From positions 3,150,001 through 3,214,000 of the forward strand of contig CP030277.1 in assembly GCA_003330885.1 (NCBI GenBank): 64,000 nucleotides of DNA, written 5' to 3'. The notes under the pieces are model-generated. The model was given only the letters and a program-made list of their open reading frames with translations. It had not been told where the DNA came from and searched no databases. Source of the DNA: Rhodobiaceae bacterium. Lineage in GTDB: Bacteria; Pseudomonadota; Alphaproteobacteria; Parvibaculales; Parvibaculaceae. Shown here piece by piece: positions 1 through 64,000 of this stretch (position 1 is the first letter of the stretch; every line of letters starts with the position of its first letter). The position numbers were made by a program, and so were the translations under genes.

Positions 1-392
1 CTGTTGGTCTCAATGAGAACATCACCGTTCTGTTGGGCCTCGGGCTGCAACTCCTTGCGGCCCTGGAGGCAAACGACCTCCGCCGTCTGGCGCTTGCCAG
101 AAAAGGCTATCAGACGATTGCGATTGTTCATGGCGCTGATGAGGAAGAAGCCGAGGCGCGCTTTTTTGCCAGTTGGAGTCATGCTCTACCGCAAGCTTCT
201 GACAACCCGGTGACGAGCGCTGTGATGGACAGAAGCGGTTCCGCTATTGCAGTAGGACCCACAGCGACTTACACGAAACCCAAAGGTCCGGTTTGGCCGA
301 AGCGCTCGGCCATGACTGAGGAACCACCACAGCCTGCGGCGCCAGCAGGTGAGGTCCTTGGCCTTTTCCCCAAACCCCCGTCTTTAAACTAG
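1..392 (+). CDS. DUF2628-family protein, 5' end cut by window
   Basis: The reading frame is already open at the first bases (first full codon at position 3), so the start lies outside the window. The visible 130 or so codons include a hydrophobic stretch, then the pattern EANDLRRLALARKGY followed by an acidic EEAEARFF segment. This matches the family of short membrane-associated DUF2628 proteins whose gene sits between hisB and hisH in many Hyphomicrobiales. The C-terminal tail is rich in Pro and Ala and looks disordered. The function of the family is not known. It lies 33 bp upstream of hisH in the same direction and is probably cotranscribed with the his genes. Family assignment rests on motif and position. 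Confidence 0.7.
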   Translation, partial: VGLNENITVLLGLGLQLLAALEANDLRRLALARKGYQTIAIVHGADEEEAEARFFASWSHALPQASDNPVTSAVMDRSGSAIAVGPTATYTKPKGPVWPKRSAMTEEPPQPAAPAGEVLGLFPKPPSLN

Positions 393-425
393 AAAACTAG
401 AGTCCCACTCCAGGAAGCCCCTTCC

Positions 426-1064
426 ATGAAAACAGTCATCATCGATTATGGCTCCGGCAATCTCCGCTCCGCGGAAAAGGCGTTTGAGCGGTCGGTCCAT
501 GAGCTCGGGCTTTCCATGGACATCGAGGTAAGCGGGGACGCCGACATGGTTCGTGCCGCTGACCGCATTGTCTTGCCAGGCGTTGGCGCTTTTGGGGATT
601 GCAGGCGGGGGCTAGACGCCGTGCCGGGTCTTACTTTGGCGCTGGAAGAGGCCGTGCGAGAAAAGGCGCGGCCCTTTCTTGGCATTTGCGTCGGCATGCA
701 GCTTATGGCAACACGCGGCCTGGAGCACGGGGAACATAAAGGTCTTGGATGGATCCCAGGCGATGTTGTGGAAATGACACCCAGCGACACGAGCCTCAAA
801 ATTCCGCACATGGGATGGAACGAGCTGCAGATCGAAAAGCCCCACCCGGTGCTCATGGACCTGCCGGTGACCCATGCCTATTTCGTGCACTCCTATCACC
901 TGCAGCCTGCAGAAGAGGGTGATGTCATTGCACGCACGGAGTATGGCGGACCGGTTACGGCCGCGGTCGCCCGTGACAATATGGTGGGCACGCAATTCCA
1001 CCCGGAAAAGAGCCAGGCACTCGGTCTCGCTCTCATCCGAAATTTTCTACAATGGAAGCCTTAA
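426..1064 (+). CDS. hisH: Imidazole glycerol phosphate synthase, glutamine amidotransferase subunit
   Basis: HisH hydrolyses glutamine and channels ammonia to HisF, which makes imidazole glycerol phosphate and AICAR in histidine synthesis. The 212-residue protein is a class I amidotransferase. It begins [15 protein letters not shown], carries the oxyanion strand [10 protein letters not shown], the nucleophile Cys88 in GICVGMQL, and the His192/Glu194 pair in FHPEKS. Length is normal for the family (about 200-215). It is followed within 6 bp by hisA and then hisF, so the heterodimer partners are made from the same transcript. All catalytic residues are present and I see nothing unusual. Confidence 0.97.
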
Positions 1065-1069
1065 GCACC

Positions 1070-1822
1070 ATGAGTTCTGTGAAAACATCATTGACCCTTT
1101 TCCCTGCCATCGACCTGAAGGATGGCGAGTGCGTACGTCTGGTGCGCGGTCTTATGGAAGAAGCAACGGTCTTCAATGACAATCCGGCAGGCCAGGCGCG
1201 CGCCTTCCAGGATGCGGGCTTTGACTATCTGCATATGGTGGACCTGAACGGCGCTTTTGAAGGAAAGCCGGTGAATGCTGGTGCCGTCGAGGCGATTTTG
1301 AAAGAGATCACCATTCCAGCCCAGCTTGGTGGCGGCATTCGCGATCTGTCCACCATTGAGATGTGGATTGAAAAGGGCGTCGCCCGCGTGATCATCGGGA
1401 CAGCTGCAGTGAAAGACCCCGACCTGGTGCGCGAGGCTTGCAAACATTTCCCTGGTCAGATCGCTGTGGGCCTTGATGCCAAAGGCGGCAAGGTGGCCGT
1501 GGAAGGCTGGGCTGAAGTCTCAGACCTCACCGTCCTTGAGATGGCCAAACAGTTCGAAGATGCGGGCGTTGCCGCCATTATCTATACCGACATTGATCGT
1601 GACGGCGTGCTTGAGGGCTTGAACCTCGCCTCCACAGTCGCTTTGGCAGAGGCCATTTCAATCCCCGTGATCGCAAGTGGCGGCCTTTCCTCCATTGACG
1701 ACATCAAGGCTTTGATTGCAGCGGATTGTGCGGGCCTCGAAGGCGCCATTTCAGGGCGCGCCCTCTATGACGGACGTCTCGATCCAGCAGAAGCAATTGC
1801 GCTTCTCAAAGGAGCCGACTGA
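1070..1822 (+). CDS. hisA: ProFAR isomerase HisA
   Basis: HisA performs the Amadori isomerisation of ProFAR to PRFAR, the step before HisF/HisH. The protein is a (beta/alpha)8 barrel of 250 residues from the chosen start. Asp15 in FPAIDLKDG and Asp136 in VGLDAKGG are the acid/base pair expected for the family, and the phosphate-binding glycines appear in QLGGGIRD and IASGGLSS. An in-frame ATG six codons upstream (1052) overlaps hisH. I prefer 1070 because GGAAG sits about 11 bases ahead of it and the family motif then starts at the usual distance. Its stop overlaps the hisF start in TGATG, indicating translational coupling. Confidence 0.96.
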
Positions 1823-2592
1823 TGCTCAAAGCCCGCGTGATCCCTTGTCTCGACGTGAAAGATGGCCGTGTGGTGAAGGGTGTGAACTTTGTCGATCTGG
1901 TGGATGCCGGTGACCCCGTCGAGGCTGCCCGGGCCTATGACGCCGCAGGCGCTGATGAGCTCTGTTTTCTCGATATCACCGCCTCTCATGAGGATCGCTC
2001 CATCCTGTTTGATGTAGTGCGCCATACCGCAGAGGAATGCTTTATGCCGCTCACCGTCGGTGGCGGGGTGCGCACCATTGAAGATGTGCGTCAGCTCCTG
2101 CTCGCCGGTGCAGACAAGGTGTCCATTATGACCGCTGCGGTCCACAATCCGGATTTTGTCCGCGAGGCCGCTGAAAAGTTCGGGTCGCAATGTATCGTCG
2201 TCGCTGTGGACGCCAAACGGGTCTCCAATTCCGGTGAAACGCCCCGCTGGGAGGTTTTCACCCATGGCGGGCGAAAAGAGACCGGCATCGATGCGGTCGA
2301 ATATGCCAAAAAGGTCGTCGCACTCGGGGCAGGGGAGATCCTGCTCACGTCCATGGACAGAGACGGGACCAAGGAAGGCTTTGATACAGAGCTCACCCGC
2401 ACCATTGCTGATGCTGTGAGCGTTCCTGTCATCGCAAGTGGCGGCGTCGGCACGCTCGACCATCTGGCGGAAGGCGTGACGGAAGGCCATGCCAGCGCGG
2501 TGCTTGCCGCCTCCATCTTCCATTTTGGCACCTTCACCATTGGGGAGGCTAAGGCGCACATGGCTGCTAAAGAGATACCAGTTCGTCTCTAA
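1822..2592 (+). CDS. hisF: Imidazole glycerol phosphate synthase, cyclase subunit
   Basis: HisF is the cyclase half of imidazole glycerol phosphate synthase, a half-barrel-duplicated TIM barrel related to HisA. The protein has 256 residues, typical length. Asp11 in IPCLDVKDG and Asp130 in VVAVDAKRV are the catalytic pair, and the glycine loops VGGGVRT and IASGGVGT bind the two phosphate ends of PRFAR. The start codon shares a base with the hisA stop. Downstream the usual partner hisE is displaced by about 3 kb because two unrelated genes lie between. Confidence 0.97.
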
Positions 2593-2730
2593 GTTTCTCT
2601 GTCATGCATCCGACGGGCTGCGGCGATTCAGCGATTTACACGGGCACCCATCCGGTGAATACTTTTTGAGCTGAACCTGGGCGACCGAACTTCGGACAGC
2701 GCTGGACAAAATGCGGCAGGGTGCAGGCCA

Positions 2731-4287
2731 GTGGGCCAGGAGATAGAGCTAAAACTCACATTGGACGAAAAGGCGCTGGCACGATTGCCAGCCTGCGAAC
2801 CTTTTGCCCATGTAGAATTCTCATCCACAGCCCCCAAAAAGCTCAGAGCGACCTATTTTGATAGCCCTACCAATACGCTTCGACAGAAAGGCGTCGTCCT
2901 GCGCCTGCGTGATGAAGACGGGCGGCTCATTCAGACCCTTAAAGGCAAGAAAGCTTTCGGCAGCCTCGCGGCGGGCCGCGCGGAGTTTGAAAGCCGCATG
3001 CCCAAAACCTGCACCACACCCGATTTCAACCGCTTGCCGCCGGACCTGAAAAAGGGCCTTCAGGCGCTGTTGAATGGCAACAATGTTGAACCGCTTTTTG
3101 TGACCGACGTGGACCGCACCATTGGCATGCTCAAAACAGACGCGGGCGATTCCATTGAGCTGGCGTTGGACCGCGGCTTCATCCGTGCCGGACGCCGTGA
3201 GACAAAGGTCAGCGAACTCGAGCTTGAACTCAAAAAGGGAGACCCCGCCTCTCTCTATCGTGTGGCGCTGGAGCTTGCTGAGACGGTGCCCGTGCGGATC
3301 GGCGTACGCACCAAGGGCGAACGAGGCTATGCACTTGCAAACGCTCTCGGACCCAAATCCGTAAAAGGCGAGCTGGTGCAATTGCCCAAGAAGGCAAATG
3401 TAGAACAGGCCCTTGAGCTGGTGCTGCGACATTGCCTGGCTCATATCGTAGCGAATGAACCGGCTTTGGTGGAAACAGCTGATGAAGAAGCATTGCATCA
3501 AATGCGCGTGGGTCTCCGGCGCTTGCGCGCCGCTCTCGCAGTTTTTGCTCCGGTCCTCGACAAGATCATGATGCAGGAAATGAACGCGAAGGCGCGCACC
3601 CTCGCAGGCCTGCTTGGTGTCGCCCGCGATTATGATGTGTTCCGAGGTGAGCTCGTCGCGCCGCTCAAAGAAAGCGGTGATGACAGCATCAAAGTTTTAG
3701 ATCGGGCGGCCACCATGGAACAGATCAATGCCTGGGACGCAGGCCTTCGGGCAGTATCCTCCACAGAATTTACCCGCACCTGTCTGTCTCTCGCTCTCCA
3801 CATTGAAGAGAAAAGCTGGCGCAAACGGGCAGATCAGGACCCGGCGATGGCCATGATGCTCGCCATGCCTGCACAAAAATTTGCCGAAAGAGCCCTCACG
3901 AAAAGATTGAAAAAAGCCAAATCACTGGGGGAGAACATTGACCACCTTAAACTCTCCGAGCGACACGAACTTCGCAAACGCTTAAAGAGCTTGAAATATT
4001 CGGTTGGGTTTTTCGCGTCACTCTATCCAAAAAAGCCGGTCGCAAAGCAAATCAAGAAACTTAGTGCGCTTCAGGATGTATTTGGCAGTTTGAACGATCT
4101 GGCGGTTGCTGAAGAAATCGTTCGTACCCTGATAGAAAGATCAGAAAACACGCCCAACCAGATTGCTATTGCCGGTGGCGGTGGGCGTGTGCTGGGTTGG
4201 CATGGCGCGCGGGCAGACGCTCATTGGAAAGATGCGTCAGACGCTTGGGGCTCCTTCCGCTCTACAGCCCCGTTCTGGCGCACGTGA
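2731..4287 (+). CDS. CYTH-CHAD domain protein (inorganic triphosphatase type)
   Basis: The protein has 518 residues in two domains. Residues 1 to about 205 form a CYTH/triphosphate tunnel domain with the signature EIELKL at the very N-terminus (ExExK) and many alternating charged strands. Residues about 230-510 form a helical CHAD domain containing HQMRVGLRRLRAAL near residue 254 and repeated Arg/His-rich helices. Characterised CYTH-CHAD proteins such as E. coli YgiF hydrolyse inorganic triphosphate, and CHAD domains bind polyphosphate. The start is GTG, chosen because the CYTH signature follows directly; no in-frame ATG is better. It lies 138 bp after hisF in the same direction. Specific substrate is inferred from the family only. 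Confidence 0.88.
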   Translation: MGQEIELKLTLDEKALARLPACEPFAHVEFSSTAPKKLRATYFDSPTNTLRQKGVVLRLRDEDGRLIQTLKGKKAFGSLAAGRAEFESRMPKTCTTPDFNRLPPDLKKGLQALLNGNNVEPLFVTDVDRTIGMLKTDAGDSIELALDRGFIRAGRRETKVSELELELKKGDPASLYRVALELAETVPVRIGVRTKGERGYALANALGPKSVKGELVQLPKKANVEQALELVLRHCLAHIVANEPALVETADEEALHQMRVGLRRLRAALAVFAPVLDKIMMQEMNAKARTLAGLLGVARDYDVFRGELVAPLKESGDDSIKVLDRAATMEQINAWDAGLRAVSSTEFTRTCLSLALHIEEKSWRKRADQDPAMAMMLAMPAQKFAERALTKRLKKAKSLGENIDHLKLSERHELRKRLKSLKYSVGFFASLYPKKPVAKQIKKLSALQDVFGSLNDLAVAEEIVRTLIERSENTPNQIAIAGGGGRVLGWHGARADAHWKDASDAWGSFRSTAPFWRT

Positions 4288-4310
4288 TCGATAAAACTTT
4301 ATCGATCTTT
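4286..4310 (+). terminator. Palindrome overlapping the CYTH-CHAD stop codon
   Basis: GATCGATAAA (4286-4295) and TTTATCGATC (4298-4307) form a perfect 10-bp inverted repeat separated by two bases and followed by TTT. The stop codon TGA lies in the left arm. It could be an AT-rich intrinsic terminator or a binding site; the T-run is short, so the assignment is weak. Confidence 0.4.
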
Positions 4311-4417
4311 GAGATGAATGGGATTCAAAACGCGCCCTTTTCCTTTGCAAGGCCTGAAGAAATTTAGCCTTAAGTTGAGCGATCAGTAACAGGATCTCTC
4401 GACCTTAAGGGAATGAC

Positions 4418-5482
4418 ATGTCTGCTCTGAAATCTGCGACTGCGCACCGCAAGATAGGAATCACGACCCAATCGGCGGAGATATCCGGTCGGCGTTTGAG
4501 TGCAGCCGCGGTTGCCCGCCTTGCCCAATATCATGAGCGCTACCTGCGTGGGATGAAAGGCGGCAGGCGCATCGTATTGAAAGCATGCGACCTTGGCGGA
4601 CTTGACCTGGCGGGCATCAATCTGTCGGATGCGGATCTACCGGCCTGCGACTTTACGGACACGATTTTCAGAGATGCCAACCTGGCACGCGCCAACCTGT
4701 TTGGCGCTTTTCTCAACCGGACAGATCTTACTAACGCAAATTTGGAACGCGCTGATCTCCGCGGTGCGAAGTTTGAGGCCGCGATCCTGACCCACACAAA
4801 TTTGAAGGGCGCAGACATGCGCCGTGGTGAAGTGCAGGGCGATGAGGGGCGCATTCTCTTCGACCCATCCTGCTCTTTCAAAGATGCCGCTCTGCTGAAA
4901 GCGGACATGGATACCTGCAAATTGACCGGCGCGGATTTTCAAGGTGCCCGTCTTGATCGGGTTAACCTGACAGGTGCAGACCTTCGTGACAGCTCGTTCG
5001 ATGGTGCGAACCTGTCATCGGTGGAAATGCAGGGCGCCAATCTCTTGGACGCGAACCTGACCCGGACCGCGATTGATGAAGCAACCGAAGGCTCGGCAAA
5101 TCTCTTGCGGTCACGTCGGGCGGGACGACCACCGCAGGGCGACGTGCTTGCGGAGATTCTTGTGCAACATAAGCTCTGGATTGAAAGTGATAAAGTGGAG
5201 GGAGAGCGGGCTGATTTCTCTGAAACAGATCTGACACGCTTCAACCTTGCGGGTCATTTTCTTCCGGGTGCGGACTTTACGCGCGCGGTGATGGTCGAGA
5301 CAGATCTGCGCGAAACATTCCTAGTGGGTGCAGATATGAAGGAAGCGATCCTTGTTGACGCCCTGCTCGAAGGCGCGGATCTGAGAGGCACCGATCTGCG
5401 CGGCGCGATTACTTCCGGCACGCTTCTGCAAGGAACAAAACAGGGCGCCCTTGATGATGAGAGAATTGTCACACGCCTCTAG
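4418..5482 (+). CDS. Pentapeptide-repeat protein
   Basis: The 354-residue protein is built largely of A(D/N)LxX pentapeptides. The first block runs from about residue 60 to 210, for example LAGINLSDADLPACDF and LTNANLERADLRGAKF. A second block runs from about 265 to 345, with a Gly/Arg-rich linker between them. Such repeats fold into a right-handed quadrilateral beta-helix. Members are mostly of unknown role, although some (Qnr, MfpA) mimic DNA and bind gyrase; nothing here shows that function. There is no signal peptide or membrane segment, so it is probably cytoplasmic. It sits between the CYTH-CHAD gene and hisE in the same direction. Confidence 0.85.
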   Translation: MSALKSATAHRKIGITTQSAEISGRRLSAAAVARLAQYHERYLRGMKGGRRIVLKACDLGGLDLAGINLSDADLPACDFTDTIFRDANLARANLFGAFLNRTDLTNANLERADLRGAKFEAAILTHTNLKGADMRRGEVQGDEGRILFDPSCSFKDAALLKADMDTCKLTGADFQGARLDRVNLTGADLRDSSFDGANLSSVEMQGANLLDANLTRTAIDEATEGSANLLRSRRAGRPPQGDVLAEILVQHKLWIESDKVEGERADFSETDLTRFNLAGHFLPGADFTRAVMVETDLRETFLVGADMKEAILVDALLEGADLRGTDLRGAITSGTLLQGTKQGALDDERIVTRL

Positions 5483-5667
5483 CAGGACCTGCCGTTAACC
5501 CTCAAAAAACGTTAGATTTCTGCGCTTGTCCTAGTGCTGGCGTCTTGCCCACAAATCTGATACGAAAACGCGCCCCGGGGACCAGGATGGCGACCGGTGG
5601 CTCGTTTGTATGGGATGTCGCTTCGGCGTGCATCGCTTACGCCCATCGCAGTCAAGGAGGCCACACC

Positions 5668-6006
5668 ATGGCCACCGATGTCCACCAGCTTGAAGCACTC
5701 TTTTCGGTCATTTCTGATCGCAAAGGAGATGATCCGAAAAACTCCTATACCGCCTCCCTTTTTGCAAAAGGTGTTGGCAAATGCGCCCAAAAATTAGGCG
5801 AAGAAGCGGTGGAGACAGTCATTGCGGCGATGGAAAGTGGCTCTTCCGACAAAAAATCAGTCGTAAGTGAATCTGCCGATCTGATTTACCATTGGCTTGT
5901 CCTGATGGCCGCCCTCGACATAGACCCTGCTGAGGTTTATGCAGAGCTCGCGCGGCGTGAGGGAACTTCTGGGCACGCAGAAAAAGCCAGTCGAACAGAA
6001 CAGTAA
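5668..6006 (+). CDS. hisE: Phosphoribosyl-ATP pyrophosphatase
   Basis: HisE removes pyrophosphate from phosphoribosyl-ATP, the second step of histidine synthesis. From ATG 5668 the protein is 112 residues and belongs to the MazG-like all-alpha NTP pyrophosphatases. The metal-binding ExxE motif is in KLGEEAVETVIAA and a second acidic helix is SADLIYHWLV. The start is fixed by a strong AAGGAGG (5654-5660) with a 7-base spacer; longer in-frame starts would add about 41 non-family residues. It is followed 47 bp later by coaA, the usual hyphomicrobial order, but is separated from hisF by two extra genes. Confidence 0.95.
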   Translation: MATDVHQLEALFSVISDRKGDDPKNSYTASLFAKGVGKCAQKLGEEAVETVIAAMESGSSDKKSVVSESADLIYHWLVLMAALDIDPAEVYAELARREGTSGHAEKASRTEQ

Positions 6007-6053
6007 AAAAGAAGAACCAATAAACGGCACCCAAACCGTCAGGGAAAAGTTCT

Positions 6054-7055
6054 ATGTCGACAGTGAAGTCGGAAAAAAATGTGAGTACGCGCGAGACAAA
6101 GAAGTCGGCCTCACCGACGGCCAGGTCTATTTCTCCCTTCCGTCACTTCACATCGGTCGAATGGGGCAAGCTTCGCGCCGACACGCCGCTCACTTTGTCT
6201 GAAGATGAACTGCAATCACTTCGGGGGTGGGGGGAAAATGTCTCCCTTGACGAAGTCCGCGAGATCTACTTGCCCCTGTCGCGCCTGTTGAACCTCTATG
6301 TGCGCGCTACGCAGGAACTGCACGGCGCGACCTCAGAGTTCCTTGGCACCAAACAGGCCAAGACACCTTTCATCATCGGTGTTGCAGGTTCTGTTTCGGT
6401 AGGTAAAAGCACGACCGCACGTATTCTGCACGAACTTCTGCACCGCTGGCCAAATCACCCGAAGGTGGATCTCATTACGACGGATGGATTTCTCTATCCG
6501 AACGCTGAACTTGAAGAGCGCGACCTGATGCAGCGGAAGGGTTTTCCTGAAAGCTTTGACGTTAAACGTCTTATCTCATTTCTTTCAGACATTAAGGCGG
6601 GTGAGCGCCAAGTTGTGGCCCCTGTCTATTCCCACGTTCACTATGACATTGTGGGCGAGACCATTACGATCGATCAGCCTGACGTCTTGATCGTCGAAGG
6701 CCTCAATGTGTTGCAAAGCTGGAAGCCTGCGGAAGGCGAAGACCCGCAACCCTTTGTCTCAGACTTTTTCGACTTCTCCATTTATCTCGATGCGGATGAA
6801 GATATCATGCGCGACTGGTATGTGGACCGGTTCTTAGGGTTTAGGAAGACAGCGTTTCAAGACCCCGATGCCTATTTTCATCGTTACTCCAACCTGTCGG
6901 ATGAGGAAGCGATCGAAGTAGCCACCTCCATCTGGACGTCCATTAACCTGGCAAACCTGCACAAAAACGTTTTGCCGACGCGCGAGCGCGCCGACCTGGT
7001 TCTTCGCAAAGGCCAGGACCACGCAATCCGCGACGTCTATCTCCGCAAGCTTTGA
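6054..7055 (+). CDS. coaA: Type I pantothenate kinase
   Basis: CoaA phosphorylates pantothenate, the first and usually feedback-controlled step of coenzyme A synthesis. The 333-residue protein has the P-loop [15 protein letters not shown] near residues 109-123, the motif [11 protein letters not shown], and the SLDVR-like [11 protein letters not shown] region typical of bacterial type I PanK. The first 25 or so residues are Ser/Thr/Lys-rich and not part of the kinase fold. Adjacent hisE-coaA is the standard arrangement in related bacteria. Length is slightly above the E. coli enzyme (316) because of the N-terminal extension. Confidence 0.96.
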
Positions 7056-7105
7056 TTTAGCACAGGAGAAGAGTGTATCGTCGACGTTCTCATTGAGGAC
7101 GTGTT

Positions 7106-7546
7106 ATGCCGCGCCAACAGCTTCACGGGTTTGTTAGACTCTACCTGGAATCAAAGAAAGCCTATCCGCGGACATTCCCATTGGGACTGGCTTTGATATA
7201 TGGCATCGCCAGCTACTTGGTCGTGTACCAGATGTATGTCAGTCCAGACGTCAGCGTTCTATCTAACTTAGTGCGGAGCTCATTTCTTTTAGTAGCCATG
7301 TTGGCTTGCGCGGAAGCTGTGTTCTGCACCTTCAGGAGAAGCACAGAATCACGGCTCTTGTTGGTTGCGGCATCTGCTGTCGCCGTGGTCGCCGCGCTTG
7401 GTTCTATAGGTTCCTATCTTGGGACTCTGACCTTTTTCTTATTTGACGGTCAGGAGTTGGGGGTGCTCATCAACGCTGTGCTCTTCGCTCTCATGATCAA
7501 GTTTGATCAAACGATGGATGTGTCGCTTCTCGATACTTACAAATAG
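7106..7546 (+). CDS. Small integral membrane protein, function unknown
   Basis: The 146-residue product has about four predicted membrane segments (roughly residues 23-45, 54-75, 83-105 and 112-130) with short loops and a basic N-terminus. I do not recognise the family. Codon use looks more AT-rich than in the flanking coaA and kinase genes. It starts 50 bp after coaA in the same direction and ends at the convergent junction carrying palindromic element A. It is most likely a lineage-specific inner membrane protein, but an unrecognised domain cannot be excluded. Confidence 0.6.
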   Translation: MPRQQLHGFVRLYLESKKAYPRTFPLGLALIYGIASYLVVYQMYVSPDVSVLSNLVRSSFLLVAMLACAEAVFCTFRRSTESRLLLVAASAVAVVAALGSIGSYLGTLTFFLFDGQELGVLINAVLFALMIKFDQTMDVSLLDTYK

Positions 7547-7552
7547 CTCTTC

Positions 7553-7717
7553 TGTCACCACCCGACTTGTTCGGGTGGTCCAGGGTGAGAAGGTATTGCC
7601 GATAAACCGACTCGGAGTGAAGAAGAAATCACTGCATCCAGTTGAGCTACCGCTCAGAAAATCGGCAATGGTCGCGTTTGTGATCCCTGGATTACCCGGA
7701 CAAGCCGGGCAATGACA
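7553..7717. repeat. MITE-like palindromic element, copy A
   Basis: The element is 165 bp with 33-bp terminal inverted repeats (7553-7585 and 7685-7717) that start TGTCA and end TGACA. Each terminus is itself a hairpin: ACCACCCGA with TCGGGTGGT on the left, and ATTACCCGG with CCGGGCAAT on the right. A second copy lies at 38114-38282 with the same termini but mostly different interior. No target-site duplication is obvious. It fills the gap between two convergent genes. Confidence 0.8.
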
Positions 7718-7751
7718 CGAGCGGATGACATCTGAGAAAATAGCATGGCGT

Positions 7752-8750
7752 CTAAACCGCCAGCCCTTTGTCTTTCACGAGTGCCTTCAGGTCCGCCTGG
7801 GGCCGTGCGCCATAATGGCTGATCGCTTCTGCAGCGGCGATGGAACCCAGACGACCACAGGTCACAGGGTCCGCGCCCTTTGAAAGGCCGAAGAGAAAAC
7901 CTGCCGCGTAGAGATCGCCGGCACCTGTCGTGTCGAGCACTTGTGCGACGGGTTCTGCGTCGACCACGTGAACCTCTCCGTCAGCGACAATCACCGAGCC
8001 TGCTTCGGAGCGGGTGAGGGCGGCGAACTTGCAATCCTTGCGCACTGATTGAAGAGCGGCATCAAACGTATCGACTTCATAGAGCGACATGATTTCATCT
8101 TCATTGGCGAAGAGAATGTCGACCTCATCTTTGGCAAGGTCGCGGAATTCGGTCCGGAACCGGTCCACGCAAAAACTGTCTGACAGGGTGAGAGACACAA
8201 GCCGGTCGGCGCTATGCGCAATACCGGCAGCTTTCAGGAACGCTTCTTTCGCACCTGGCGGATCCCAGAGATAGCCTTCCATGTAGGTGATCGCTGACGC
8301 CTTGATCAGGTCTTCCGGCACATCATTGGGTGTCAGGCCACCGGCGGCTCCCAGATAGGTACTCATGCTGCGCTGTGCGTCCGGTGTCACCACAATGAGG
8401 CAGCGTGCCGTTGCTGGGCCGTCTGTTGCTGGGGCGGTGGTAAAGTCGACCCCGAGCGCCCGGATGTCATGGGTGAAGACCTGACCCAACTGATCGTCCC
8501 GCACCTTTCCGATATAGGCGGCGGTGCCACCAAGCGCTGCAAGACCTGCAATCGTATTCCCGCAGGAACCGCCCGAGACTTCGATGGCTGAGCCCATAAC
8601 ACCATAAAGCTCCGTCGCACGATCTTCATCGATCAGCGTCATGGCGCCTTTTTCGACTTTATTGGCGGTAAGAAAATCGTCAGTCCCTTCAGAAATGACA
8701 TCAACAATCGCATTGCCGATACCGGCAACATCAAACTTGGGTTCTGACAT
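7752..8750 (-). CDS. PfkB-family sugar/nucleoside kinase, adenosine kinase-like
   Basis: The 332-residue protein is a ribokinase-fold enzyme that would transfer phosphate from ATP to a nucleoside or sugar hydroxyl. It has the N-terminal PfkB strand VAGIGNAIVDVI, the GGSCGNTIAGLAALGG substrate loop, and the C-terminal signature DTTGAGDLYAAGF near residues 270-282 with its catalytic Asp. The N-terminal NAIVD motif and length fit the alphaproteobacterial adenosine kinase group better than ribokinase, but substrate cannot be read from sequence. It stands alone on the minus strand, convergent with the 7106 gene and divergent from the CysZ-like gene. Confidence 0.88.
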   Translation of the reverse strand: MSEPKFDVAGIGNAIVDVISEGTDDFLTANKVEKGAMTLIDEDRATELYGVMGSAIEVSGGSCGNTIAGLAALGGTAAYIGKVRDDQLGQVFTHDIRALGVDFTTAPATDGPATARCLIVVTPDAQRSMSTYLGAAGGLTPNDVPEDLIKASAITYMEGYLWDPPGAKEAFLKAAGIAHSADRLVSLTLSDSFCVDRFRTEFRDLAKDEVDILFANEDEIMSLYEVDTFDAALQSVRKDCKFAALTRSEAGSVIVADGEVHVVDAEPVAQVLDTTGAGDLYAAGFLFGLSKGADPVTCGRLGSIAAAEAISHYGARPQADLKALVKDKGLAV

Positions 8751-8911
8751 GAAAACTCGCTAGGTAAGTCTTGGAAACGTGGGTTTCGGTTGAATTGCAC
8801 CAGAGTATAAAGCGCGGCGGGCGCTGGACAAAGCCCGCAAAGCATATTGCCGAAAAGTGCCAAATTAGACTTTGCGGTTTTCGGACAGGAATATGCATTA
8901 GAATGCAGTGT

Positions 8912-8954
8912 TAGAGCATTTTGGATAAAAACAAAGTCAGTCGAAAATGCGCTA
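8912..8954. repeat. Short intergenic palindrome
   Basis: TAGAGCATTTT (8912-8922) and AAAATGCGCTA (8944-8954) are inverted repeats with one mismatch around a 21-base centre. It resembles the TAGAGCAT-type palindromes scattered between genes in Hyphomicrobiales. It lies between the divergent kinase and CysZ-like genes. No T-run or other function is visible. Confidence 0.55.
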
Positions 8955-9014
8955 ATCTGCCGTTGATTTCGCTTTCGCGCTCATCAGGCGCCAAACCTCC
9001 ACCCGGGATGCTGC

Positions 9015-9683
9015 ATGTTCTCCGCTCTTTCCACTGCACTCAGCGATACGTTTTCCAAGCCGCTCCGGTCGGTCATGATGCGGGCCCTGGGGCTCGCCCT
9101 TGTGCTGCTCGTCCTTGCGGGCTTTGGCGCCTTCTACGGGTTGGAGGCCATTCCGGAATTTGGCGCGGATTGGGGCTGGCCCATTCTTGATGAGGTGGTG
9201 GATTGGCTGTCGGGCGCATTTGTGATTGTGGCGCTGGTGCTTCTGCTCATGCCGGTCTCCGCGCTCTTTGCAGGGCTCTTTCTGGAAGAGGTCGCAGCGG
9301 CTGTCGAAGACAAGCATTATCCAAGCGACGCTGCTGGCCGCGATCAGCCCTTTGCGCAGGGTCTTTGGATTGCGCTGAAATTTACCGCCTTGCTCATCAT
9401 CCTTAATCTTATCGCCCTGCCGCTCTACTTTATTCCTGTGGTTAACGTGGTCGCCTATTGGGGGCTGAACGGCTATTTGCTGGGCCGGGAATACTTTGAG
9501 CTGGTCGCACTTCGTCACCACACACCGGAGGAAGCACGGTCGCTGCGTCGTTCAAAGAGAGTGCGCGTTTTCTCAGGTGGGGTTGCCGCAGCTGCGCTTG
9601 CCTCCATTCCCCTGGTCAACCTGTTAACACCTTTTTTCGCGACAGCCCTTATGGTGCATTTGCATAAAAAAGTGACGAGCTAA
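9015..9683 (+). CDS. EI24/CysZ-family membrane protein
   Basis: The 222-residue protein has several hydrophobic segments. One long hairpin begins near residue 22 (ALGLALVLLVLAGFGAFYGL), a second is at about residues 65-95, and further segments follow residue 115. The NGYLLGREYFELVALR motif near residue 155 and the following Arg-rich LRRSKRVRVF stretch are typical of the EI24/CysZ family, members of which import sulfate or are of unknown role. Placement beside nth is common in related bacteria. Sulfate transport is only a family inference; no cys genes are nearby. Confidence 0.8.
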   Translation: MFSALSTALSDTFSKPLRSVMMRALGLALVLLVLAGFGAFYGLEAIPEFGADWGWPILDEVVDWLSGAFVIVALVLLLMPVSALFAGLFLEEVAAAVEDKHYPSDAAGRDQPFAQGLWIALKFTALLIILNLIALPLYFIPVVNVVAYWGLNGYLLGREYFELVALRHHTPEEARSLRRSKRVRVFSGGVAAAALASIPLVNLLTPFFATALMVHLHKKVTS

Positions 9684-9699
9684 GTCGGAGAGCATTCTA

Positions 9700-10104
9700 G
9701 TGCGTGTTTTAGCAATTCTGGCAATGGGAGCAGCGCTTGCTGCATGTGCGGGCGGTGGAAGCAATTTTGGGTCAAGCCTGTCGCCGCAAACAGTGTCGGC
9801 ACCTGTGCGGGCTGCCCCAACGCTCACACCGGCACCGCGCGCGGACAGTCTGATTGGACTGGATGCCTATGGATTGCGCGAAGCCTTTGGGTCGCCCGAA
9901 TTTCAACGGAACGAATCCCATGCAGAGATCTGGCGCTATGCCGGTGATGGCTGCACGCTCTTTGTCTATCTCTACGAGGATGAAAGCGACACAATGCGCA
10001 CATCCTTCGTTGAGGCACGCGCCGCGGCTGGCGGTGAGCTCCCCGTTGATCCTTGCGTTGCAGGGGTCAACCGGGCACATCAACTGAGTTCCTATCGCTA
10101 CTGA
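9700..10104 (+). CDS. Putative lipoprotein, function unknown
   Basis: The 134-residue product starts at GTG, with a weak CGGAG 9 bases upstream. It has a short signal peptide ending in the lipobox LAAC, so Cys16 would be lipidated and the protein held in the envelope. A low-complexity Ser/Pro/Ala linker follows, then a compact domain containing LIGLDAYGLREAFGSPEF, EIWRYAGDGCTLFVYLY and a late Cys that could pair with another. The layout resembles small SmpA/OmlA-like outer membrane lipoproteins, but the match is not firm. It begins 16 bp after the CysZ-like gene and probably shares its transcript. Confidence 0.7.
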   Translation: MRVLAILAMGAALAACAGGGSNFGSSLSPQTVSAPVRAAPTLTPAPRADSLIGLDAYGLREAFGSPEFQRNESHAEIWRYAGDGCTLFVYLYEDESDTMRTSFVEARAAAGGELPVDPCVAGVNRAHQLSSYRY

Positions 10105-10106
10105 CT

Positions 10107-10498
10107 CTAGGCCGCTGTGGTCTTCCCTTTAAAGCCGCAAAAGTCGATGACTTTGCAGGACGGGCAGTCGGGCTTCCGCGCCTTACACACATAGCGGACC
10201 AAGCAGAGACAGAAAAACGCGGAGCGTTTTGCGTCCGTCTCCGCGACAGCAAACAACTAGGCCGCCGTTGTTTTTCCTTTGAAGCCGCAAAAGTCGATGA
10301 CTTTGCAGGACGGGCAGTCGGGTTTCCGCGCCTTACACACATAGCGGACCAAGCGGAGACAGAAAAACGCGGAGCGTTTTGCGTCCGTCTCCGCGACAGC
10401 AAACAACTAGGCCGCCGTTGTTTTTCCTTTGAAGCCACAATAGTCGACGACTTTGCAGGACGGGCAGTCGGGTTTCCGCGCCTTACACACATAGCGGC
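10107..10498 (-). repeat. Tandem triplication of the nth 3' end (150-bp period)
   Basis: Three copies of a 92-bp segment start at 10107, 10257 and 10407. The copy at 10407-10498 is the real 3' end of nth. The two outer copies still encode its iron-sulfur tail and TAG stop in register. Between copies is a 58-bp spacer holding a hairpin (GGAGACGGA ... GTCTCC with AAAACGC/GCGTTTT inside). Copies share different polymorphisms pairwise, as if converted piecemeal. Confidence 0.9.
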
Positions 10499-11051
10499 CG
10501 TGCAGAAGGATCCAGTGATGGGCATGCTGCAGATAGTCTTTGGGCACGCGCTTGAGGAGTTCGTGCTCAACCTCAAGCACGTTTTTTCCTGGTGCGAGCC
10601 CCGTGCGGTTTGAGACGCGGAAGATATGCGTGTCGACAGCAATGGTCGCTTCGCCAAAGGCTTCATTCATCACGACATTGGCGGTCTTGCGCCCAACGCC
10701 TGGCAGGCGCTCCAGTTCTTCGCGGGTGCGCGGCACGTCGCTGTTAAACTCATTGATGAGCATCTTGGACATCGCGATGACGTTTTTTGCTTTGTTCCGG
10801 TAAAGCCCGATGGTCTTGATCTGGTCGCGCAACTTGGCTTCACCGAGCTTCACCATCTTCTCAGGCGTATCGACTTTTTTGAAAAGCTCTTTAGTGGCTT
10901 TGTTTACGCCCACATCAGTCGCTTGGGCCGATAGGGCCACAGCGACCACGAGTGTGTAGGGGTTTTTGTAATCAAGTTCTGTTTTGGGTTCCGGCAAATC
11001 CGCGGACAGGATCTCAAAAAACGGCTCAATGTCTTTTTTCTTCATTTTCAT
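10407..11051 (-). CDS. nth: Endonuclease III (DNA glycosylase/AP lyase)
   Basis: Nth removes oxidised pyrimidines and nicks the abasic site. From the ATG at 11051 it has 214 residues (E. coli Nth has 211). The helix-hairpin-helix is LERLPGVGRKTANVV with catalytic Lys122, and Asp140 lies in AVDTHIFRV. The [4Fe-4S] ligands are Cys189, 196, 199 and 205 in the C-x6-C-x2-C-x5-C pattern. An upstream start at 11087 would add 12 residues not typical of the family. The gene is divergent from the DUF2244 gene. Its terminal 92 bp are duplicated twice downstream, so repeat-mediated tail exchange is possible. Confidence 0.96.
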   Translation of the reverse strand: MKMKKKDIEPFFEILSADLPEPKTELDYKNPYTLVVAVALSAQATDVGVNKATKELFKKVDTPEKMVKLGEAKLRDQIKTIGLYRNKAKNVIAMSKMLINEFNSDVPRTREELERLPGVGRKTANVVMNEAFGEATIAVDTHIFRVSNRTGLAPGKNVLEVEHELLKRVPKDYLQHAHHWILLHGRYVCKARKPDCPSCKVVDYCGFKGKTTAA

Positions 11052-11122
11052 GGGGTCAACATACCCATTTGAGGAGACGTGATCCATTGCGGAACAAACA
11101 TCAACGGCCTAATTTGGCGACT

Positions 11123-11665
11123 ATGGAACGCGTTGACGACACAAGCCCCCTGGAAGCACCGCCTGGCGGATCGCTGCATTTCGATGCGCGGCTCACGCCC
11201 CATCGCTCGCTTGGGAGCAAAGGGTTTCTGATCGTCATGATTTTCATCGGGGTTGTGAGCTTCGTCGCCGGCATTGTCTTCACGTTGATGGGCGCCTGGC
11301 CGGTCTTCGGTTTTTTTGGACTGGATGTGGCAGCCATCTATCTGGCCTTCCGATGGAACTACCGCGCGGCCCGGGCCTATGAGACGGTGCAACTGTCGGA
11401 TGCGGCGCTCAAAATCCGAAAAGTGGACGCCAAGGGAAATGAGACAGCTTATGTCTCCCAGCCCTATTGGGTACGCGTTCAATATGACAAAGAGGCAGAG
11501 GAAGAGGTCGCGATTGACATCACCTCCCATGGTCGCCGTCTGACGGTCGGTGCGTTCCTGGCACCGGAAGAACGCCTTCAATTTGGTGAAGCGTTGCGGT
11601 TCGAGTTGGATCGCTTGCGCCGCCACCGGGGCCACCACGGTTTTGCCCCTGCGGCGACGAACTAG
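11123..11665 (+). CDS. DUF2244 membrane protein
   Basis: The 180-residue protein begins MERVDDTSP, has two adjacent membrane helices at about residues 35-57 and 60-80 (FLIVMIFIGVVSFVAGIVF, then FGFFGLDVAAIYLAF), and then a soluble domain with YWVRVQYD and SHGRRLTVGAFLAPEERL. This is the DUF2244 architecture, often encoded next to nth in alphaproteobacteria. Biochemical function is unknown. The start was placed at 11123 because upstream residues overlap the divergent nth region and lack family character. It ends at a convergent junction with gpmA. Confidence 0.85.
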   Translation: MERVDDTSPLEAPPGGSLHFDARLTPHRSLGSKGFLIVMIFIGVVSFVAGIVFTLMGAWPVFGFFGLDVAAIYLAFRWNYRAARAYETVQLSDAALKIRKVDAKGNETAYVSQPYWVRVQYDKEAEEEVAIDITSHGRRLTVGAFLAPEERLQFGEALRFELDRLRRHRGHHGFAPAATN

Positions 11666-11758
11666 AGTCTCACTCCAAAGAGTCTTGGATCACTTACTGC
11701 GCCAGTGACTTCAATAAAATCGAACCTGAAGTCGGCAGCGCTAGAGTCGCGCTCCAGA

Positions 11759-11801
11759 GCTTTTCCATAAAAGTTGCAGACTTTTATGGTTCGAAAACGC
11801 G
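11759..11801. repeat. Solo hairpin related to the 62-bp tandem array
   Basis: The core is TTTTCC ... TAAAAGT, loop TGCAG, ACTTTTA ... GAAAAC. It matches the hairpin unit repeated at 50881-51200 in size, loop and TGGTTCG side bulge. Stem changes are compensatory: a C-G pair there is T-A here, and GTTTCC/GGAAAC becomes TTTTC/GAAAA. It lies between the convergent 3' ends of the DUF2244 gene and gpmA. Confidence 0.75.
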
Positions 11802-11813
11802 ACAAAATAGGAG

Positions 11814-12446
11814 TTAGTGGGCTTCGCGTTCAATCAATAGCTTCTTGGACAGAACCTTGCCTTCATCGTCCAGCTCATAGGCAATCGGCGCCCCTGTGGC
11901 GATGTTGAGCTGCAGCACTTCTTCGCGGGTAAGGCCTTCCAGATCCATCGTGAGGGCCCGAAGCGAATTGCCGTGGGCGGCAATGAGAACGCGGTCACCA
12001 CCGAGAACCCGTGGCTTGATGGTCGCATGATAGTAGGGAAGCACCCGGTCAGCCGTATCCTTCAGGCTTTCGCCACCAGGAGGCGGCGTGTCATAGGAGC
12101 GGCGCCAGATATGCACCTGCTCTTCGCCCCACTTTTCGCGGGCATCATCTTTGTTGAGCCCGGCCAGATCTCCATAGTCACGTTCGTTGAGTGCCTGATC
12201 GCAGATGATCTCCAGATCCGTCTGACCCAGCTCCTTCAGGATCGCATCATTGGTTTTCTGCGCGCGGCTCAGAACCGACGTGAAAGAGACATCGAACTCA
12301 TAGCCACCGGCCTTGAGTGCCTGACCGGCTTCGACAGCTTCCGCACGTCCCTGGTCCGTCAGGTCCGGGTCTTTCCAGCCTGTGAAAAGGTTCTTTTTGT
12401 TCCACTCACTTTGTCCATGGCGGACAAGCACAAGAAGATTGGCCAC
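11814..12446 (-). CDS. gpmA: 2,3-bisphosphoglycerate-dependent phosphoglycerate mutase
   Basis: GpmA interconverts 3- and 2-phosphoglycerate in glycolysis and gluconeogenesis. The 210-residue protein has the phosphohistidine motif [11 protein letters not shown] (His10), the [11 protein letters not shown] segment with the catalytic Glu, and the second histidine in [10 protein letters not shown]. Length matches the short alphaproteobacterial form, which lacks the C-terminal extension of the 250-residue E. coli enzyme. It follows dapB on the minus strand with a 19-bp gap, so the two are likely cotranscribed. Confidence 0.95.
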
Positions 12447-12465
12447 GTTAGTAGGTTCCTATCGT

Positions 12466-13290
12466 TTAGAAGTCTGAGAGCCCGAGCACATCGAGCATTG
12501 AATAAAGTCCGGGGCCTTTTCCCTGGCCCCAACGAACGGCAGCAAGCGCACCGCGGGCAAACAGCCCCCGATCCTCAGCAATATGGGAGAGCACAATCCG
12601 CTCATTCTCAGCCGCAAAGATGGTTGAATGTTCGCCGACGACCGAGCCGCCCCGCAGCACGGCATAGCCGATATCGCCAGGCGTGCGTTCGCCGGTAATG
12701 CCGTCGCGGCCGCGATCAGCGACCACATCATGATTGATGCCCCGGCCATCTGCAGCAGCTTGTCCAAGCATCAATGCGGTGCCAGAGGGCGCATCAACCT
12801 TGTGCCGATGGTGCATCTCCAAAATTTCGATGTCCCAATCCGCATCAAGCGTTTGCGCGACCTTCCGAGTGAGCGCTGTCAGCAAGTTGACCCCAAGGCT
12901 CATATTGCCGGCCTTGATAATGGTCGCATGGCGCGCGGCGGCCTCGATTTGCGCTTCCTGGTCTGCGTCAAATCCCGTTGTGGCGATCACATGAACGATC
13001 CGCGCCTGAGCCGCAAGGGCGGCGTATTCAGCTGTGGCAGCCGGCACCGTGAAGTCGATAATCGCGTCTGCTTCAGCAACGAGGGGCAGTGGGTCGTCGG
13101 TGATCGTGACCCCCAACGGTTCAGGAAGACCCGCCAAGGTGCCTGCATCGGTACCTACCAAAGACGAGCCCTCAGGTTCTGTAGCCCCGATGAGCTTCAA
13201 ATCCGGTTTCCGAGCAATCTCGGCGATCAATGTGCGGCCCATGCGTCCGGCAGCACCGGGAAGGACGATTTTGATATCGCTATCGCTCAT
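12466..13290 (-). CDS. dapB: 4-hydroxy-tetrahydrodipicolinate reductase
   Basis: DapB reduces hydroxytetrahydrodipicolinate with NAD(P)H on the way to diaminopimelate and lysine. The 274-residue protein starts [18 protein letters not shown], a Rossmann fingerprint, and has the catalytic [13 protein letters not shown] segment (His general acid, Lys binding substrate). The ATG at 13290 is preferred over one five codons upstream because GGAG sits 8 bases ahead of it. Lysine and peptidoglycan precursor supply is the expected role. gpmA lies directly downstream. Confidence 0.96.
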
Positions 13291-13408
13291 CTGTTTTCTC
13301 CGCAAAGCAGCTCAGGTGAACCCGTCCAGACCGCTTATTATCTGCGGGATATAGCAGGGCGCGCCGTCGCCGTACAGCGATCCGCCACCAAAATACGCCT
13401 CTCAACCC

Positions 13409-13437
13409 TTGACGGACCGTCCGCTATCCATTACCTA
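13409..13437 (+). promoter_or_regulatory. Candidate promoter of the TetR gene
   Basis: TTGACG (13409-13414) is followed after 17 bases by TACCTA (13432-13437), which is a poor -10 match but well spaced. The -10 would lie inside the left arm of the operator, as expected for autorepression. Confidence 0.4.
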
Positions 13438-13464
13438 CGAATAGTAAGTTACTAATCGTAGGTA
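13432..13464. promoter_or_regulatory. Operator palindrome for the TetR-family regulator
   Basis: The 33-bp site has outer arms TACCTACGA (13432-13440) and TCGTAGGTA (13456-13464) and inner arms TAGTAA and TTACTA around a central G. Only the A/A position between outer and inner arms breaks the symmetry. It ends three bases before the ATG of the regulator at 13468. Such a site would block its own promoter, so autorepression is the likely mechanism. The ligand is unknown. Confidence 0.85.
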
Positions 13465-13467
13465 TCC

Positions 13468-14070
13468 ATGAGCCAGCTCGAAACGACACCCCGCACCCGC
13501 CTCAGCCGCGCAGATCGCCGTCAGCAATTGTTGGATGTGGCGAGAACCCTCATAGAAGAAGATGGGGCGGATGCTGTCACGCTCGCGCTGGTCGCGGAAA
13601 AGGCCGGTGTCTCAAAGCCCATGGCCTACGATCACTTTGAGACCCGCACAGGGCTTCTCCTGGCGCTTCTCGAAGAGGCTGACCGCCACTATGAAGGCGT
13701 CGCCCGCGCCCGCATCGCCGTGGCACCTGAGACCGTGGACGCCATCGCCGAAATCATCGCAGAAGCCTATATCGCCTGTGCCCTGGAAGCGGGGCCTGCA
13801 GCCGCTGCGCTCACGGCAGCCATTGAGGCAAATGGGGACGCACGGGATGTCGGTCGCGCATCCAGAGACCTCCATGCCCGACAGTTTGCCGAGGCGTTCG
13901 CGCCTGTCTTGCCCGAAGGCGATGCTCGCACGCACCTGATCTTCATCGGCCTCGTTGCCGCCGCAAACACCTTGTGTGCGGAACTCACCGCCCAGCGGAT
14001 CACCAAGCAGGCCGCCACCGAAACACTCACCCATCTTCTAACAACAAGCATTGCGCCGCTCATTCCCTGA
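13468..14070 (+). CDS. TetR/AcrR-family transcriptional regulator
   Basis: The 200-residue protein has an N-terminal helix-turn-helix at about residues 15-60, with DRRQQLLDVARTLIEEDG followed by LVAEKAGVSKPMAYDHFETR, which is the TetR recognition helix pattern. The all-alpha C-terminal half would bind an inducer. A large palindrome lies directly upstream, and two oxidoreductase genes follow in the same direction after 33 bp, so it most likely represses itself and that pair. No classical ribosome binding site fits because the operator occupies the space. Ligand is not predictable from sequence. Confidence 0.92.
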   Translation: MSQLETTPRTRLSRADRRQQLLDVARTLIEEDGADAVTLALVAEKAGVSKPMAYDHFETRTGLLLALLEEADRHYEGVARARIAVAPETVDAIAEIIAEAYIACALEAGPAAAALTAAIEANGDARDVGRASRDLHARQFAEAFAPVLPEGDARTHLIFIGLVAAANTLCAELTAQRITKQAATETLTHLLTTSIAPLIP

Positions 14071-14103
14071 GCCGCCACAGATGATCCCCCGAAAGGAAAC
14101 ACC

Positions 14104-14952
14104 ATGATCCTCGTCACCGGAGCCACAGGAAATGTTGGCAGCGAAATCGCCCGCCAGCTGATCGCCCAGAAAACACCCTTCCGCATCTATGTGCGCGATG
14201 CAGCCAAAGCCGGAGAGATGATTGGCCCTGACGGCTACGAAGTTGCGCTAGGTGACTTCGATGAGGCTGATGCGTTCGAGAAAGCCCTCGTTGGTATCGA
14301 CGCTGTCTACATGGTCACCAATCAAAGCGATGCCTTTAAAACAGCGCTCGCTCGAATGACCAATCAGATAAAGAAAGCAGGCATCAAACGACTGGTGATG
14401 CTGTCGGCTGAATGCGACCCGGACAGTTCAGTATTCTTCGTGCGTCGCACCGGAGAGTTGGAAGAGATTGTCAAAGCAGCAGACCTGCCCTGGACATTCT
14501 TGCGGCCGGATTGGTTCATGCAGAACTTTGCGGGCTTTGTCGCCATGGGCATGGTGGCTTTCCCAGCCGGTCCGGGCAAAACGAGCTTTGTTGATGTGCG
14601 CGATGTTGCCGAGATTGCAATCAAGGCCCTGAGTGAAAAGGGCCATACCCATCGTGTCTATCGGCTCACGGGTCCCGATCCCATGACCTTTGAAGGCGCA
14701 GCCAATCGAATAAGCGCCGCCTTAGGTCGAGATGTGCCTTTTGTCGGCATAACCCCTGACGATCTCCGCAATGCCTTGATCGAGCAGGGTGCAGAGACCT
14801 GGTATGCGGACATGAACGCAGAAATGACATTCGCGGTCCGTGAGGGCTTCACCTTCAACCCATCGAACGACATTGAATTTTTGCTGGGCCGCAAACCACG
14901 CTCCATCGAAACCTATGTCGCTGACCACGCCGACCAGATGAGCGCCGCATGA
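14104..14952 (+). CDS. NmrA-like NAD(P)-binding oxidoreductase
   Basis: The 282-residue protein is an atypical short-chain dehydrogenase. It begins MILVTGATGNVGSEIARQL (Rossmann fingerprint) and has the FLRPDWFMQNF motif of the NmrA/QOR2/azoreductase-like group near residue 135. The Tyr-x3-Lys catalytic pair of classical SDRs is not seen, so it may be a redox sensor or a quinone/azo-type reductase. Its stop overlaps the start of the next gene (ATGA at 14949), indicating translational coupling. It is probably controlled by the upstream TetR regulator. Confidence 0.85.
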   Translation: MILVTGATGNVGSEIARQLIAQKTPFRIYVRDAAKAGEMIGPDGYEVALGDFDEADAFEKALVGIDAVYMVTNQSDAFKTALARMTNQIKKAGIKRLVMLSAECDPDSSVFFVRRTGELEEIVKAADLPWTFLRPDWFMQNFAGFVAMGMVAFPAGPGKTSFVDVRDVAEIAIKALSEKGHTHRVYRLTGPDPMTFEGAANRISAALGRDVPFVGITPDDLRNALIEQGAETWYADMNAEMTFAVREGFTFNPSNDIEFLLGRKPRSIETYVADHADQMSAA

Positions 14953-15908
14953 GGGCCGTCAGTTTCGACGTGCCGAAGGGTGCGGGCCGGCCCACCCTGA
15001 AGCTAATCGAGGCAGCCAAGCCAATACCGGCCAAGGGAGAGGTTCTGGTACGCATCACACATGCAGGTCTCAACCATGGTGACCATGAGACCTATGCCGG
15101 CAAGCAAAACAAAACCCTGCTCAAACGCCTGCAAACCAATCCTGTGCTCACTGGCATCGAGATGGCAGGGATCGCGGAAAGCGATGGCCGGACCATCAAG
15201 ACAGGAGACAGGGTCTATGGCTACACAAACATCTTCAAAGGACCATGGTTCCATGGAGAGTTTGTTGCGCTGAAAGAAGCCAACCTGGCAAAACTACCTG
15301 GAGGCATGACAGCGGAAGGGGCGACCGCCCTCGTCGGCGGCGCAGTGACATCCATCGCGGCGCTTGAACGGATTGCGAGGACCAAGCCAGGAGACAAACT
15401 GCTGGTGACCGGCGCGACAGGAAGCGTGGGTGTGACCGCTCTACAGCTTGCCAAACACCTTGGAGCAGAGATCACTGCGATCTGCCACTCTTCACAACGG
15501 GACTTCGCGAGAAGCCAGGGCGCATCTGACGCGCTGGCCTACGACACCAACGAACAGCTTCCAAAAGAAAACCAGTTCGACACGATCTTTGATGCTGCAC
15601 CGTCTCTGAGTTTTTCGAAAGCACTCCCCTATCTCAAACCCAAGGGCTCCTACATCACGACCATGCCTCACTTGGACGTGACAGGGTTTCTGCGGGCGCT
15701 TGTTTCAAGACGCAAGTGGGGGTTTCTCTTGGAAAGTGATACAGACCAAAAACGGTTGGGTCGGCTTTCCGCCTTGATGGAAGAGGGTGTCTTTGTACCG
15801 GCCATCGACAGTGTGTTCGCATTCGAAGACGCTGCGCAGGCGTTCGCTCGCCAGGAAGAAAGCGGCAAGCGTGGCAAGATCATTCTCACCATGGCAGCCG
15901 CCCTTTGA
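14949..15908 (+). CDS. MDR-family NAD(P)-dependent alcohol dehydrogenase/quinone reductase
   Basis: The 319-residue protein is a medium-chain dehydrogenase/reductase. The GroES-like N-terminal half contains LVRITHAGLNHGDHETYAG, and the Rossmann half has LLVTGATGSVGVTALQLAKHLG near residue 155. Cys ligands for structural or catalytic zinc are absent, which places it with zinc-free quinone oxidoreductase-like enzymes. It would act on a quinone, enone or aldehyde. It is translationally coupled to the NmrA-like gene. Together with the TetR regulator this looks like an inducible detoxification unit, but that is inference. Confidence 0.87.
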   Translation: MRAVSFDVPKGAGRPTLKLIEAAKPIPAKGEVLVRITHAGLNHGDHETYAGKQNKTLLKRLQTNPVLTGIEMAGIAESDGRTIKTGDRVYGYTNIFKGPWFHGEFVALKEANLAKLPGGMTAEGATALVGGAVTSIAALERIARTKPGDKLLVTGATGSVGVTALQLAKHLGAEITAICHSSQRDFARSQGASDALAYDTNEQLPKENQFDTIFDAAPSLSFSKALPYLKPKGSYITTMPHLDVTGFLRALVSRRKWGFLLESDTDQKRLGRLSALMEEGVFVPAIDSVFAFEDAAQAFARQEESGKRGKIILTMAAAL

Positions 15909-15915
15909 ATCCAAA

Positions 15916-15949
15916 CGGCCCACCCGTCCCTGGTGGGAAGGATGGGCCG
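15916..15949 (-). terminator. Hairpin downstream of porin 1
   Basis: CGGCCCA (15916-15922) pairs with TGGGCCG (15943-15949), with additional CCC/GGG pairing inside. Read on the minus strand it is followed by TTTGG, a weak terminator for porin 1. The same region behind porin 2 has an analogous hairpin, so the 3' flank was duplicated with the gene. Confidence 0.5.
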
Positions 15950-15991
15950 ACGAGCTGACATCGAGGAACAAGATCAGTCAGAAAAGGTAGA

Positions 15992-16016
15992 TCCGGGGTG
16001 CTCACAGAGCTCCCCG
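15992..16016. terminator. GC-rich hairpin adjoining the porin 1 stop
   Basis: The arms CCGGGGTGCTC and GAGCTCCCCGG surround ACA and form an 11-bp stem with one T-T mismatch, just downstream of the porin 1 stop (minus strand). No T-run follows on the plus strand. It occupies the same position as the GCCGAGGC hairpin behind porin 2 but has unrelated arms. Confidence 0.45.
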
Positions 16017-16024
16017 GAAAATCG

Positions 16025-17371
16025 TTAGAAGTCGAGCTGCAGACGGGTCGCCACGAAATCAACTTCTGTATCAGCTGTGCCCGCAGCGGCGGTAAAGTCG
16101 TACTCGGCAGTGCCATAGTTCAACATCGCCCGAACATAGGGGTTGAAGTAGTAGTTGACGCCCACTGTAAGCGCTGTGGTTTCAGACGCCGCAGTTCCGA
16201 AACCGGCATCTTCCATATCGATCATCTCATAGCGTGCAGCGACCTCAATGGCGCCATCACCCTTCACACGACCAAAAACACCCTTGGCCGTATCGTAGGG
16301 CCGGCTTTCTCCTGTCAGGAAGTAGCTCGCCATGGCGTACCAGCCGCTGAAGTCAACATCAGCTGCACCAGTACCATTGCCTTCAAGTGTCGACATGTAG
16401 TACTCGCCTTGTGCACTGAACGGGCCAAACACAACGGCGGCTTCAGCACCGAGTGTCGTCTGACCTTCCGCAACCGTCACGCCTGTATCAACATAGCGCG
16501 TTCCATTGTGGAAGTTGCGCAAGCGGATACGCGGACCGGAATTGTCATCAAATGTACGATAGGTGCCAGACACACCAAGATGGACTGTCTGTCTGTCTTC
16601 AACAATCGGCGCGTAGGTGCCGCGTGCTGTAAACGCGAGGTCAGTGGTTGTCGTATCACTGCCATTGTCAATGCCGCTGGTGAAGATACCACCGCGCAAG
16701 GTGTAGTTTTCACCACTTGCGCCAAGGCTGGCGCCAAGCTGACGACCAGCAGTGAACGTGTCGCTCACCATCGACCGTTCCATGAAGGTCACATATTTCG
16801 AGGAGGTCTGCTGTTCCAGGCCTTGTGGTTCTTTGTGGTTCCCGAAAATTGCTTTCAGCCCAGCAACCTTCGTGCTGATATAGGCATCCTTGATTGCGAC
16901 ACCGTTGCTCGCAAAGTCGATCTGCAATTTGTATTTCCAGTCACCTGCGACTTTGCCGGAAGCGAAGAAACGGGCGCGGCGGATTTCAGCACCGCCACCA
17001 CTTGTGTCGGCTGCGCCTGTTCGGCTTGCCTCTGCAAGGAAGGCATCCAGCATCAGCCGGCCGCCAAAGCGGATTGACCAATTGCCATCACGGCTTGTGA
17101 TTTGAAGCTTGCGGCTGTCAAAACTCGGGAGATTGGCAAGGCTTGTTGCACCCGCCTCAAGCTCTGCAAGTTTTCCATCGCGCTCAAGCATTTGAGCTTT
17201 GAGTTCACGCAGCTCGTGCTCAAGTGCATCGATGCGTGAATTAACATCATAGCCCGCCAGTGCACTGCCGGCGGTGCCGACGGATAGTGCGGTTGCCAGC
17301 AATAGGCTGGGTCCAAAACGCTTCAGCGTTTTTGCAGACTTGCTTTTCAGGTCGAGTTTGGTCGTATTCAT
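16025..17371 (-). CDS. Porin, OprO/OprP type (porin 1)
   Basis: The 448-residue outer membrane protein starts at MNTTKLDLK, with a long signal peptide ending at GSALAG. The mature N-terminus, VNSRIDALEHELRELKAQ, is a coiled coil of the kind used for porin trimer contacts. The remaining sequence alternates as a 16-strand-type barrel (for example WSIRFGGRLMLDAF) and ends QLDF with C-terminal Phe. This is the phosphate/polyphosphate-selective porin O/P family. A paralogue at 20057 is highly similar through the whole barrel. Only a degenerate Pho-box-like sequence lies upstream, so regulation may differ from porin 2. Confidence 0.9.
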   Translation of the reverse strand: MNTTKLDLKSKSAKTLKRFGPSLLLATALSVGTAGSALAGYDVNSRIDALEHELRELKAQMLERDGKLAELEAGATSLANLPSFDSRKLQITSRDGNWSIRFGGRLMLDAFLAEASRTGAADTSGGGAEIRRARFFASGKVAGDWKYKLQIDFASNGVAIKDAYISTKVAGLKAIFGNHKEPQGLEQQTSSKYVTFMERSMVSDTFTAGRQLGASLGASGENYTLRGGIFTSGIDNGSDTTTTDLAFTARGTYAPIVEDRQTVHLGVSGTYRTFDDNSGPRIRLRNFHNGTRYVDTGVTVAEGQTTLGAEAAVVFGPFSAQGEYYMSTLEGNGTGAADVDFSGWYAMASYFLTGESRPYDTAKGVFGRVKGDGAIEVAARYEMIDMEDAGFGTAASETTALTVGVNYYFNPYVRAMLNYGTAEYDFTAAAGTADTEVDFVATRLQLDF

Positions 17372-17386
17372 AGTGCCCCTCAGCAT

Positions 17387-17735
17387 TCAAAGTCCCTGGG
17401 CAGACAGTGGGTCTGCGCCAAAACAGACTTAGAACCTAAGGGGTAACGATTGAAAAAAGACTAAACTCAACATGAACACGGAATGTCAGAATATGGTTAC
17501 TAAAAGAACTCAGACTCCGGTGTTGTATAGATCCGCGCTCTGACCATTCTGACCATGCGTCAAAGACATTTATCCGTCGTCGATCATTCAGGTGAATTTG
17601 CTTCCACAGGGGCGGGCGGACTGCGACCATCCTGCATTTAGAAAATTCTTAACAGGTCTTTGATACCCGTGAACTTACTCAAAGGGGTGGCAGCCTAATG
17701 AGCAATTGGGCCAATCAGAATGCTGGGTGAGAGCG
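17387..17735. other. Divergent intergenic region between porin 1 and the chemoreceptor
   Basis: These 349 bp must hold the promoters of both genes but have no convincing ORF. I see a small dyad CAGAC ... GTCTG at 17401-17415, and on the minus strand CTGACAT, four bases, TGTTCAT. The latter only weakly resembles a Pho box (4 of 7 in the second half). No clear sigma-70 pair stands out. Confidence 0.6.
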
Positions 17736-19940
17736 ATGAAGAGACTTAATACCGATGAAGTCGTCGACAGATTGACGGCGCTGTTTGGGTTCCTCAATTC
17801 TCTGAAAATTTCCGTGCGAATAGGAATTCTCGCCGCTATGGGCGTGGCCAGCGTCTTGATCCTTGGGTCCACCTATGTTGCGGGCGACTTAAGCACCAGC
17901 GCTGCCGCCGCCGATCAGCAAGACAATGCCGAGCTTGCTCAATTGGCCATGTCTGTTGAAATTGGGGCGCTTCAGATGCGCCGCAACGAAAAGGACTTTC
18001 TCCTTCGCAAAGACATGAAATATGTCGAGCGATATGAAGAATCCGCATTGAATGTTCTGGACGCTCTCGATGCGATGCAGAACCTGCCAGCCGCCGCTGA
18101 GGTACGGGCAGAAATTGAAGTGATCGAGCAGGGCATCACTGCTCATATTGGCCAATTCCGGGCTGTTGTCAGCCTGTCCCAGCAACTTGGTCTGGATGAG
18201 AACCAGGGCGTACAGGGCAGGCTACGGGCCGCAGTGCAAGCTGTTGAAGAGAAACTCAAAGAAGCTGATCTGGATGTTCTGACCGTCAAAATGCTGATGA
18301 TGCGCCGCCATGAGAAAGATTTCATGCTGCGTGGCGCTGAAAAATACGTCGGCCGAATTGACGAACGACGCGCTGAATTCGACGTCCTCCTGGCAGACCT
18401 GGAGCAAGCTCAAGTCAACGAAGTGCCCGTTGTCGTTGAGACGCCAACAATAGGTGAAACGCCTCTCTCGATTGATCCAGACGGTGCAGTTGATGCCTCA
18501 GAAGGGCCAGTGGCAGACGGATCTGCCGATGCCGCATTGCCCCCTCAGGTGATTGCAGCACCGGTTCCAGTCGTCGTTGCAGCTCCGCTGGCACCGAGAT
18601 TGCCAGATGGCTTCAGCCAAGAGGTGTCGGCTTTGATGGACAGCTATCAGTCTGGCGTTCACCGTTATGCTGAAATGTCCTTGCGGGCAGATGCTGAAAT
18701 CAAAAAGCTCAGTGCTATTTTCGCTGACATGGTTCCAGCCTTTGAGCGTACCGTTGGGGTCGCAGGGCTTGGCCTCGACGAGGCCGAACAGGCATTGATC
18801 GCCTCAAAATCATTTACAGGGACAGTCTTTCTGACCGTCGGTCTCTTGGTCCTTGGTGTTGTGACGCTCTTTGGATTTGCCGTAGGCCGCAGCATCACCG
18901 ACTCTCTGAAACGGATCACATCCACCATGTCTGATCTCGCTGACGGTGAGATTGATGTGGACATTCCCTATCTCGAAAATCAACACGAGATTGGAAAAAT
19001 GGCGCATGCCGTGGAAATCTTCCGCGAAAATGCGAACGAACGACAAAAATTGGAAGCAGAACAGGCCGAACGTCAGGCAGCGCGTGAACAGCGCACGCGG
19101 ACGATGGAAGAGATGATCTCTTCTTTCGATGCCAAGGTGTCCGCGCTTTTGAACTCAGTATCCGCGGCATCGTCTGATCTGCATGAAACGGCTGGATCAA
19201 TGACGCGCACCGCAGAGCGGACCAGTTCAGGCGCAAGTGCTGCTGCCAGTGCCGCTGAGTCAGCGTCACAAAATGTTCAAACAGTCGCATCAGCTGCAGA
19301 GGAATTGCATAGCGCCATCGCGGAAATCGGCCGCCAGGTTTCGCAATCCTCAGATCTCACCCGCCGCACGACAGACGAAGCAGAAAAAACCAGCGCCACC
19401 ATGGGCCATCTCACGGACGCGGCGAACAAGATCGGCACGGTGGTGAGCCTCATTCAGGACATTGCAGAACAGACCAATCTACTGGCACTAAATGCGACAA
19501 TTGAAGCGGCGCGGGCAGGCGATGCGGGCAAAGGCTTTGCTGTTGTTGCCGGTGAAGTAAAATCACTGGCCAATCAAACAGCCAAAGCGACTGAGGAAAT
19601 CAGTCAACAGATTTCGACCATGCAGTCTTCCACCGAGGATGCTGTATCCGCGATTGAGACGGTGAATAAAATGATTTCGCAAATGTCGGAAATTTCCACG
19701 GCGATTTCGAGTGCTGTTGAGGAACAGGGTGCCGCCACGCAGGAGATTGCAGGCAGTGTTCAGGAGGCAGCCAAGGGAACGTCGGAGGTTACGTCCAACA
19801 TTTCTGAGGTAGACGCTGTCACCGGCGAAAACATGCAGGCCGCCAAGCAGGTGACGAACTTTGCTTCGGACCTTTCTGCACAGTCAGAAGGATTGAAGAA
19901 AGAGATTGAGGGCTTCCTGGGCTCTGTCAAAGCAGCGTAG
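17736..19940 (+). CDS. Methyl-accepting chemotaxis protein with HBM-like sensor
   Basis: The 734-residue receptor has a first membrane helix at about residues 24-50 and a periplasmic region to about 355. A second helix (about 357-386), a HAMP domain and a cytoplasmic signalling domain (about 450-730) follow, with the hairpin-tip sequence [18 protein letters not shown]. The periplasmic part has two repeats of the form [10 protein letters not shown] and [10 protein letters not shown], as in helical bimodular sensors that bind organic acids. A Pro/Ala/Val-rich insert of about 60 residues (228-290) splits the second module. No C-terminal CheR-docking pentapeptide is present. It sits between two porin paralogues. 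The ligand is unknown. Confidence 0.9.
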
Positions 19941-19949
19941 AAAAAGAAA

Positions 19950-19984
19950 ACGGCCCGGCCCACATTAGGGGGAGGCCGGACCGT
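19950..19984 (-). terminator. Terminator for porin 2 (minus strand)
   Basis: ACGGCCCGGCC (19950-19960) pairs with GGCCGGACCGT (19974-19984). On the minus strand it is followed by TTTTCTTTTT, giving a good intrinsic terminator for porin 2. It corresponds to the hairpin at 15916-15949 behind porin 1. Confidence 0.75.
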
Positions 19985-20022
19985 CATGCTGACTGTGAGG
20001 AACAGGTTCAGCGAAAGAGATA

Positions 20023-20052
20023 GCCGAGGCACCCCGGGCGCCTCGGCTTTTT
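20023..20052 (+). terminator. Terminator for the chemoreceptor (plus strand)
   Basis: GCCGAGGC (20023-20030) and GCCTCGGC (20040-20047) form a perfect 8-bp stem followed by TTTTT. It terminates the plus-strand chemoreceptor transcript. The two convergent terminators are nested, so each transcript runs through the other's hairpin first. Confidence 0.8.
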
Positions 20053-20056
20053 GTAT

Positions 20057-21361
20057 TTAGAAGTCGAGCTGCAGACGTGTGCCGATAAAGTCGACTTCCG
20101 TGTCAGCTGTTCCGGATGCCGTTGTGAAGTCATACTCGGCAGTGCCGTAGTTCAACATCGCGCGAACATATGGGTTGAAGTAATAGTTGACGCCAAGTGT
20201 GAGGGCTGTCGTATCCGCAGCGCCTGCACCGAAGCCAGCATCTTCCAGGTCAATCATTTCGTAGCGTGCTGCTACTTCGATCGCGCCTTCAGACTTTACG
20301 CGGCCAAACTCACCTTTATCGGCTTTGTAAGCGCGGCTCTCGCCGGTGATGAAGTAGCTGGCCATAACATACCAGCCATCAAAGTCGATGTCGGCAGAAC
20401 CAGTACCATTACCTTCAAGCGTTGAGGTGTAGTACTCACCCTGTGCACTGAAAGGACCAAAAACTGCGGCTGCTTCTGCACCCAGTGTCATCTGACCCTC
20501 GGAAGTGATGGTGCCACTGTCCAGGAAGCGTGTTCCGTTGTGGAAGTTGCGAAGACGGATGCGGGGACCGCTATTGTCATCAAAGCCACGGTAGGAACCG
20601 GACACACCAAGGTGAACAACTTCAGTTTTCTCTGCGATCGGCGCGAAAGTTACACGACCTGTGAGAGACCAGTCAGTTGTTGCGGCATCAGAGCCATTGT
20701 CGATGCCGTTCGTGTAGAAACCACCGCGGACGCTATAATTGTCGCCGCCAGTACCAACACTCACACCCAGGTTACGGCCTGGCGCGAATGTTTCATTGAC
20801 CAAAGAGCGTTCCATGAACGTGATGTACTTGGAAGAGGTCAGCTCTTCGAGACCCTGTGGTTCTTTGTCGTTACCAAAGGTCGTGGTCAATCCGGCAATT
20901 TTCGTGCTGATAGTCGCTGTCTTGATGGAAACACCATTACTGGCGAAATCCACCTGCAATTTATATTTCCAGTCACCAGCAATCTTACCTGAAGCAAAGA
21001 AGCGAGCGCGGCGGATTTCAGCGCCACCACCACTTGAGTCCGCTGCGCCTGTGCGCTCCGCATCGGCAAGGAAGGCATCAAGCATCAGACGGCCACCAAA
21101 GCGGATGGACCAGTTGCCATCGCGGCTGGAGATCTGCAGCTTGCGAGCATCGAACTTCGGCAGGTCCCCAAGACCTTCCGTCGCTGTTTCCAGCTCTGCA
21201 AGTTTGCTGTCACGCATCTGCATCTGAGCTTTGAGCTCACGCAGTTCGTTTTCAAGGGAATCGATACGCGAGTTCACATCGTAACCCGCAAATGCTGTCC
21301 CCGTTAGGCTGAGGGAAAGAGCGGCTGCTGCGACGCCTCCCACCAGAGTGTTCTTAATCAT
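20057..21361 (-). CDS. Porin, OprO/OprP type, Pho-box controlled (porin 2)
   Basis: The 434-residue protein begins MIKNTLVGG, with a signal peptide ending GTAFAG, the same coiled-coil start as porin 1 (VNSRIDSLENELRELKAQ) and a barrel ending QLDF. The start at 21361 is supported by GAGGAG 7 bases upstream; a longer in-frame start adds a non-signal extension. The family forms anion-selective trimeric channels for phosphate or polyphosphate. A perfect 7-4-7 Pho box lies 83 bp upstream, so induction by PhoB on phosphate starvation is likely. Its barrel and 3' flank are duplicated from, or into, porin 1. Confidence 0.92.
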   Translation of the reverse strand: MIKNTLVGGVAAAALSLSLTGTAFAGYDVNSRIDSLENELRELKAQMQMRDSKLAELETATEGLGDLPKFDARKLQISSRDGNWSIRFGGRLMLDAFLADAERTGAADSSGGGAEIRRARFFASGKIAGDWKYKLQVDFASNGVSIKTATISTKIAGLTTTFGNDKEPQGLEELTSSKYITFMERSLVNETFAPGRNLGVSVGTGGDNYSVRGGFYTNGIDNGSDAATTDWSLTGRVTFAPIAEKTEVVHLGVSGSYRGFDDNSGPRIRLRNFHNGTRFLDSGTITSEGQMTLGAEAAAVFGPFSAQGEYYTSTLEGNGTGSADIDFDGWYVMASYFITGESRAYKADKGEFGRVKSEGAIEVAARYEMIDLEDAGFGAGAADTTALTLGVNYYFNPYVRAMLNYGTAEYDFTTASGTADTEVDFIGTRLQLDF

Positions 21362-21443
21362 TAGGTATCTCCTCGTAGACACGGGATAGGCCCCGGTTGA
21401 GGAGACGAATAGGCGGGCCACATGACTGGTCCGCTACACTTAT

Positions 21444-21461
21444 GTGACAGAGAAATGACAG
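21444..21461 (-). promoter_or_regulatory. Pho box upstream of porin 2
   Basis: Read on the minus strand the site is CTGTCATTTCTCTGTCAC: two 7-bp direct repeats CTGTCAT and CTGTCAC spaced by 4 bases, the PhoB consensus. It lies 83 bp before the porin 2 start codon, a suitable place for a PhoB-activated promoter. Confidence 0.85.
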
Positions 21462-21521
21462 TGCTCCACTGTTGCCCGATGAGCACAAAGAGGAGGCACT
21501 AAACCAAAGTGCGTGCGCGCT

Positions 21522-22310
21522 CTAGCTCTGATTGAACACAGGCTTGCGCTTCTCAAGGAAAGCCATAATGCCTTCTTGAGCGTCGGGCGTCCCAGATGTG
21601 AGGTGTACCGCTGCCCGCTCATCCGCCAGCGACTCTTCCAGCGTCTTTGTCGGACTGCTCATCAAAGCGCCGAGCATTGCTTGGACGGCGAGGCGCGGTT
21701 GAGCAGCGAGCTCTTCTGCCAGCGCAATCGCGCGGTCCTTTAATTCACCAAGAGGCCAGACTTCATTGGCCAGACTGATCCGAAAGGCTTCCGGCCCCGA
21801 AATCTTTTTCCCCCGCAGGATCATATCAATTGCGTGCGTCCGACCGACCACACGGGGAAGACGGGCACTTCCACCCCAGGCAGGAACGGCGCCTAAATCC
21901 ATCTCAGGTAGACCTATCTGGCATCCTTCTTCCGCAGCAAGACGAAAATGACAGCCAAGAGGGAGCTCCAGCCCGCCGCCGAGGCAATTGCCAAAGAAGG
22001 TCGCGATCCAAGGTTTGTCCATATTTTCGATGGCGGAGACCACGTTCCAACGCTGATCGAAAAACGCATCTTGTCCGCCTTTCGCCTGAACTGCGGTGCC
22101 GATTTCTTTGAGGTTCATACCAACGGAGAAATTTTTGTCCCCGGCGCCTGTGAGAACCACGGCGCGGATGTCGTCATTTTTGGCAATGTCAGCCACCAGC
22201 GTTTCAAGCTCATCCATGAACGCGGCGGACATGCGGCTCCACGGAGCATCATTGATCGTGATGATCATGACGGCACCGCGTGTTTCGGTAAGCAATGGGG
22301 CGTCGGACAT
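21522..22310 (-). CDS. Enoyl-CoA hydratase/isomerase family protein
   Basis: The 262-residue crotonase-fold protein would hydrate or isomerise an enoyl-CoA. Oxyanion-hole segments are KNFSVGMNLKEI and NCLGGGLELPLG. The catalytic glutamate position is filled in IGLPEMDLGAVPAWGG; the usual second glutamate is less clear, so the precise reaction may be isomerase- or hydratase-like. MSDAPLLTETRG at 22310 is taken as the start, six codons inside the longest frame. It lies downstream of dnaJ on the same strand with no obvious functional link. Confidence 0.87.
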   Translation of the reverse strand: MSDAPLLTETRGAVMIITINDAPWSRMSAAFMDELETLVADIAKNDDIRAVVLTGAGDKNFSVGMNLKEIGTAVQAKGGQDAFFDQRWNVVSAIENMDKPWIATFFGNCLGGGLELPLGCHFRLAAEEGCQIGLPEMDLGAVPAWGGSARLPRVVGRTHAIDMILRGKKISGPEAFRISLANEVWPLGELKDRAIALAEELAAQPRLAVQAMLGALMSSPTKTLEESLADERAAVHLTSGTPDAQEGIMAFLEKRKPVFNQS

Positions 22311-22393
22311 GGGCAAATCTCTTCTCAAGGAAAACGATGCGAAGAGACTAGCCGATTGTCAGCAGAGCGACCATGTGCGCGACCAAAGAGGTC

Positions 22394-23530
22394 TTAGTCA
22401 GGCGTGTCGTTGAAGAACTCTTTGACCTTGTCGAAAAAGCCAGCGCTCTCCGGATTGGTCTTTGCAGACGATGCGTCGTCGAACTGTTTCAACAGGTCTT
22501 TCTGAGCCTTCGTGAGGCCGACCGGTGTTTCCACATGGATCTGAATATAGAGATCGCCATGGCGCCGCGCGTGAAGGCCGGGCATGCCCTTGCCCCGCAC
22601 ACGGAACTGCTTACCGGTCTGAGTGCCTTCGGGCACTTTGACCTTCACTTTGCCGCCGCCGACAGTCGGAACTTCCATTTCTCCCCCAAGCGCGGCCGTC
22701 GTCAAAGAGACAGGCACATCGCAGAAGAGTTCTGTGCCGTCACGCTCGAACAATTTGTGCGGCTCGATGGAGAGGAAAATATAGAGATCGCCTGCCGGTC
22801 CTCCACGCATGCCGGCTTCACCTTCGCCAGATAGCCGAATGCGGGTACCTTCTTCCACACCGGGTGGAATGGTGACAGCAAGGGTGCGTTCTTTTTGAAC
22901 CCGGCCCTGACCATGACAATCAGAACAGGGGTTTTCGATCACCTGACCGCGGCCATGGCACGCTGGGCAGGTCCGTTCGATCGAGAAGAAGCCTTGCGCT
23001 GCCCGTACGCGGCCATTGCCGCCACAGGTGGTGCAGTTAACAGGCTGGGAGCCCGGTGTCGCGCCAGAGCCTGTGCAGGTGTCACAAGTGACTGAGCTTG
23101 GAACATGGATTTGGGCTTTCTTGCCCTCATAGGCTTCTTCCAGCGTGATCTGCATATTGTAACGCAGGTCCTGGCCACGGGCGCGCCCGCCATCGCTGCG
23201 CTGGCCACGTCGGCCGCCCATAAATTCGCCGAACAGGTCGTCGAAGATATCGGACATTCCGCCCATGCCACCCATACCGCCAGGGTGTCCACCGCCCATG
23301 CCGCCTTCAAAGGCCGCATGGCCGTATTGATCATAGGCGGCGCGCTGCTGATCGTCCTTCAGGACGTCATAGGCTTCAGAAATTTCTTTGAACTTTTGCT
23401 CAGCAGCGTCATCGCCCGGATTTTTGTCCGGGTGATATTTCATTGCAAGCTTGCGATAGGCTTTTTTGAGCTCGTCCGCGCTTGCGGAACGATCCACGCC
23501 TAGCAATGTATAAAAATCAGGCTTCGACAC
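22394..23530 (-). CDS. dnaJ: Chaperone DnaJ
   Basis: DnaJ delivers unfolded clients to DnaK and stimulates its ATPase. The 378-residue protein has a J domain (1-70) with HPD in [10 protein letters not shown], a Gly/Phe-rich linker ([13 protein letters not shown]), and four CxxCxGxG zinc repeats ([32 protein letters not shown]) at about 145-210. A C-terminal substrate-binding region follows. The start codon is GTG with AAGGA 11 bases ahead. It lies 105 bp downstream of dnaK on the same strand; hairpins in the gap may reduce its expression relative to dnaK. Confidence 0.98.
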
Positions 23531-23560
23531 GAGACTTCAGGTCCTTTCCGAGCCCCAGGC

Positions 23561-23592
23561 CCTGAACGGCAATAGGAACATCGCCATTCAGG
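23561..23592 (-). other. RNA hairpin in the dnaK-dnaJ spacer
   Basis: On the minus (mRNA) strand CCTGAATGGCGAT and ATTGCCGTTCAGG form an uninterrupted 13-bp stem if two G-U pairs are allowed; on the plus strand the same positions are C-A mismatches. The structure is therefore specific to the dnaKJ transcript. A processing or attenuation role is inferred. Confidence 0.6.
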
Positions 23593-23605
23593 AAGAGGGG
23601 TGTCA

Positions 23606-23624
23606 TAGGCGTGGGTCACGCCTA
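23606..23624 (-). other. Hairpin immediately after the dnaK stop
   Basis: TAGGCGTG and CACGCCTA are perfect 8-bp arms around three bases, 11 bases past the dnaK stop. No T-run follows, so it is more likely an mRNA stabiliser or partial terminator than a full terminator. Confidence 0.55.
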
Positions 23625-23635
23625 CGGAAGTGGGA

Positions 23636-25570
23636 TTAGGATGCGTCTTTCTTCTTATCGTCGTCGTCGACTTCTTCGAAGTCGGCATCGACCACATCAT
23701 CCTGAGCCTTGCCATCATCAGATGCTTGGGCATCGCCCTCTGCATCTTCTGCGTCGGCCGTTGCAACGCCAGCTTTGTAGAGCTCTTCGCCGAGTTTGAG
23801 AGAAACCTCTGTCAAAGCCTGTGCTTTGGCATTGATCTCTTCAGCATCGTCGCCTTCCAGAGCTGTCTTAAGATCAGCAACAGCAGCAGCAACAGGCGCT
23901 TTCACCTCGTCGCTGACTTTGTCACCAGCGTCCTCAAGGGTTTTCTCGGTGGCATGCACCATGGCTTCCGCCTGGTTCTTGGCTTCAACGGACTCGCGAC
24001 GCTTCTTGTCTTCTTCCGCATTAGCTTCCGCGTCTTTCACCATATTGTCGATCTCGCTATCTGAGAGACCGCCGGAGGCTTGGATACGGATCGACTGTTC
24101 TTTGCCAGTCGCTTTGTCCTTCGCGTTCACCGATACGATGCCGTTGGCATCAATGTCGAAGGCAACTTCGATCTGTGGAATGCCGCGCGGCGCGCCGGGG
24201 ATCCCAACAAGATCAAACTGACCGAGCAGCTTATTGTCAGCCGCCATTTCCCGTTCACCCTGGAAGACTCGGATCGTCACAGCGGACTGATTGTCTTCAG
24301 CGGTGGAGAAAGTCTGCGCCTTCTTCGTTGGGATCGTGGTGTTCCGCTCGATCAACCGAGTGAACACGCCACCCAGTGTTTCGATGCCAAGCGACAGCGG
24401 CGTCACATCGAGAAGCAGAACGTCTTTCACGTCGCCCTGTAGAACGCCCGCCTGAATGGCAGCACCCATGGCAACCACTTCATCCGGGTTCACACCCTGA
24501 TGAGGTTCTTTGCCAAAGAAGTTCTTCACCGCTTCCTGCACTTTAGGCATGCGGGTCATCCCACCGACGAGAACAACTTCGTCAATGGCGCTGGCGTTAA
24601 GGCCGGCATCTTCAAGCGCTTTCTTACAAGGCTCGATGGTGCGCATGACCAGGTCTTCAACCAGTGCTTCAAGTTTTGCGCGCGTCAGTTTCAAGGTCAG
24701 ATGCTTTGGACCAGAGGCGTCTGCCGTGATGAAGGGCAGGTTCACTTCTGTCTGTGCGCCGGATGACAATTCGATCTTGGCTTTTTCAGCAGCTTCTTTC
24801 AGACGCTGCAGCGCAAGTTTGTCATCACGCAGGTCAATGCCCTGCTCTTTCTTAAACTCGTCGGCTAAATATTCGATGATGCGCAGGTCAAAGTCTTCAC
24901 CACCAAGGAACGTGTCCCCGTTGGTGGACTTCACTTCAAACACACCGTCGCCGATTTCAAGAACGGAGACGTCGAACGTGCCACCACCAAGGTCATAGAC
25001 CGCGATGGTGCGGCCATCAGATTTGTCGAGGCCGTAGGCAAGTGCCGCAGCTGTCGGCTCGTTGATGATCCGCAGAACTTCAAGACCCGCAATCTTACCG
25101 GCATCTTTTGTTGCCTGGCGCTGCGCGTCATTAAAGTAAGCAGGAACCGTGATAACGGCTTGTGTTACAGGCTCGCCGGTAAAGGTCTCGGCGGTCTCTT
25201 TCATCTTCTGAAGAATGAAGGCAGAGACTTCCTGCGGAGAGTATTTCTCGCCGCGTGCTTCAACCCATGCGTCGCCATTGTCTGCTTTGACAATGTCGTA
25301 CGGCACCATGCCCATGTCTTTCTGGGTCATGGGATCGTCGAACGAACGGCCAATCAGACGTTTGATCGCATAGAGCGTGTTGGACGGGTTGGTGACGGCC
25401 TGGCGTTTTGCAGGCTGGCCGACAAGTTTCTCATTGTCTTCCGCAAAAGCCACCATGGATGGTGTGGTGCGCACACCTTCTGCATTCTCAATAACTTTGG
25501 GCTGTGAACCCTCCATTACCGCGACACACGAATTCGTCGTGCCAAGGTCAATGCCAATAACTTTACCCAT
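23636..25570 (-). CDS. dnaK: Chaperone DnaK (Hsp70)
   Basis: DnaK is the ATP-driven Hsp70 chaperone. The 644-residue protein begins [18 protein letters not shown] (phosphate 1 loop), has the [20 protein letters not shown] phosphate 2 region, the linker [13 protein letters not shown] near residue 390 and an acidic C-terminus ending DDDKKKDAS. The longest frame runs 267 bases further upstream, but those residues are not Hsp70-like; the ATG at 25570 follows AAGAGGAAG. dnaJ follows; grpE and hrcA are 8 kb away. A sigma-32-like promoter candidate lies upstream. Confidence 0.98.
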
Positions 25571-25879
25571 TGTCTTCCTCTTTATGACTGCGGCAGGCCA
25601 GTCGGACCTGAAATTCAGCGCCCAATGGTTGAAGCAGGGTGAGCCCGATCCTGTGATCGAAGTCGTTCTGCTTTGAACCTCTGACCCCCTATGGGGTGAA
25701 CAGGTTAAAAACGGTCGCAACCGATTGGGAGATATATATGTTTGAGCCTCGCACGTCGCAAGACCACCCGCGCCAGATTGGCCCTCTGATTGCTCAAAAA
25801 TGGCTGCCCGTCGCGGGATGCGGTTGAATAGCGGCATGCGAGACCCGGCGCAACAGTTAACCCCCGTAAGCCCTTTAAA
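25571..25879. other. Divergent dnaK/alkB intergenic region
   Basis: These 309 bp contain the dnaK leader and promoter region and the start region of alkB. Apart from the heat-shock promoter candidate, I see no CIRCE-like inverted repeat (TTAGCACTC type) and no convincing ORF. Confidence 0.6.
25689..25721 (-). promoter_or_regulatory. Candidate sigma-32-type promoter of dnaK
   Basis: On the minus strand GTTGCG (25716-25721) precedes CCCCATAG (25689-25696) by 19 bases. The second element matches the heat-shock -10 (CCCCATnT) in six bases; the -35 is poor and the spacing long. The call rests on its place upstream of dnaK. Confidence 0.35.
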
Positions 25880-26524
25880 ATGTTTGAGAAAACCGCACCC
25901 CCAAAAGCCCTGGAGCCCGTTCCAGGAACCAGAATCTGGCCAGGTTTGCTGTCCCGTCAGTCTCAGGAAGAACTTGTCGCCACCCTTCGTGAGCAGATTG
26001 TTGAAAACCCGCTCTACCAGCCGACAATGCCAAAGACCGGAAAGCCTTTCTCGGTGTCCATGACGAATTTCGGGGATCTGGGGTGGGTATCAGATCGCAC
26101 CGGCTACCGATATGAGGACCAGCACCCCGCAACAGGGCGGCCCTGGCCCCCAATTCTCAGCAGTTTGCAGGTGCTTTGGGCAGATCTCACCGGCTACGCT
26201 GCTCCTCCAGAAGCCTGTCTGGTGAACTATTATGGGCCCCAAGCAAAAATGGGTCTGCACCAGGACCGGGATGAAAAGCCACTGGATGCGCCAGTTCTGT
26301 CGGTTTCTTTAGGAGATACCGCCATTTTCAGGCTGGGTGGCCTGGAGCGCAAAACTCCGACCCAAAGCTTCAAGCTGGCCTCTGGCGATGTCATGATACT
26401 CAGCGGGCCCTCACGGCTCCGGTTTCATGGGATCGACCGAATATTGCCAGGAACATCAACGCTTCTTGAAAAAGGGGGGCGCCTCAACCTTACGCTGCGC
26501 CGGGTCACTGACCCTGCGCGCTAG
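25880..26524 (+). CDS. alkB: Alpha-ketoglutarate-dependent dioxygenase AlkB
   Basis: AlkB reverses N-alkyl damage on DNA and RNA bases using Fe(II), oxygen and 2-oxoglutarate. The 214-residue protein has the iron triad His127-x-Asp129 (GLHQDRDE) and His183 (FHGIDR), and the 2-oxoglutarate-binding arginines in RLNLTLRR (Arg201 and Arg207). NYYGP at about 116-120 is the strand preceding the HxD. Length matches E. coli AlkB (216). The gene is divergent from dnaK, and no ada-like regulator is adjacent. Confidence 0.95.
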
Positions 26525-26526
26525 GG

Positions 26527-26796
26527 TCAGATGGCTTGGTGGGCGGCTGGCCGCGCAAAAAGATCAAGCTGGGCAGAAAAATCGGACGGGGCAGCTGTTC
26601 CGCCCCGCCGTTTCAAGACCTTCTGCGCGCCTTTCAGTGCGAGGGCAGCGAGAGCGGTGAAAGCCTTTGCGAAGGACATCCGTGCCGGACGCGGGGCTGC
26701 GGATTTCCTGGTTTGGCGCTTGAAAGAGCCCGACTGATAGGTCGCCACCTGATAGCTGGCTGACAGCCCGTCTGTATATCCACGAAAAATATTCAT
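26527..26796 (-). CDS. Small basic protein, function unknown
   Basis: The 89-residue product starts MNIFRGYTDGLSASYQ and is supported by GGAG six bases before ATG 26796. The middle has basic patches (FKRQTRKSAAPRPAR and LKRRGG) around an Ala-rich helix (SFAKAFTALAALALKGAQ) that could be amphipathic. The C-terminus is polar with LDLFARPA. No known family is recognised. It is divergently transcribed from a LysR regulator over about 110 bp, the usual arrangement of a LysR target, and its 3' end is 2 bp from alkB. Confidence 0.6.
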   Translation of the reverse strand: MNIFRGYTDGLSASYQVATYQSGSFKRQTRKSAAPRPARMSFAKAFTALAALALKGAQKVLKRRGGTAAPSDFSAQLDLFARPAAHQAI

Positions 26797-26907
26797 CTTC
26801 ATCTCCAACGTCTAAATCTCTATATTCCTCCTAAGCGCTTATTTATGGTTAGAAGGGGTTGGTAACAAACGATCTTTTCTCATCAAATATGTGAGGAAAA
26901 TTCATCT

Positions 26908-27807
26908 ATGTCTCCCCGTCAGCTGCCCCCTCTATCCATGGTGCGGGCCTTTGAGGCTGCCGCCCGGCATCTGAGCTTCTCTCATGCCGCCGATGAGCTT
27001 GGCGTGACCCATTCAGCGGTCAGTCACCAAATTCGCGGGCTTGAGGACTGGCTGGGAGAGCCCCTATTTGTGCGCTCTGCCCGCAAGGTGCATTTGACCC
27101 CCGCAGGGGAAGTGCTGGCACCACCGCTCACCCGGGCGCTGGATACGGTTGGCGAGGCGGTTGCCGCAGCACGCGCCCTTTCAGCTGAAGAGAATAAAGG
27201 GCCGGTGCTGGTGAGCGTCGAGCCGGCCTTTGCGGCACGCTGGTTGGTTTTGCGACTGGACCGTTTCTATGCCGCTTACCCCGAAGTCCAGCTCCATCTC
27301 GTACCAACACCTGACTTTGTTGAGTTCAAGGAGGGCGGCGCTGACCTTGCAATCCGCTATGGACGGGCGGATTGGTCTGGGCTGGTCGCCAAAAAACTTT
27401 TGGGGTCTGCATCCTTTCCTGTCGTAAGCCCCACTTTGATGGCGCGCGGCAAAGGCCTTCATGAGCCCAATGACCTGGCCGCCTATACACTCATCCACGA
27501 AGATAGTTTTGACGATTGGGCGGGGTGGCTGAAATCGGCGGGTGCGACATCGGTTGATCCGCTAAAAGGTCCCATCTTCGATGATGCGCATCTCACCTTG
27601 GAGGCTGCTGCCTCAGGTCAGGGAGTAGCCTTGGCCGATGAGGCGCTGGCTGCCGCCGCGCTGGAGGATGGCCGTCTGGTCAGACCATTCGCCCTCACAT
27701 TGGAAACCGCGGCGGCCTATCACGTTGTCTACCCTGAAGACCGGCCTTTGCGACCAGAGGCCGAAGCCTTCCGGGATTGGGTACTGCAAGAAGCTTTGCG
27801 CCCATAG
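26908..27807 (+). CDS. LysR-family regulator, GcvA-like
   Basis: The 299-residue protein has a winged helix-turn-helix at residues 1-65 (LSMVRAFEAAARHLSFSHAA, then ELGVTHSAVSHQIRGLEDWL), the GcvA-subgroup pattern. It continues with a PBP2-type effector domain from about 90. It starts MSPRQLPPLSM with GAGGAAA upstream. LysR proteins usually control a divergent neighbour and themselves; here that is the small basic protein gene. The GcvA label reflects similarity of the DNA-binding domain only; no glycine cleavage genes are nearby. Confidence 0.9.
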   Translation: MSPRQLPPLSMVRAFEAAARHLSFSHAADELGVTHSAVSHQIRGLEDWLGEPLFVRSARKVHLTPAGEVLAPPLTRALDTVGEAVAAARALSAEENKGPVLVSVEPAFAARWLVLRLDRFYAAYPEVQLHLVPTPDFVEFKEGGADLAIRYGRADWSGLVAKKLLGSASFPVVSPTLMARGKGLHEPNDLAAYTLIHEDSFDDWAGWLKSAGATSVDPLKGPIFDDAHLTLEAAASGQGVALADEALAAAALEDGRLVRPFALTLETAAAYHVVYPEDRPLRPEAEAFRDWVLQEALRP

Positions 27808-27895
27808 AGCGCCTATCTAAAAGATATGTTTTTTTAAAGCCTTTCTGCGATTTTGGATCTGTCCCGAGTGCGTCGGACCAAGGGTGAAGGGCGAG

Positions 27896-29332
27896 ATGAG
27901 TAAAGTGTCAACAGAGTCGCAAGCCGAGCGTGATCAGGGCATTCGCGATATTGTGCGCACCATCACGCTTGCTGGTCTGTTTACGATCTCAGCGGCTGCC
28001 TATGATTTCTCTTTGAGCGGACTCCCTGGGGAAGCACCCGCCTTTCAGTTCTTTCAGGTCGGAACTCTTATCGCTTTGCTCACGTCTGTTGTTGTCGCGT
28101 CCTGGCTTGGCCTGGTTGCATCCAGCCGACTGACCATCGGCCTCATCTACGGACTTATCAGCCTGTTTCTTATCTCCGTGGTCGCCAATCTGCTTTTTGT
28201 TGTTGAGGCGCCGATGGCAGTGGAGCGGTACACGCCCTGGATTATCACGACTCTCATCATTCCCTTTTTGACTGTTGGCCGATCTTTCGCGCGTTTTTTA
28301 GGCGGCACTTTCGTGCTTTCAATGTTGCTGTTAGTGGGCGTGCATGTGCTGCGCATCGGTGCCAATCCCTTTACCGAACCTTGCTGTGCAGACCTCATTC
28401 TTTTCTGCATCGCCTTGATTGTGGCCTTCGTTTTGTTGGATGGCTTCGCCATGTTCCGTGAAGCAGCTATAAAGTTTCACGCCCGTTCTGATGCGCTGGA
28501 AGAACACGCTGCAGAAATGCAGCGGGCATTTGAAGAAGCAGATGTCGCGCGCGAACAGTCAGAAATTGCCCGTGAAGAAGCTGAAAAATCGATCAAGCTG
28601 CGCGAAACCTTCCTCGCGACCATGAGCCATGAACTGCGCACACCGCTCAACGCAATCATAGGCTTCTCCGAAGTCATGAAGTCAGACGCACTGGGCGACG
28701 GGGCAACAGAACAATACCGCACCTACGCAGCGGACATTCACCAAAGCGGCGAGCACGTGTTGGGCCTGATCAATCAGTTGCTGGAATATTCCAGAATACG
28801 TTCAGGCACATTCGACCTTCACGCCACAGACTGGCAGCTAGAAGAGGTCGTTCAGTTCATTCACCGAATGTCTCAGTCAGCGGCAAAAGCAAAAGGTGTT
28901 GAGTTGGGGATCCAGATTGCGAGCGACCGTGATCTGCAGGTGCGAGCTGACCGTCAGGCCGTGATCCAAATTGGGCTTAATCTTGTCGGCAATGCTTTGA
29001 AATTCACCGATGCGGGCGGCAGCGTGACTCTCAGAGTGACACCACACGATAGAGACCGAGTGACCTTGCAGGTGATGGACACGGGAGCAGGCATTCCAGC
29101 AGATAAGCTTGAAGAGGTCTGTCAGCCATTTGTACGGCTCGGCGACGCCAGTTTGGCGAGCGAAACGGGCACTGGGCTAGGCCTGGCCATTATCACGGCT
29201 TTGGCTGAAGCGATGGAGACACGGTTCACCCTTGAGAGCGAAGAGGGAAAAGGGACCGTTGCGACGCTCCTGCTGCCGTCCGTGGAACTGAACTCTGCTT
29301 CGCACCCTGTTTCCGGCTTTGCAGCTGAGTAA
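27896..29332 (+). CDS. Membrane sensor histidine kinase 1 of 3
   Basis: The 478-residue protein has an N-terminal module of five to six membrane segments (residues about 20-190), then a coiled coil rich in Glu/Ala (about 200-235). A HisKA domain follows with the phosphoacceptor His245 in MSHELRTPLNAIIGFSE, and then a HATPase_c domain with N box (NLVGNALKFTDAGG), G1 (DTGAGIP) and G2 (GTGLGLAI). There is no receiver domain. It heads a run of three paralogues of the same design. The ATG at 27896 was chosen over a GTG four codons earlier. Signal and partner regulator are unknown. Confidence 0.9.
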   Translation: MSKVSTESQAERDQGIRDIVRTITLAGLFTISAAAYDFSLSGLPGEAPAFQFFQVGTLIALLTSVVVASWLGLVASSRLTIGLIYGLISLFLISVVANLLFVVEAPMAVERYTPWIITTLIIPFLTVGRSFARFLGGTFVLSMLLLVGVHVLRIGANPFTEPCCADLILFCIALIVAFVLLDGFAMFREAAIKFHARSDALEEHAAEMQRAFEEADVAREQSEIAREEAEKSIKLRETFLATMSHELRTPLNAIIGFSEVMKSDALGDGATEQYRTYAADIHQSGEHVLGLINQLLEYSRIRSGTFDLHATDWQLEEVVQFIHRMSQSAAKAKGVELGIQIASDRDLQVRADRQAVIQIGLNLVGNALKFTDAGGSVTLRVTPHDRDRVTLQVMDTGAGIPADKLEEVCQPFVRLGDASLASETGTGLGLAIITALAEAMETRFTLESEEGKGTVATLLLPSVELNSASHPVSGFAAE

Positions 29333-29448
29333 ACGCTGCGTGGGTAACGACTTGTAAACCACAAAAATTGTTAGTTTGGAAAACTCTGAGCCACATACTG
29401 GGCATGCGGAAACGCAGCATAACGTGTGCTTGTCGGAGGCGTCTGCGC

Positions 29449-30897
29449 GTGGCGGATGAAAAAGAACAAAGAGGTCGGGTTTCAGCCGCCATATTTATGT
29501 CCGTGGCTTTGGTCGGCATCATTGTATGCGCTGCAACCGCATTTGAGTTCTACAGTCTGGCTGCCATAGGCAAAGAACGCTTTCGTAGTGACACTGTTGT
29601 CGCAATTGTGACAGCCTACTTTCTTGGCGCGATCCTGATACTTTTCTTTTCCCGTGGACGGTTGCTCCGCCCGTTGGTCGGATCTGTCTTTTGCATGGCG
29701 AGCCTCTATCTGCTTAGTCAGATGGCAATCAGCTTGTTTGCTTCTACCGATTATCTCTATGCAATTGAAAATGCGATGTGGATGATCCCATTGCAGGTAT
29801 GTTTGTTTGCCACGCTTTCACGACGCATCGCCTACATTCTTGCAGGCTCCCTTTTCGTTCTGACCGTTTCTGTAATCTGCGCGTATTTCGTCCTTCTTGG
29901 ATTAAACCCGGCAGCGAATGCGGAGACATCTCTTCTTGTGCAAACAGCCTTCTCTCAAGCCGCAGCGCTTTTGCTGCTAGGCGCTTTGGCGACCTATCGT
30001 GATCTGGTCACGGTGGAATCAGCGCGTGTCAAAGCATTGGAGGAAAACGAAACTCTCCTGAAAAAGGAAGCGGCAAAGGCTGAAAAAGAACAAGAAAAAG
30101 CAATCCATGCCTTGAACAAGGCGGAAGAAGCAACGCGCGCGCGCGAAGCCTTCCTTGCATCCATGAGCCATGAACTTCGCACGCCACTCAACGCGATCAT
30201 CGGTTTTTCTCAGATCCTCGAAATGGGGCAAGCGGGGATCGCACGCACAGAAGAAAAGCGCCTGGAATACGCCAAAGACATTCGCAACAGTGGCGAACAC
30301 ATGTTGGGCCTTGTCGGCCAGGTTCTGGAATTTTCTCGGATCGAATCTGAAGGATGCGACATCGATCTTTCCGAACAGATGCTCTCTCCCATCGCAGAGG
30401 GTGCCATGCGCATGGTGGATGTGATCGCGTCGGCGAAAGAGGTGCAGCTTCTGCGCTATTGGGATCAGAGGTTCGATTTTCGCGTAGAAACAGATGAAAA
30501 AGCGCTTAGTCAGATACTGGTCAACCTGCTGACGAATGCAGTGAAGTTCACCCCGAAAGGCGGCCAGGTATGGCTTGTGCTCAAGACAGACGGGTCCAAA
30601 GGCCTGTGTATTGAGATTCAGGACAATGGCATCGGCATTCCAGCTGACAAGCTGCAAGACGTCTTCCGGCCATTTGTTCAAATAGGCGATGCGCGATGTG
30701 CGGGTGAAGGCGGAACCGGTCTCGGACTTTCGATTGTCAGTACCCTCGTTCGGGGATTAGGCGGAAAATTTGAGATTGAGAGTGCGGTAGGCACCGGTAC
30801 CTGCTGCCGTGTAACCCTGCCCGGTCTCCTGGCAACGGAAAGCGTGGAAGCGACCGAGCAAGCCGATCTGCCAATACAGGTTACCGCTAGCAACTGA
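29449..30897 (+). CDS. Membrane sensor histidine kinase 2 of 3
   Basis: The 482-residue paralogue has the same layout: about six membrane helices, a Lys/Glu-rich coiled coil (about 195-230), and HisKA with His241 in MSHELRTPLNAIIGFSQ. The HATPase follows with NLLTNAVKFTPKGG, DNGIGIP and GTGLGLSI. I place the start at GTG 29449 because GGAGG lies 9 bases ahead; in-frame TTG 29368 or ATG 29404 would add a basic leader not found in the paralogues. It is closer to kinase 3 than to kinase 1 in the catalytic core. No response regulator is adjacent. Confidence 0.88.
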   Translation: MADEKEQRGRVSAAIFMSVALVGIIVCAATAFEFYSLAAIGKERFRSDTVVAIVTAYFLGAILILFFSRGRLLRPLVGSVFCMASLYLLSQMAISLFASTDYLYAIENAMWMIPLQVCLFATLSRRIAYILAGSLFVLTVSVICAYFVLLGLNPAANAETSLLVQTAFSQAAALLLLGALATYRDLVTVESARVKALEENETLLKKEAAKAEKEQEKAIHALNKAEEATRAREAFLASMSHELRTPLNAIIGFSQILEMGQAGIARTEEKRLEYAKDIRNSGEHMLGLVGQVLEFSRIESEGCDIDLSEQMLSPIAEGAMRMVDVIASAKEVQLLRYWDQRFDFRVETDEKALSQILVNLLTNAVKFTPKGGQVWLVLKTDGSKGLCIEIQDNGIGIPADKLQDVFRPFVQIGDARCAGEGGTGLGLSIVSTLVRGLGGKFEIESAVGTGTCCRVTLPGLLATESVEATEQADLPIQVTASN

Positions 30898-31046
30898 CCG
30901 GTACGATGTACACGATTGCAAAATGCTTCTTTCGTTATTGGAAATACGTGAAGCCACAATTTCCCATCCTAAAGGTTTAGGTCTTTGGTAAGTGGTCTGT
31001 CCCAAAGTGGCAGGACTATTGGGCTTTCAGTGGGTGTGGCTTGACG

Positions 31047-32516
31047 ATGGCGCCGTGGAATATGGGATCTAGTGATCAGACGCTGGGACAGTCGACCCAG
31101 AGGACCTTAATCCTCTCGGTGACGATGGTTGGCTTTCTCGCTGCGCTCGCATCAGTCTATGAATACCACCATCTAATGACGATGAACCGATTGGATGGGT
31201 ATACGCAGACTGTCATTCCCATCCTTTCCCTTTTTCTCGCTGCCATCGTTTCTGTCGTCCTGCTTTCCAGGGGCCGGTTTCTTAAGCTGGCTATCTGGTT
31301 GGTTTTTGCCCTCGGCAGTGCCCATCTGCTGATAACGGTCGCGCTGGCTTTGTTGGTCGCCAATGATGTGGCGCTCGCGGCAGAACATGCTGTGTGGATT
31401 ATGGCCGTGCAGGTGAGTCTGTTTGCGACGCTGGAGAGGCGCACAGCGCTGGGCCTGTCTGCAGCATTATTTGTGCTGCTCGCTGCGATATGTCTTGTCT
31501 ATTGCTATGTGGAGAATGTGTCGCTCATTGCAGATGTTCGGGGGGGATTCCTTGTTCAATTGACGATTGCGAATGGGGCGATACTGGTCTTGCTCGGCGG
31601 TCTGTCTGCCTTCAGGGAATTGGCGCTCGTTGAAAACACTCGGGCCAAGGCCTCGGAAGATCACGCCACGCTATTGATCGCGAGTGCGGAAGAAGCAAAC
31701 GCAGAACGAAAAAAGGCCATGCAGGCACTCAACAGGGCGGAGGCAGCAGCGAAAGCGCGGGAGTCTTTCCTCGCATCAATGAGCCATGAACTTCGAACAC
31801 CATTGAATGCCATTATCGGGTTTGCACAGATCCTGGAAATGGATGACGTTGGGCCCACATCACCGGCGGCCAAACGGCAGGAATACGCAACTGATATCCG
31901 CAGCAGCGGTGAACATATGTTGGGGCTGATTGGTCAGATATTGGAATATTCACGTCTTGAGTCTGAGGGTGTTGAGGTCAACAAGACACCTCAAGCGGTT
32001 GCGCAGATTGCAGAAGCCTCTTTGCGCATGATTGATGTTTTGGCAAAGGCGAAGGACATCAATCTCACACGGTCTTGGGATTTTGGGGATGACTATGTTG
32101 TTCGAACAGATGAAAAGGCGCTAAGCCAGATCCTTGTGAACCTTCTCTCCAACGCTGTGAAGTTCACGCCGAAGGGCGGGGCGATTGGTCTAACAATCAC
32201 ACGCGCGAGAAATGGTGCGGTAACGCTAGAAGTTAGTGACACCGGTGCCGGAATTCCTGAAGACAAAATTGAACTGGTCTGTGATCCCTTTTTCCAGGTT
32301 GGGGATCAACAAACCACGGGAACAGACGGCACTGGTCTTGGTCTTTCAATCGTCAAGAATCTTGTCGCTGCGCTGGATGGAAGTTTCGAAATTGAAAGTA
32401 CCATTGGGGAAGGAACATGCTGCCGTGTCAAAATCCCCTCAGCGCAAGGCATAGAGATGGCTGTGAAAGAAATGGACGAACAAGCCGCCGCTATTTACGC
32501 AAAAGCCGCGAGCTAG
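31047..32516 (+). CDS. Membrane sensor histidine kinase 3 of 3
   Basis: The 489-residue paralogue has an N-terminal multi-helix membrane module, a coiled coil (EEANAERKKAMQALNRAEAA), His247 in MSHELRTPLNAIIGFAQ, and NLLSNAVKFTPKGG, DTGAGIP and GTGLGLSI in the ATPase. It and kinase 2 share LGLIGQ/LGLVGQ and EFSR/EYSR segments after the His. The start codon is uncertain; ATG 31047 is used, with ATG 31062 possible. It ends the three-gene array 57 bp before the convergent nnrU-like gene. Confidence 0.88.
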   Translation: MAPWNMGSSDQTLGQSTQRTLILSVTMVGFLAALASVYEYHHLMTMNRLDGYTQTVIPILSLFLAAIVSVVLLSRGRFLKLAIWLVFALGSAHLLITVALALLVANDVALAAEHAVWIMAVQVSLFATLERRTALGLSAALFVLLAAICLVYCYVENVSLIADVRGGFLVQLTIANGAILVLLGGLSAFRELALVENTRAKASEDHATLLIASAEEANAERKKAMQALNRAEAAAKARESFLASMSHELRTPLNAIIGFAQILEMDDVGPTSPAAKRQEYATDIRSSGEHMLGLIGQILEYSRLESEGVEVNKTPQAVAQIAEASLRMIDVLAKAKDINLTRSWDFGDDYVVRTDEKALSQILVNLLSNAVKFTPKGGAIGLTITRARNGAVTLEVSDTGAGIPEDKIELVCDPFFQVGDQQTTGTDGTGLGLSIVKNLVAALDGSFEIESTIGEGTCCRVKIPSAQGIEMAVKEMDEQAAAIYAKAAS

Positions 32517-32572
32517 AGCACGCCCAGCGGCAGTGCGCTAACTTCAGCGGTCAAAATGTGACTAACAAAGAC

Positions 32573-33283
32573 CTAGGCGCCTGGCACCGGGCTGACGTCA
32601 AACAACCATTCGTGTGATGCGAACAGGGCTCCCCAGACAAACAGCGCCAGCACAATGCGCCACCACCCAAGCTCAGAAATGGAAAATTTCGCGCGGCCGG
32701 TGGCGAGAGCTGCGAAAGGAACGTTAGACGAAGCGCCTGCAAAGGCATCCCACTTTTCCCCAAGCGCCCGTCGGCGTTTCCCGTCAATGGCGAAGGTGCC
32801 AAAAAACGCGACGCCTAAGAAGGTTCCAAAAAAGATGACGCTCGCCTGATCTCCGTTCGCCCCCATGTGAAAGGCTGCCCAGATAATTGCCCCCCAAAGG
32901 AAAGGGTGTCGGGTGATGGTGTGAATGCCTTTCACAAGTGTCGCTGGGTCATCGGATTCTGCAACAGCCTTATCACCGCCATCACTTGTAGCGCTTGGGG
33001 CCGTGAGGCCAATAACAGCAAAAAGGGTTGCAATCAGAATGATCAGGCTGCCCGAATGCAAGAGACCCATCGGCGCTTGCCAAAGGATGGAATTCTCCGC
33101 ACTGACCACCGCCGCATTATAGCTCATCGCCATCCAGACAATGGCGCCAAGCGATGTCACCGCAAAAAGACCTTTGTAAGGAAGCTCTCCGATCAAACCG
33201 ACAATGCCGTCACGCAGCTTCGTGCCCGAAACGAGGATGTGAATCCCGAAAAACAGGGCCGCGGCCATCATTAAATGTGTCAT
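32573..33283 (-). CDS. NnrU-family membrane protein
   Basis: The 236-residue protein has about six membrane helices and the family motif TRHPFLWGAIIWAAFHMGANG near residue 130, which resembles isoprenylcysteine methyltransferase-like membrane proteins. NnrU was named from a denitrification locus in Rhodobacter, but most homologues occur without nitrite or nitric oxide reductases, and none is seen here. The N-terminus MTHLMMAAALFFGIHILVSG fits the family start. It stands alone on the minus strand between the kinases and grpE. Confidence 0.87.
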   Translation of the reverse strand: MTHLMMAAALFFGIHILVSGTKLRDGIVGLIGELPYKGLFAVTSLGAIVWMAMSYNAAVVSAENSILWQAPMGLLHSGSLIILIATLFAVIGLTAPSATSDGGDKAVAESDDPATLVKGIHTITRHPFLWGAIIWAAFHMGANGDQASVIFFGTFLGVAFFGTFAIDGKRRRALGEKWDAFAGASSNVPFAALATGRAKFSISELGWWRIVLALFVWGALFASHEWLFDVSPVPGA

Positions 33284-33431
33284 ATGGTCTTCCTCCCAGA
33301 TCTGCCTGCCCGATCCGCGTCTCAGGGGGTCGCCAGGCTGACGTAAATTCTAGGATGAAGATGGGCCTTACGGGAGACTTTTACGAGGACACAAACGCAC
33401 AGGCTGTGTGCGCAGATGCGCACCGGAGGCT

Positions 33432-34139
33432 TTAGGCAGTTGTGTCGACGGAACCGCCAGGCGCGGCCCCATCATCTGCTTTGGCAACCCCAACACGTGC
33501 CGGACGCAGAAGTCGATCAGAGATCATAAAGCCTGTGTCCACCACCTGAACGATTGTGCCGCCAGGCTGGCCGGTACCAGGAACCTCAAAAAGCGCTTCA
33601 TGCAGGTTCGGGTTGAACTTTTCGCCAGGCTCTGGGTTCAAAGGCACGATGCCATTGGATTCAAAGGCACTTAGGAGCGACTTTTCCACCATCTCAATGC
33701 CTTCAATGATGGATTTCACCACATCATCGGACCCGTCTTTGCGATCGTCCGGCACAGCATCAATAGCGCGGCGTAGATTGTCTGCAACTGCCAGCACGGA
33801 TTGGGCGAATTTCGTCGCGCCGAATTTGGCGGCGTCTGCCTTCTCGCGTTCAGAGCGGCGGCGAATATTTTCAACTTCTGCAGCAGCGCGCAGCAGCTTG
33901 TCTTTCAGGTCAGCATTTTCTGCGGCCAAGGCAGCCATGGCGTCGGCGATCTTTTCTTCTTCGCTGCGCTCATCCACCTCTTCCGGGGCGTCGATCTCAT
34001 CATTGCCGTCATCATTCGCCGCAGCGGCCGCCTTTAGCAGGTCGTCAGCCTGTTGCTTCAATTCAGCAGGCGTTGGCTTGCGGGGCGCATCACCCTCATC
34101 GCCTGTGTTGCCATTTGCAGAATTGTCTTGATCGCTCAT
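33432..34139 (-). CDS. grpE: Nucleotide exchange factor GrpE
   Basis: GrpE releases ADP from DnaK. The 235-residue protein has an acidic, disordered N-terminus (about 1-75), a long coiled coil (about 80-130, LAAENADLKDKLLRAAAEVE then NIRRRSEREK) and the beta-wing domain with GVVPLNPEPGEKFNPN-like sequence and LHEALFEVPG near residue 180. It lies 95 bp downstream of hrcA on the same strand, a conserved order. The extra Asp/Glu-rich N-terminus makes it longer than E. coli GrpE (197). Confidence 0.96.
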   Translation of the reverse strand: MSDQDNSANGNTGDEGDAPRKPTPAELKQQADDLLKAAAAANDDGNDEIDAPEEVDERSEEEKIADAMAALAAENADLKDKLLRAAAEVENIRRRSEREKADAAKFGATKFAQSVLAVADNLRRAIDAVPDDRKDGSDDVVKSIIEGIEMVEKSLLSAFESNGIVPLNPEPGEKFNPNLHEALFEVPGTGQPGGTIVQVVDTGFMISDRLLRPARVGVAKADDGAAPGGSVDTTA

Positions 34140-34234
34140 GTCTACGTAATCCCTGAAAGCGCCAAAAAACCAATTGGCCGCTCTAAACTCTAATGAGGCG
34201 GAGAAATGGCCTGTCCGCTCGCCGAAGTCAACAC

Positions 34235-35314
34235 TCAGCGTAACAGGCGGCCTACAACCTGGGCCGTATAGTCCACCATAGGAATAATCCGGGCATAGTT
34301 AAGGCGGGTGGGGCCGATGACCCCCAACACACCAACCACCCGGCGGCTTTCGTCCATAAAAGGGCTCACAATCACAGAGGAGCCAGACAGGGCGAAGTGC
34401 TGGTTCTCTGATCCGATAAAAAGCCGGACGCCCTCTGCATCTTGGGCAAGGTCCAAAAGCTGGACCAGGTCCGCCTTGTTTTCGAGTTCCTGGAACAAGA
34501 GCCGGACCCGCTCCAGATCCTCCATGGCGCTCACATCTTCCAGCAGCTTGGATTGCCCGGTCACAATAAGAGACCGGTCCAGGGGATCGCTGGTATTGGC
34601 GCCAGCTAAATTCCCTTCGCTTCCCGACCAGACAGCTAGGCCCGCCTCAACCACCCGTTGGGTGAGCGCGGACAGTTCGGCCTTTTGAGCAGCGATCTCA
34701 GCTTGAATGACCTCTGTTGCGTTGGCCATAGTGCGGCCCCGCAGACGGGCATTGAGAAAATTGGTCGCTTCTGTGAGCGCCGAAGGTGTGATGCCGCGGG
34801 GCACATCAATCATGCGGTTTTCGACGCTTTCATCTTCAGAGACGAGAACCACAAGGGCCCGGCCGCTATCAACCGCGACAAACTCGATATGTTTGAGTGT
34901 TTGCTCAGCTTTTGGGGCGAGCACCAATCCAGCGCAGTGAGAGAGGCCAGACAGAAGTTGTGAGGCATCGCGCAACACATCTTCAACCGTGTTGGCCGAG
35001 GGAGAATGGGTGACCTGGGTTTCAATGGCCCGTCGCTCTTCCTCTGAGAGGTCGCCCACTTCCAGGAGTCCGTCGACAAAGAGCCGAAGCCCCGCGTCAG
35101 TGGGCAAACGCCCGGCACTTGTATGGGGAGCGGCCAAAAGACCCAGCGCCTCTAGGTCTGACATGACATTGCGCACAGTTGCTGCTGAGAGGGTCAGGGG
35201 CAGGTTCTGGGACAAAAAGCGCGAGCCTACTGGCGCACCCGTTTCCAGGTAGGTTTCAACCACCTGCTGGAGGATGGCCCTCGAACGGTCATTAAGGTCT
35301 CTGACGGCGGGCAT
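34235..35314 (-). CDS. hrcA: Heat-inducible transcription repressor HrcA
   Basis: HrcA represses groE/dnaK-type operons by binding CIRCE, with GroEL modulating its activity. The 359-residue protein has an N-terminal winged helix (RSRAILQQVVETYLETGAPV, then LSAATVRNVMSDLEALG) and the GAF-like middle and C-terminal domains ending in IGPTRLNYARIIPMVDYTA. It is the first gene of hrcA-grpE and divergent from rph. No CIRCE element is visible before dnaK or hrcA, so its target in this genome is probably groESL outside the window. Confidence 0.96.
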   Translation of the reverse strand: MPAVRDLNDRSRAILQQVVETYLETGAPVGSRFLSQNLPLTLSAATVRNVMSDLEALGLLAAPHTSAGRLPTDAGLRLFVDGLLEVGDLSEEERRAIETQVTHSPSANTVEDVLRDASQLLSGLSHCAGLVLAPKAEQTLKHIEFVAVDSGRALVVLVSEDESVENRMIDVPRGITPSALTEATNFLNARLRGRTMANATEVIQAEIAAQKAELSALTQRVVEAGLAVWSGSEGNLAGANTSDPLDRSLIVTGQSKLLEDVSAMEDLERVRLLFQELENKADLVQLLDLAQDAEGVRLFIGSENQHFALSGSSVIVSPFMDESRRVVGVLGVIGPTRLNYARIIPMVDYTAQVVGRLLR

Positions 35315-35390
35315 GGGCTTACACTCTGGGTTGGCGGCACACGGTGTGATGCTCGCTAACGCCCTGAAATTGGACGCAAATTACCTCTCA

Positions 35391-35419
35391 AACTTAGGAA
35401 GGGCGGCTGGCATCGTCAA
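35391..35419 (-). promoter_or_regulatory. Candidate promoter of hrcA-grpE
   Basis: On the minus strand TTGACG (35414-35419) is followed after exactly 17 bases by TAAGTT (35391-35396), about 77 bases before the hrcA start. The -35 is good and the -10 is moderate. Confidence 0.45.
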
Positions 35420-35523
35420 TTGCTCTTCTGTTTTCCGTCTTAAGCTGCCCAAAGGCTGGACGCCTGAAGGGTGCCGGGGTATGACCGGGCCACCATTTAC
35501 ACCCGCTTTACGAGGTCCGCACT

Positions 35524-36246
35524 GTGAGCACCACCCGTCCGTCTGGCCGCGCTTTTGACGAAATGCGCAAAGTCTCTTTTGAGCCCGGTTTTTCAAAAAG
35601 CGCTGAAGGCTCCTGCATGGTGCGCTTCGGTGATACTCATGTGCTCTGCACAGCAAGCCTCGAAGAACGGGTTCCGCCTTTCTTGCGCGGTCGCGGCGAA
35701 GGCTGGGTGACGGCTGAATATGGCATGCTGCCACGCTCCACCAACGAGCGCATGCGCCGGGAAGCATCCGCTGGCAAACAGTCGGGTCGGACTCAGGAAA
35801 TTCAGCGTCTGATCGGCCGCTCGCTTCGCGCCGTTGTCGATATGAAAGCCCTTGGCGAACGGCAGATCACAGTCGATTGTGATGTGATCCAGGCCGATGG
35901 TGGCACACGCACAGCGTCTATCACCGGCGCCTGGGTGGCCCTTCACCAGTGCATCGAATGGATGCGCGAGCGGAACATGATCGACATTTCGCCGCTGACC
36001 GACCATGTGGCAGCCATTTCCTGCGGCATCTATCAGGGCGCGCCTGTGTCCGATCTGGACTATGCAGAAGACTCCAATGCGGACACAGACGCCAACTTCG
36101 TGCTGACCGGCACGGGCGGCATTGTTGAAATCCAGGGCACCGCAGAAGGCACACCCTTCTCGGAAGAAAACTTCCTGGAGCTTTTGCGCCTGGCCAAACA
36201 GTCTTGCGGCCAGCTTGTCGAGATGCAGAAAGCAGCTGTGCGGTAA
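35524..36246 (+). CDS. rph: Ribonuclease PH
   Basis: RNase PH trims the 3' ends of tRNA precursors by phosphorolysis. The 240-residue protein begins [19 protein letters not shown], has [13 protein letters not shown] and [16 protein letters not shown] around residues 60-100, and the active-site [18 protein letters not shown]. The start is GTG with GAGG nine bases upstream. It heads a plus-strand unit rph-rdgB-hemW and is divergent from hrcA, a conserved alphaproteobacterial arrangement. The protein appears full length, unlike the frameshifted rph of some E. coli strains. Confidence 0.97.
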
Positions 36247-36251
36247 AGCCA

Positions 36252-36854
36252 ATGGCACGCGATCTCAGAGGACAAAAACTCGTGGTCGCGAGCCACAATG
36301 CGGGCAAGGTGCGCGAAATCGGCGCGCTTCTGGAACCTTTCGGTATTGAGACCGTGTCGGCCGGAGATCTGGGGCTTCCAGAGCCCGAAGAGACCGGCCT
36401 CACCTTTCAGGCAAACGCTGAACTAAAAGCGCGCGCGGCGGCAGAGGCTTCCGGCCTTCTGGCGCTCGCCGATGATAGCGGCCTCGCGGTCACCGCGTTA
36501 AACGGTGATCCGGGCATTTATTCTGCACGCTGGGCGGGCCCGTCAAAAGACTTCAGCCTCGCGATGGAGAAAGTCGAACAGGCACTGAAAGAGACCGGCA
36601 GTGATGATCGCTCTGCGGCATTCATTTGCGGCCTCGCGCTCGCAACGCCCGATGGCAAGATGGACTATTTCGAAGGCCGGGTAGAAGGTGCGCTCGTTTG
36701 GCCGCCGCGAGGCGACAAAGGTTTTGGCTATGACCCGGTCTTTGTGGCCAATGGCTATGACATCACCTTTGCGGAAATGGAGCCGGATGCAAAACACGCC
36801 ATCTCCCATCGAGCTGATGCGTTTCGGCAATTGACTGATGTCTTCCTCAAATAG
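36252..36854 (+). CDS. rdgB: dITP/XTP pyrophosphatase (RdgB/HAM1)
   Basis: RdgB hydrolyses non-canonical purine NTPs such as dITP and XTP, keeping them out of DNA. The 200-residue protein has the family N-terminus [15 protein letters not shown], the catalytic acidic stretch [17 protein letters not shown], and [12 protein letters not shown]. The ATG at 36252 lies 5 bp after the rph stop; a longer frame start overlapping rph is rejected. Its 3' end overlaps the hemW start by 17 bases, so the three genes are likely translated in a coupled way. Confidence 0.96.
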
Positions 36855-38019
36855 GGCCGCAGCGTCTGATTTGAGTGCGCCCGATCCGGGCTTTGGCATC
36901 TATGTGCATTGGCCTTTCTGCCAGGCAAAATGCCCCTATTGCGATTTCAATTCCCATGTCGTCCGCGCCATTGATCAATCAGCCTATGCTCGCGCCTTAG
37001 TGCGTGAGCTTGAGCATATGGCGACGCTGTCTGATCCGCAGACCGTTACCAGCATCTTCTTTGGTGGGGGCACCCCGTCTCTTATGGAACCTGCGACCGT
37101 AGAAACGGTCCTTGCGGCCATCGACCGTCTCTGGGGGATCAATCAGGGAGTCGAGATTTCTCTCGAAGCCAATCCAACAAGTGTCGAAGCAGAAAAGTTC
37201 CGAGCTCTCGCCGCGATGGGCGTCAATCGCGTCTCTCTTGGAGTGCAGGCGCTGAACGACAAAGACCTGAAATTTTTGGGCCGCCTTCATTCTGTTGACG
37301 AGGCGCTAGGAGCCATTGAGCTTGCCCGCACGCATTTCGGGCGCATGTCCTTTGATCTCATTTATGCGCGACCTCAGCAAACCGTTGAGGCCTGGACGCA
37401 AGAGCTCACACGGGCATTGTCGTTCGCGGTGGATCATCTGTCGCTCTATCAACTCACCATCGAAGAAGGCACGCCCTTCTTTGATCTTCATGCCCGCGGC
37501 GCCTTTGCCGTGCCCGATGAAGATCAGGCGACCGCCCTCTATGACGCAACCCAATCAATCTGCGCAGACGCCGGGCTGAGCGCTTATGAAGTTTCGAACC
37601 ACGCAAAGCCCGGCGCGGAGTGTCGTCACAATCTCACCTATTGGCGCTATGGAGATTATGTGGGGGTTGGCCCCGGCGCTCATGGGCGCATCACAAAGGA
37701 TGGGGTGAAGCGCGCGACGGTGACCGAGCGCATGCCATCCAAATGGCTGGCATTGGTGGAGGCTCAAGACCATGGGCTGGTCGACCAGGAAACAATTACC
37801 CCCACCCAATCAGCCGAAGAGATGATGTTGATGGGCCTCCGTCTGGAGGAGGGCGTCTCCCTTGAGCGTTATGCAACGCTCGCTGGACACCCGGTCAATC
37901 CAGACCGTCTGACTGACCTATCAGCCGATGGCCTGTTGCAAACGAATGGTGATCAGCTCAAAGCCACTCCGGCAGGCCGCCTCGTTCTCAACAAGCTTTT
38001 GGGTGAGTTACTGGTTTAG
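36838..38019 (+). CDS. hemW: Radical SAM heme chaperone HemW
   Basis: HemW, formerly annotated as an oxygen-independent coproporphyrinogen oxidase-like protein, binds heme and a radical-SAM [4Fe-4S] cluster and delivers heme to target enzymes. The 393-residue protein has [19 protein letters not shown] near the N-terminus, with the C-x3-C-x2-C cluster ligands. [18 protein letters not shown] and [11 protein letters not shown] follow, as in the HemN-like fold. True HemN has an extra N-terminal segment that is missing here. The gene overlaps rdgB by 17 bases and ends at element B. Confidence 0.94.
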
Positions 38020-38113
38020 TTAGGGGTTCAGAACGAAGGCCCACGCTAGTGAAGTTTGAGCCGTCGGCACAATGGTGAAAGCCTGTCGTGCTCAATACAA
38101 AGCCAAACTGAAA

Positions 38114-38282
38114 TGTCATTACCCGGCTTGTCCGGGTAATCCAGGGTGAGAGACCCGAAATGGCCGACACCCACAAGCTGTGAAAGAAATCACACTGCTG
38201 CAGACGACACAGCCACACTTCCACAATTACGCATCGACGGTAACTGCAGCCCTGGATTGCCCGAATAAATCGGGCAATGACA
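38114..38282. repeat. MITE-like palindromic element, copy B
   Basis: The element is 169 bp with 33-bp terminal inverted repeats (38114-38146 and 38250-38282). Its terminal hairpins are ATTACCCGG/CCGGGTAAT and ATTGCCCGA/TCGGGCAAT, each 9 bp and fully paired. Compared with copy A, arms differ in both partners so that pairing is kept. The interior is mostly different, with a shared GAAATCAC patch. It lies between convergent hemW and the GST gene. Confidence 0.8.
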
Positions 38283-38316
38283 ATGAGTGTTAGGTAAAAG
38301 AAAGCAAGCTCTCCGC

Positions 38317-38976
38317 CTAACCTTCTTCTGGAAAATCAGGCTGGTTTTCCGGCGCGGCTTTGATAAAGGCCGGGTGCGTGTTGCACGCATCCACAATCGC
38401 CGCGAGATGGGGATAGGGTGTGAGATTGAGCCCCAGGTTCTGATAATTTGCATATTGTGGCACCAGGAACAGGTCCGCCACGCTCGGGCGGTCCCCAAAA
38501 CAATAAGGCCCCTCATCCCTGTTCTCAGACACCAGCGTCTCCAGCGCATGGAGGCCCTTGTCCGCCCAGGTGACATACCACTTGGCGACAGCTTTCTGAT
38601 CTAGCTCCAATTCTTGGCCCAGATATTTGATGACACGCATATTATGGAGCGGGTGCATGCCGGCGGCCACCGTCATCGCGAAAGCTTTGGCCTGGGCTTT
38701 TTTTAGCGGATCTGCTGGATAGAGCGACGGCGTTGGATGAAGGTCTTCCAGATAATCGAGGATCGCCATCGACTCGATCAGAATCCTTCCGTCATGCTCC
38801 AACGCTGGAATGAGCCGCATTGGATTGATCTTACCAAACTCCTCACCCAGATGTTCTTCCGCAGGCGGAGCAATATCAACAGAGACATACTCAAAAGGAA
38901 TGTCTTTAAGATGAAGCGCGATGCGCACCCGGCGCCCGGCCGAGTTCGCATAGGAATTATATAGACGATAGGTCAT
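38317..38976 (-). CDS. Glutathione S-transferase, zeta/maleylacetoacetate isomerase-like
   Basis: The 219-residue protein has an N-terminal thioredoxin-like domain (RLYNSYANSAGRRVRIALHL) followed by NPMRLIPALEHDGRILIESM, and an all-alpha C-terminal domain with SVADLFLVPQYANYQNLG. The layout is that of zeta-class GST, which includes maleylacetoacetate isomerase of tyrosine breakdown. The active-site SSCS motif is here NSYANSAG, with Ser but no Cys. The start at 38976 is taken because the motif then begins at once. No fumarylacetoacetase or homogentisate dioxygenase gene is nearby, so the substrate is uncertain. Confidence 0.85.
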   Translation of the reverse strand: MTYRLYNSYANSAGRRVRIALHLKDIPFEYVSVDIAPPAEEHLGEEFGKINPMRLIPALEHDGRILIESMAILDYLEDLHPTPSLYPADPLKKAQAKAFAMTVAAGMHPLHNMRVIKYLGQELELDQKAVAKWYVTWADKGLHALETLVSENRDEGPYCFGDRPSVADLFLVPQYANYQNLGLNLTPYPHLAAIVDACNTHPAFIKAAPENQPDFPEEG

Positions 38977-39080
38977 GAACTGAGCCCATAAACGGAAGAA
39001 CAATGCGATCGAGCTTGGTCCTGCCGATCTTTCAGGTCAACGGAGCCAACACATGCTCAGCCGTTCGATTGGCGTGAGGG

Positions 39081-40448
39081 TCAGAAAGTTGGCGCTGGTA
39101 CGAAGCTCTGTGGTGCAGGGTCAACAACGACCGGCCCATTCCGACGAAGCTCCAGGATAGCGAGGCCGCGTTCATTGCGACCATCGGGCAGGAAGCGGAA
39201 AATGCCATCAACACCGGCAAAGCCGTCCGGGTTGCCAAGGATTTGTTCGTTGAACCGCTGACCCTGAGGCCGTGCCGCAAGTGCTGAAGCGAGGCTGGTC
39301 GCGTCATAACCAAGGCTTGCGATCCGAGGCGGCTCAGAGCCGAAGGCGCGCGCATAACGTTGTTCGAAGGCACGATGGGCTTCCCGGGGCGGCGCAGCAA
39401 ACCATCCACCAACAAGGCTGGGTTCGCGACCAAGCGCGGCATCGTCCCATTGGCCGGTGCCAAGAAATTGCACCTTACGCGGGTCGACGTCGAAATAGGG
39501 AAGAAGCGGGGCGACGGAGCGAAGTTCCGTACCGCCTGCCGGCACGAATACCGCCTGATAGGGCACGTCGCCGAGGGTCTCGCGATTTTCCAGCGCTTTC
39601 AACGCGGCTTCGGCCTCGGGATCATCGACCAACGCCTCAAGCCGGGCTTTTTCCCTCGCCAGGGCGCGTTTGCGATCATCATAAAGGGCAAGCCGTCTGG
39701 CTGGCTCAAACATGGCTTCCGCTCGGTTGGGATAGCTCTCAATTCTGTAAACCTCACCAGCCCGTGCGGTAACGGCATTGGTCAGCGCCTGGCGCATCAA
39801 GCTGCCATAACTGTTTTGGGGCACCATGCCCGCAAACACGGTGAGGCCCTGCAGCCCCGCATAATCTACCACCCGGTCAACATCCTGCTCAGGCAGGAAG
39901 GACAGCAGATAGACCCCGTTTCCAGCGACACTGCTGTCACTGGAGAAGGCGATGACCGGCACATTGCGTTGGGCGGCGATGGGCCGGACAGCCGTAACAG
40001 AACCCGCGAAGAGCGGTCCGAGAATAAGTTCAGCCCCTTCCTGCAGGGCTTCCCGTGCGGCCCCTTCGGCACCGGAATTGGTGCCGCGCGTGTCTTTGGG
40101 GATCAGAAGAACATTCGGGTTCCCAAATTCAAAGAGCGCGAGCTGGGCGGCGTTCAAAAGAGATTCAGCGACGTTTCGCACAGAAGGTTGCCGAGCGCTG
40201 AGCGGCAGCAGCACTGCAATGCGAACCGCGTCACGGTCCCCCATATGTGGCGGACGCAAAAAGAGCGCGCGATCTTGTTGTGTCGCTGGCGGAGGTGTCA
40301 CCGCAATTGGCGTTTCTGAGCGCGGCTGTTGTGAAACCGGCGGAGGCGTGCTGTTAGAGGCGCAGGCTGCCAGCACAAAGGAAACGGAGACAAGAAGTGC
40401 GAGGCGGGCAATGGCGCCGGAACGGCGACCAAAACGATAGATCGACAA
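39081..40448 (-). CDS. LpoA-like penicillin-binding protein activator lipoprotein
   Basis: The 455-residue protein has a signal peptide and lipobox ending VLAAC (Cys29), a Pro-rich linker (to about 60), and a type I periplasmic-binding-protein fold from about 70, with RIAVLLPLSARQPSVRNVAE and ILGPLFAGSVTAVRPIA. In gammaproteobacteria LpoA stimulates PBP1A in peptidoglycan synthesis; alphaproteobacterial homologues lack its N-terminal TPR part, as here. It is divergent from rsmI, a conserved pairing. Function as a PBP activator is inferred from family. Confidence 0.88.
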   Translation of the reverse strand: MSIYRFGRRSGAIARLALLVSVSFVLAACASNSTPPPVSQQPRSETPIAVTPPPATQQDRALFLRPPHMGDRDAVRIAVLLPLSARQPSVRNVAESLLNAAQLALFEFGNPNVLLIPKDTRGTNSGAEGAAREALQEGAELILGPLFAGSVTAVRPIAAQRNVPVIAFSSDSSVAGNGVYLLSFLPEQDVDRVVDYAGLQGLTVFAGMVPQNSYGSLMRQALTNAVTARAGEVYRIESYPNRAEAMFEPARRLALYDDRKRALAREKARLEALVDDPEAEAALKALENRETLGDVPYQAVFVPAGGTELRSVAPLLPYFDVDPRKVQFLGTGQWDDAALGREPSLVGGWFAAPPREAHRAFEQRYARAFGSEPPRIASLGYDATSLASALAARPQGQRFNEQILGNPDGFAGVDGIFRFLPDGRNERGLAILELRRNGPVVVDPAPQSFVPAPTF

Positions 40449-40662
40449 CCTAAATCCCCTTTAGTGCGGTGATCATAAACATGGCCTGGTGTGGCATATC
40501 GGCTGCCACGCCAATTTCAAACGCGACTTTATATAGAAACATTAGCTAGAGACACGGGGGAAACGGCTTTTTTGTGGCGCGGGCGCCATCCGCATAGACA
40601 AAGAGGGTCCGAGCGCGGCACTTTGGCAACATCATCACGCACAGAAAAGCCGATTGAAATAC

Positions 40663-41499
40663 ATGGAACCAGGCCTTTACATCGTCGCAACGCCCATTGG
40701 GAACGCTCGTGACATCACGCTTCGTGCCCTGGATGTGTTGGCCGCAGCTGATCTTGTGCTGTGTGAGGACACGCGGGTCACCTCAAAGCTCTTTGCAATC
40801 CACGGCCTGAAGACGCCCCTGCGCGCGTATCATGAGCACAACGCCATCACCGAACGTCCAAAAGTGATCACCCGCATCCAGGACGGGGCCGCTGTGGCGC
40901 TGGTCTCTGACGCAGGCACGCCGCTGATATCTGATCCGGGCTACAAGCTTGTTCAGGCCATGCTGGAAGAAGACCTGGCCGTCACCACTTTGCCCGGCGC
41001 GAGCTCAGTCATGGCAGCGCTGACCCTTGCCGGATTGCCCACGGACAGATTTCTCTTTGCGGGCTTTCTGCCCCCAAAGCAGGCAGCGCGCCGCACTGCT
41101 CTTGAAGAAGTGCAGGGCCTCTCCGCGAGCCTTGTATATCTGGAAAGCCCGAGACGGCTTGCCGCCATGCTTGCAGATGTCTCCACCGTCCTGGGCGATC
41201 GGCGGGTATCTGTCGCAAGAGAGCTCACAAAGAAGTTCGAAGAGGTGCGCCGCGGCACGGCCGCCGAGCTTGCGGCACATTACGAGGAAGCAGGCGCGCC
41301 AAAAGGGGAAGTGGTTGTCATTGTCGGGCCGTCACAGGGGGATGCTGTGATTGATGAAGCATCTGTTGATGACATGCTCCGTAAAGCGCTCACCCAGCAC
41401 TCTCTGAAAGATGCGGTTGCGGCGGTGACCGGCGCAACAGGCTTAAAACGCCGGGAGGTTTATACGCGCGCGCTCGACCTCTCTAAGGATGAGGTTTGA
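40663..41499 (+). CDS. rsmI: 16S rRNA (cytidine(1402)-2'-O)-methyltransferase
   Basis: RsmI methylates the ribose of C1402 in the decoding centre using SAM. The 278-residue protein has the TP-methylase N-terminus GLYIVATPIGNARDITLRAL, CEDTRVTSKL, ALVSDAGTPLISDPGYKLV and the PGASSVMAALTLAGLP loop. The start is given as ATG 40663; TTG 40654 is possible. It is followed by yraN with a 5-bp gap and is divergent from the LpoA-like gene, the standard order in related genomes. Confidence 0.95.
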   Translation: MEPGLYIVATPIGNARDITLRALDVLAAADLVLCEDTRVTSKLFAIHGLKTPLRAYHEHNAITERPKVITRIQDGAAVALVSDAGTPLISDPGYKLVQAMLEEDLAVTTLPGASSVMAALTLAGLPTDRFLFAGFLPPKQAARRTALEEVQGLSASLVYLESPRRLAAMLADVSTVLGDRRVSVARELTKKFEEVRRGTAAELAAHYEEAGAPKGEVVVIVGPSQGDAVIDEASVDDMLRKALTQHSLKDAVAAVTGATGLKRREVYTRALDLSKDEV

Positions 41500-41504
41500 G
41501 TCAA

Positions 41505-41873
41505 ATGGCGCGCCTCTCTAAACGGGAAAAAGGGGCGCAGGCCTACGACCGAGGGCTGTGGGCAGAACGGCTCGCGCGGTGGCTTTTGTGGGTTAAGCTT
41601 TACCGGATTGTTGGTGAGCGCGTGAAAACACGCGGGGGCGAGGTCGATATCCTTGCCCGAAAGGGCAAGACCCTGATCGTCGTGGAAGTAAAGGCGCGCC
41701 AGACCCTTGAGGGTGCGGCGGATGCGGTAACGCCCAAGCAATGGACGCGCCTGCTGCGGGCGGGAGAAATCCTCCTGTCGCGGGAACCGGACGGCACCTC
41801 ACTCCGTTTTGATGTGGTGCATGTGGTTCCTGGTCGCTGGCCTCGGCATATCAAGGATGCCTGGCGGCCTTAA
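41505..41873 (+). CDS. yraN: UPF0102 (YraN) family endonuclease-like protein
   Basis: The 122-residue protein has the nuclease-like core of the family: GERVKTRGGEVDILARKGKT followed by LIVVEVKARQTLE, with the acidic and lysine residues of a restriction-endonuclease-type fold. The N-terminus begins MARLSKREKGAQAYDRG after choosing ATG 41505 over an upstream TTG that overlaps rsmI. The biological role of YraN is unresolved. Position after rsmI is conserved. Confidence 0.92.
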   Translation: MARLSKREKGAQAYDRGLWAERLARWLLWVKLYRIVGERVKTRGGEVDILARKGKTLIVVEVKARQTLEGAADAVTPKQWTRLLRAGEILLSREPDGTSLRFDVVHVVPGRWPRHIKDAWRP

Positions 41874-41941
41874 GTACCCAGCCTCCCCATGCTACCAATA
41901 GAGGCGCGGATGATTCGGGTGCGCGACGGGCGGAGGTTGAG

Positions 41942-42565
41942 ATGCGGTTCAACAGGTTCAGCCAAAGAACAACATATCGAGCGGTAGCGAGCATAGCGGT
42001 CCTGTGCGTCCTGAGTGCCTGCTCGGTGCCTGGCATGGTGATTGGGGCGGGCGCCACAGCTGGCATCGCAGCGGCGGAAGAGCGCGGCGTTGAAACCGCG
42101 CTTGATGACTTGAAGATTGATGTCGAAATAAAGCGACAGTTTTTCGAACTGGATGAAAACCTTCTCGCCGCGATATCAACCGAAGTGCATGACGGGCGCG
42201 TATTGCTGACCGGTGTCGTCGATGAGCCTGAAATGCGGATGAGTGCCGCCCGCCTTTCATGGGGCGTGGACGGTGTGTCCGAGGTCATTAATGAAATCAA
42301 GGTCGCTGGCGACGCCAGTATCGCCCAGGCCTCTAAAGACATCTTCATCTCGACAGAACTTCGCGCGCGTCTCATGGGGGACGGCGATGTCTCGGCCATT
42401 AATTATTCAATAGAGACTGTCCGCGGCACGATCTATCTGCTGGGCATTGCCCGCTCAGAAAGTGAGTTGCAGCGGGTCATCAATCATGCCCGCAACGTGT
42501 CGGGCGTGCGTAATATCGTCCCCTATGTGCGGGTCAAGCCACCTGAACAGGACCAACCGGTCTAA
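41942..42565 (+). CDS. BON-domain lipoprotein
   Basis: The 207-residue protein has a signal peptide with lipobox LSAC (Cys22), then two BON domains at about 50-125 and 130-200. The domains contain VHDGRVLLTGVVDEPE and VRGTIYLLGIARSESE, the typical VxLxG strands. BON proteins such as DolP/YraP keep the outer membrane intact under stress. The block yraN-BON-gshB resembles the E. coli yraN-diaA-dolP neighbourhood, supporting a DolP-like role by inference. It starts 69 bp after yraN. Confidence 0.9.
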   Translation: MRFNRFSQRTTYRAVASIAVLCVLSACSVPGMVIGAGATAGIAAAEERGVETALDDLKIDVEIKRQFFELDENLLAAISTEVHDGRVLLTGVVDEPEMRMSAARLSWGVDGVSEVINEIKVAGDASIAQASKDIFISTELRARLMGDGDVSAINYSIETVRGTIYLLGIARSESELQRVINHARNVSGVRNIVPYVRVKPPEQDQPV

Positions 42566-42664
42566 AAAGGCGACCATTAGCTTTGCCTTGGCGCTTGTCA
42601 TCCGCGCCCACCCGCCCCATCTTGCAAGCCAATAAGAACAAACATCTCACAGAGGGCGTATCTC

Positions 42665-43603
42665 ATGAGCTTGGACGTAGCGATCCAGATGGATCCGGTC
42701 GATGCGATCGACATAAACGGGGATTCAACATTCGCCATGGCGCTGGAAGCTCAGGCCCGCGGGTATTCACTGAGTTTTTATGAACCCCGGCACCTGTCCA
42801 TGCGGGACGGGCGTGTCTATGCCAAGACAAAGCCCATCACGCTCCGCCGGGAAGTTGGTAATCATGTCGATATCGGGGAAGAGCGGGTTGTGGATCTCGC
42901 TGATACAGACGTGGTGCTTATGCGCCAGGACCCGCCCTTTGACATGAGCTACATCACCGCAACCCATCTGCTTGAGAAAGTGCATGGGCAAACCCTGGTG
43001 GTGAACGACCCGGCCCATGTGCGCAATGCGCCTGAGAAGATTTTTGTCACAGAGTTTGACGGTGTCATGCCGCCAACCCTTATCACGTCTGACGAGGCTG
43101 AGATCAAAGCCTTCCGGGACGACTATAAGGACATTATCGTCAAGCCGCTCTATGGCAATGGGGGCGCTGGCGTCTTCCGCTTGCAGCCGGGCGATCAGAA
43201 CCTCAATTCTTTGCTGGAGCTCTTTACCGATCTCTATCGCGAACCGCTGATCGTGCAGCAATATCTGCCAGACGTGCGCAAAGGCGATAAGCGCATCATT
43301 CTGGTGGACGGAAAACCAGTGGGAGCATTGAACCGTGTGCCCGCAGAAGGCGAAAGCCGCTCCAACATGCATGTGGGTGGCCGTCCGGAAAAATCCGAAC
43401 TCACAAAACGCGAACAGGAAATCTGCGAGCAGATCGGCCCGGAACTGAAAGCGCGCGGCCTCATCTTTGTGGGCATTGATGTGATTGGGGATTATCTCAC
43501 GGAGATTAATGTCACGAGCCCGACAGGCATTCAGGAGATCGCACGGTTTGGCGGCGCGGACATCTCAGCCCTGATCTGGGACGCCATTGAAGAAAAGCTC
43601 TGA
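42665..43603 (+). CDS. gshB: Glutathione synthetase
   Basis: GshB joins gamma-glutamylcysteine and glycine with ATP. The 312-residue ATP-grasp protein begins [20 protein letters not shown], with [38 protein letters not shown] (nucleotide loop) and [15 protein letters not shown] (metal ligands) in order. Length matches E. coli GshB (316). It is followed 27 bp later by nitrile hydratase genes in the same direction. It is the last member of the rsmI-yraN-BON-gshB block. Confidence 0.97.
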
Positions 43604-43630
43604 GATACCAGTGACAGGGAGGAGATAACC

Positions 43631-44266
43631 ATGGACGGCATTCATGACCTGGGTGGGATGGCAGGCTTTGGCGCCATCTCTTACGAGGAAAATGAACCGG
43701 TCTTTCATGAGCCTTGGCAGGCAACGGCATTTGCCTTGAACATTGTTGGCATTGGGGTGCTGCGCAATCACAATGCAGATGAGTACCGTCATTCCATTGA
43801 GCGCATGCCGCCCATCCACTATCTCCAGGCGTGTTATTACGAGCGCGTCTTGACCGGCGCGGCGACCCTCTTTGTCGAAAAAGGTGTCCTGACCAAGGAA
43901 GAGCTGGAGGAACGCGCAGGCGGTGCGTTTCCGTTGGCGAGTCCCAACGCGCCTGACCCTATGGCAGAACTGGAACCGCAACCGGTCGCGCGGTTTAAGA
44001 AGGACGACCGTGTCACGGTGAAGGACATTCATCCGGCAGGCCACATTCGCGCGCCTCGCTTCTGTCGGGGCAAGACCGGCACTGTTCTGCATGTGGCGCC
44101 GGCTTTTTCATTTCCCGACGCTGCAGCTCATGGAGGCGCGTTCCGTAAAGAACACACCTACCATGTTGAGTTTGCCTCCACAGACCTGTGGGCGGATGCA
44201 GGTGCCGACAATGAAAGCGTCGTCGTCGATCTCTGGGATTCTTATTTAGACGGAGCGGACACATGA
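43631..44266 (+). CDS. nthB: Nitrile hydratase, beta subunit
   Basis: The beta subunit pairs with alpha to hydrate nitriles to amides. The 211-residue protein starts MDGIHDLGGMAGFG, a strong family signature, and has HSIERMPP around residue 55, with the conserved arginine that contacts alpha Cys ligands. The C-terminal SH3-like domain contains HIRAPRFCRGKTGTV. It overlaps the alpha gene by four bases (ATGA). Beta before alpha is the usual order for cobalt-type enzymes, as in Rhodococcus J1. I give nthB as the subunit name, not to be confused with endonuclease nth. Confidence 0.93.
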   Translation: MDGIHDLGGMAGFGAISYEENEPVFHEPWQATAFALNIVGIGVLRNHNADEYRHSIERMPPIHYLQACYYERVLTGAATLFVEKGVLTKEELEERAGGAFPLASPNAPDPMAELEPQPVARFKKDDRVTVKDIHPAGHIRAPRFCRGKTGTVLHVAPAFSFPDAAAHGGAFRKEHTYHVEFASTDLWADAGADNESVVVDLWDSYLDGADT

Positions 44267-44853
44267 GCACACCGACCAACATCGCCTCACCTATGGCCCG
44301 CACCGAAGCATTGCAGGGCGCGCTCACAGACAAGGGATTGATCCCCGAAGGGGCCGTTGAAGCTGTGATCCACACCGCTACTGAAGAATGGGATCCTAAA
44401 AATGGCGCCCGGGTTGTGGCGCGCGCATGGACCGATCCGGACTTTAAAAAGCGGTTGCTGGAAGATGCCACGGCCGCCTGTGCCGAACTTGGGTATGAAG
44501 GCATTCAGGGTGAATATATCGTCGCGTTGGAAGACGAGCCCGAGCGCCACAATGTGATTGTCTGTACCCAATGCTCCTGTACCGCCTGGCCAGTATTGGG
44601 CTTGCCGCCCGATTGGTACAAGAGCCCGGAATATCGGGCGCGTGTTGCGCGAGAGCCCCGCAAGGTCCTTAAAGAAATGGGCCTTGAACTCGATAGGAAA
44701 ATCGCGATTCGAGTTTGGGAAACAAGCGCAGAAACCCGCTACATGGTGATCCCCTGTCGGCCCGAAGGCACAGATGAGTGGAGCGAGGAACAGCTTGCAC
44801 CGCTGGTTTCCCGTGAGGCGCTCATTGGGATAGCACTGGCGCAAAAACCTTAA
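44263..44853 (+). CDS. nthA: Nitrile hydratase, alpha subunit (likely cobalt type)
   Basis: The 196-residue catalytic subunit binds the metal through VCTQCSC (Cys101, Cys104, Ser105, Cys106), where two cysteines are oxidised in the mature enzyme. Threonine at the second position of the C-T-x-C-S-C motif is the cobalt-type residue; serine is typical of iron enzymes. The position normally Leu is Gln here. GLPPDWYKSPEYRARV and REPRKVLKEMG follow as in the family. A thiocyanate hydrolase gamma subunit is an alternative but would need different partners. No activator gene follows in the window. Confidence 0.92.
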   Translation: MSTPTNIASPMARTEALQGALTDKGLIPEGAVEAVIHTATEEWDPKNGARVVARAWTDPDFKKRLLEDATAACAELGYEGIQGEYIVALEDEPERHNVIVCTQCSCTAWPVLGLPPDWYKSPEYRARVAREPRKVLKEMGLELDRKIAIRVWETSAETRYMVIPCRPEGTDEWSEEQLAPLVSREALIGIALAQKP

Positions 44854-44971
44854 GCGACCACGCCACTGCTTAATACTCATTTAGGTTTATTAGATCACTT
44901 TGGCTGCACAGATGAAGCCGAAAGCTTTCGGTGCAAAATGCCAGGGTGGTGGTGTGCAGATCGAACAAGAC

Positions 44972-45862
44972 ATGGAGAGAACACGCCTTCTCGTCTATGA
45001 ATCCAGTGGTGTTCAGCGAAAAATCATCAGCAATATCCTAGATACCGCCGGCTATTTGCCCCACATGGTGACCAGTGGCGAGGAAGCACTTGCTGAAGCC
45101 GCCAGCGGTGACTACAGCATCTTCATCTCAAGTCTTGAGCATTCAGATATTTCCGGGCTTGAGCTCTTCTGGCGAATTAAGGCGGATCCCAAAACACGCA
45201 ATATGTTCACAATTGCTGTGACGGCCCACGACGACAAGCGGGCCTTCGTCGAAGCGCTAGATAGCGGCGCCGACGACTTTTTGCGAAAACCTGTTGCAGA
45301 GCCGGAGCTGAAAGCGCGCCTGCGTGTCGCAAATCGAACGGTTCAGTTGCAAAACGATCTGCTTAATCTCGCTCTGACAGACGTATTGACTGGGATTGCC
45401 AACCGCCGCGCATTTATGGACCGCCTTGATGCGGAGGTGGCCCGCGCCATTCGTCACAGCACCGCCCTATGTGTGGCCATGGTGGACATTGATCACTTCA
45501 AGAAGGTGAATGACACCTATGGCCATGCGACCGGCGACATCGTGATTAAGACGATTGCGGAGACATTGTCCGATGGTCTTCGTGAAGTTGACACTGTGGG
45601 TCGCTTAGGCGGCGAGGAGTTCGCCATTATGCTTCCAGACAGCAGACTGGAAGACGGATTGAAAACGTGTGATCGGCTGCGTCAGTCGATTGAAGACTGT
45701 GTGATGCAAACTGAAGAGGGTGCTGCGCTTCAGGTCACCGCAAGCATAGGGATTGTTGAGTACACCAAGTCTGACCAGGCAGCAGACACATTGCTAAGCT
45801 TGGCCGACGAAGCTCTCTACAAATCAAAAGAGGGCGGTCGAAACAGGATAACGGCTGCTTGA
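44972..45862 (+). CDS. Diguanylate cyclase with degenerate receiver domain (PleD-like)
   Basis: The 296-residue protein has a REC-like domain (1-120) and a GGDEF domain (about 130-290) with GGEEF at 213-217 and an inhibitory I-site RxxD (Arg204-Asp207). Cyclic di-GMP synthesis with product feedback is expected. The receiver lacks the phosphoacceptor: the aspartate position is Ser54 in FISSLEHSD, and the acidic pair is replaced in LLVYESSG. The Lys and Thr of the switch (FLRKP, VTAHD) remain. The start may be ATG 44972 or GTG 44954. It is unlikely to be controlled by ordinary phosphorylation. Confidence 0.87.
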   Translation: MERTRLLVYESSGVQRKIISNILDTAGYLPHMVTSGEEALAEAASGDYSIFISSLEHSDISGLELFWRIKADPKTRNMFTIAVTAHDDKRAFVEALDSGADDFLRKPVAEPELKARLRVANRTVQLQNDLLNLALTDVLTGIANRRAFMDRLDAEVARAIRHSTALCVAMVDIDHFKKVNDTYGHATGDIVIKTIAETLSDGLREVDTVGRLGGEEFAIMLPDSRLEDGLKTCDRLRQSIEDCVMQTEEGAALQVTASIGIVEYTKSDQAADTLLSLADEALYKSKEGGRNRITAA

Positions 45863-45867
45863 AATTG

Positions 45868-46929
45868 TCACGACGGTGCTGCGTCACATCCCGCGTCGCT
45901 GTCCGCGCAATCGACTGTTCCTGCATTCTCGCCGGAAATAAGTGTGCCCAACCAATCCACAAAAGATGTTCCGTTAGCGGAATATGAGTAGAGATAGGGT
46001 GCGCGCAGGATCGTGTGCTTGTCACCGCCTGCTGTGAAACTTGCAAAACCTGGTATGGCTTCACTCAAGGTGGCGCGATTGGCAATCATCTGCTCGTGCA
46101 GAGCCGTGCCGCCTTGTAGCGCCTGTTGAAACCCGATCTGTACACCGTCATGAGCCGCGTCATATTGAGCGAAAGAAATCGATGGAAATTGAGTTGCGGC
46201 ACCTATGTAAAAATCATTAAAGCTGACGACGGACCCATCTGCGTTCCGCGCCCACACGGGCAAGAAGTCGAGTGTGCCCCACTCAGCAAGTAGGCCGCCG
46301 ATCTTTGGCGAGCTGTAACCGCCCGCGCCATCGCCCAACTGATGCACTGTCGCGTCCGGATAGGCTTTGGAGACAACTCCCGCATAGACAGGGGCCGCGA
46401 TAGCGCCTGCACTGCTGCCTGCGACCAACACTTGTTTGGCGCCACCGATATTTTCTTTCATCCATTCAAGAGCTGCATGAGCATTCGCATGTCCGCGATG
46501 GCGGATCGTAATCTCACTGCCATCCGGTTTTCCATACGTCTTATCAGTCTCGCCTAGATGTACGTCGCCCGTGCAGTAGGAGACAAAGACCATGCTCCAG
46601 TCGCTCACAGGGTTTGCCGGATTGCCAAGATCGAAAATGCCTTTGTGGGTCCGCGGGTCGTTATGGCCCATCTGAGCGGACGGCACATAAGTCGTGGGCT
46701 CTACAGCTGGGTCACAGGTCTGCCCGGCCCAGCAGGCACCGCCGCCATTAAAGAATACAACGAGCTTTTCTGGATCAGCCTTGCGAGCATGGAAGCTATA
46801 GGGCGTGCCAAGCGCGCAGGATGTTTCGCCGCCTGGTGTGATTGTCTCCCATGCATCCTCTGCGAAAGCCGGAAGGGCGAAAAGGGCGAGGCTGAAGCTG
46901 ATGAAAACGGCAGGCAGGCGGAACGGCAT
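45868..46929 (-). CDS. Pectinacetylesterase-family secreted protein
   Basis: The 353-residue protein has an N-terminal signal peptide ending ALPAFAED and would be exported. The mature part has VVFFNGGGACWAGQTCDP (oxyanion region with Cys), CTGDVHLG, the nucleophile motif VAGSSAGAIAAPVYAG and a C-terminal GGDKHTIL supplying His. These are features of the pectinacetylesterase (PAE/NOTUM) family of carboxylesterases; several Cys residues probably form disulfides. The true substrate in a bacterium is unknown. It ends 5 bp from the convergent diguanylate cyclase. Confidence 0.87.
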   Translation of the reverse strand: MPFRLPAVFISFSLALFALPAFAEDAWETITPGGETSCALGTPYSFHARKADPEKLVVFFNGGGACWAGQTCDPAVEPTTYVPSAQMGHNDPRTHKGIFDLGNPANPVSDWSMVFVSYCTGDVHLGETDKTYGKPDGSEITIRHRGHANAHAALEWMKENIGGAKQVLVAGSSAGAIAAPVYAGVVSKAYPDATVHQLGDGAGGYSSPKIGGLLAEWGTLDFLPVWARNADGSVVSFNDFYIGAATQFPSISFAQYDAAHDGVQIGFQQALQGGTALHEQMIANRATLSEAIPGFASFTAGGDKHTILRAPYLYSYSANGTSFVDWLGTLISGENAGTVDCADSDAGCDAAPS

Positions 46930-47101
46930 GAAAAGACATCCTCAGATCTGAGTCAGGAAACCGACTATTTCCATAGCAGAACTGACCGACCCGCGCATAT
47001 GTTCCATTTTTGTTCTTGACTGAAATAACGATATCATACAGGGTTTAAGGCGCAAGCGCTCTGAGCTTGTGTTGGGGATCACAATCAGACGGGGCACGCC
47101 C

Positions 47102-48637
47102 ATGGTGGCGCATATAGAAACCGTTGCCTTTCTGGGGCTGGAGGCGAAGCCTGTCGACGTGCAGGTACAAATTTCCGGCGGTGTGCCAAACTTCACTATT
47201 GTGGGCTTGCCCGACAAAGCCGTGGGCGAAAGTCGGGAAAGGGTGCGTGCAGCTCTAAGTGCCATCGGTCTTGGCCTGCCGCCCAAAAGGATCACCGTCA
47301 ATCTGGCCCCTGCCGACCTTCCCAAAGAGGGCAGCCATTTTGACCTGCCCATCGCATTGGGACTGTTGGTGGCGATGGATGTGGTGCAAAGCCCGGATCT
47401 CGACCGCTATGTGGTCTTAGGCGAGCTTTCCCTGGACGGCACCCTCACTGGCGTCGCGGGAACGCTCCCCGCAGCCATGGCGGCAAATGGGCGCGACAAG
47501 GGCCTCATCTGCCCGGCGCCCTGTGGCGCGGAAGCAGCCTGGGCAGGCTTTGATGAAACCAATCCGGGCGTCCTTGCGCCAGCGACCATCATCCAGCTGA
47601 TCAATCATCTGAAAGGCAATCAGCTTCTCTCAGAGCCTGTGCCCATGAAGGCCGTGCTGGGCGATGCGCTGCCCGATATGAAGGACATTAAGGGTCAGGA
47701 AAGCGCCAAACGGGCTCTGGAAGTGGCGGCGGCTGGCGGCCATAACATGTTGATGGTGGGTCCGCCGGGGGCCGGAAAATCCATGCTGGCGGCGCGCTTG
47801 CCCGGCATTCTGCCACCGCTGAGCCCACGGGAGATGCTCGACACCTCCATGATCGCAAGCATTGCCGGCGAACTATCGGAAGGCCGACTGACACAGCGGC
47901 GGCCCTATCGTGCGCCCCACCACTCCGCCTCTATGGCGGCATTGATTGGCGGGGGTTTGCGCGTCCGTCCGGGAGAGGTGTCGCTCGCCCATTCCGGTGT
48001 TCTCTTCTTGGATGAGCTGCCGGAATTTCCAAGACAGGTTCTCGACAGTCTGCGTCAACCCATTGAAACCGGCGAAGCGGTGGTCGCCCGCGCCAACGCG
48101 CACATCACCTTCCCGGCCCGTTTTCAACTGGTCGCCGCCATGAACCCCTGTCGTTGCGGACAGGCAGGCGATCCAGGTCGTGCCTGCGCCCGGCTTCCCA
48201 AATGCGTGCTGGACTATCAGGCAAAACTCTCTGGTCCCCTGGTCGACCGGATTGATCTCCATATTGACGTGCCGCCCGTAAGTGCCCGGGATCTCGCGCT
48301 CCCACCGCCCGCCGAAGGCAGCAGTGAGGTGGCAGCACGTGTCGCTGCAGCGCGCACCCTGCAAGCAGAGCGGTATGACGGCACGGATGTTCTGCTCAAC
48401 GCCCATGCGGACGGAGATTTGCTGGAAACTACGGTCAAATTGAGCAGTGCCGGACGTGATCTCCTGATGGAGGCGGCAGACCGGACGGGGCTCACCGCGC
48501 GCGGCTATCATAGGGTTTTAAGAGTGGCGCGAACCCTGGCAGACCTTGATCAAGTGCCAAATGTTGAGCGTCTCCATATCGCAGAAGCGCTCTCCTACCG
48601 CAATCAGAATGGCAACTCCCTGGGGGCAGCGGCCTGA
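47102..48637 (+). CDS. comM: YifB/ComM-family Mg-chelatase-like AAA+ ATPase
   Basis: The 511-residue protein starts MVAHIETVAFLGLEAKPVDV and has an N-terminal LonC-like ChlI domain (to about 165), Walker A GPPGAGKSMLAARLPG near residue 228, Walker B VLFLDELPEF and a C-terminal Mg-chelatase domain. ComM is a hexameric helicase that promotes branch migration during natural transformation. Many non-competent bacteria also carry it. ATG 47102 is used instead of an upstream in-frame start at 47069. No competence genes are adjacent. Confidence 0.93.
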   Translation: MVAHIETVAFLGLEAKPVDVQVQISGGVPNFTIVGLPDKAVGESRERVRAALSAIGLGLPPKRITVNLAPADLPKEGSHFDLPIALGLLVAMDVVQSPDLDRYVVLGELSLDGTLTGVAGTLPAAMAANGRDKGLICPAPCGAEAAWAGFDETNPGVLAPATIIQLINHLKGNQLLSEPVPMKAVLGDALPDMKDIKGQESAKRALEVAAAGGHNMLMVGPPGAGKSMLAARLPGILPPLSPREMLDTSMIASIAGELSEGRLTQRRPYRAPHHSASMAALIGGGLRVRPGEVSLAHSGVLFLDELPEFPRQVLDSLRQPIETGEAVVARANAHITFPARFQLVAAMNPCRCGQAGDPGRACARLPKCVLDYQAKLSGPLVDRIDLHIDVPPVSARDLALPPPAEGSSEVAARVAAARTLQAERYDGTDVLLNAHADGDLLETTVKLSSAGRDLLMEAADRTGLTARGYHRVLRVARTLADLDQVPNVERLHIAEALSYRNQNGNSLGAAA

Positions 48638-48760
48638 GCGCGAATTTAGTCCCCAATCTCCTCCACAAATTCCTCCATGTGAGGCCCTTGAAGTAACTCT
48701 TTCTCAAGCTTGGCCCCCGACAATCAAGGCACGGTTTAATTCAGATTGTCTGGACCGCCC

Positions 48761-50878
48761 ATGTTTGCCGCGTCGATTGTTTTTCCTGTTCTTGCTATTG
48801 CCGCGATCCTTGGCGGGGCGGCAATCGGGTGCGCGCTTTTTCTCTGGCGCAGGCTCCGCGAGCGCGGCATCGAAGTAAACGAACTCCTCGAAAAAGTAGA
48901 GCTCCTCAACGACTCAAACTGGGAACTGAAAGAGAGCGCGGAACGCTATCGCGATCTTGTTGCCAATCAGGGCGACATCATCCTGCGCAAAGATCTGGAT
49001 GGACGGCTTACCTTCGTCAATCAGGTTTATTGTGACACGTTTGATACGACCCGCGGCACAGCGCTCGGTAATCCTTTCACGCCGACACTGCCAGAAGGTG
49101 AGAAGCCGCGGCTTCTGGGTGACTTTGCAGGCCTGGCACTTCCTCCCTATCGCGTTCGATATGACCAGCGAGTGGAGACCGTGCGCGGCCCCCGTTGGTT
49201 CGTCTGGGAAGAATTTGCAATCCGTGATGATGATGGTCGCCTGAGCGAAGTGCAGACTGTTGGTCGTGACATCACAGACCGGAAAGAAACAGAAGAGCGT
49301 CTCGGTGAAGCGCTGGACCAGGCGGAAGCTGCGAACCGGTCCAAAGGTCAGTTCCTGGCCACCATGAGCCATGAAATCCGTACACCAATGAATGGTGTGC
49401 TCGGCATGATCCGTTTCCTGCTGGACACAGATCTGTCGCCTGCTCAGCGCTCCCATGCGCGAGCGGTGCAGCGCTCCTCTGAAGCTCTGCTCACCATCAT
49501 CAATGACATTCTGGATTTCTCAAAAATTGAGTCCGGAACTTTTGATCTGGCAACAGCGCCTTTCGACATTAATGCGCTTATTGAGCAGGCATGCGAGCTG
49601 ATGACGCCGCGAGCATTTGAAAAGCATATTGATATTGCTGGCTATGTGCAGGCGGACGTCCCGACACATGTGATTGGCGATGAATCGCGCCTTCGCCAGA
49701 TCCTGATCAATCTGATCGGCAATGCCGTCAAATTCACCGATGAGGGAGGCGTCTTTGTCTCTGTCCGCGTTGGTACTAAAGACGAGAATGGCGAGGTCGA
49801 GAGCCTTATCATTGATGTCGAAGACACCGGTATTGGACTGTCTGAAGAAGACGGTCAGGCAATCTTTGCTGAGTTTGCCCAGGCCGAACAGGGGCATGCC
49901 CGCCGTTTTGAGGGCACAGGCCTTGGTCTCACAATTACCAAACGCTTGGCCCAAGCCATGGGGGGCGATGTAACGGTCCGCAGCAAGCTCGGCCAGGGCT
50001 CCTGCTTTTCTGTATCGCTCAGCCTTGCAACTGTTTCAGACGACATGCCCCGCTTGCCGCTCCTGCTTGAAGGAAAGACGGCGTGTGTAACCGTTTCTGC
50101 GCCGATGAGCGGGCGTGCTGTTTCGTCAATGCTGCGAGACATGGGGGCGGATGTAAAAATCACAGAGACGCCTCTGCCGGGCGCAGATATCATCGTGACG
50201 CAATCCTCATTGGCTGAAGAAAGCTGGAAAGTTGATGGCGCCTCGGTCTTTTTGTTGACGTCACCCGGTGACACGCTGGCGGACGATTTGGGTCCAGGAT
50301 ATGCGGGCTACTTGGTACGCCCTGTAAGAGCTGAGTCATTTGCAAACCGCATTGCCGCCCCGCAACCAGAAGCCCGTCCGGAGGCCCAAGCGTCCCCTGC
50401 TCTCGACAGCAAAGTCGAAAGTGATTTTACTGAGGTTGAAGACGCGAGTCCGATTACGCCCGCAACTGAAGTGAAAGCAGGGGCTCTGGCTGTTCTTGTT
50501 GCAGAAGACAATGAACTCAATGCAACGCTCACGCGCATGATGGTGGAGCGTGCAGGCCACGTGCCGCACATGGTGGAAAGCGGTGTAGAAGCGCTGGCGG
50601 CGCTCGAAGACGCGGCGCCTGGCACCTACGACCTGGTCTTCATGGATCTTCATATGCCGCTCATGGATGGGTATGAAGCGACCCGCCAAATTCGCAAACT
50701 GGGACCGGTCAAGGGTGCCCTGCCTATTGTTGCACTGACAGCCAATGTAATGGCCGAAGACAAACAGGCTTGTCTGGAGGCCGGCATGGATGACTATCTC
50801 TCCAAGCCCGTTGACCCGTCTGACCTTGCCGCCATGCTTGAAGCTTGGCGCGGCAAAAAGTCTGATAAAGCGGCCTAA
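48761..50878 (+). CDS. Hybrid sensor histidine kinase/response regulator
   Basis: The 705-residue protein has one N-terminal membrane helix (about 5-28), a PAS domain (about 55-180), HisKA with His204 in MSHEIRTPMNGVLGM, and HATPase with NLIGNAVKFTDEGG. The region at about 435-530 folds like a receiver but lacks the acidic pocket, and a complete C-terminal receiver carries Asp629 in VFMDLHMPLMDG. The architecture resembles ArcB/BarA-type or CckA-like hybrids without an Hpt domain. It ends three bases before a 62-bp hairpin array. Signal and phosphorelay partners are unknown. Confidence 0.9.
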   Translation: MFAASIVFPVLAIAAILGGAAIGCALFLWRRLRERGIEVNELLEKVELLNDSNWELKESAERYRDLVANQGDIILRKDLDGRLTFVNQVYCDTFDTTRGTALGNPFTPTLPEGEKPRLLGDFAGLALPPYRVRYDQRVETVRGPRWFVWEEFAIRDDDGRLSEVQTVGRDITDRKETEERLGEALDQAEAANRSKGQFLATMSHEIRTPMNGVLGMIRFLLDTDLSPAQRSHARAVQRSSEALLTIINDILDFSKIESGTFDLATAPFDINALIEQACELMTPRAFEKHIDIAGYVQADVPTHVIGDESRLRQILINLIGNAVKFTDEGGVFVSVRVGTKDENGEVESLIIDVEDTGIGLSEEDGQAIFAEFAQAEQGHARRFEGTGLGLTITKRLAQAMGGDVTVRSKLGQGSCFSVSLSLATVSDDMPRLPLLLEGKTACVTVSAPMSGRAVSSMLRDMGADVKITETPLPGADIIVTQSSLAEESWKVDGASVFLLTSPGDTLADDLGPGYAGYLVRPVRAESFANRIAAPQPEARPEAQASPALDSKVESDFTEVEDASPITPATEVKAGALAVLVAEDNELNATLTRMMVERAGHVPHMVESGVEALAALEDAAPGTYDLVFMDLHMPLMDGYEATRQIRKLGPVKGALPIVALTANVMAEDKQACLEAGMDDYLSKPVDPSDLAAMLEAWRGKKSDKAA

Positions 50879-50880
50879 AG

Positions 50881-51200
50881 CGTTTCCAACAAAAGTTGCT
50901 GACTTTTGTGGTTCGGAAACGCGACCAGCGAAAAGACAGGAACGTTTCCAACAAAAGTTGCTGACTTTTGTGGTTCGGAAACGCGACCAGCGAAAAGACA
51001 GGAACGTTTCCAACAAAAGTTGCTGACTTTTGTGGTTCGGAAACGCGACCAGCGAAAAGACAGGAACGTTTCCAACAAAAGTTGCTGACTTTTGTGGTTC
51101 GGAAACGCGATCAGCGAAAAGACAGGAACGTTTTCAACTACAGTTGCAGACTTTTGTGGTTTGGAAACGCGATGGGTCCAAGGACAAGAACGTTTCCATC
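50881..51200. repeat. 62-bp tandem hairpin array
   Basis: Five units start at 50881, 50943, 51005, 51067 and 51129, and a sixth truncated one at 51191. Units 1-4 are nearly identical; unit 5 has diverged. Each contains a stem-loop, CGTTTCC ... CAAAAGT, loop TGCTG, ACTTTTG ... GGAAACG, and a linker GCGACCAGCGAAAAGACAGG. The array fills the gap between the convergent hybrid kinase and GNAT genes. Apparent ORFs through it are repeat artefacts (62 is not a multiple of three). A diverged solo copy lies at 11759-11801. Confidence 0.95.
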
Positions 51201-51239
51201 AGTAGGTCCAGGCATCAGCGCCCCCAGGACTGCGGCACC

Positions 51240-51707
51240 CTAAAGGTCCAGTCTCAAGCGAGGCAGAGTGCGTCCTGGAATAGATGCTGACGGTGAAGAA
51301 CCTGTGAGCCTGTAGCCGCACTTTTCATAAAACCCCTGAGCATTAGGGTCCGCATCAACATCAATGTGGGCGGCACCTTGTGCCCGCGCTGCGTCCTCAG
51401 CATGGGCCATCAATCGCGCCCCGAGCCCCGACCCGATAAAGGGCGTGTCCACAAACATGTCTTCCAGCTCGCGCACATCACCCCGGTCGCCCGGTGCAAG
51501 AGCGACCATGCCGGCGATCACACCGCCTGCTTCCGCCACGGTTATGTCTTCGTCAGCAATGCGCTCAGGCGTAATGGTGAGTTCTGTAATGCAGGCCTTC
51601 ATGAAAGCGTCGTCATACCCCCAATAGGCTTTGGACCGGAGCGCCAGTGCCGTGAGAGCTCTTGCATCGTCTGGAACAGCAGGGCGGAGGAATATCGACT
51701 TGTCCAT
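51240..51707 (-). CDS. GNAT-family N-acetyltransferase
   Basis: The 155-residue protein has the GNAT core: IFLRPAVPDDARALTALAL at the N-terminus, FVDTPFIGSGLGARLMAHAE (motif A, acetyl-CoA binding, with the G-x-G-x-G/A pattern near residue 92) and NAQGFYEKCGYRLTG (motif B). The substrate cannot be inferred. Start taken at MDKSIFLRP; four codons more are possible. It stands alone, convergent with the hybrid kinase across the hairpin array. Confidence 0.87.
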   Translation of the reverse strand: MDKSIFLRPAVPDDARALTALALRSKAYWGYDDAFMKACITELTITPERIADEDITVAEAGGVIAGMVALAPGDRGDVRELEDMFVDTPFIGSGLGARLMAHAEDAARAQGAAHIDVDADPNAQGFYEKCGYRLTGSSPSASIPGRTLPRLRLDL

Positions 51708-51782
51708 TCTCTTGTCCAATATGGTTGGGCTGTTTTGTCCCTCATGTTAGCAAATAGCTCGGGATAGTAAGAGGCTGATTCG

Positions 51783-53150
51783 ATTAGCGAGCAGACACAA
51801 AACCGAGAAGATGCGTCGCTGCTGCAAAAGCTGAATGCAGCCTGGCAGGTCTACACTGAGCGCAATGTACTGATCATTCTGCTGCTTGGGTTTTCGTCCG
51901 GGTTGCCGCTGGCGCTGACGGGTTCAACGCTATCCCTCTGGATGGCGGATGAAGGGGTTGATCTAGGTACCATCGGCCTCTTTTCCCTTGTTGGCTTGCC
52001 CTATGTCCTGAAGTTTCTGTGGGCGCCATTGGTTGATGCGGCGCCCGTTCCACTTTTCACACGCTGGCTCGGGCGGCGGCGGGGGTGGCTCGTCGCAACA
52101 CAGCTCTCCCTCGCACTGGCGATTGGGGCAATGGGACTGGTTGATCCCGTGCGCGCACCCTTATTGATGGCGCTCGCCGCTGTCATTGTCGCGTTTCTGT
52201 CTGCCACTCAAGACATTGTCATTGATGCCTTTCGGGTCGAGACACTGGATGAAACAGAATATGCCGCAGGCATGGCAAACTATGTTGCCGCCTACCGCGT
52301 CGCGCTACTGGTTGCAGGCGCAGGGACCGTATCAGCTCTGGGCATCTTCGAAGGCCTGGGCGCACCATCAGCCACGCTTTGGTCCTGGGCCTATGGCTTG
52401 ATGGCGACGTTGATGGGCATTGGGCTTGTCGCCTCTTTGTTCGCAACCGAACCCGCTGATAGCGAAAAGATTGAAAGTCAGCGCGAAGCACTCAACTGGG
52501 CAGAGCGGTTCAATCACGCAACCGTTAGTCCCTTTGTCGATTTTATGAAGAAACCGGGATGGTTCCTGGTTTTGTCTTTCGTTCTTTTGTTCAAGTTTGG
52601 CGATGCCTTCGCTGGTGCCATGGTTACGCCTTTCGCAATCGGCATCGGTTTTGAGAAGACCGTCTATGCCTATATTGCAAATGGGATTGGGTTGCCTGCT
52701 GCACTGATAGGTGGATTCGCTGGTGGATTTTTGGGCCGTATGATCAGCATGCGGAACGCGCTCTGGGTTGGTGGCATTTTGCAGATGGTGTCGAATCTGG
52801 CGTTTTGCTGGTTGGCCTGGGTAGGCCCGGCGACGGAAGCGTTGGCCATCACGGTGGGCATTGAGGCATTCACCGGGGGCATGGGCACAGTCATCTTTGT
52901 TGCCTACCTGTCGAGCCTCTGCGCCTCACGCGAGTTTACGGCCACTCAGTTTGCCTTGCTGTCAGCGTTGGCAGCAGTTGGGCGAACCGTGCTGTCGGCC
53001 AGTGCGGGATTTATCGCCGCCGCTATTGGCTGGGTGCCGTTTTTCATTCTCACCACGCTGGCGGCGGTTCCTGGCCTTATTCTGCTCGCCTGGCTTGGTC
53101 ACAAAAAACTGCTTGATGGTGTAAACCCCTTGAGCGCGGGACAAAAATAG
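51783..53150 (+). CDS. AmpG-like MFS permease, probable ATT start
   Basis: The 455-residue protein is a 12-helix MFS transporter of the AmpG group, which imports muropeptides during peptidoglycan recycling. NVLIILLLGFSSGLPLALTG at about residues 31-50 is the AmpG first helix, and VGLPYVLKFLWAPLVD and ATQDIVIDAFRVE follow. The reading frame is open from 51771, but the only ATG/GTG/TTG candidates lie inside or after helix 1 (TTG 51903). ATT 51783 has AAGAGG upstream with an 8-base spacer and gives a normal N-terminus. The rare start is inferred. No beta-lactamase or ampR gene is adjacent. Confidence 0.85.
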   Translation: MSEQTQNREDASLLQKLNAAWQVYTERNVLIILLLGFSSGLPLALTGSTLSLWMADEGVDLGTIGLFSLVGLPYVLKFLWAPLVDAAPVPLFTRWLGRRRGWLVATQLSLALAIGAMGLVDPVRAPLLMALAAVIVAFLSATQDIVIDAFRVETLDETEYAAGMANYVAAYRVALLVAGAGTVSALGIFEGLGAPSATLWSWAYGLMATLMGIGLVASLFATEPADSEKIESQREALNWAERFNHATVSPFVDFMKKPGWFLVLSFVLLFKFGDAFAGAMVTPFAIGIGFEKTVYAYIANGIGLPAALIGGFAGGFLGRMISMRNALWVGGILQMVSNLAFCWLAWVGPATEALAITVGIEAFTGGMGTVIFVAYLSSLCASREFTATQFALLSALAAVGRTVLSASAGFIAAAIGWVPFFILTTLAAVPGLILLAWLGHKKLLDGVNPLSAGQK

Positions 53151-53308
53151 CAAGAAAATCAATAGGTTGAATGTGACACACTGCGGTCATAATGCGCGCG
53201 CACAAGTGCGATCTTGCTTGCGAAAATCCCCACAACGGGGCAAGGATGAAGCGACTGGGTGACAAATTGGATGCCCTGCCGGCTGGAACGATGGACCCTG
53301 ACCCACGC

Positions 53309-54196
53309 ATGACTGAGACCACGACAAAAACAAAAACGACAGGTGACGCCAGCGTCTCTGGCGCGGACCAGAGCGATCGGTTCCCGGCGGGTCCTTTAAG
53401 CTTTGGACGCCGCAAAAACCTCGAAGTGCGTTTGGCAAGTACAGAAGAAGAAGTAACAGCGGCACAGGCGCTGCGCTATCACGTCTTCTATGAAGAAATG
53501 TCGGCGGAAGCCGATGCAGAGACGCTCGCCACGAAGCTCGACGCAGACCGGTTTGACACGTTCTGCGATCACCTTCTGGTCATCGACCACAATCTTGTTC
53601 CCGATGGTCAGGAAGACACGCCACCTCTTGATGCCGTCGTGGGGTGTTATCGCCTGCTGCGCCAGGATGTGGCGGAAGCAAATGGTGGTTTCTATACAGC
53701 AAGCGAATTTGAGATTGCGCCACTTTTGAAACGTGCTGGCTCTGACGTGCGCTTTCTGGAGCTTGGGCGTTCCTGCGTGCTGGAGCCCTATCGCAACAAG
53801 CCGACCGTGGAATTGCTCTGGCATGGCATCATGCATTATGTCGCCCATTACGACATGGACGTGATGCTCGGCTGTGCATCCTTCGAGACGACAGACCCGT
53901 CTGTTCTCGATATGCCGCTCTCCTATCTTTATCACGAGCACAAGACGCCGGAAGAATGGTACGTCCGGGCCCGTGCTGACCAATATGTAGAAATGAACAG
54001 GCTACCAAAGGACGATGTTGAACTTCGTCCCGCCCTTCGCGCCATGCCGCCCATGATCAAGGGTTACATTCGCGCGGGCTGTTTCATCGGAGATGGGGCC
54101 GTGGTCGACAAACAGTTTGGCACAACAGATGTGCTGATCCTGTTCCCGGTGTCACAAATCAACGAGCGCTATTCATCGAAGTTCAAGAAAGCCTGA
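53309..54196 (+). CDS. olsB: Ornithine-acyl-ACP N-acyltransferase (OlsB-like)
   Basis: The 295-residue protein belongs to the hemolysin-like GNAT group (OlsB) that transfers a 3-hydroxyacyl chain to ornithine, the first step of ornithine lipid synthesis. Motifs include AAQALRYHVFYEEMSAEAD, FCDHLLVIDH, VVGCYRLLRQDVAE, FLELGRSCVLEPYRNK and the late PPMIKGYIRAGCFIGDGA. The first 50 or so residues are Thr/Lys-rich and variable; starts at 53246 or 53291 are possible, and ATG 53309 is used. The second enzyme OlsA is not in the window. Ornithine lipids often replace phospholipids under phosphate limitation. Confidence 0.88.
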   Translation: MTETTTKTKTTGDASVSGADQSDRFPAGPLSFGRRKNLEVRLASTEEEVTAAQALRYHVFYEEMSAEADAETLATKLDADRFDTFCDHLLVIDHNLVPDGQEDTPPLDAVVGCYRLLRQDVAEANGGFYTASEFEIAPLLKRAGSDVRFLELGRSCVLEPYRNKPTVELLWHGIMHYVAHYDMDVMLGCASFETTDPSVLDMPLSYLYHEHKTPEEWYVRARADQYVEMNRLPKDDVELRPALRAMPPMIKGYIRAGCFIGDGAVVDKQFGTTDVLILFPVSQINERYSSKFKKA

Positions 54197-54216
54197 GCGC
54201 GGTTCTGTAACCGCGT
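54197..54216 (+). terminator. Hairpin between olsB and maeB
   Basis: CGCGGTT and AACCGCG pair around CTGT immediately after the olsB stop, followed by TTC. The stem is good but the T-run short. It lies at the 33-bp convergent junction. Confidence 0.45.
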
Positions 54217-54229
54217 TCAGAAGCGCGTG

Positions 54230-56509
54230 TTACCGAACCACTTTAGCCGTTTGGTCGAGATCATAGGCCGCGATAGCTGCCATATTCACCAGATCAGAAA
54301 CGGTGGCCCCCATATTCACAATCTGCACGGGCTTTGAGAGACCGGTCAGAAGTGGTCCCACAAGATCGGCGCCGCCAAGCTCCTGCAGCATCTTCGTGGA
54401 GATGGAGGCAGAGTGAATGGCCGGCATGATGAGAACATTGGCTGGTTCCGTCAGGCGACAGAACGGATACATGGCCAAGGCTTCGCGATTAAGCGCCACG
54501 TCTGCCGCCATTTCACCGTCATATTCAAAATCGACACTGCGCCCATCCAAAATCTCAACAGCCTCTCGGCATTTGGTTGAGCGTTCGCCAGTCGGGTGGC
54601 CGAATGTGGAATAGGCAAGCATGGCAACCCGCGGCTCATAGCCAAGGCGCCGCGCTACTTCAGCAGATTGCACAGCGATGTCGGCAAGCTCTTCAGCTTC
54701 TGGCATGTCGTGCACGTTCGTGTCGCCGATAAGGACGGTGCGCCCTCGAGAGATGATCATGGAAAGTCCCATGACACATTTGCCAGGCAGCGGATCGATG
54801 ACACGACGGATCTCCGACAAGGCAACCGCATAGTTCCGGGTCACACCGGTGACCATGGCGTCCGCATCGCCCATCTCAACCATCGCTGCGCCAAACACAT
54901 TGCGATCATTATTCACCATGCGGGTGCAATCGCGCAGCAGATAGCCTTTGCGTTGAAGCTTCTTATATAGAAACTCGCCATAAACCGGTGCGCGATCGGA
55001 CAGGCGGGAATTAATGATCTGAAGATCGGTGGACGCATCAAGCCCAATGGACTTCATCGTTGTCCGGATGACTTCATCCCGCCCGATCAGAACCGGTGTG
55101 CCAAGCCCGCTGTCGCGGAAGCTGAGTGCTGCGCGGATCACGCGCTCTTCTTCACCTTCTGCAAAGACAACCCGTTTTGGGTCACGTTTTACATGCTCAT
55201 AAATGACCTGTAGGGAGCTGGCCGTTGGGTCAAGGCGGGCGGAAAGTTCGTGCTTGTAGCCTTCCATATCAACGATGGGTTTGCGGGCAACGCCGCTATC
55301 CATGGCCGCACGCGCCACGGCTGGCGGGATCTCGCAAATGAGCCGTGGGTCGAATGGGACGGGAATGATATAGCCAGGACCAAATCTTGGCCGCTCTCCT
55401 TGATAGGCAGCCGCCACTTCATCCGGCACGTCTTCGCGCGCAAGCGCTGCGAGTGCTTCTGCGCAGGCGATTTTCATCTCTTCATTAATGGTGGTTGCCC
55501 GCACATCCAAGGCACCGCGGAAGATGTAAGGGAAGCCCAGAACATTGTTCACCTGGTTTGGATAGTCAGACCGGCCGGTCGCAACAATCGCATCATCACG
55601 AATGGCCGCCACTTCTTCCGGTGTGATTTCTGGATCAGGGTTCGCCATGGCAAAGATGATCGGCTGGTCTGCCATGCTGGCAACCATGGGTCCGGTGAGC
55701 GCCCCTTGCACAGAAAGGCCAAGGAACACATCTGCGCCGCGCACCGCGTCTTCCAATGTGCGATCATCGGTGGCAGCCGCATGCGCGCTCTTCCACTGGT
55801 TCATGCCTTCCGCGCGGCCTTGATAAATCACGCCTTTGGTGTCGCAAAGCAGCGCATTGTCGTGTGGCAGACCCATGGCTTTGATAAGCTCAAGGCAGGC
55901 AATGCCGGCAGAGCCGGCGCCGTTCACCACAACTTTAATGTCTTTGATGTCGCGTCCTGTCAGGTGGAGCGCGTTGATAAGGCCCGCTGCTGTAATGATC
56001 GCCGTGCCGTGCTGGTCATCATGAAAGACGGGGATGTTCATCATCTCGCGCAGACGTTCTTCAATGATGAAGCAGTCCGGTGCTTTGATGTCTTCGAGAT
56101 TGATGCCGCCGAAGGTGGGCCCGAGATAGCGAACCGCGCTCACAAACTCGTCGACGTCTTTTGTATCGACTTCCAAGTCGATGGAGTCCACATCCGCAAA
56201 CCGCTTGAAGAGAACGGCCTTCCCTTCCATGACGGGCTTGGACGCAAGCGCGCCGAGATCGCCGAGCCCCAGGATCGCTGTTCCGTTTGAGATAACCGCG
56301 ACCATATTGCCTTTCGACGTATAGTCGTAAGCACAGTCAGGAGAGTCAGCGATGGCGCGAACAGGAACGGCCACACCTGGCGAATAGGCGAGCGATAAGT
56401 CCCGCTGGGTCGCCATAGGTTTGGTAGGGGTGACCTCCAGCTTGCCGGGTTTGCCACGCGAGTGGAATCGCAGGGCTTCTTCGTCACTAAGCTGTCTTTT
56501 CTTTCCCAT
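54230..56509 (-). CDS. maeB: NADP-dependent malic enzyme, MaeB type
   Basis: MaeB decarboxylates malate to pyruvate with NADP. The 759-residue protein has the malic N-terminal domain (to about 170, with YTSKGNMVAVISNGTAILGL), the NAD-binding domain (about 170-420, VVNGAGSAGIACLELIKAMG) and a C-terminal phosphotransacetylase-like domain (about 435-759) that is regulatory in this family. The start at 56509 is backed by GGAAGG six bases upstream. The gene is convergent with olsB. Acetyl-CoA control through the PTA domain is known for E. coli MaeB. Confidence 0.96.
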   Translation of the reverse strand: MGKKRQLSDEEALRFHSRGKPGKLEVTPTKPMATQRDLSLAYSPGVAVPVRAIADSPDCAYDYTSKGNMVAVISNGTAILGLGDLGALASKPVMEGKAVLFKRFADVDSIDLEVDTKDVDEFVSAVRYLGPTFGGINLEDIKAPDCFIIEERLREMMNIPVFHDDQHGTAIITAAGLINALHLTGRDIKDIKVVVNGAGSAGIACLELIKAMGLPHDNALLCDTKGVIYQGRAEGMNQWKSAHAAATDDRTLEDAVRGADVFLGLSVQGALTGPMVASMADQPIIFAMANPDPEITPEEVAAIRDDAIVATGRSDYPNQVNNVLGFPYIFRGALDVRATTINEEMKIACAEALAALAREDVPDEVAAAYQGERPRFGPGYIIPVPFDPRLICEIPPAVARAAMDSGVARKPIVDMEGYKHELSARLDPTASSLQVIYEHVKRDPKRVVFAEGEEERVIRAALSFRDSGLGTPVLIGRDEVIRTTMKSIGLDASTDLQIINSRLSDRAPVYGEFLYKKLQRKGYLLRDCTRMVNNDRNVFGAAMVEMGDADAMVTGVTRNYAVALSEIRRVIDPLPGKCVMGLSMIISRGRTVLIGDTNVHDMPEAEELADIAVQSAEVARRLGYEPRVAMLAYSTFGHPTGERSTKCREAVEILDGRSVDFEYDGEMAADVALNREALAMYPFCRLTEPANVLIMPAIHSASISTKMLQELGGADLVGPLLTGLSKPVQIVNMGATVSDLVNMAAIAAYDLDQTAKVVR

Positions 56510-56828
56510 TTCGGGCCTTCCGCGCAATAAATGAACTCAAACGGCGCGTAGGCGTACCTCATATTGCGTGGGCTGGCTAGCCCTGATTCCAAAATTACGA
56601 CAGAAAGTGGGGCTTTTCTGGCTTTGCCAGGTGAAGTGTGCCGGTTCACCGTCCGGAAACGCCTCAAAATGGAGCCGTTTTGACCTTGTTGAGCCTCAAA
56701 TGTGGCTTTATCCTCGGGTTTTGAGGACGTGTTGTGTTTTGTAGGATTTCCATCGGCGCCAAAAAAACGCGTGAAATTGGCGCGATTTTTGGCCCTGTAT
56801 AAACGCAACACGGTTTTGAGCACCCCAC
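56510..56828. other. Divergent maeB/GNAT intergenic region
   Basis: These 319 bp carry both promoters. Visible structures are a hairpin GGTGAA ... TTCACC near 56630-56650 and the palindrome at 56758-56793 described separately. No ORF is convincing. Confidence 0.6.
56758..56793. promoter_or_regulatory. Palindrome and -10-like box before the GNAT gene
   Basis: GCCAAAAA (56758-56765) pairs with TTTTTGGC (56786-56793), and CGCG pairs with CGCG inside. TATAAA follows at 56798-56803, 26 bases before the GNAT start, so the dyad would cover the -35 region. It could be an operator; no regulator is known. Confidence 0.45.
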
Positions 56829-57587
56829 ATGAAAAACATCCATCTTTGGCACGTTGAAAGCGCGTGCTGGACCGCCTGGCCGTCAGCTGAAGACAAGATG
56901 ATCGACGGATGGCTTTGCCGCGCATCCGGCGGTGAAACGAAGCGCACAAATTCAGCAAATGCGACCCTAGAGTCATGCTCTATTCGGGGTGTTGTTGAGC
57001 CCGTCGCGAAATTCTATGCCGACAGGGATCAGCCTCTGCTTTTTCGGACAGTCTCCTTCATGCCGGAGATTGAGCAGGCACTGGCGGCAAGCGGATTTCA
57101 GCCTGAAGCGGAGACCTGCACGCTAGAGGCCGACTTGAGCAAGGTCAGCGAAATGGAGTGCGCGGGAATAGAGTTGCACTCCAACCCGTCAGATGAATGG
57201 ATTGCTGACAAATTGAGATTGAGCCCTATGACGCCAGCTCAACAAGAGGCTTATCGCGCCATGCTGGCTCGGATATCGGTTCCGGCCTGCTTTGCGCGAA
57301 GTGTCGAGAAGGGAAACGGGCTCTCGCTCGCCTATGGCGCCATTGTTGACGGCATTCTGGTCATCGAGTCTGTAGTGACCGACCCGGCTCATCGAGGCAA
57401 GGGCCTGGCGGGGAAGGTTGTCGGGTCGCTCATGACCTGGGCAGCAGGTAAGGGCGCGACCCTGTCCTGCCTGCAGGTAGAAGCGGAGAATGCTCCCGCA
57501 CGCAGACTCTATAAAAAGCTGGGATATGAAACCGAGCTCTACCGCTACCAGTACTGGCGTGACGCTGCGACTGCGATCAGAACTTGA
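56829..57587 (+). CDS. GNAT-family N-acetyltransferase
   Basis: The 252-residue protein has a variable N-terminal half (1-130) and a GNAT domain at about 150-250 with VIESVVTDPAHRGKGLAGKV (motif A) and ENAPARRLYKKLGYETELYR (motif B). The N-terminal half is a degenerate second GNAT-like fold, as seen in two-domain acetyltransferases. The substrate is unknown. It is divergent from maeB and its 3' end overlaps the next gene on the opposite strand by 11 bases. Confidence 0.87.
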   Translation: MKNIHLWHVESACWTAWPSAEDKMIDGWLCRASGGETKRTNSANATLESCSIRGVVEPVAKFYADRDQPLLFRTVSFMPEIEQALAASGFQPEAETCTLEADLSKVSEMECAGIELHSNPSDEWIADKLRLSPMTPAQQEAYRAMLARISVPACFARSVEKGNGLSLAYGAIVDGILVIESVVTDPAHRGKGLAGKVVGSLMTWAAGKGATLSCLQVEAENAPARRLYKKLGYETELYRYQYWRDAATAIRT

Positions 57588-58134
57588 TCGAGACGCCAGT
57601 CTCAACGCTGTCTTCACCATCCAGGTCGCGATTGGTCCCGTTGATGGCCTCTTTGCGTGTATAGCCAACCCGCAAGTCGATCTGATCATTCACATTGACT
57701 GTTGTGCCACCACCCAGAGAAGCGTTTGTATCGGCAGCAAGGCCGGAGCCTCCGTGGATAAGATGGTCGTCACGGGCTTCCAGGTCGGCTCCCAGTTCTA
57801 CATAGGGCTGAATGTTCACGGCCTGATCGGCGGCCTGATGGTCGCCAAGGTCCAGGCGTTGGGTGGCACCGACACTGTTTTCGTCCGCGCTGACTGCCGG
57901 GTCCAGACCGTTCCGTTGAAGAATGGTGGTTTCCTGGGGAGCATCACCTGGCTTCGCCACATCCTGGGTAAGACCATAGGAAATAGAGTCATGCTCCAGC
58001 GGCATTGCGGTGTCGAGGTCGAGAACGAGGGGCGCGGCGGGTTCTGATGTGGTTGCGCCGTCGTCTGCGTGAAGTGCCGTCGACAGGGGGAAAGCCGAGA
58101 GAACTGCAATGATCGTGAGGGTTCTAATTTTCAT
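57577..58134 (-). CDS. Secreted/outer-membrane protein of unknown function
   Basis: The 185-residue product starts MKIRTLTIIAVLSAFPLS with a signal peptide ending near ALHADD. The mature part is acidic at first; the last 80 residues alternate polar and hydrophobic residues (AVNIQPYVELGADLEARDD and DQIDLRVGYTRKEAI) and end VSIKF with terminal Phe, as outer membrane beta-barrels do. It is too short for a typical porin and may be a small barrel or truncated relative. No family is recognised. Its 3' end overlaps that of the convergent GNAT gene. Confidence 0.7.
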   Translation of the reverse strand: MKIRTLTIIAVLSAFPLSTALHADDGATTSEPAAPLVLDLDTAMPLEHDSISYGLTQDVAKPGDAPQETTILQRNGLDPAVSADENSVGATQRLDLGDHQAADQAVNIQPYVELGADLEARDDHLIHGGSGLAADTNASLGGGTTVNVNDQIDLRVGYTRKEAINGTNRDLDGEDSVETGVSIKF

Positions 58135-58227
58135 AGGATGAGTTAAAGCGCGCGAATATGACCAGAATAAGGATTTTGCTTCTGATCTCGTTTCAGATTG
58201 AGCTGCTATCTGATACCTTGCTGGCCC

Positions 58228-60945
58228 ATGAGTACGCCTGAGAAAAACAAAAAAACGGCCGCTAGCAAGGCTGATGCCGTCACGCCCATGATGGCGCAAT
58301 ATATGGAACTGAAAGCCGATCAACAGGACGCGCTTCTGTTCTACCGGATGGGCGATTTTTACGAACTCTTCTTTGACGATGCGGTAGCGGCTGCGGCCGC
58401 CCTCGACATCACGCTCACCAAACGCGGCAAACATCTGGGCGAAGACATCCCCATGTGCGGCGTCCCAGTGCATGCCGCTGACGCCTATCTTGAACGCCTC
58501 ATCCGAAAAGGTTTCCGGGTCGCCGTCTGCGAGCAGACGGAGGATCCGGCAGAAGCAAAAAAACGCGGTTCAAAATCGGTCGTGCGCCGCGAAGTGGTGC
58601 GGCTGGTGACGCCAGGCACGCTGACCGAAGAAACACTTCTTGATGCACGCGCGCATAACTATCTGGCGGCCTTGTCGCGCACCGCCGCTGGCGGTGTTTT
58701 GGGTCTGGCTTATGCAGATGTCTCCACCGGCGATTTTTCAGTCATGGAAGTCAGCGCGGAAAATCTCGGCGCTGAACTGGCGCGGCTGGATGCGAGCGAA
58801 CTGATTTTGCCCCAGGCGCTGCTGGCCGATGAACAGATCGCCTTCACCTTGTCGATGCAGAATGCGGTGACACCGCTGCCAGGCGAACGATTTGATTCAA
58901 CACGCGCAGAACGGCGTCTCAAAGAAACACTGAACGTAGGCGCGCTGGATGCTTTCGGCGCCTTTACCCGTGCCGAGCTGGGCGCGGCAGGTGCGCTGGT
59001 CGACTATCTGGATCTGACGCAAGTGGGCCAGATGCCCGCGTTGAAACCACCCACCCAGTTGGGGCAGGGCGCAGCCATGGCTATGGATGCGGCGACGCGC
59101 GCCAATCTGGAACTCACCAAAACCCTTGCGGGTGAAAAGCAGGGGTCGCTGCTCGCAACCATCGACCGCACCGTGACAGGCGCCGGAGCGCGCGAACTGG
59201 CAAGCCGCTTGGCAGCTCCTTTGACAGATGTGGCACAGGTTCGCGCACGTCAGGACGCGATCAGTTTTCTGGTCGATGGCCGTGAGCTGCGGGGAAACCT
59301 GCGGCGGGATCTGGCAGCCGCCCCGGATATGGCGCGGTCTCTCTCCCGCCTCTCCGTAGGGCGCGGCGGCCCCAGAGATCTTGCTGCCATTCGAGACGGG
59401 CTTGCACAGGCTCATGAGATCGCAACGCGGCTGCGAGCTTTGGACACAGGCGTAGAGGGTTTGCCAGACGAGATCGAAAACGCACGCCGGTCGCTAGAAG
59501 CTTGCGCGGCCGCCTTGAAAGACGAACTATCCCGCGCGCTCGGTGTGGATCTTCCCTTGATGGCCCGCGACGGCGGCTTTGTGGCCAAGGGCTATCATCC
59601 ACCCTTGGACGAAACGCGATTGCTTCGCGATGAAAGCAGGCGTGTGATCGCCGGCCTGCAGACCAAATATGCAGAAGAGACGACGATCAACGCGATGAAG
59701 ATCAAGCACAATAATGTGCTCGGCTATTTCATTGAGGTGGCGCCGCGTCATGCCGACGCGCTCATGTCGGCGCCTCTCAACGAGACCTATATTCATCGCC
59801 AGACCATGGCGAACGCCGTTCGCTTCACGACGGTGGAGCTTTCAGAACTCGCAGAGAAACTATCGCGCGCCGGTGCCCAGGCTCTGGAGATGGAGCTCGG
59901 CGTTTTTGCAAAGCTCGCCGAGCGCGTTCTCGACAATACGCTAGCGATTGCGAACGCTGCCGATGCCCTGGCGGTGCTCGATGTGGCGGAAGGTCTCGCA
60001 GAACTAGCGGAAGAACAGCGTTGGACCAGACCCCACGTGGATGGGTCGCTCGCATTTGACATCAAAGGCGCGCGCCACCCGGTTGTAGAGGCAGCACTTG
60101 AAAAGGCTGGCGATGGGCCTTTTGTCGCGAACGATTGTGATCTGTCAGCCGATTCAGAAGAAGCAAGACGGCTCTGGTTGCTCACGGGCCCGAATATGGC
60201 AGGTAAATCGACCTACCTGCGTCAGAACGCCCTGATCGCCATTTTGGCCCAAATGGGGAGTTTTGTGCCCGCTGCGGAAGCCTCCATTGGCATTGTGGAT
60301 AGGCTCTTCTCCCGCGTCGGTGCAGCCGATGATCTGGCGCGCGGCCGCTCCACCTTCATGGTGGAAATGATTGAGACGGCCGCAATCCTCAATCAGGCAG
60401 GCGCCCACGCGCTCGTCATTCTCGATGAAATCGGACGCGGGACCGCCACCTTTGACGGGCTCTCCATTGCCTGGGCTGCCGTTGAGCATCTCCATGAGGT
60501 CAATAAGTGCCGGGCGCTGTTCGCGACCCACTATCACGAGCTGACCGCGCTCAACGAAAAACTTCCCTCTCTGGCCAATGCCACCATGAAGGTTAAGGAG
60601 TGGCAGGGCGATGTGGTCTTCCTGCACGAGGTCGCCGCCGGCGCCGCCGATCGCTCCTACGGCATCCAGGTGGCAAAGCTCGCAGGGCTGCCGCCAGCAG
60701 TGATTGAGCGGGCCCATCAGGTGCTTGCCGCCCTCGAAGAAGGCTCGGAAAGCAGCGGCGCTGCGACTTTGGTGGAAGACCTGCCACTTTTCTCAAGCGC
60801 GCCCAGACCTCAGAGTGGGCGCTCCGCTGAGCCCAGTGTGGTGGAGCAGGAACTGGCCGCGCTCAACCCTGACGACCTCAGTCCGAAAGAGGCGCTTGAG
60901 CTGATCTATGCGCTGAAGGGCAAAATTCCTGATTCAATAAGCTGA
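58228..60945 (+). CDS. mutS: DNA mismatch repair protein MutS
   Basis: MutS recognises base mismatches and short indels. The 905-residue protein has domain I with [15 protein letters not shown] (Phe-x-Glu of mismatch binding), connector and lever domains, and the ABC-type ATPase with [20 protein letters not shown] near residue 654 and [12 protein letters not shown]. It ends with the usual C-terminal helix. MSTPEKNKK at 58228 is the start; the longest frame begins 10 codons earlier. It precedes glnD by 330 bp, an order also seen in related alphaproteobacteria. Confidence 0.97.
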
Positions 60946-61275
60946 ATCAACGGCTTGGCAGCCAAAGATTCGCTAGAATCTTATTTTCACCGGATCGCAG
61001 ATTCGCCAACAGAGTCAGGCACTTAACATGGTTAAGAAGAGCTAAAGGTTTACATCTGTTAATATTTGCTACCGGCGAACATTTGGATCGATCGGTAACT
61101 GACTGAAACTTATGGATAATTTTTGGTCAGTATCATTGACTCATTTAGATCGAATTTCGCGCCCTACCTGTTAGAGTGTTTGGCGTGGGTTGTGGATGAA
61201 GCACCCTGCTATAGATCATGAGACGGGATCGAAAGCGCTGACGCGGCGCCAGCCGACCAGCTGAAAGGAATGTCT
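60946..61275. other. mutS-glnD intergenic region
   Basis: These 330 bp are more AT-rich than the genes around. They hold the mutS terminator candidate and must carry the glnD promoter. TTGACT at 61136-61141 is a fair -35, but no good -10 stands at 16-18 bases. I see no ORF or tRNA. Confidence 0.6.
60965..60988 (+). terminator. Candidate terminator of mutS
   Basis: AAGATTC (60965-60971) and GAATCTT (60976-60982) form a perfect 7-bp stem with loop GCTA, followed by ATTTTC, 20 bases after the mutS stop. Confidence 0.55.
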
Positions 61276-64000
61276 ATGGGCCGAAGTCTTCCGAGCATGC
61301 TTGAGATTGCCGATCCGGCTGCCATCCGCAGCGCCTTGGACGCCGCTCATGAGGCCCATGCAGGCAATGACACCGCACTGCGTCAGGCCATGATGGAGGT
61401 TCTGAAAACGGCTCAGGTAGAGGGTCGAGCGAAAGCGCGCGAGCGCCTGGAACAGGGCGCCCATCGAGGCCGGGTCTGTGCGGAAAGTCTCTCCTATCTC
61501 CAGGACACCATCATTCGGGAATTGTTCGGTTTTGCCACCCGGACCCAGTTCCGCGCGACCAACCCAACCTCGTCGGAACGCCTCACCATCGTCGCCACAG
61601 GCGGCTATGGCCGGGGTGCGCTGGCACCTGGGTCCGACGTCGATCTGCTCTTTTTGCTTCCCTACAAGCAGACCCCCTGGGGAGAAAGTCTTGCAGAATT
61701 CATTCTGTATGCGCTGTGGGATCTGGGCTTAAAGGTGGGCCACGCCACCCGATCCATTGCTGATTGTATTCGTCTCTCCAAAGAAGACATGACCATCCGA
61801 ACCGCGCTCCTGGAATCCCGCTATCTGTGCGGGGACAAGGAGCTGTTCAACGATATGGAGGTGGCCTTCGATAAGGATGTGGTGAAAGGCACTGCGAATG
61901 AGTTTGTGGAGGCGAAACTTGCCGAGCGCGATGACCGCCATGAGCGCACCGGCATGTCCCGCTATCTGGTTGAGCCCAATGTGAAGGAAGGTAAGGGGGG
62001 ATTGCGCGATCTCCACACGCTGTTTTGGATCGCCAAATATGTTTATCGAGTCAAAAAACCAAGCGACCTGGTGAAGGCCGGTGTCTTCAGCCGACAGGAA
62101 TACAATCTCTTCCGCAAGGCGGAGGATTTCCTTTGGGCTGTGCGCTGCGAGCTGCACTTTGTCACGGGCCGGGCCGAAGAACGCATCTCCTTTGATGTGC
62201 AGACAGAAATGGCCGAGCTTCTGGGCTACCAGGAACATCGTGGCCTGCGCGGCGTTGAACGTTTCATGAAGCACTATTTCCTGGTGGCGAAAGATGTAGG
62301 CGACCTCACCCGCATTCTCTGTTCTATCCTCGAGGATCAGGAGCAGAAGAAAAAACCGGGTATTGGCCGCTTCATGGCCGCGCTCCGCCGCAAGAAAGAT
62401 GTGCAGGGCTTTGAAGTGGCTGCTGGGCGCCTTTCTGTGAAAAGCGAAAGCTTCTTCGAAGAAGACCCGGTCAATATTTTGCGGCTCTTCCATGTGGTGG
62501 ATGAGCATGGGCTCCAGATCCATCCAAAGGCGCTGCAGCTGCTCACCCGCTCGATGAAACTGATCGATGCGAAATTGCGCAAAAATGAAGAGGCGAACCG
62601 TCTCTTCCGGGAAATCCTGACATCGCGGAAAAACCCGGAACGCACTTTGCGGAAAATGAATGAGGCAGGCGTGCTCGGCCGCTTTGTGCCGGACTTCGGG
62701 CGCATCGTCGCACTGATGCAGTTCAACATGTATCACCACTACACCGCAGATGAGCATCTGATCCGCGCCATCGGCATCCTGTCAGAAATTGAGCGCGGCG
62801 ACTTGGCGGAAGAATATCCGCTGGCAAATGAACTCATGTCGAAGACGGGCAAGCGCGACGTGCTCTTTGTCGCCATGTTCCTTCATGATATTGCCAAAGG
62901 CCGTCCGGAAGATCATTCCGAAGCAGGCGCTGCCATTGCCCGCAAACTCTGTCCACGGCTTGGCATGAGCAAGGGCGACACGGAGACCGTTGCCTGGCTG
63001 GTGGAAAACCATCTGGTGATGAGCGACATCGCCCAGAAGCGCGATCTGTCCGATCCAAAAACCATCCAGGATTTTGCAAACATCGTGCAAAGCCCCGAGC
63101 GCCTGAAACTACTATTGGTGCTGACCGTAGCCGACATCAAGGCCGTGGGTCCCGGCACCTGGAACGGCTGGAAGGCGCAGCTTCTGCGCGAACTATATTT
63201 CGAAACCGAAGGCGTGCTGTCCGGTGAGACGAGCGTCAATCGCGAAGGTCGCATCGCTGTGGCCAAAGAAGCGCTCGCAGCAGCATTGGAAGGCGATTGG
63301 CCGAAAACGCGGATCGACACCCAATTGCGGCGTCACTCGCCGGGCTATTGGCTGGGTTTTGATACCGACGCTCATGTGCGCCATGCGACCCTCATGTGGG
63401 AAGGACGCGAAGAACCGTTGGTGGTGGAGGCACGCCCCGATACCGAGCGGGCTGTAACAGAGATTACGCTCTTCACTCAGGATCACCCGGGTCTCTTCTC
63501 GCGCTTTGCGGGCGCCTGCGCGGCAGGCGGCGTCACCATTGTGGATGCCAAAATTTTCACGACCCGCGATGGCATGGCGCTTGATACGCTCTGGGTGCAG
63601 GACGATCAGAAAACGGCCCTTCGCGAACCCCGTCGGCTGGATCGCCTCGAAGACACGATCCGCAAAGTGCTGGCGGGAGACATTTTGCCGCCCGATGCTA
63701 TTGAACAACGCAACAAGCGGCAAAGCATGCTCGATGCCTTCACCATTGCCCCCAATGTCTATATCGACAATGAGGCGTCAGAAGAGTTCACGGTGATTGA
63801 GGTAAACGGTCTCGACAGGCCGGGCCTCTTGCATGCGTTGACCCGCACCTTCTTCCACCTGGGTCTCACCATTGGCTCCGCCCATATTGCGACCTTCGGG
63901 GAGCGGGCGGTGGACGTATTTTACGTCAAGGACCTGATCGGTCAGAAAGTGACCAATACAAACAAGAAGAAGGCTGTGGAGCGTCAGCTGCTGGAAGCGC
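61276..64000 (+). CDS. glnD: [Protein-PII] uridylyltransferase/removing enzyme, 3' end cut by window
   Basis: GlnD uridylylates and deuridylylates PII proteins in response to glutamine and so sets nitrogen control. About 908 residues are visible without a stop. The nucleotidyltransferase domain has GGYGRG followed by GSDVDLLFLL near residues 108-125. The segment KEGKGGLRDLHTLFWIAKY lies near 238, the HD domain (LHDIAKGRPEDHSEAGA) near 536, and two ACT domains start near 728 and 838. The start at 61276 is supported by GAAAGGAA just upstream. Members are usually about 930-940 residues, so only the very end is missing. Confidence 0.96.
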   Translation, partial: MGRSLPSMLEIADPAAIRSALDAAHEAHAGNDTALRQAMMEVLKTAQVEGRAKARERLEQGAHRGRVCAESLSYLQDTIIRELFGFATRTQFRATNPTSSERLTIVATGGYGRGALAPGSDVDLLFLLPYKQTPWGESLAEFILYALWDLGLKVGHATRSIADCIRLSKEDMTIRTALLESRYLCGDKELFNDMEVAFDKDVVKGTANEFVEAKLAERDDRHERTGMSRYLVEPNVKEGKGGLRDLHTLFWIAKYVYRVKKPSDLVKAGVFSRQEYNLFRKAEDFLWAVRCELHFVTGRAEERISFDVQTEMAELLGYQEHRGLRGVERFMKHYFLVAKDVGDLTRILCSILEDQEQKKKPGIGRFMAALRRKKDVQGFEVAAGRLSVKSESFFEEDPVNILRLFHVVDEHGLQIHPKALQLLTRSMKLIDAKLRKNEEANRLFREILTSRKNPERTLRKMNEAGVLGRFVPDFGRIVALMQFNMYHHYTADEHLIRAIGILSEIERGDLAEEYPLANELMSKTGKRDVLFVAMFLHDIAKGRPEDHSEAGAAIARKLCPRLGMSKGDTETVAWLVENHLVMSDIAQKRDLSDPKTIQDFANIVQSPERLKLLLVLTVADIKAVGPGTWNGWKAQLLRELYFETEGVLSGETSVNREGRIAVAKEALAAALEGDWPKTRIDTQLRRHSPGYWLGFDTDAHVRHATLMWEGREEPLVVEARPDTERAVTEITLFTQDHPGLFSRFAGACAAGGVTIVDAKIFTTRDGMALDTLWVQDDQKTALREPRRLDRLEDTIRKVLAGDILPPDAIEQRNKRQSMLDAFTIAPNVYIDNEASEEFTVIEVNGLDRPGLLHALTRTFFHLGLTIGSAHIATFGERAVDVFYVKDLIGQKVTNTNKKKAVERQLLEA

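Follow-up and report, generated by a model that had tools for sequence, protein, structure and literature searches.

A tandem hairpin array between a kinase and an acetyltransferase gene belongs to a dispersed palindrome family whose copies lie almost all on one strand of the chromosome

The DNA analyzed here is a stretch of 64,000 nucleotides, termed the window, from a Rhodobiaceae bacterium (contig CP030277.1, positions 3,150,001 to 3,214,000). A gene for a hybrid histidine kinase and a frame for a GNAT-like acetyltransferase face each other in it, ending at 50878 and 51240, and the region between them carries a tandem repeat (Table 1). Tandem Repeats Finder placed this repeat at 50881-51172 with a period of 62, 4.7 copies and 97% matches, and the 62-nt spacing was recovered by a second, separate repeat search. 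Units 1-4 were found to be mutually 98.4-100% identical and unit 5 was found to be diverged; over all ten unit pairs the mean identity was 91.3%, with 79.0% as the lowest value. An earlier reading of the sequence alone had described a tandem array of five 62-bp units, four of them nearly identical, at a convergent junction, with a long stem and a fixed side bulge in each unit, and all of this was borne out. Its statement that the array starts three bases after the kinase stop codon is right for the unit phase chosen there (50881), but the first stem of unit 1 begins at 50880, the second base past the stop codon TAA (50876-50878). A second tandem array with a 150-bp unit (2.6 copies, 95% matches) was found at 10107-10497 of the window. 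It contains weak matches to the hairpin model described below at 10199 (25.3 bits) and 10349 (29.6 bits), and another weak match (23.7 bits, + strand) lies at 56617-56668.

Table 1. Features of the array junction and the dispersed family member, in window coordinates.
Feature	Position	Strand	Remark
Dispersed family member, lone in the window, diverged	11755..11806	+	Orientation as array
Upstream gene, hybrid histidine kinase with receiver domain	48746..50878	+	Name read from translation
Convergent intergenic region with array	50879..51239	.	361-base gap between kinase and GNAT-like frames
Unit 1 hairpin	50880..50922	+	Outer 8-bp stem GCGTTTCC/GGAAACGC, inner 9-pair stem, bulge A vs GGTTC
Tandem unit 1	50881..50942	+	62 nt, hairpin plus spacer GACCAGCGAAAAGACAGGAA
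Tandem unit 2	50943..51004	+	Identical to unit 1
Tandem unit 3	51005..51066	+	Identical to unit 1
Tandem unit 4	51067..51128	+	One difference from unit 1
Tandem unit 5	51129..51190	+	Diverged; hairpin still matched at 44.7 bits
Left arm ACGTTTCC of apparent truncated sixth unit	51190..51197	+	By eye
Downstream convergent frame, GNAT-like acetyltransferase	51240..51719	-	Name read from translation

The hairpin in each unit is 43 nt long and has two stems, the outer of 7-8 pairs and the inner of up to 9, with a side bulge of one nucleotide (A) against five (GGTTC). Folded as single-stranded DNA, the units were far more stable than shuffled sequence (strand z values of -4.51 and -6.22 in unit 1, and of -3.50 and -4.74 in unit 4). 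The RNA fold, at -18.5 kcal/mol, surpassed shuffles only modestly (z -1.49; 18 of 200 shuffles as good). A pattern describing the palindromic arms matched once in the window and in none of 100 shuffles; genome-wide it matched at 69 places, compared to none for the reversed control pattern. The array is therefore not due to chance.

The stems were found to covary. In a sequence alignment (A1) the double-change cells numbered 20, compared to 7.5 for shuffles, and none of 500 shuffles reached as high. In a model-fitted alignment (A2), which is biased towards structure, 14 of 17 pairs carried double changes and 202 cells were counted against 66.4 in shuffles (0/500). The family has sub-types in which the inner stem sequence varies while pairing is maintained.

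A terminator scan of 50700-51800 found neither a T-run nor a terminator in the array, and the sole terminator-like site (51714-51730) lies outside it. Rfam gave no match in the window at gathering scores and none at E ≤ 1 within 50800-51300. A known RNA family was rejected on this result, and an intrinsic terminator on the absent T-run and on the orientation of the copies relative to genes.

The same kinase and acetyltransferase genes flank the orthologous junction in two sister species, G002 and G003. The G002 junction has five units with a period of 61 and 96% matches, and differs from that of the window's own genome (G000; 3.86 Mb, one contig) in spacer and arm sequence. Only a 29-nt remnant (18.4 bits) was found at the G003 junction. 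Unit identity was 65.4% between G000 and G002, compared to 91.3% within G000 and 88.8% within G002. With five units in G000, five of another sequence in G002 and a remnant in G003, the copy number changes, and the proposal that it is variable was upheld, here by comparison between species. The sequence-only reading also inferred a recent amplification; this is compatible with our data, but units that are alike within and unlike between species fit separate amplification or concerted evolution equally well. Either an old copy thus multiplied separately in each species or the arrays evolve in concert, and in G003 it has decayed.

When two units were used as query against their own genome, 22 matches were obtained, the last few of them weak. 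A covariance model built from 22 copies (R1) identified at least 97 places in G000 at E ≤ 1, and a second model built from 100 copies (R2) identified at least 121 at E ≤ 0.01. In the whole-genome scans of G000, G002 and G003 the best 150 of about 1,770-1,975 first-look candidates were scored per genome, so weak copies are under-counted and the counts are lower bounds. R1 matched at E ≤ 0.01 in 9 of 21 relatives, and the six members of the genus had 91, 40, 92, 103, 15 and 7 matches. Two stretches of BAOK01000001.1, 'Alpha proteobacterium Mf 1.05b.01', also contain a 37-nt core of the family, and the superfamily core pattern GAAAAGTGN{2,8}CGGTTTTC matched in 22 of 387 genomes. The sole large single-contig case outside the genus, G313, had 13 forward and 3 reverse cores (13 and 4 with a second pattern); its GC skew is too weak to place the arms, and the reversed copies there could fit an arm-linked pattern.

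Other small tandem clusters were seen in G000 (2227549-2227719, 2072190-2072363, 2662949-2663210 and 282075-282186) and in G003 C2 (119160-119330 and 2530199-2530373), which makes local multiplication a recurrent event within the hairpin family. The G000 cluster at 2227549, with three 59-nt units, is retained in G003. By eye, an A-rich linker lies downstream of many copies and leads to a second hairpin, AGAGCC...GGCTCT in form, examples in G000 being near 94310, 1861712, 2205812 and 3139301. This hints at a full-length element with two hairpins.

The copies are mostly intergenic. According to codon-score gene calls made in this analysis, 87 of the 94 plus-strand R1 places in G000 lie outside called reading frames and 7 inside. 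Thirty of them lie between convergent genes (><), 30 between genes that both run against the copy (<<), 18 between genes that both run with it (>>) and 9 between divergent genes (<>). These context counts ruled out gene direction as what sets the orientation. The two ends of the copies differ with respect to stop codons: 27 of the 48 copies behind a gene ending towards them start 0-5 nt past its stop codon, and none of 60 3' ends was found within 0-5 nt of one.

Palindromic repeats scattered over a chromosome are nothing unusual; as a rule they face both ways, or their direction follows that of genes or of replication. In the sampled stretches of G000 the GC skew was positive in 9/9 on one side and negative in 12/12 on the other. 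The G002 skew was as expected in 9/10 and 10/10 stretches, with one origin stretch slightly negative. In G003 the skew switches near 0.2 Mb of contig 1 and near 1.2 Mb of contig 2, and both contigs contain parts of both arms. Two exact parS sites 2 kb apart were found in each genome (G000, 3.119-3.121 Mb; G002, 3.590-3.592 Mb; G003 contig 1, 0.197-0.199 Mb), and a reversed parS control with one mismatch allowed matched at one place in G000 and nowhere in G002 or G003. Each of the three genomes has two sign changes of the skew, one at parS and one on roughly the other side of the circle. In the sampled stretches of these genomes the skew is unequal in strength between the arms, about 0.02 against 0.075 in G000, and this is mirrored in sense in G003.

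With R2 at E ≤ 0.01 and the best 150 candidates scored, 116 of 121 places in G000 were on the plus strand. After merging of tandem copies 102 of 107 remained on this strand (P about 1e-24 against even odds), divided between the arms as 49/51 and 53/56. R1 placed 91 of 92 matches on the plus strand in G002 (51/52 and 35/35 by arm when merged) and 102 of 103 on the minus strand in G003 (46/46 and 42/43); the last count is for R1 alone, two further reversed matches (L200:7312 and L201:9196) having surfaced only in a later local scan. Since the G003 map is colinear with that of G000 in reverse, the polarity is common to these three near-complete genomes. A local two-strand cmsearch of 61 stretches (1.264 Mb, all candidates scored, some stretches picked for holding known copies) assigned 51/53 matches in G000, 27/28 in G002 and 40/42 in G003 to the majority strand, and the two exceptions in G003 include a plus match (L153:14689) that overlaps a stronger minus match. 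An orientation-neutral palindrome pattern gave, among the 50 of its 69 matches listed, 46 forward, 1 reversed and 3 unassignable copies by eye. The eight close clusters in G000 were all one-directional. In the draft relatives G001 and G004, counting contigs with at least two matches, 52/53 and 17/18 matches were on the majority strand of their contig and 12/13 and 3/4 contigs were uniform; these contigs may each sit in one arm, so absolute and arm-linked rules are not separated there. Altogether, nearly all copies found in the three genomes have one absolute orientation on both replication arms, in G000 also irrespective of gene direction, and reversed copies make up about 2-5% of the family. 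Replication as what sets the orientation was ruled out by the skew, parS and the per-arm counts.

The polarity does not reflect a strand bias of the chromosome in general. Among 7,948 8-mers in the 1.264 Mb sampled, after masking of the elements by pattern, which may be incomplete, none had a same-sense bias on the two arms that came near that of the family; the most biased one reached 32:11 and 32:6. Ordinary 8-mers tend to flip between the arms (correlation -0.16).

Copies have been gained or lost between the species. At orthologous sites in the sampled stretches, 12 distinct G000 copies were absent from G002 or G003 (14 entries, of which 3161755 with a 183-nt interval was removed, leaving 13 for 12 copies), and 5 copies of G002 or G003 were absent from G000 (9 entries minus four, L129 twice and L137 twice, with intervals of 80-90 nt). 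All were in the majority direction. Two entries scored as present for 3201000 are array-to-array matches and do not represent orthology. The five reversed copies in G000 are located at 29952, 882266, 2388147, 2593947 and 3019844. The copy at 882266 is common to G000 and G002 and that at 2388147 to G000 and G003, so a reversed copy can persist. G003 lacks those at 29952 and 2593947, and neither relative has the one at 3019844; as the reversed copies were looked up for being reversed, their turnover is not comparable with that of the majority set. The aligned flanks of all five are colinear with the relatives, and local inversion was rejected for this reason. The reversed copy at 882266 (1431559 in G002) lies near the terminus skew switch in both species. 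One occupied/empty pair, G000 792978 compared to G003, has CTAG on both sides of the copy at a stop codon, a possible target-site duplication in a single case; the other empty sites have extra indels.

Like the REP/BIME elements of enterobacteria, the family consists of imperfect palindromes that are short, scattered through intergenic DNA and often situated behind a gene, with more than 100 copies and occasional clusters. REPs have a conserved GTRG-type tetranucleotide as 5' foot, whereas the foot of the present family, judged by eye from the printed copies, is mostly TAGA/TAAA before GC. Y1_Tnp (PF01797) was found in none of 8 genomes of the genus and family, while the control was positive in 5 of 14 named genomes, including E. 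coli and Caulobacter; a RAYT-type REP was rejected on this absence. E. coli REPs occur on both strands in similar numbers according to an excerpt of PMC12306157. The hairpin family differs in lying on one strand (102/107 merged places) and in that its clusters do not alternate. KOPS, AIMS and Chi are chromosome-wide strand-biased motifs that flip at origin and terminus; they share with the present family a chromosome-wide bias in DNA strand, but the hairpin family keeps one strand on both arms. RIME and Bru-RS are, like the present family, alphaproteobacterial, intergenic, palindromic repeats. RIME of Rhizobium and Bru-RS of Brucella are listed among palindromic repeats in PMC2267715, the accessible part of which held no mention of their orientation. 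The Br-REP1 and Br-REP2 repeats of Bradyrhizobium are palindromic, located in 3'-UTRs and in one case at a convergent gene junction, and no orientation rule for them was found in the portion of the article available (PMC5082802). They too are alphaproteobacterial palindromic repeats, but, judged by eye, their printed consensus sequences appear unlike the hairpin family. All 36 EcoP15 sites of phage T7 are in one orientation, and the enzyme can cause such sets (PMC3874151, in part). These are short enzyme sites on a phage genome, whereas the present elements are hairpins on a bacterial chromosome. Searches of open-access literature, with most subscription papers outside their scope, turned up no description of a one-strand repeat family of this kind.

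We favor, with a probability of roughly 0.55, the interpretation that the array arose by local tandem multiplication of a DNA element of the REP/MITE kind, and that such elements are inserted or retained in line with a polarity of the whole chromosome. A hairpin of about 43 nt, belonging to a genus-level family, would act at the DNA level as a non-autonomous element and would be gained and lost between genes, in many cases directly after a stop codon. Mobility would be the source of new copies, and slippage or unequal exchange between adjacent units would multiply a copy in place. A strand-committed, DNA-tracking or single-strand insertion route would leave nearly all copies on the same strand of the circle, so that the polarity would arise at insertion and not by later selection. 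Strand-committed insertion, selection against opposed pairs and a directional or strand-specific signal could each account for the polarity, and insertion is put first since copies are gained and lost and reversed ones survive. Against it, the search for PF01797 found no mobilizing enzyme, and a clean target-site duplication could not be demonstrated. Three reversed copies of G000 have no counterpart in a relative, so the rule is broken by some of the copies that turned over, and the two others are common to two species. A selective cause of the polarity is the less likely alternative.

Well below even odds, though a serious competitor, is a functional polar DNA signal, in which a tracking or strand-marking machine (for example a one-way translocase, a barrier to loop extruders or an enzyme that acts on copies paired head to head) reads the copies and reversed ones are selected against. 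The same strand on both arms is expected only from a pairwise or whole-circle rule, the stems are kept by covariation, and the lack of any 8-mer with a similar same-sense bias on both arms in the 1.264 Mb sampled likewise favors such a signal. The T7 EcoP15 sites are a precedent for 36 sites in one orientation (excerpt of PMC3874151); for a two-site, type III-like enzyme they serve as an analogy. However, about 2-5% of copies persist in reverse, two of them common to two species, and many copies have been gained or lost between sister species, which is unlike essential sites. Nor do we know of a protein partner for the hairpin element.

An RNA-level 3' element, that is a terminator, attenuator or mRNA stabilizer staged by the five units, we consider unlikely. 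It would agree with strong hairpins behind stop codons (27/48) and with a REP-like 3'-UTR role, established for the REPs of E. coli and suggested for Br-REPs (PMC5082802, part of the text). However, the array has neither a T-run nor a terminator call, its RNA fold z is only -1.49, and 30 of the 94 plus-strand copies are antisense to both neighbors. As a near-palindrome folds on either strand, a role in RNA would need no strand bias. Staged transcription termination, as proposed in the sequence-only reading, is not upheld, since there is no terminator in the array and the family orientation ignores the flanking genes. Protein binding and a supercoiling site, the other functions put forward there, would be candidate roles. 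Very improbable is a by-product of old unidirectional replication or transfer, for instance conjugal from one oriT, with the present GC skew misleading as to the arms: absolute polarity is the expected trace of a one-directional DNA process and the arms are unequal in skew strength (about 0.02 against 0.075), but all three genomes show a single skew switch at parS and another on roughly the other side, ordinary 8-mers tend to flip between arms (-0.16), and species-specific copies keep the polarity.

Returning to a DNA-level element with chromosome-wide polarity, a speculative and doubtful extension is that the copies serve as strand labels for the whole circular chromosome, with the five-unit array as a strong label. 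If so, a strand-specific mark or protein would make sister chromosomes differ after each replication, one having a labeled and the other an unlabeled old strand, and the cell could distinguish the sisters or move DNA in a single direction around the circle. A link to template-strand age in bacteria is discussed in PMC3561757, as far as its available text goes.

The array unit belongs to a chromosome-wide family of one polarity, which is invisible from the window sequence alone. The polarity of this family in these marine bacteria is not predicted by the usual explanations for repeats, and being absolute on a two-arm circle it points to a cause blind to the direction of both transcription and replication. 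Because sister species differ in unit number, the array at the kinase junction offers a good way to approach this cause. Identifying it would bring to light an uncommon way of insertion or, alternatively, a process for which the chromosome is a single, continuous track with a direction.
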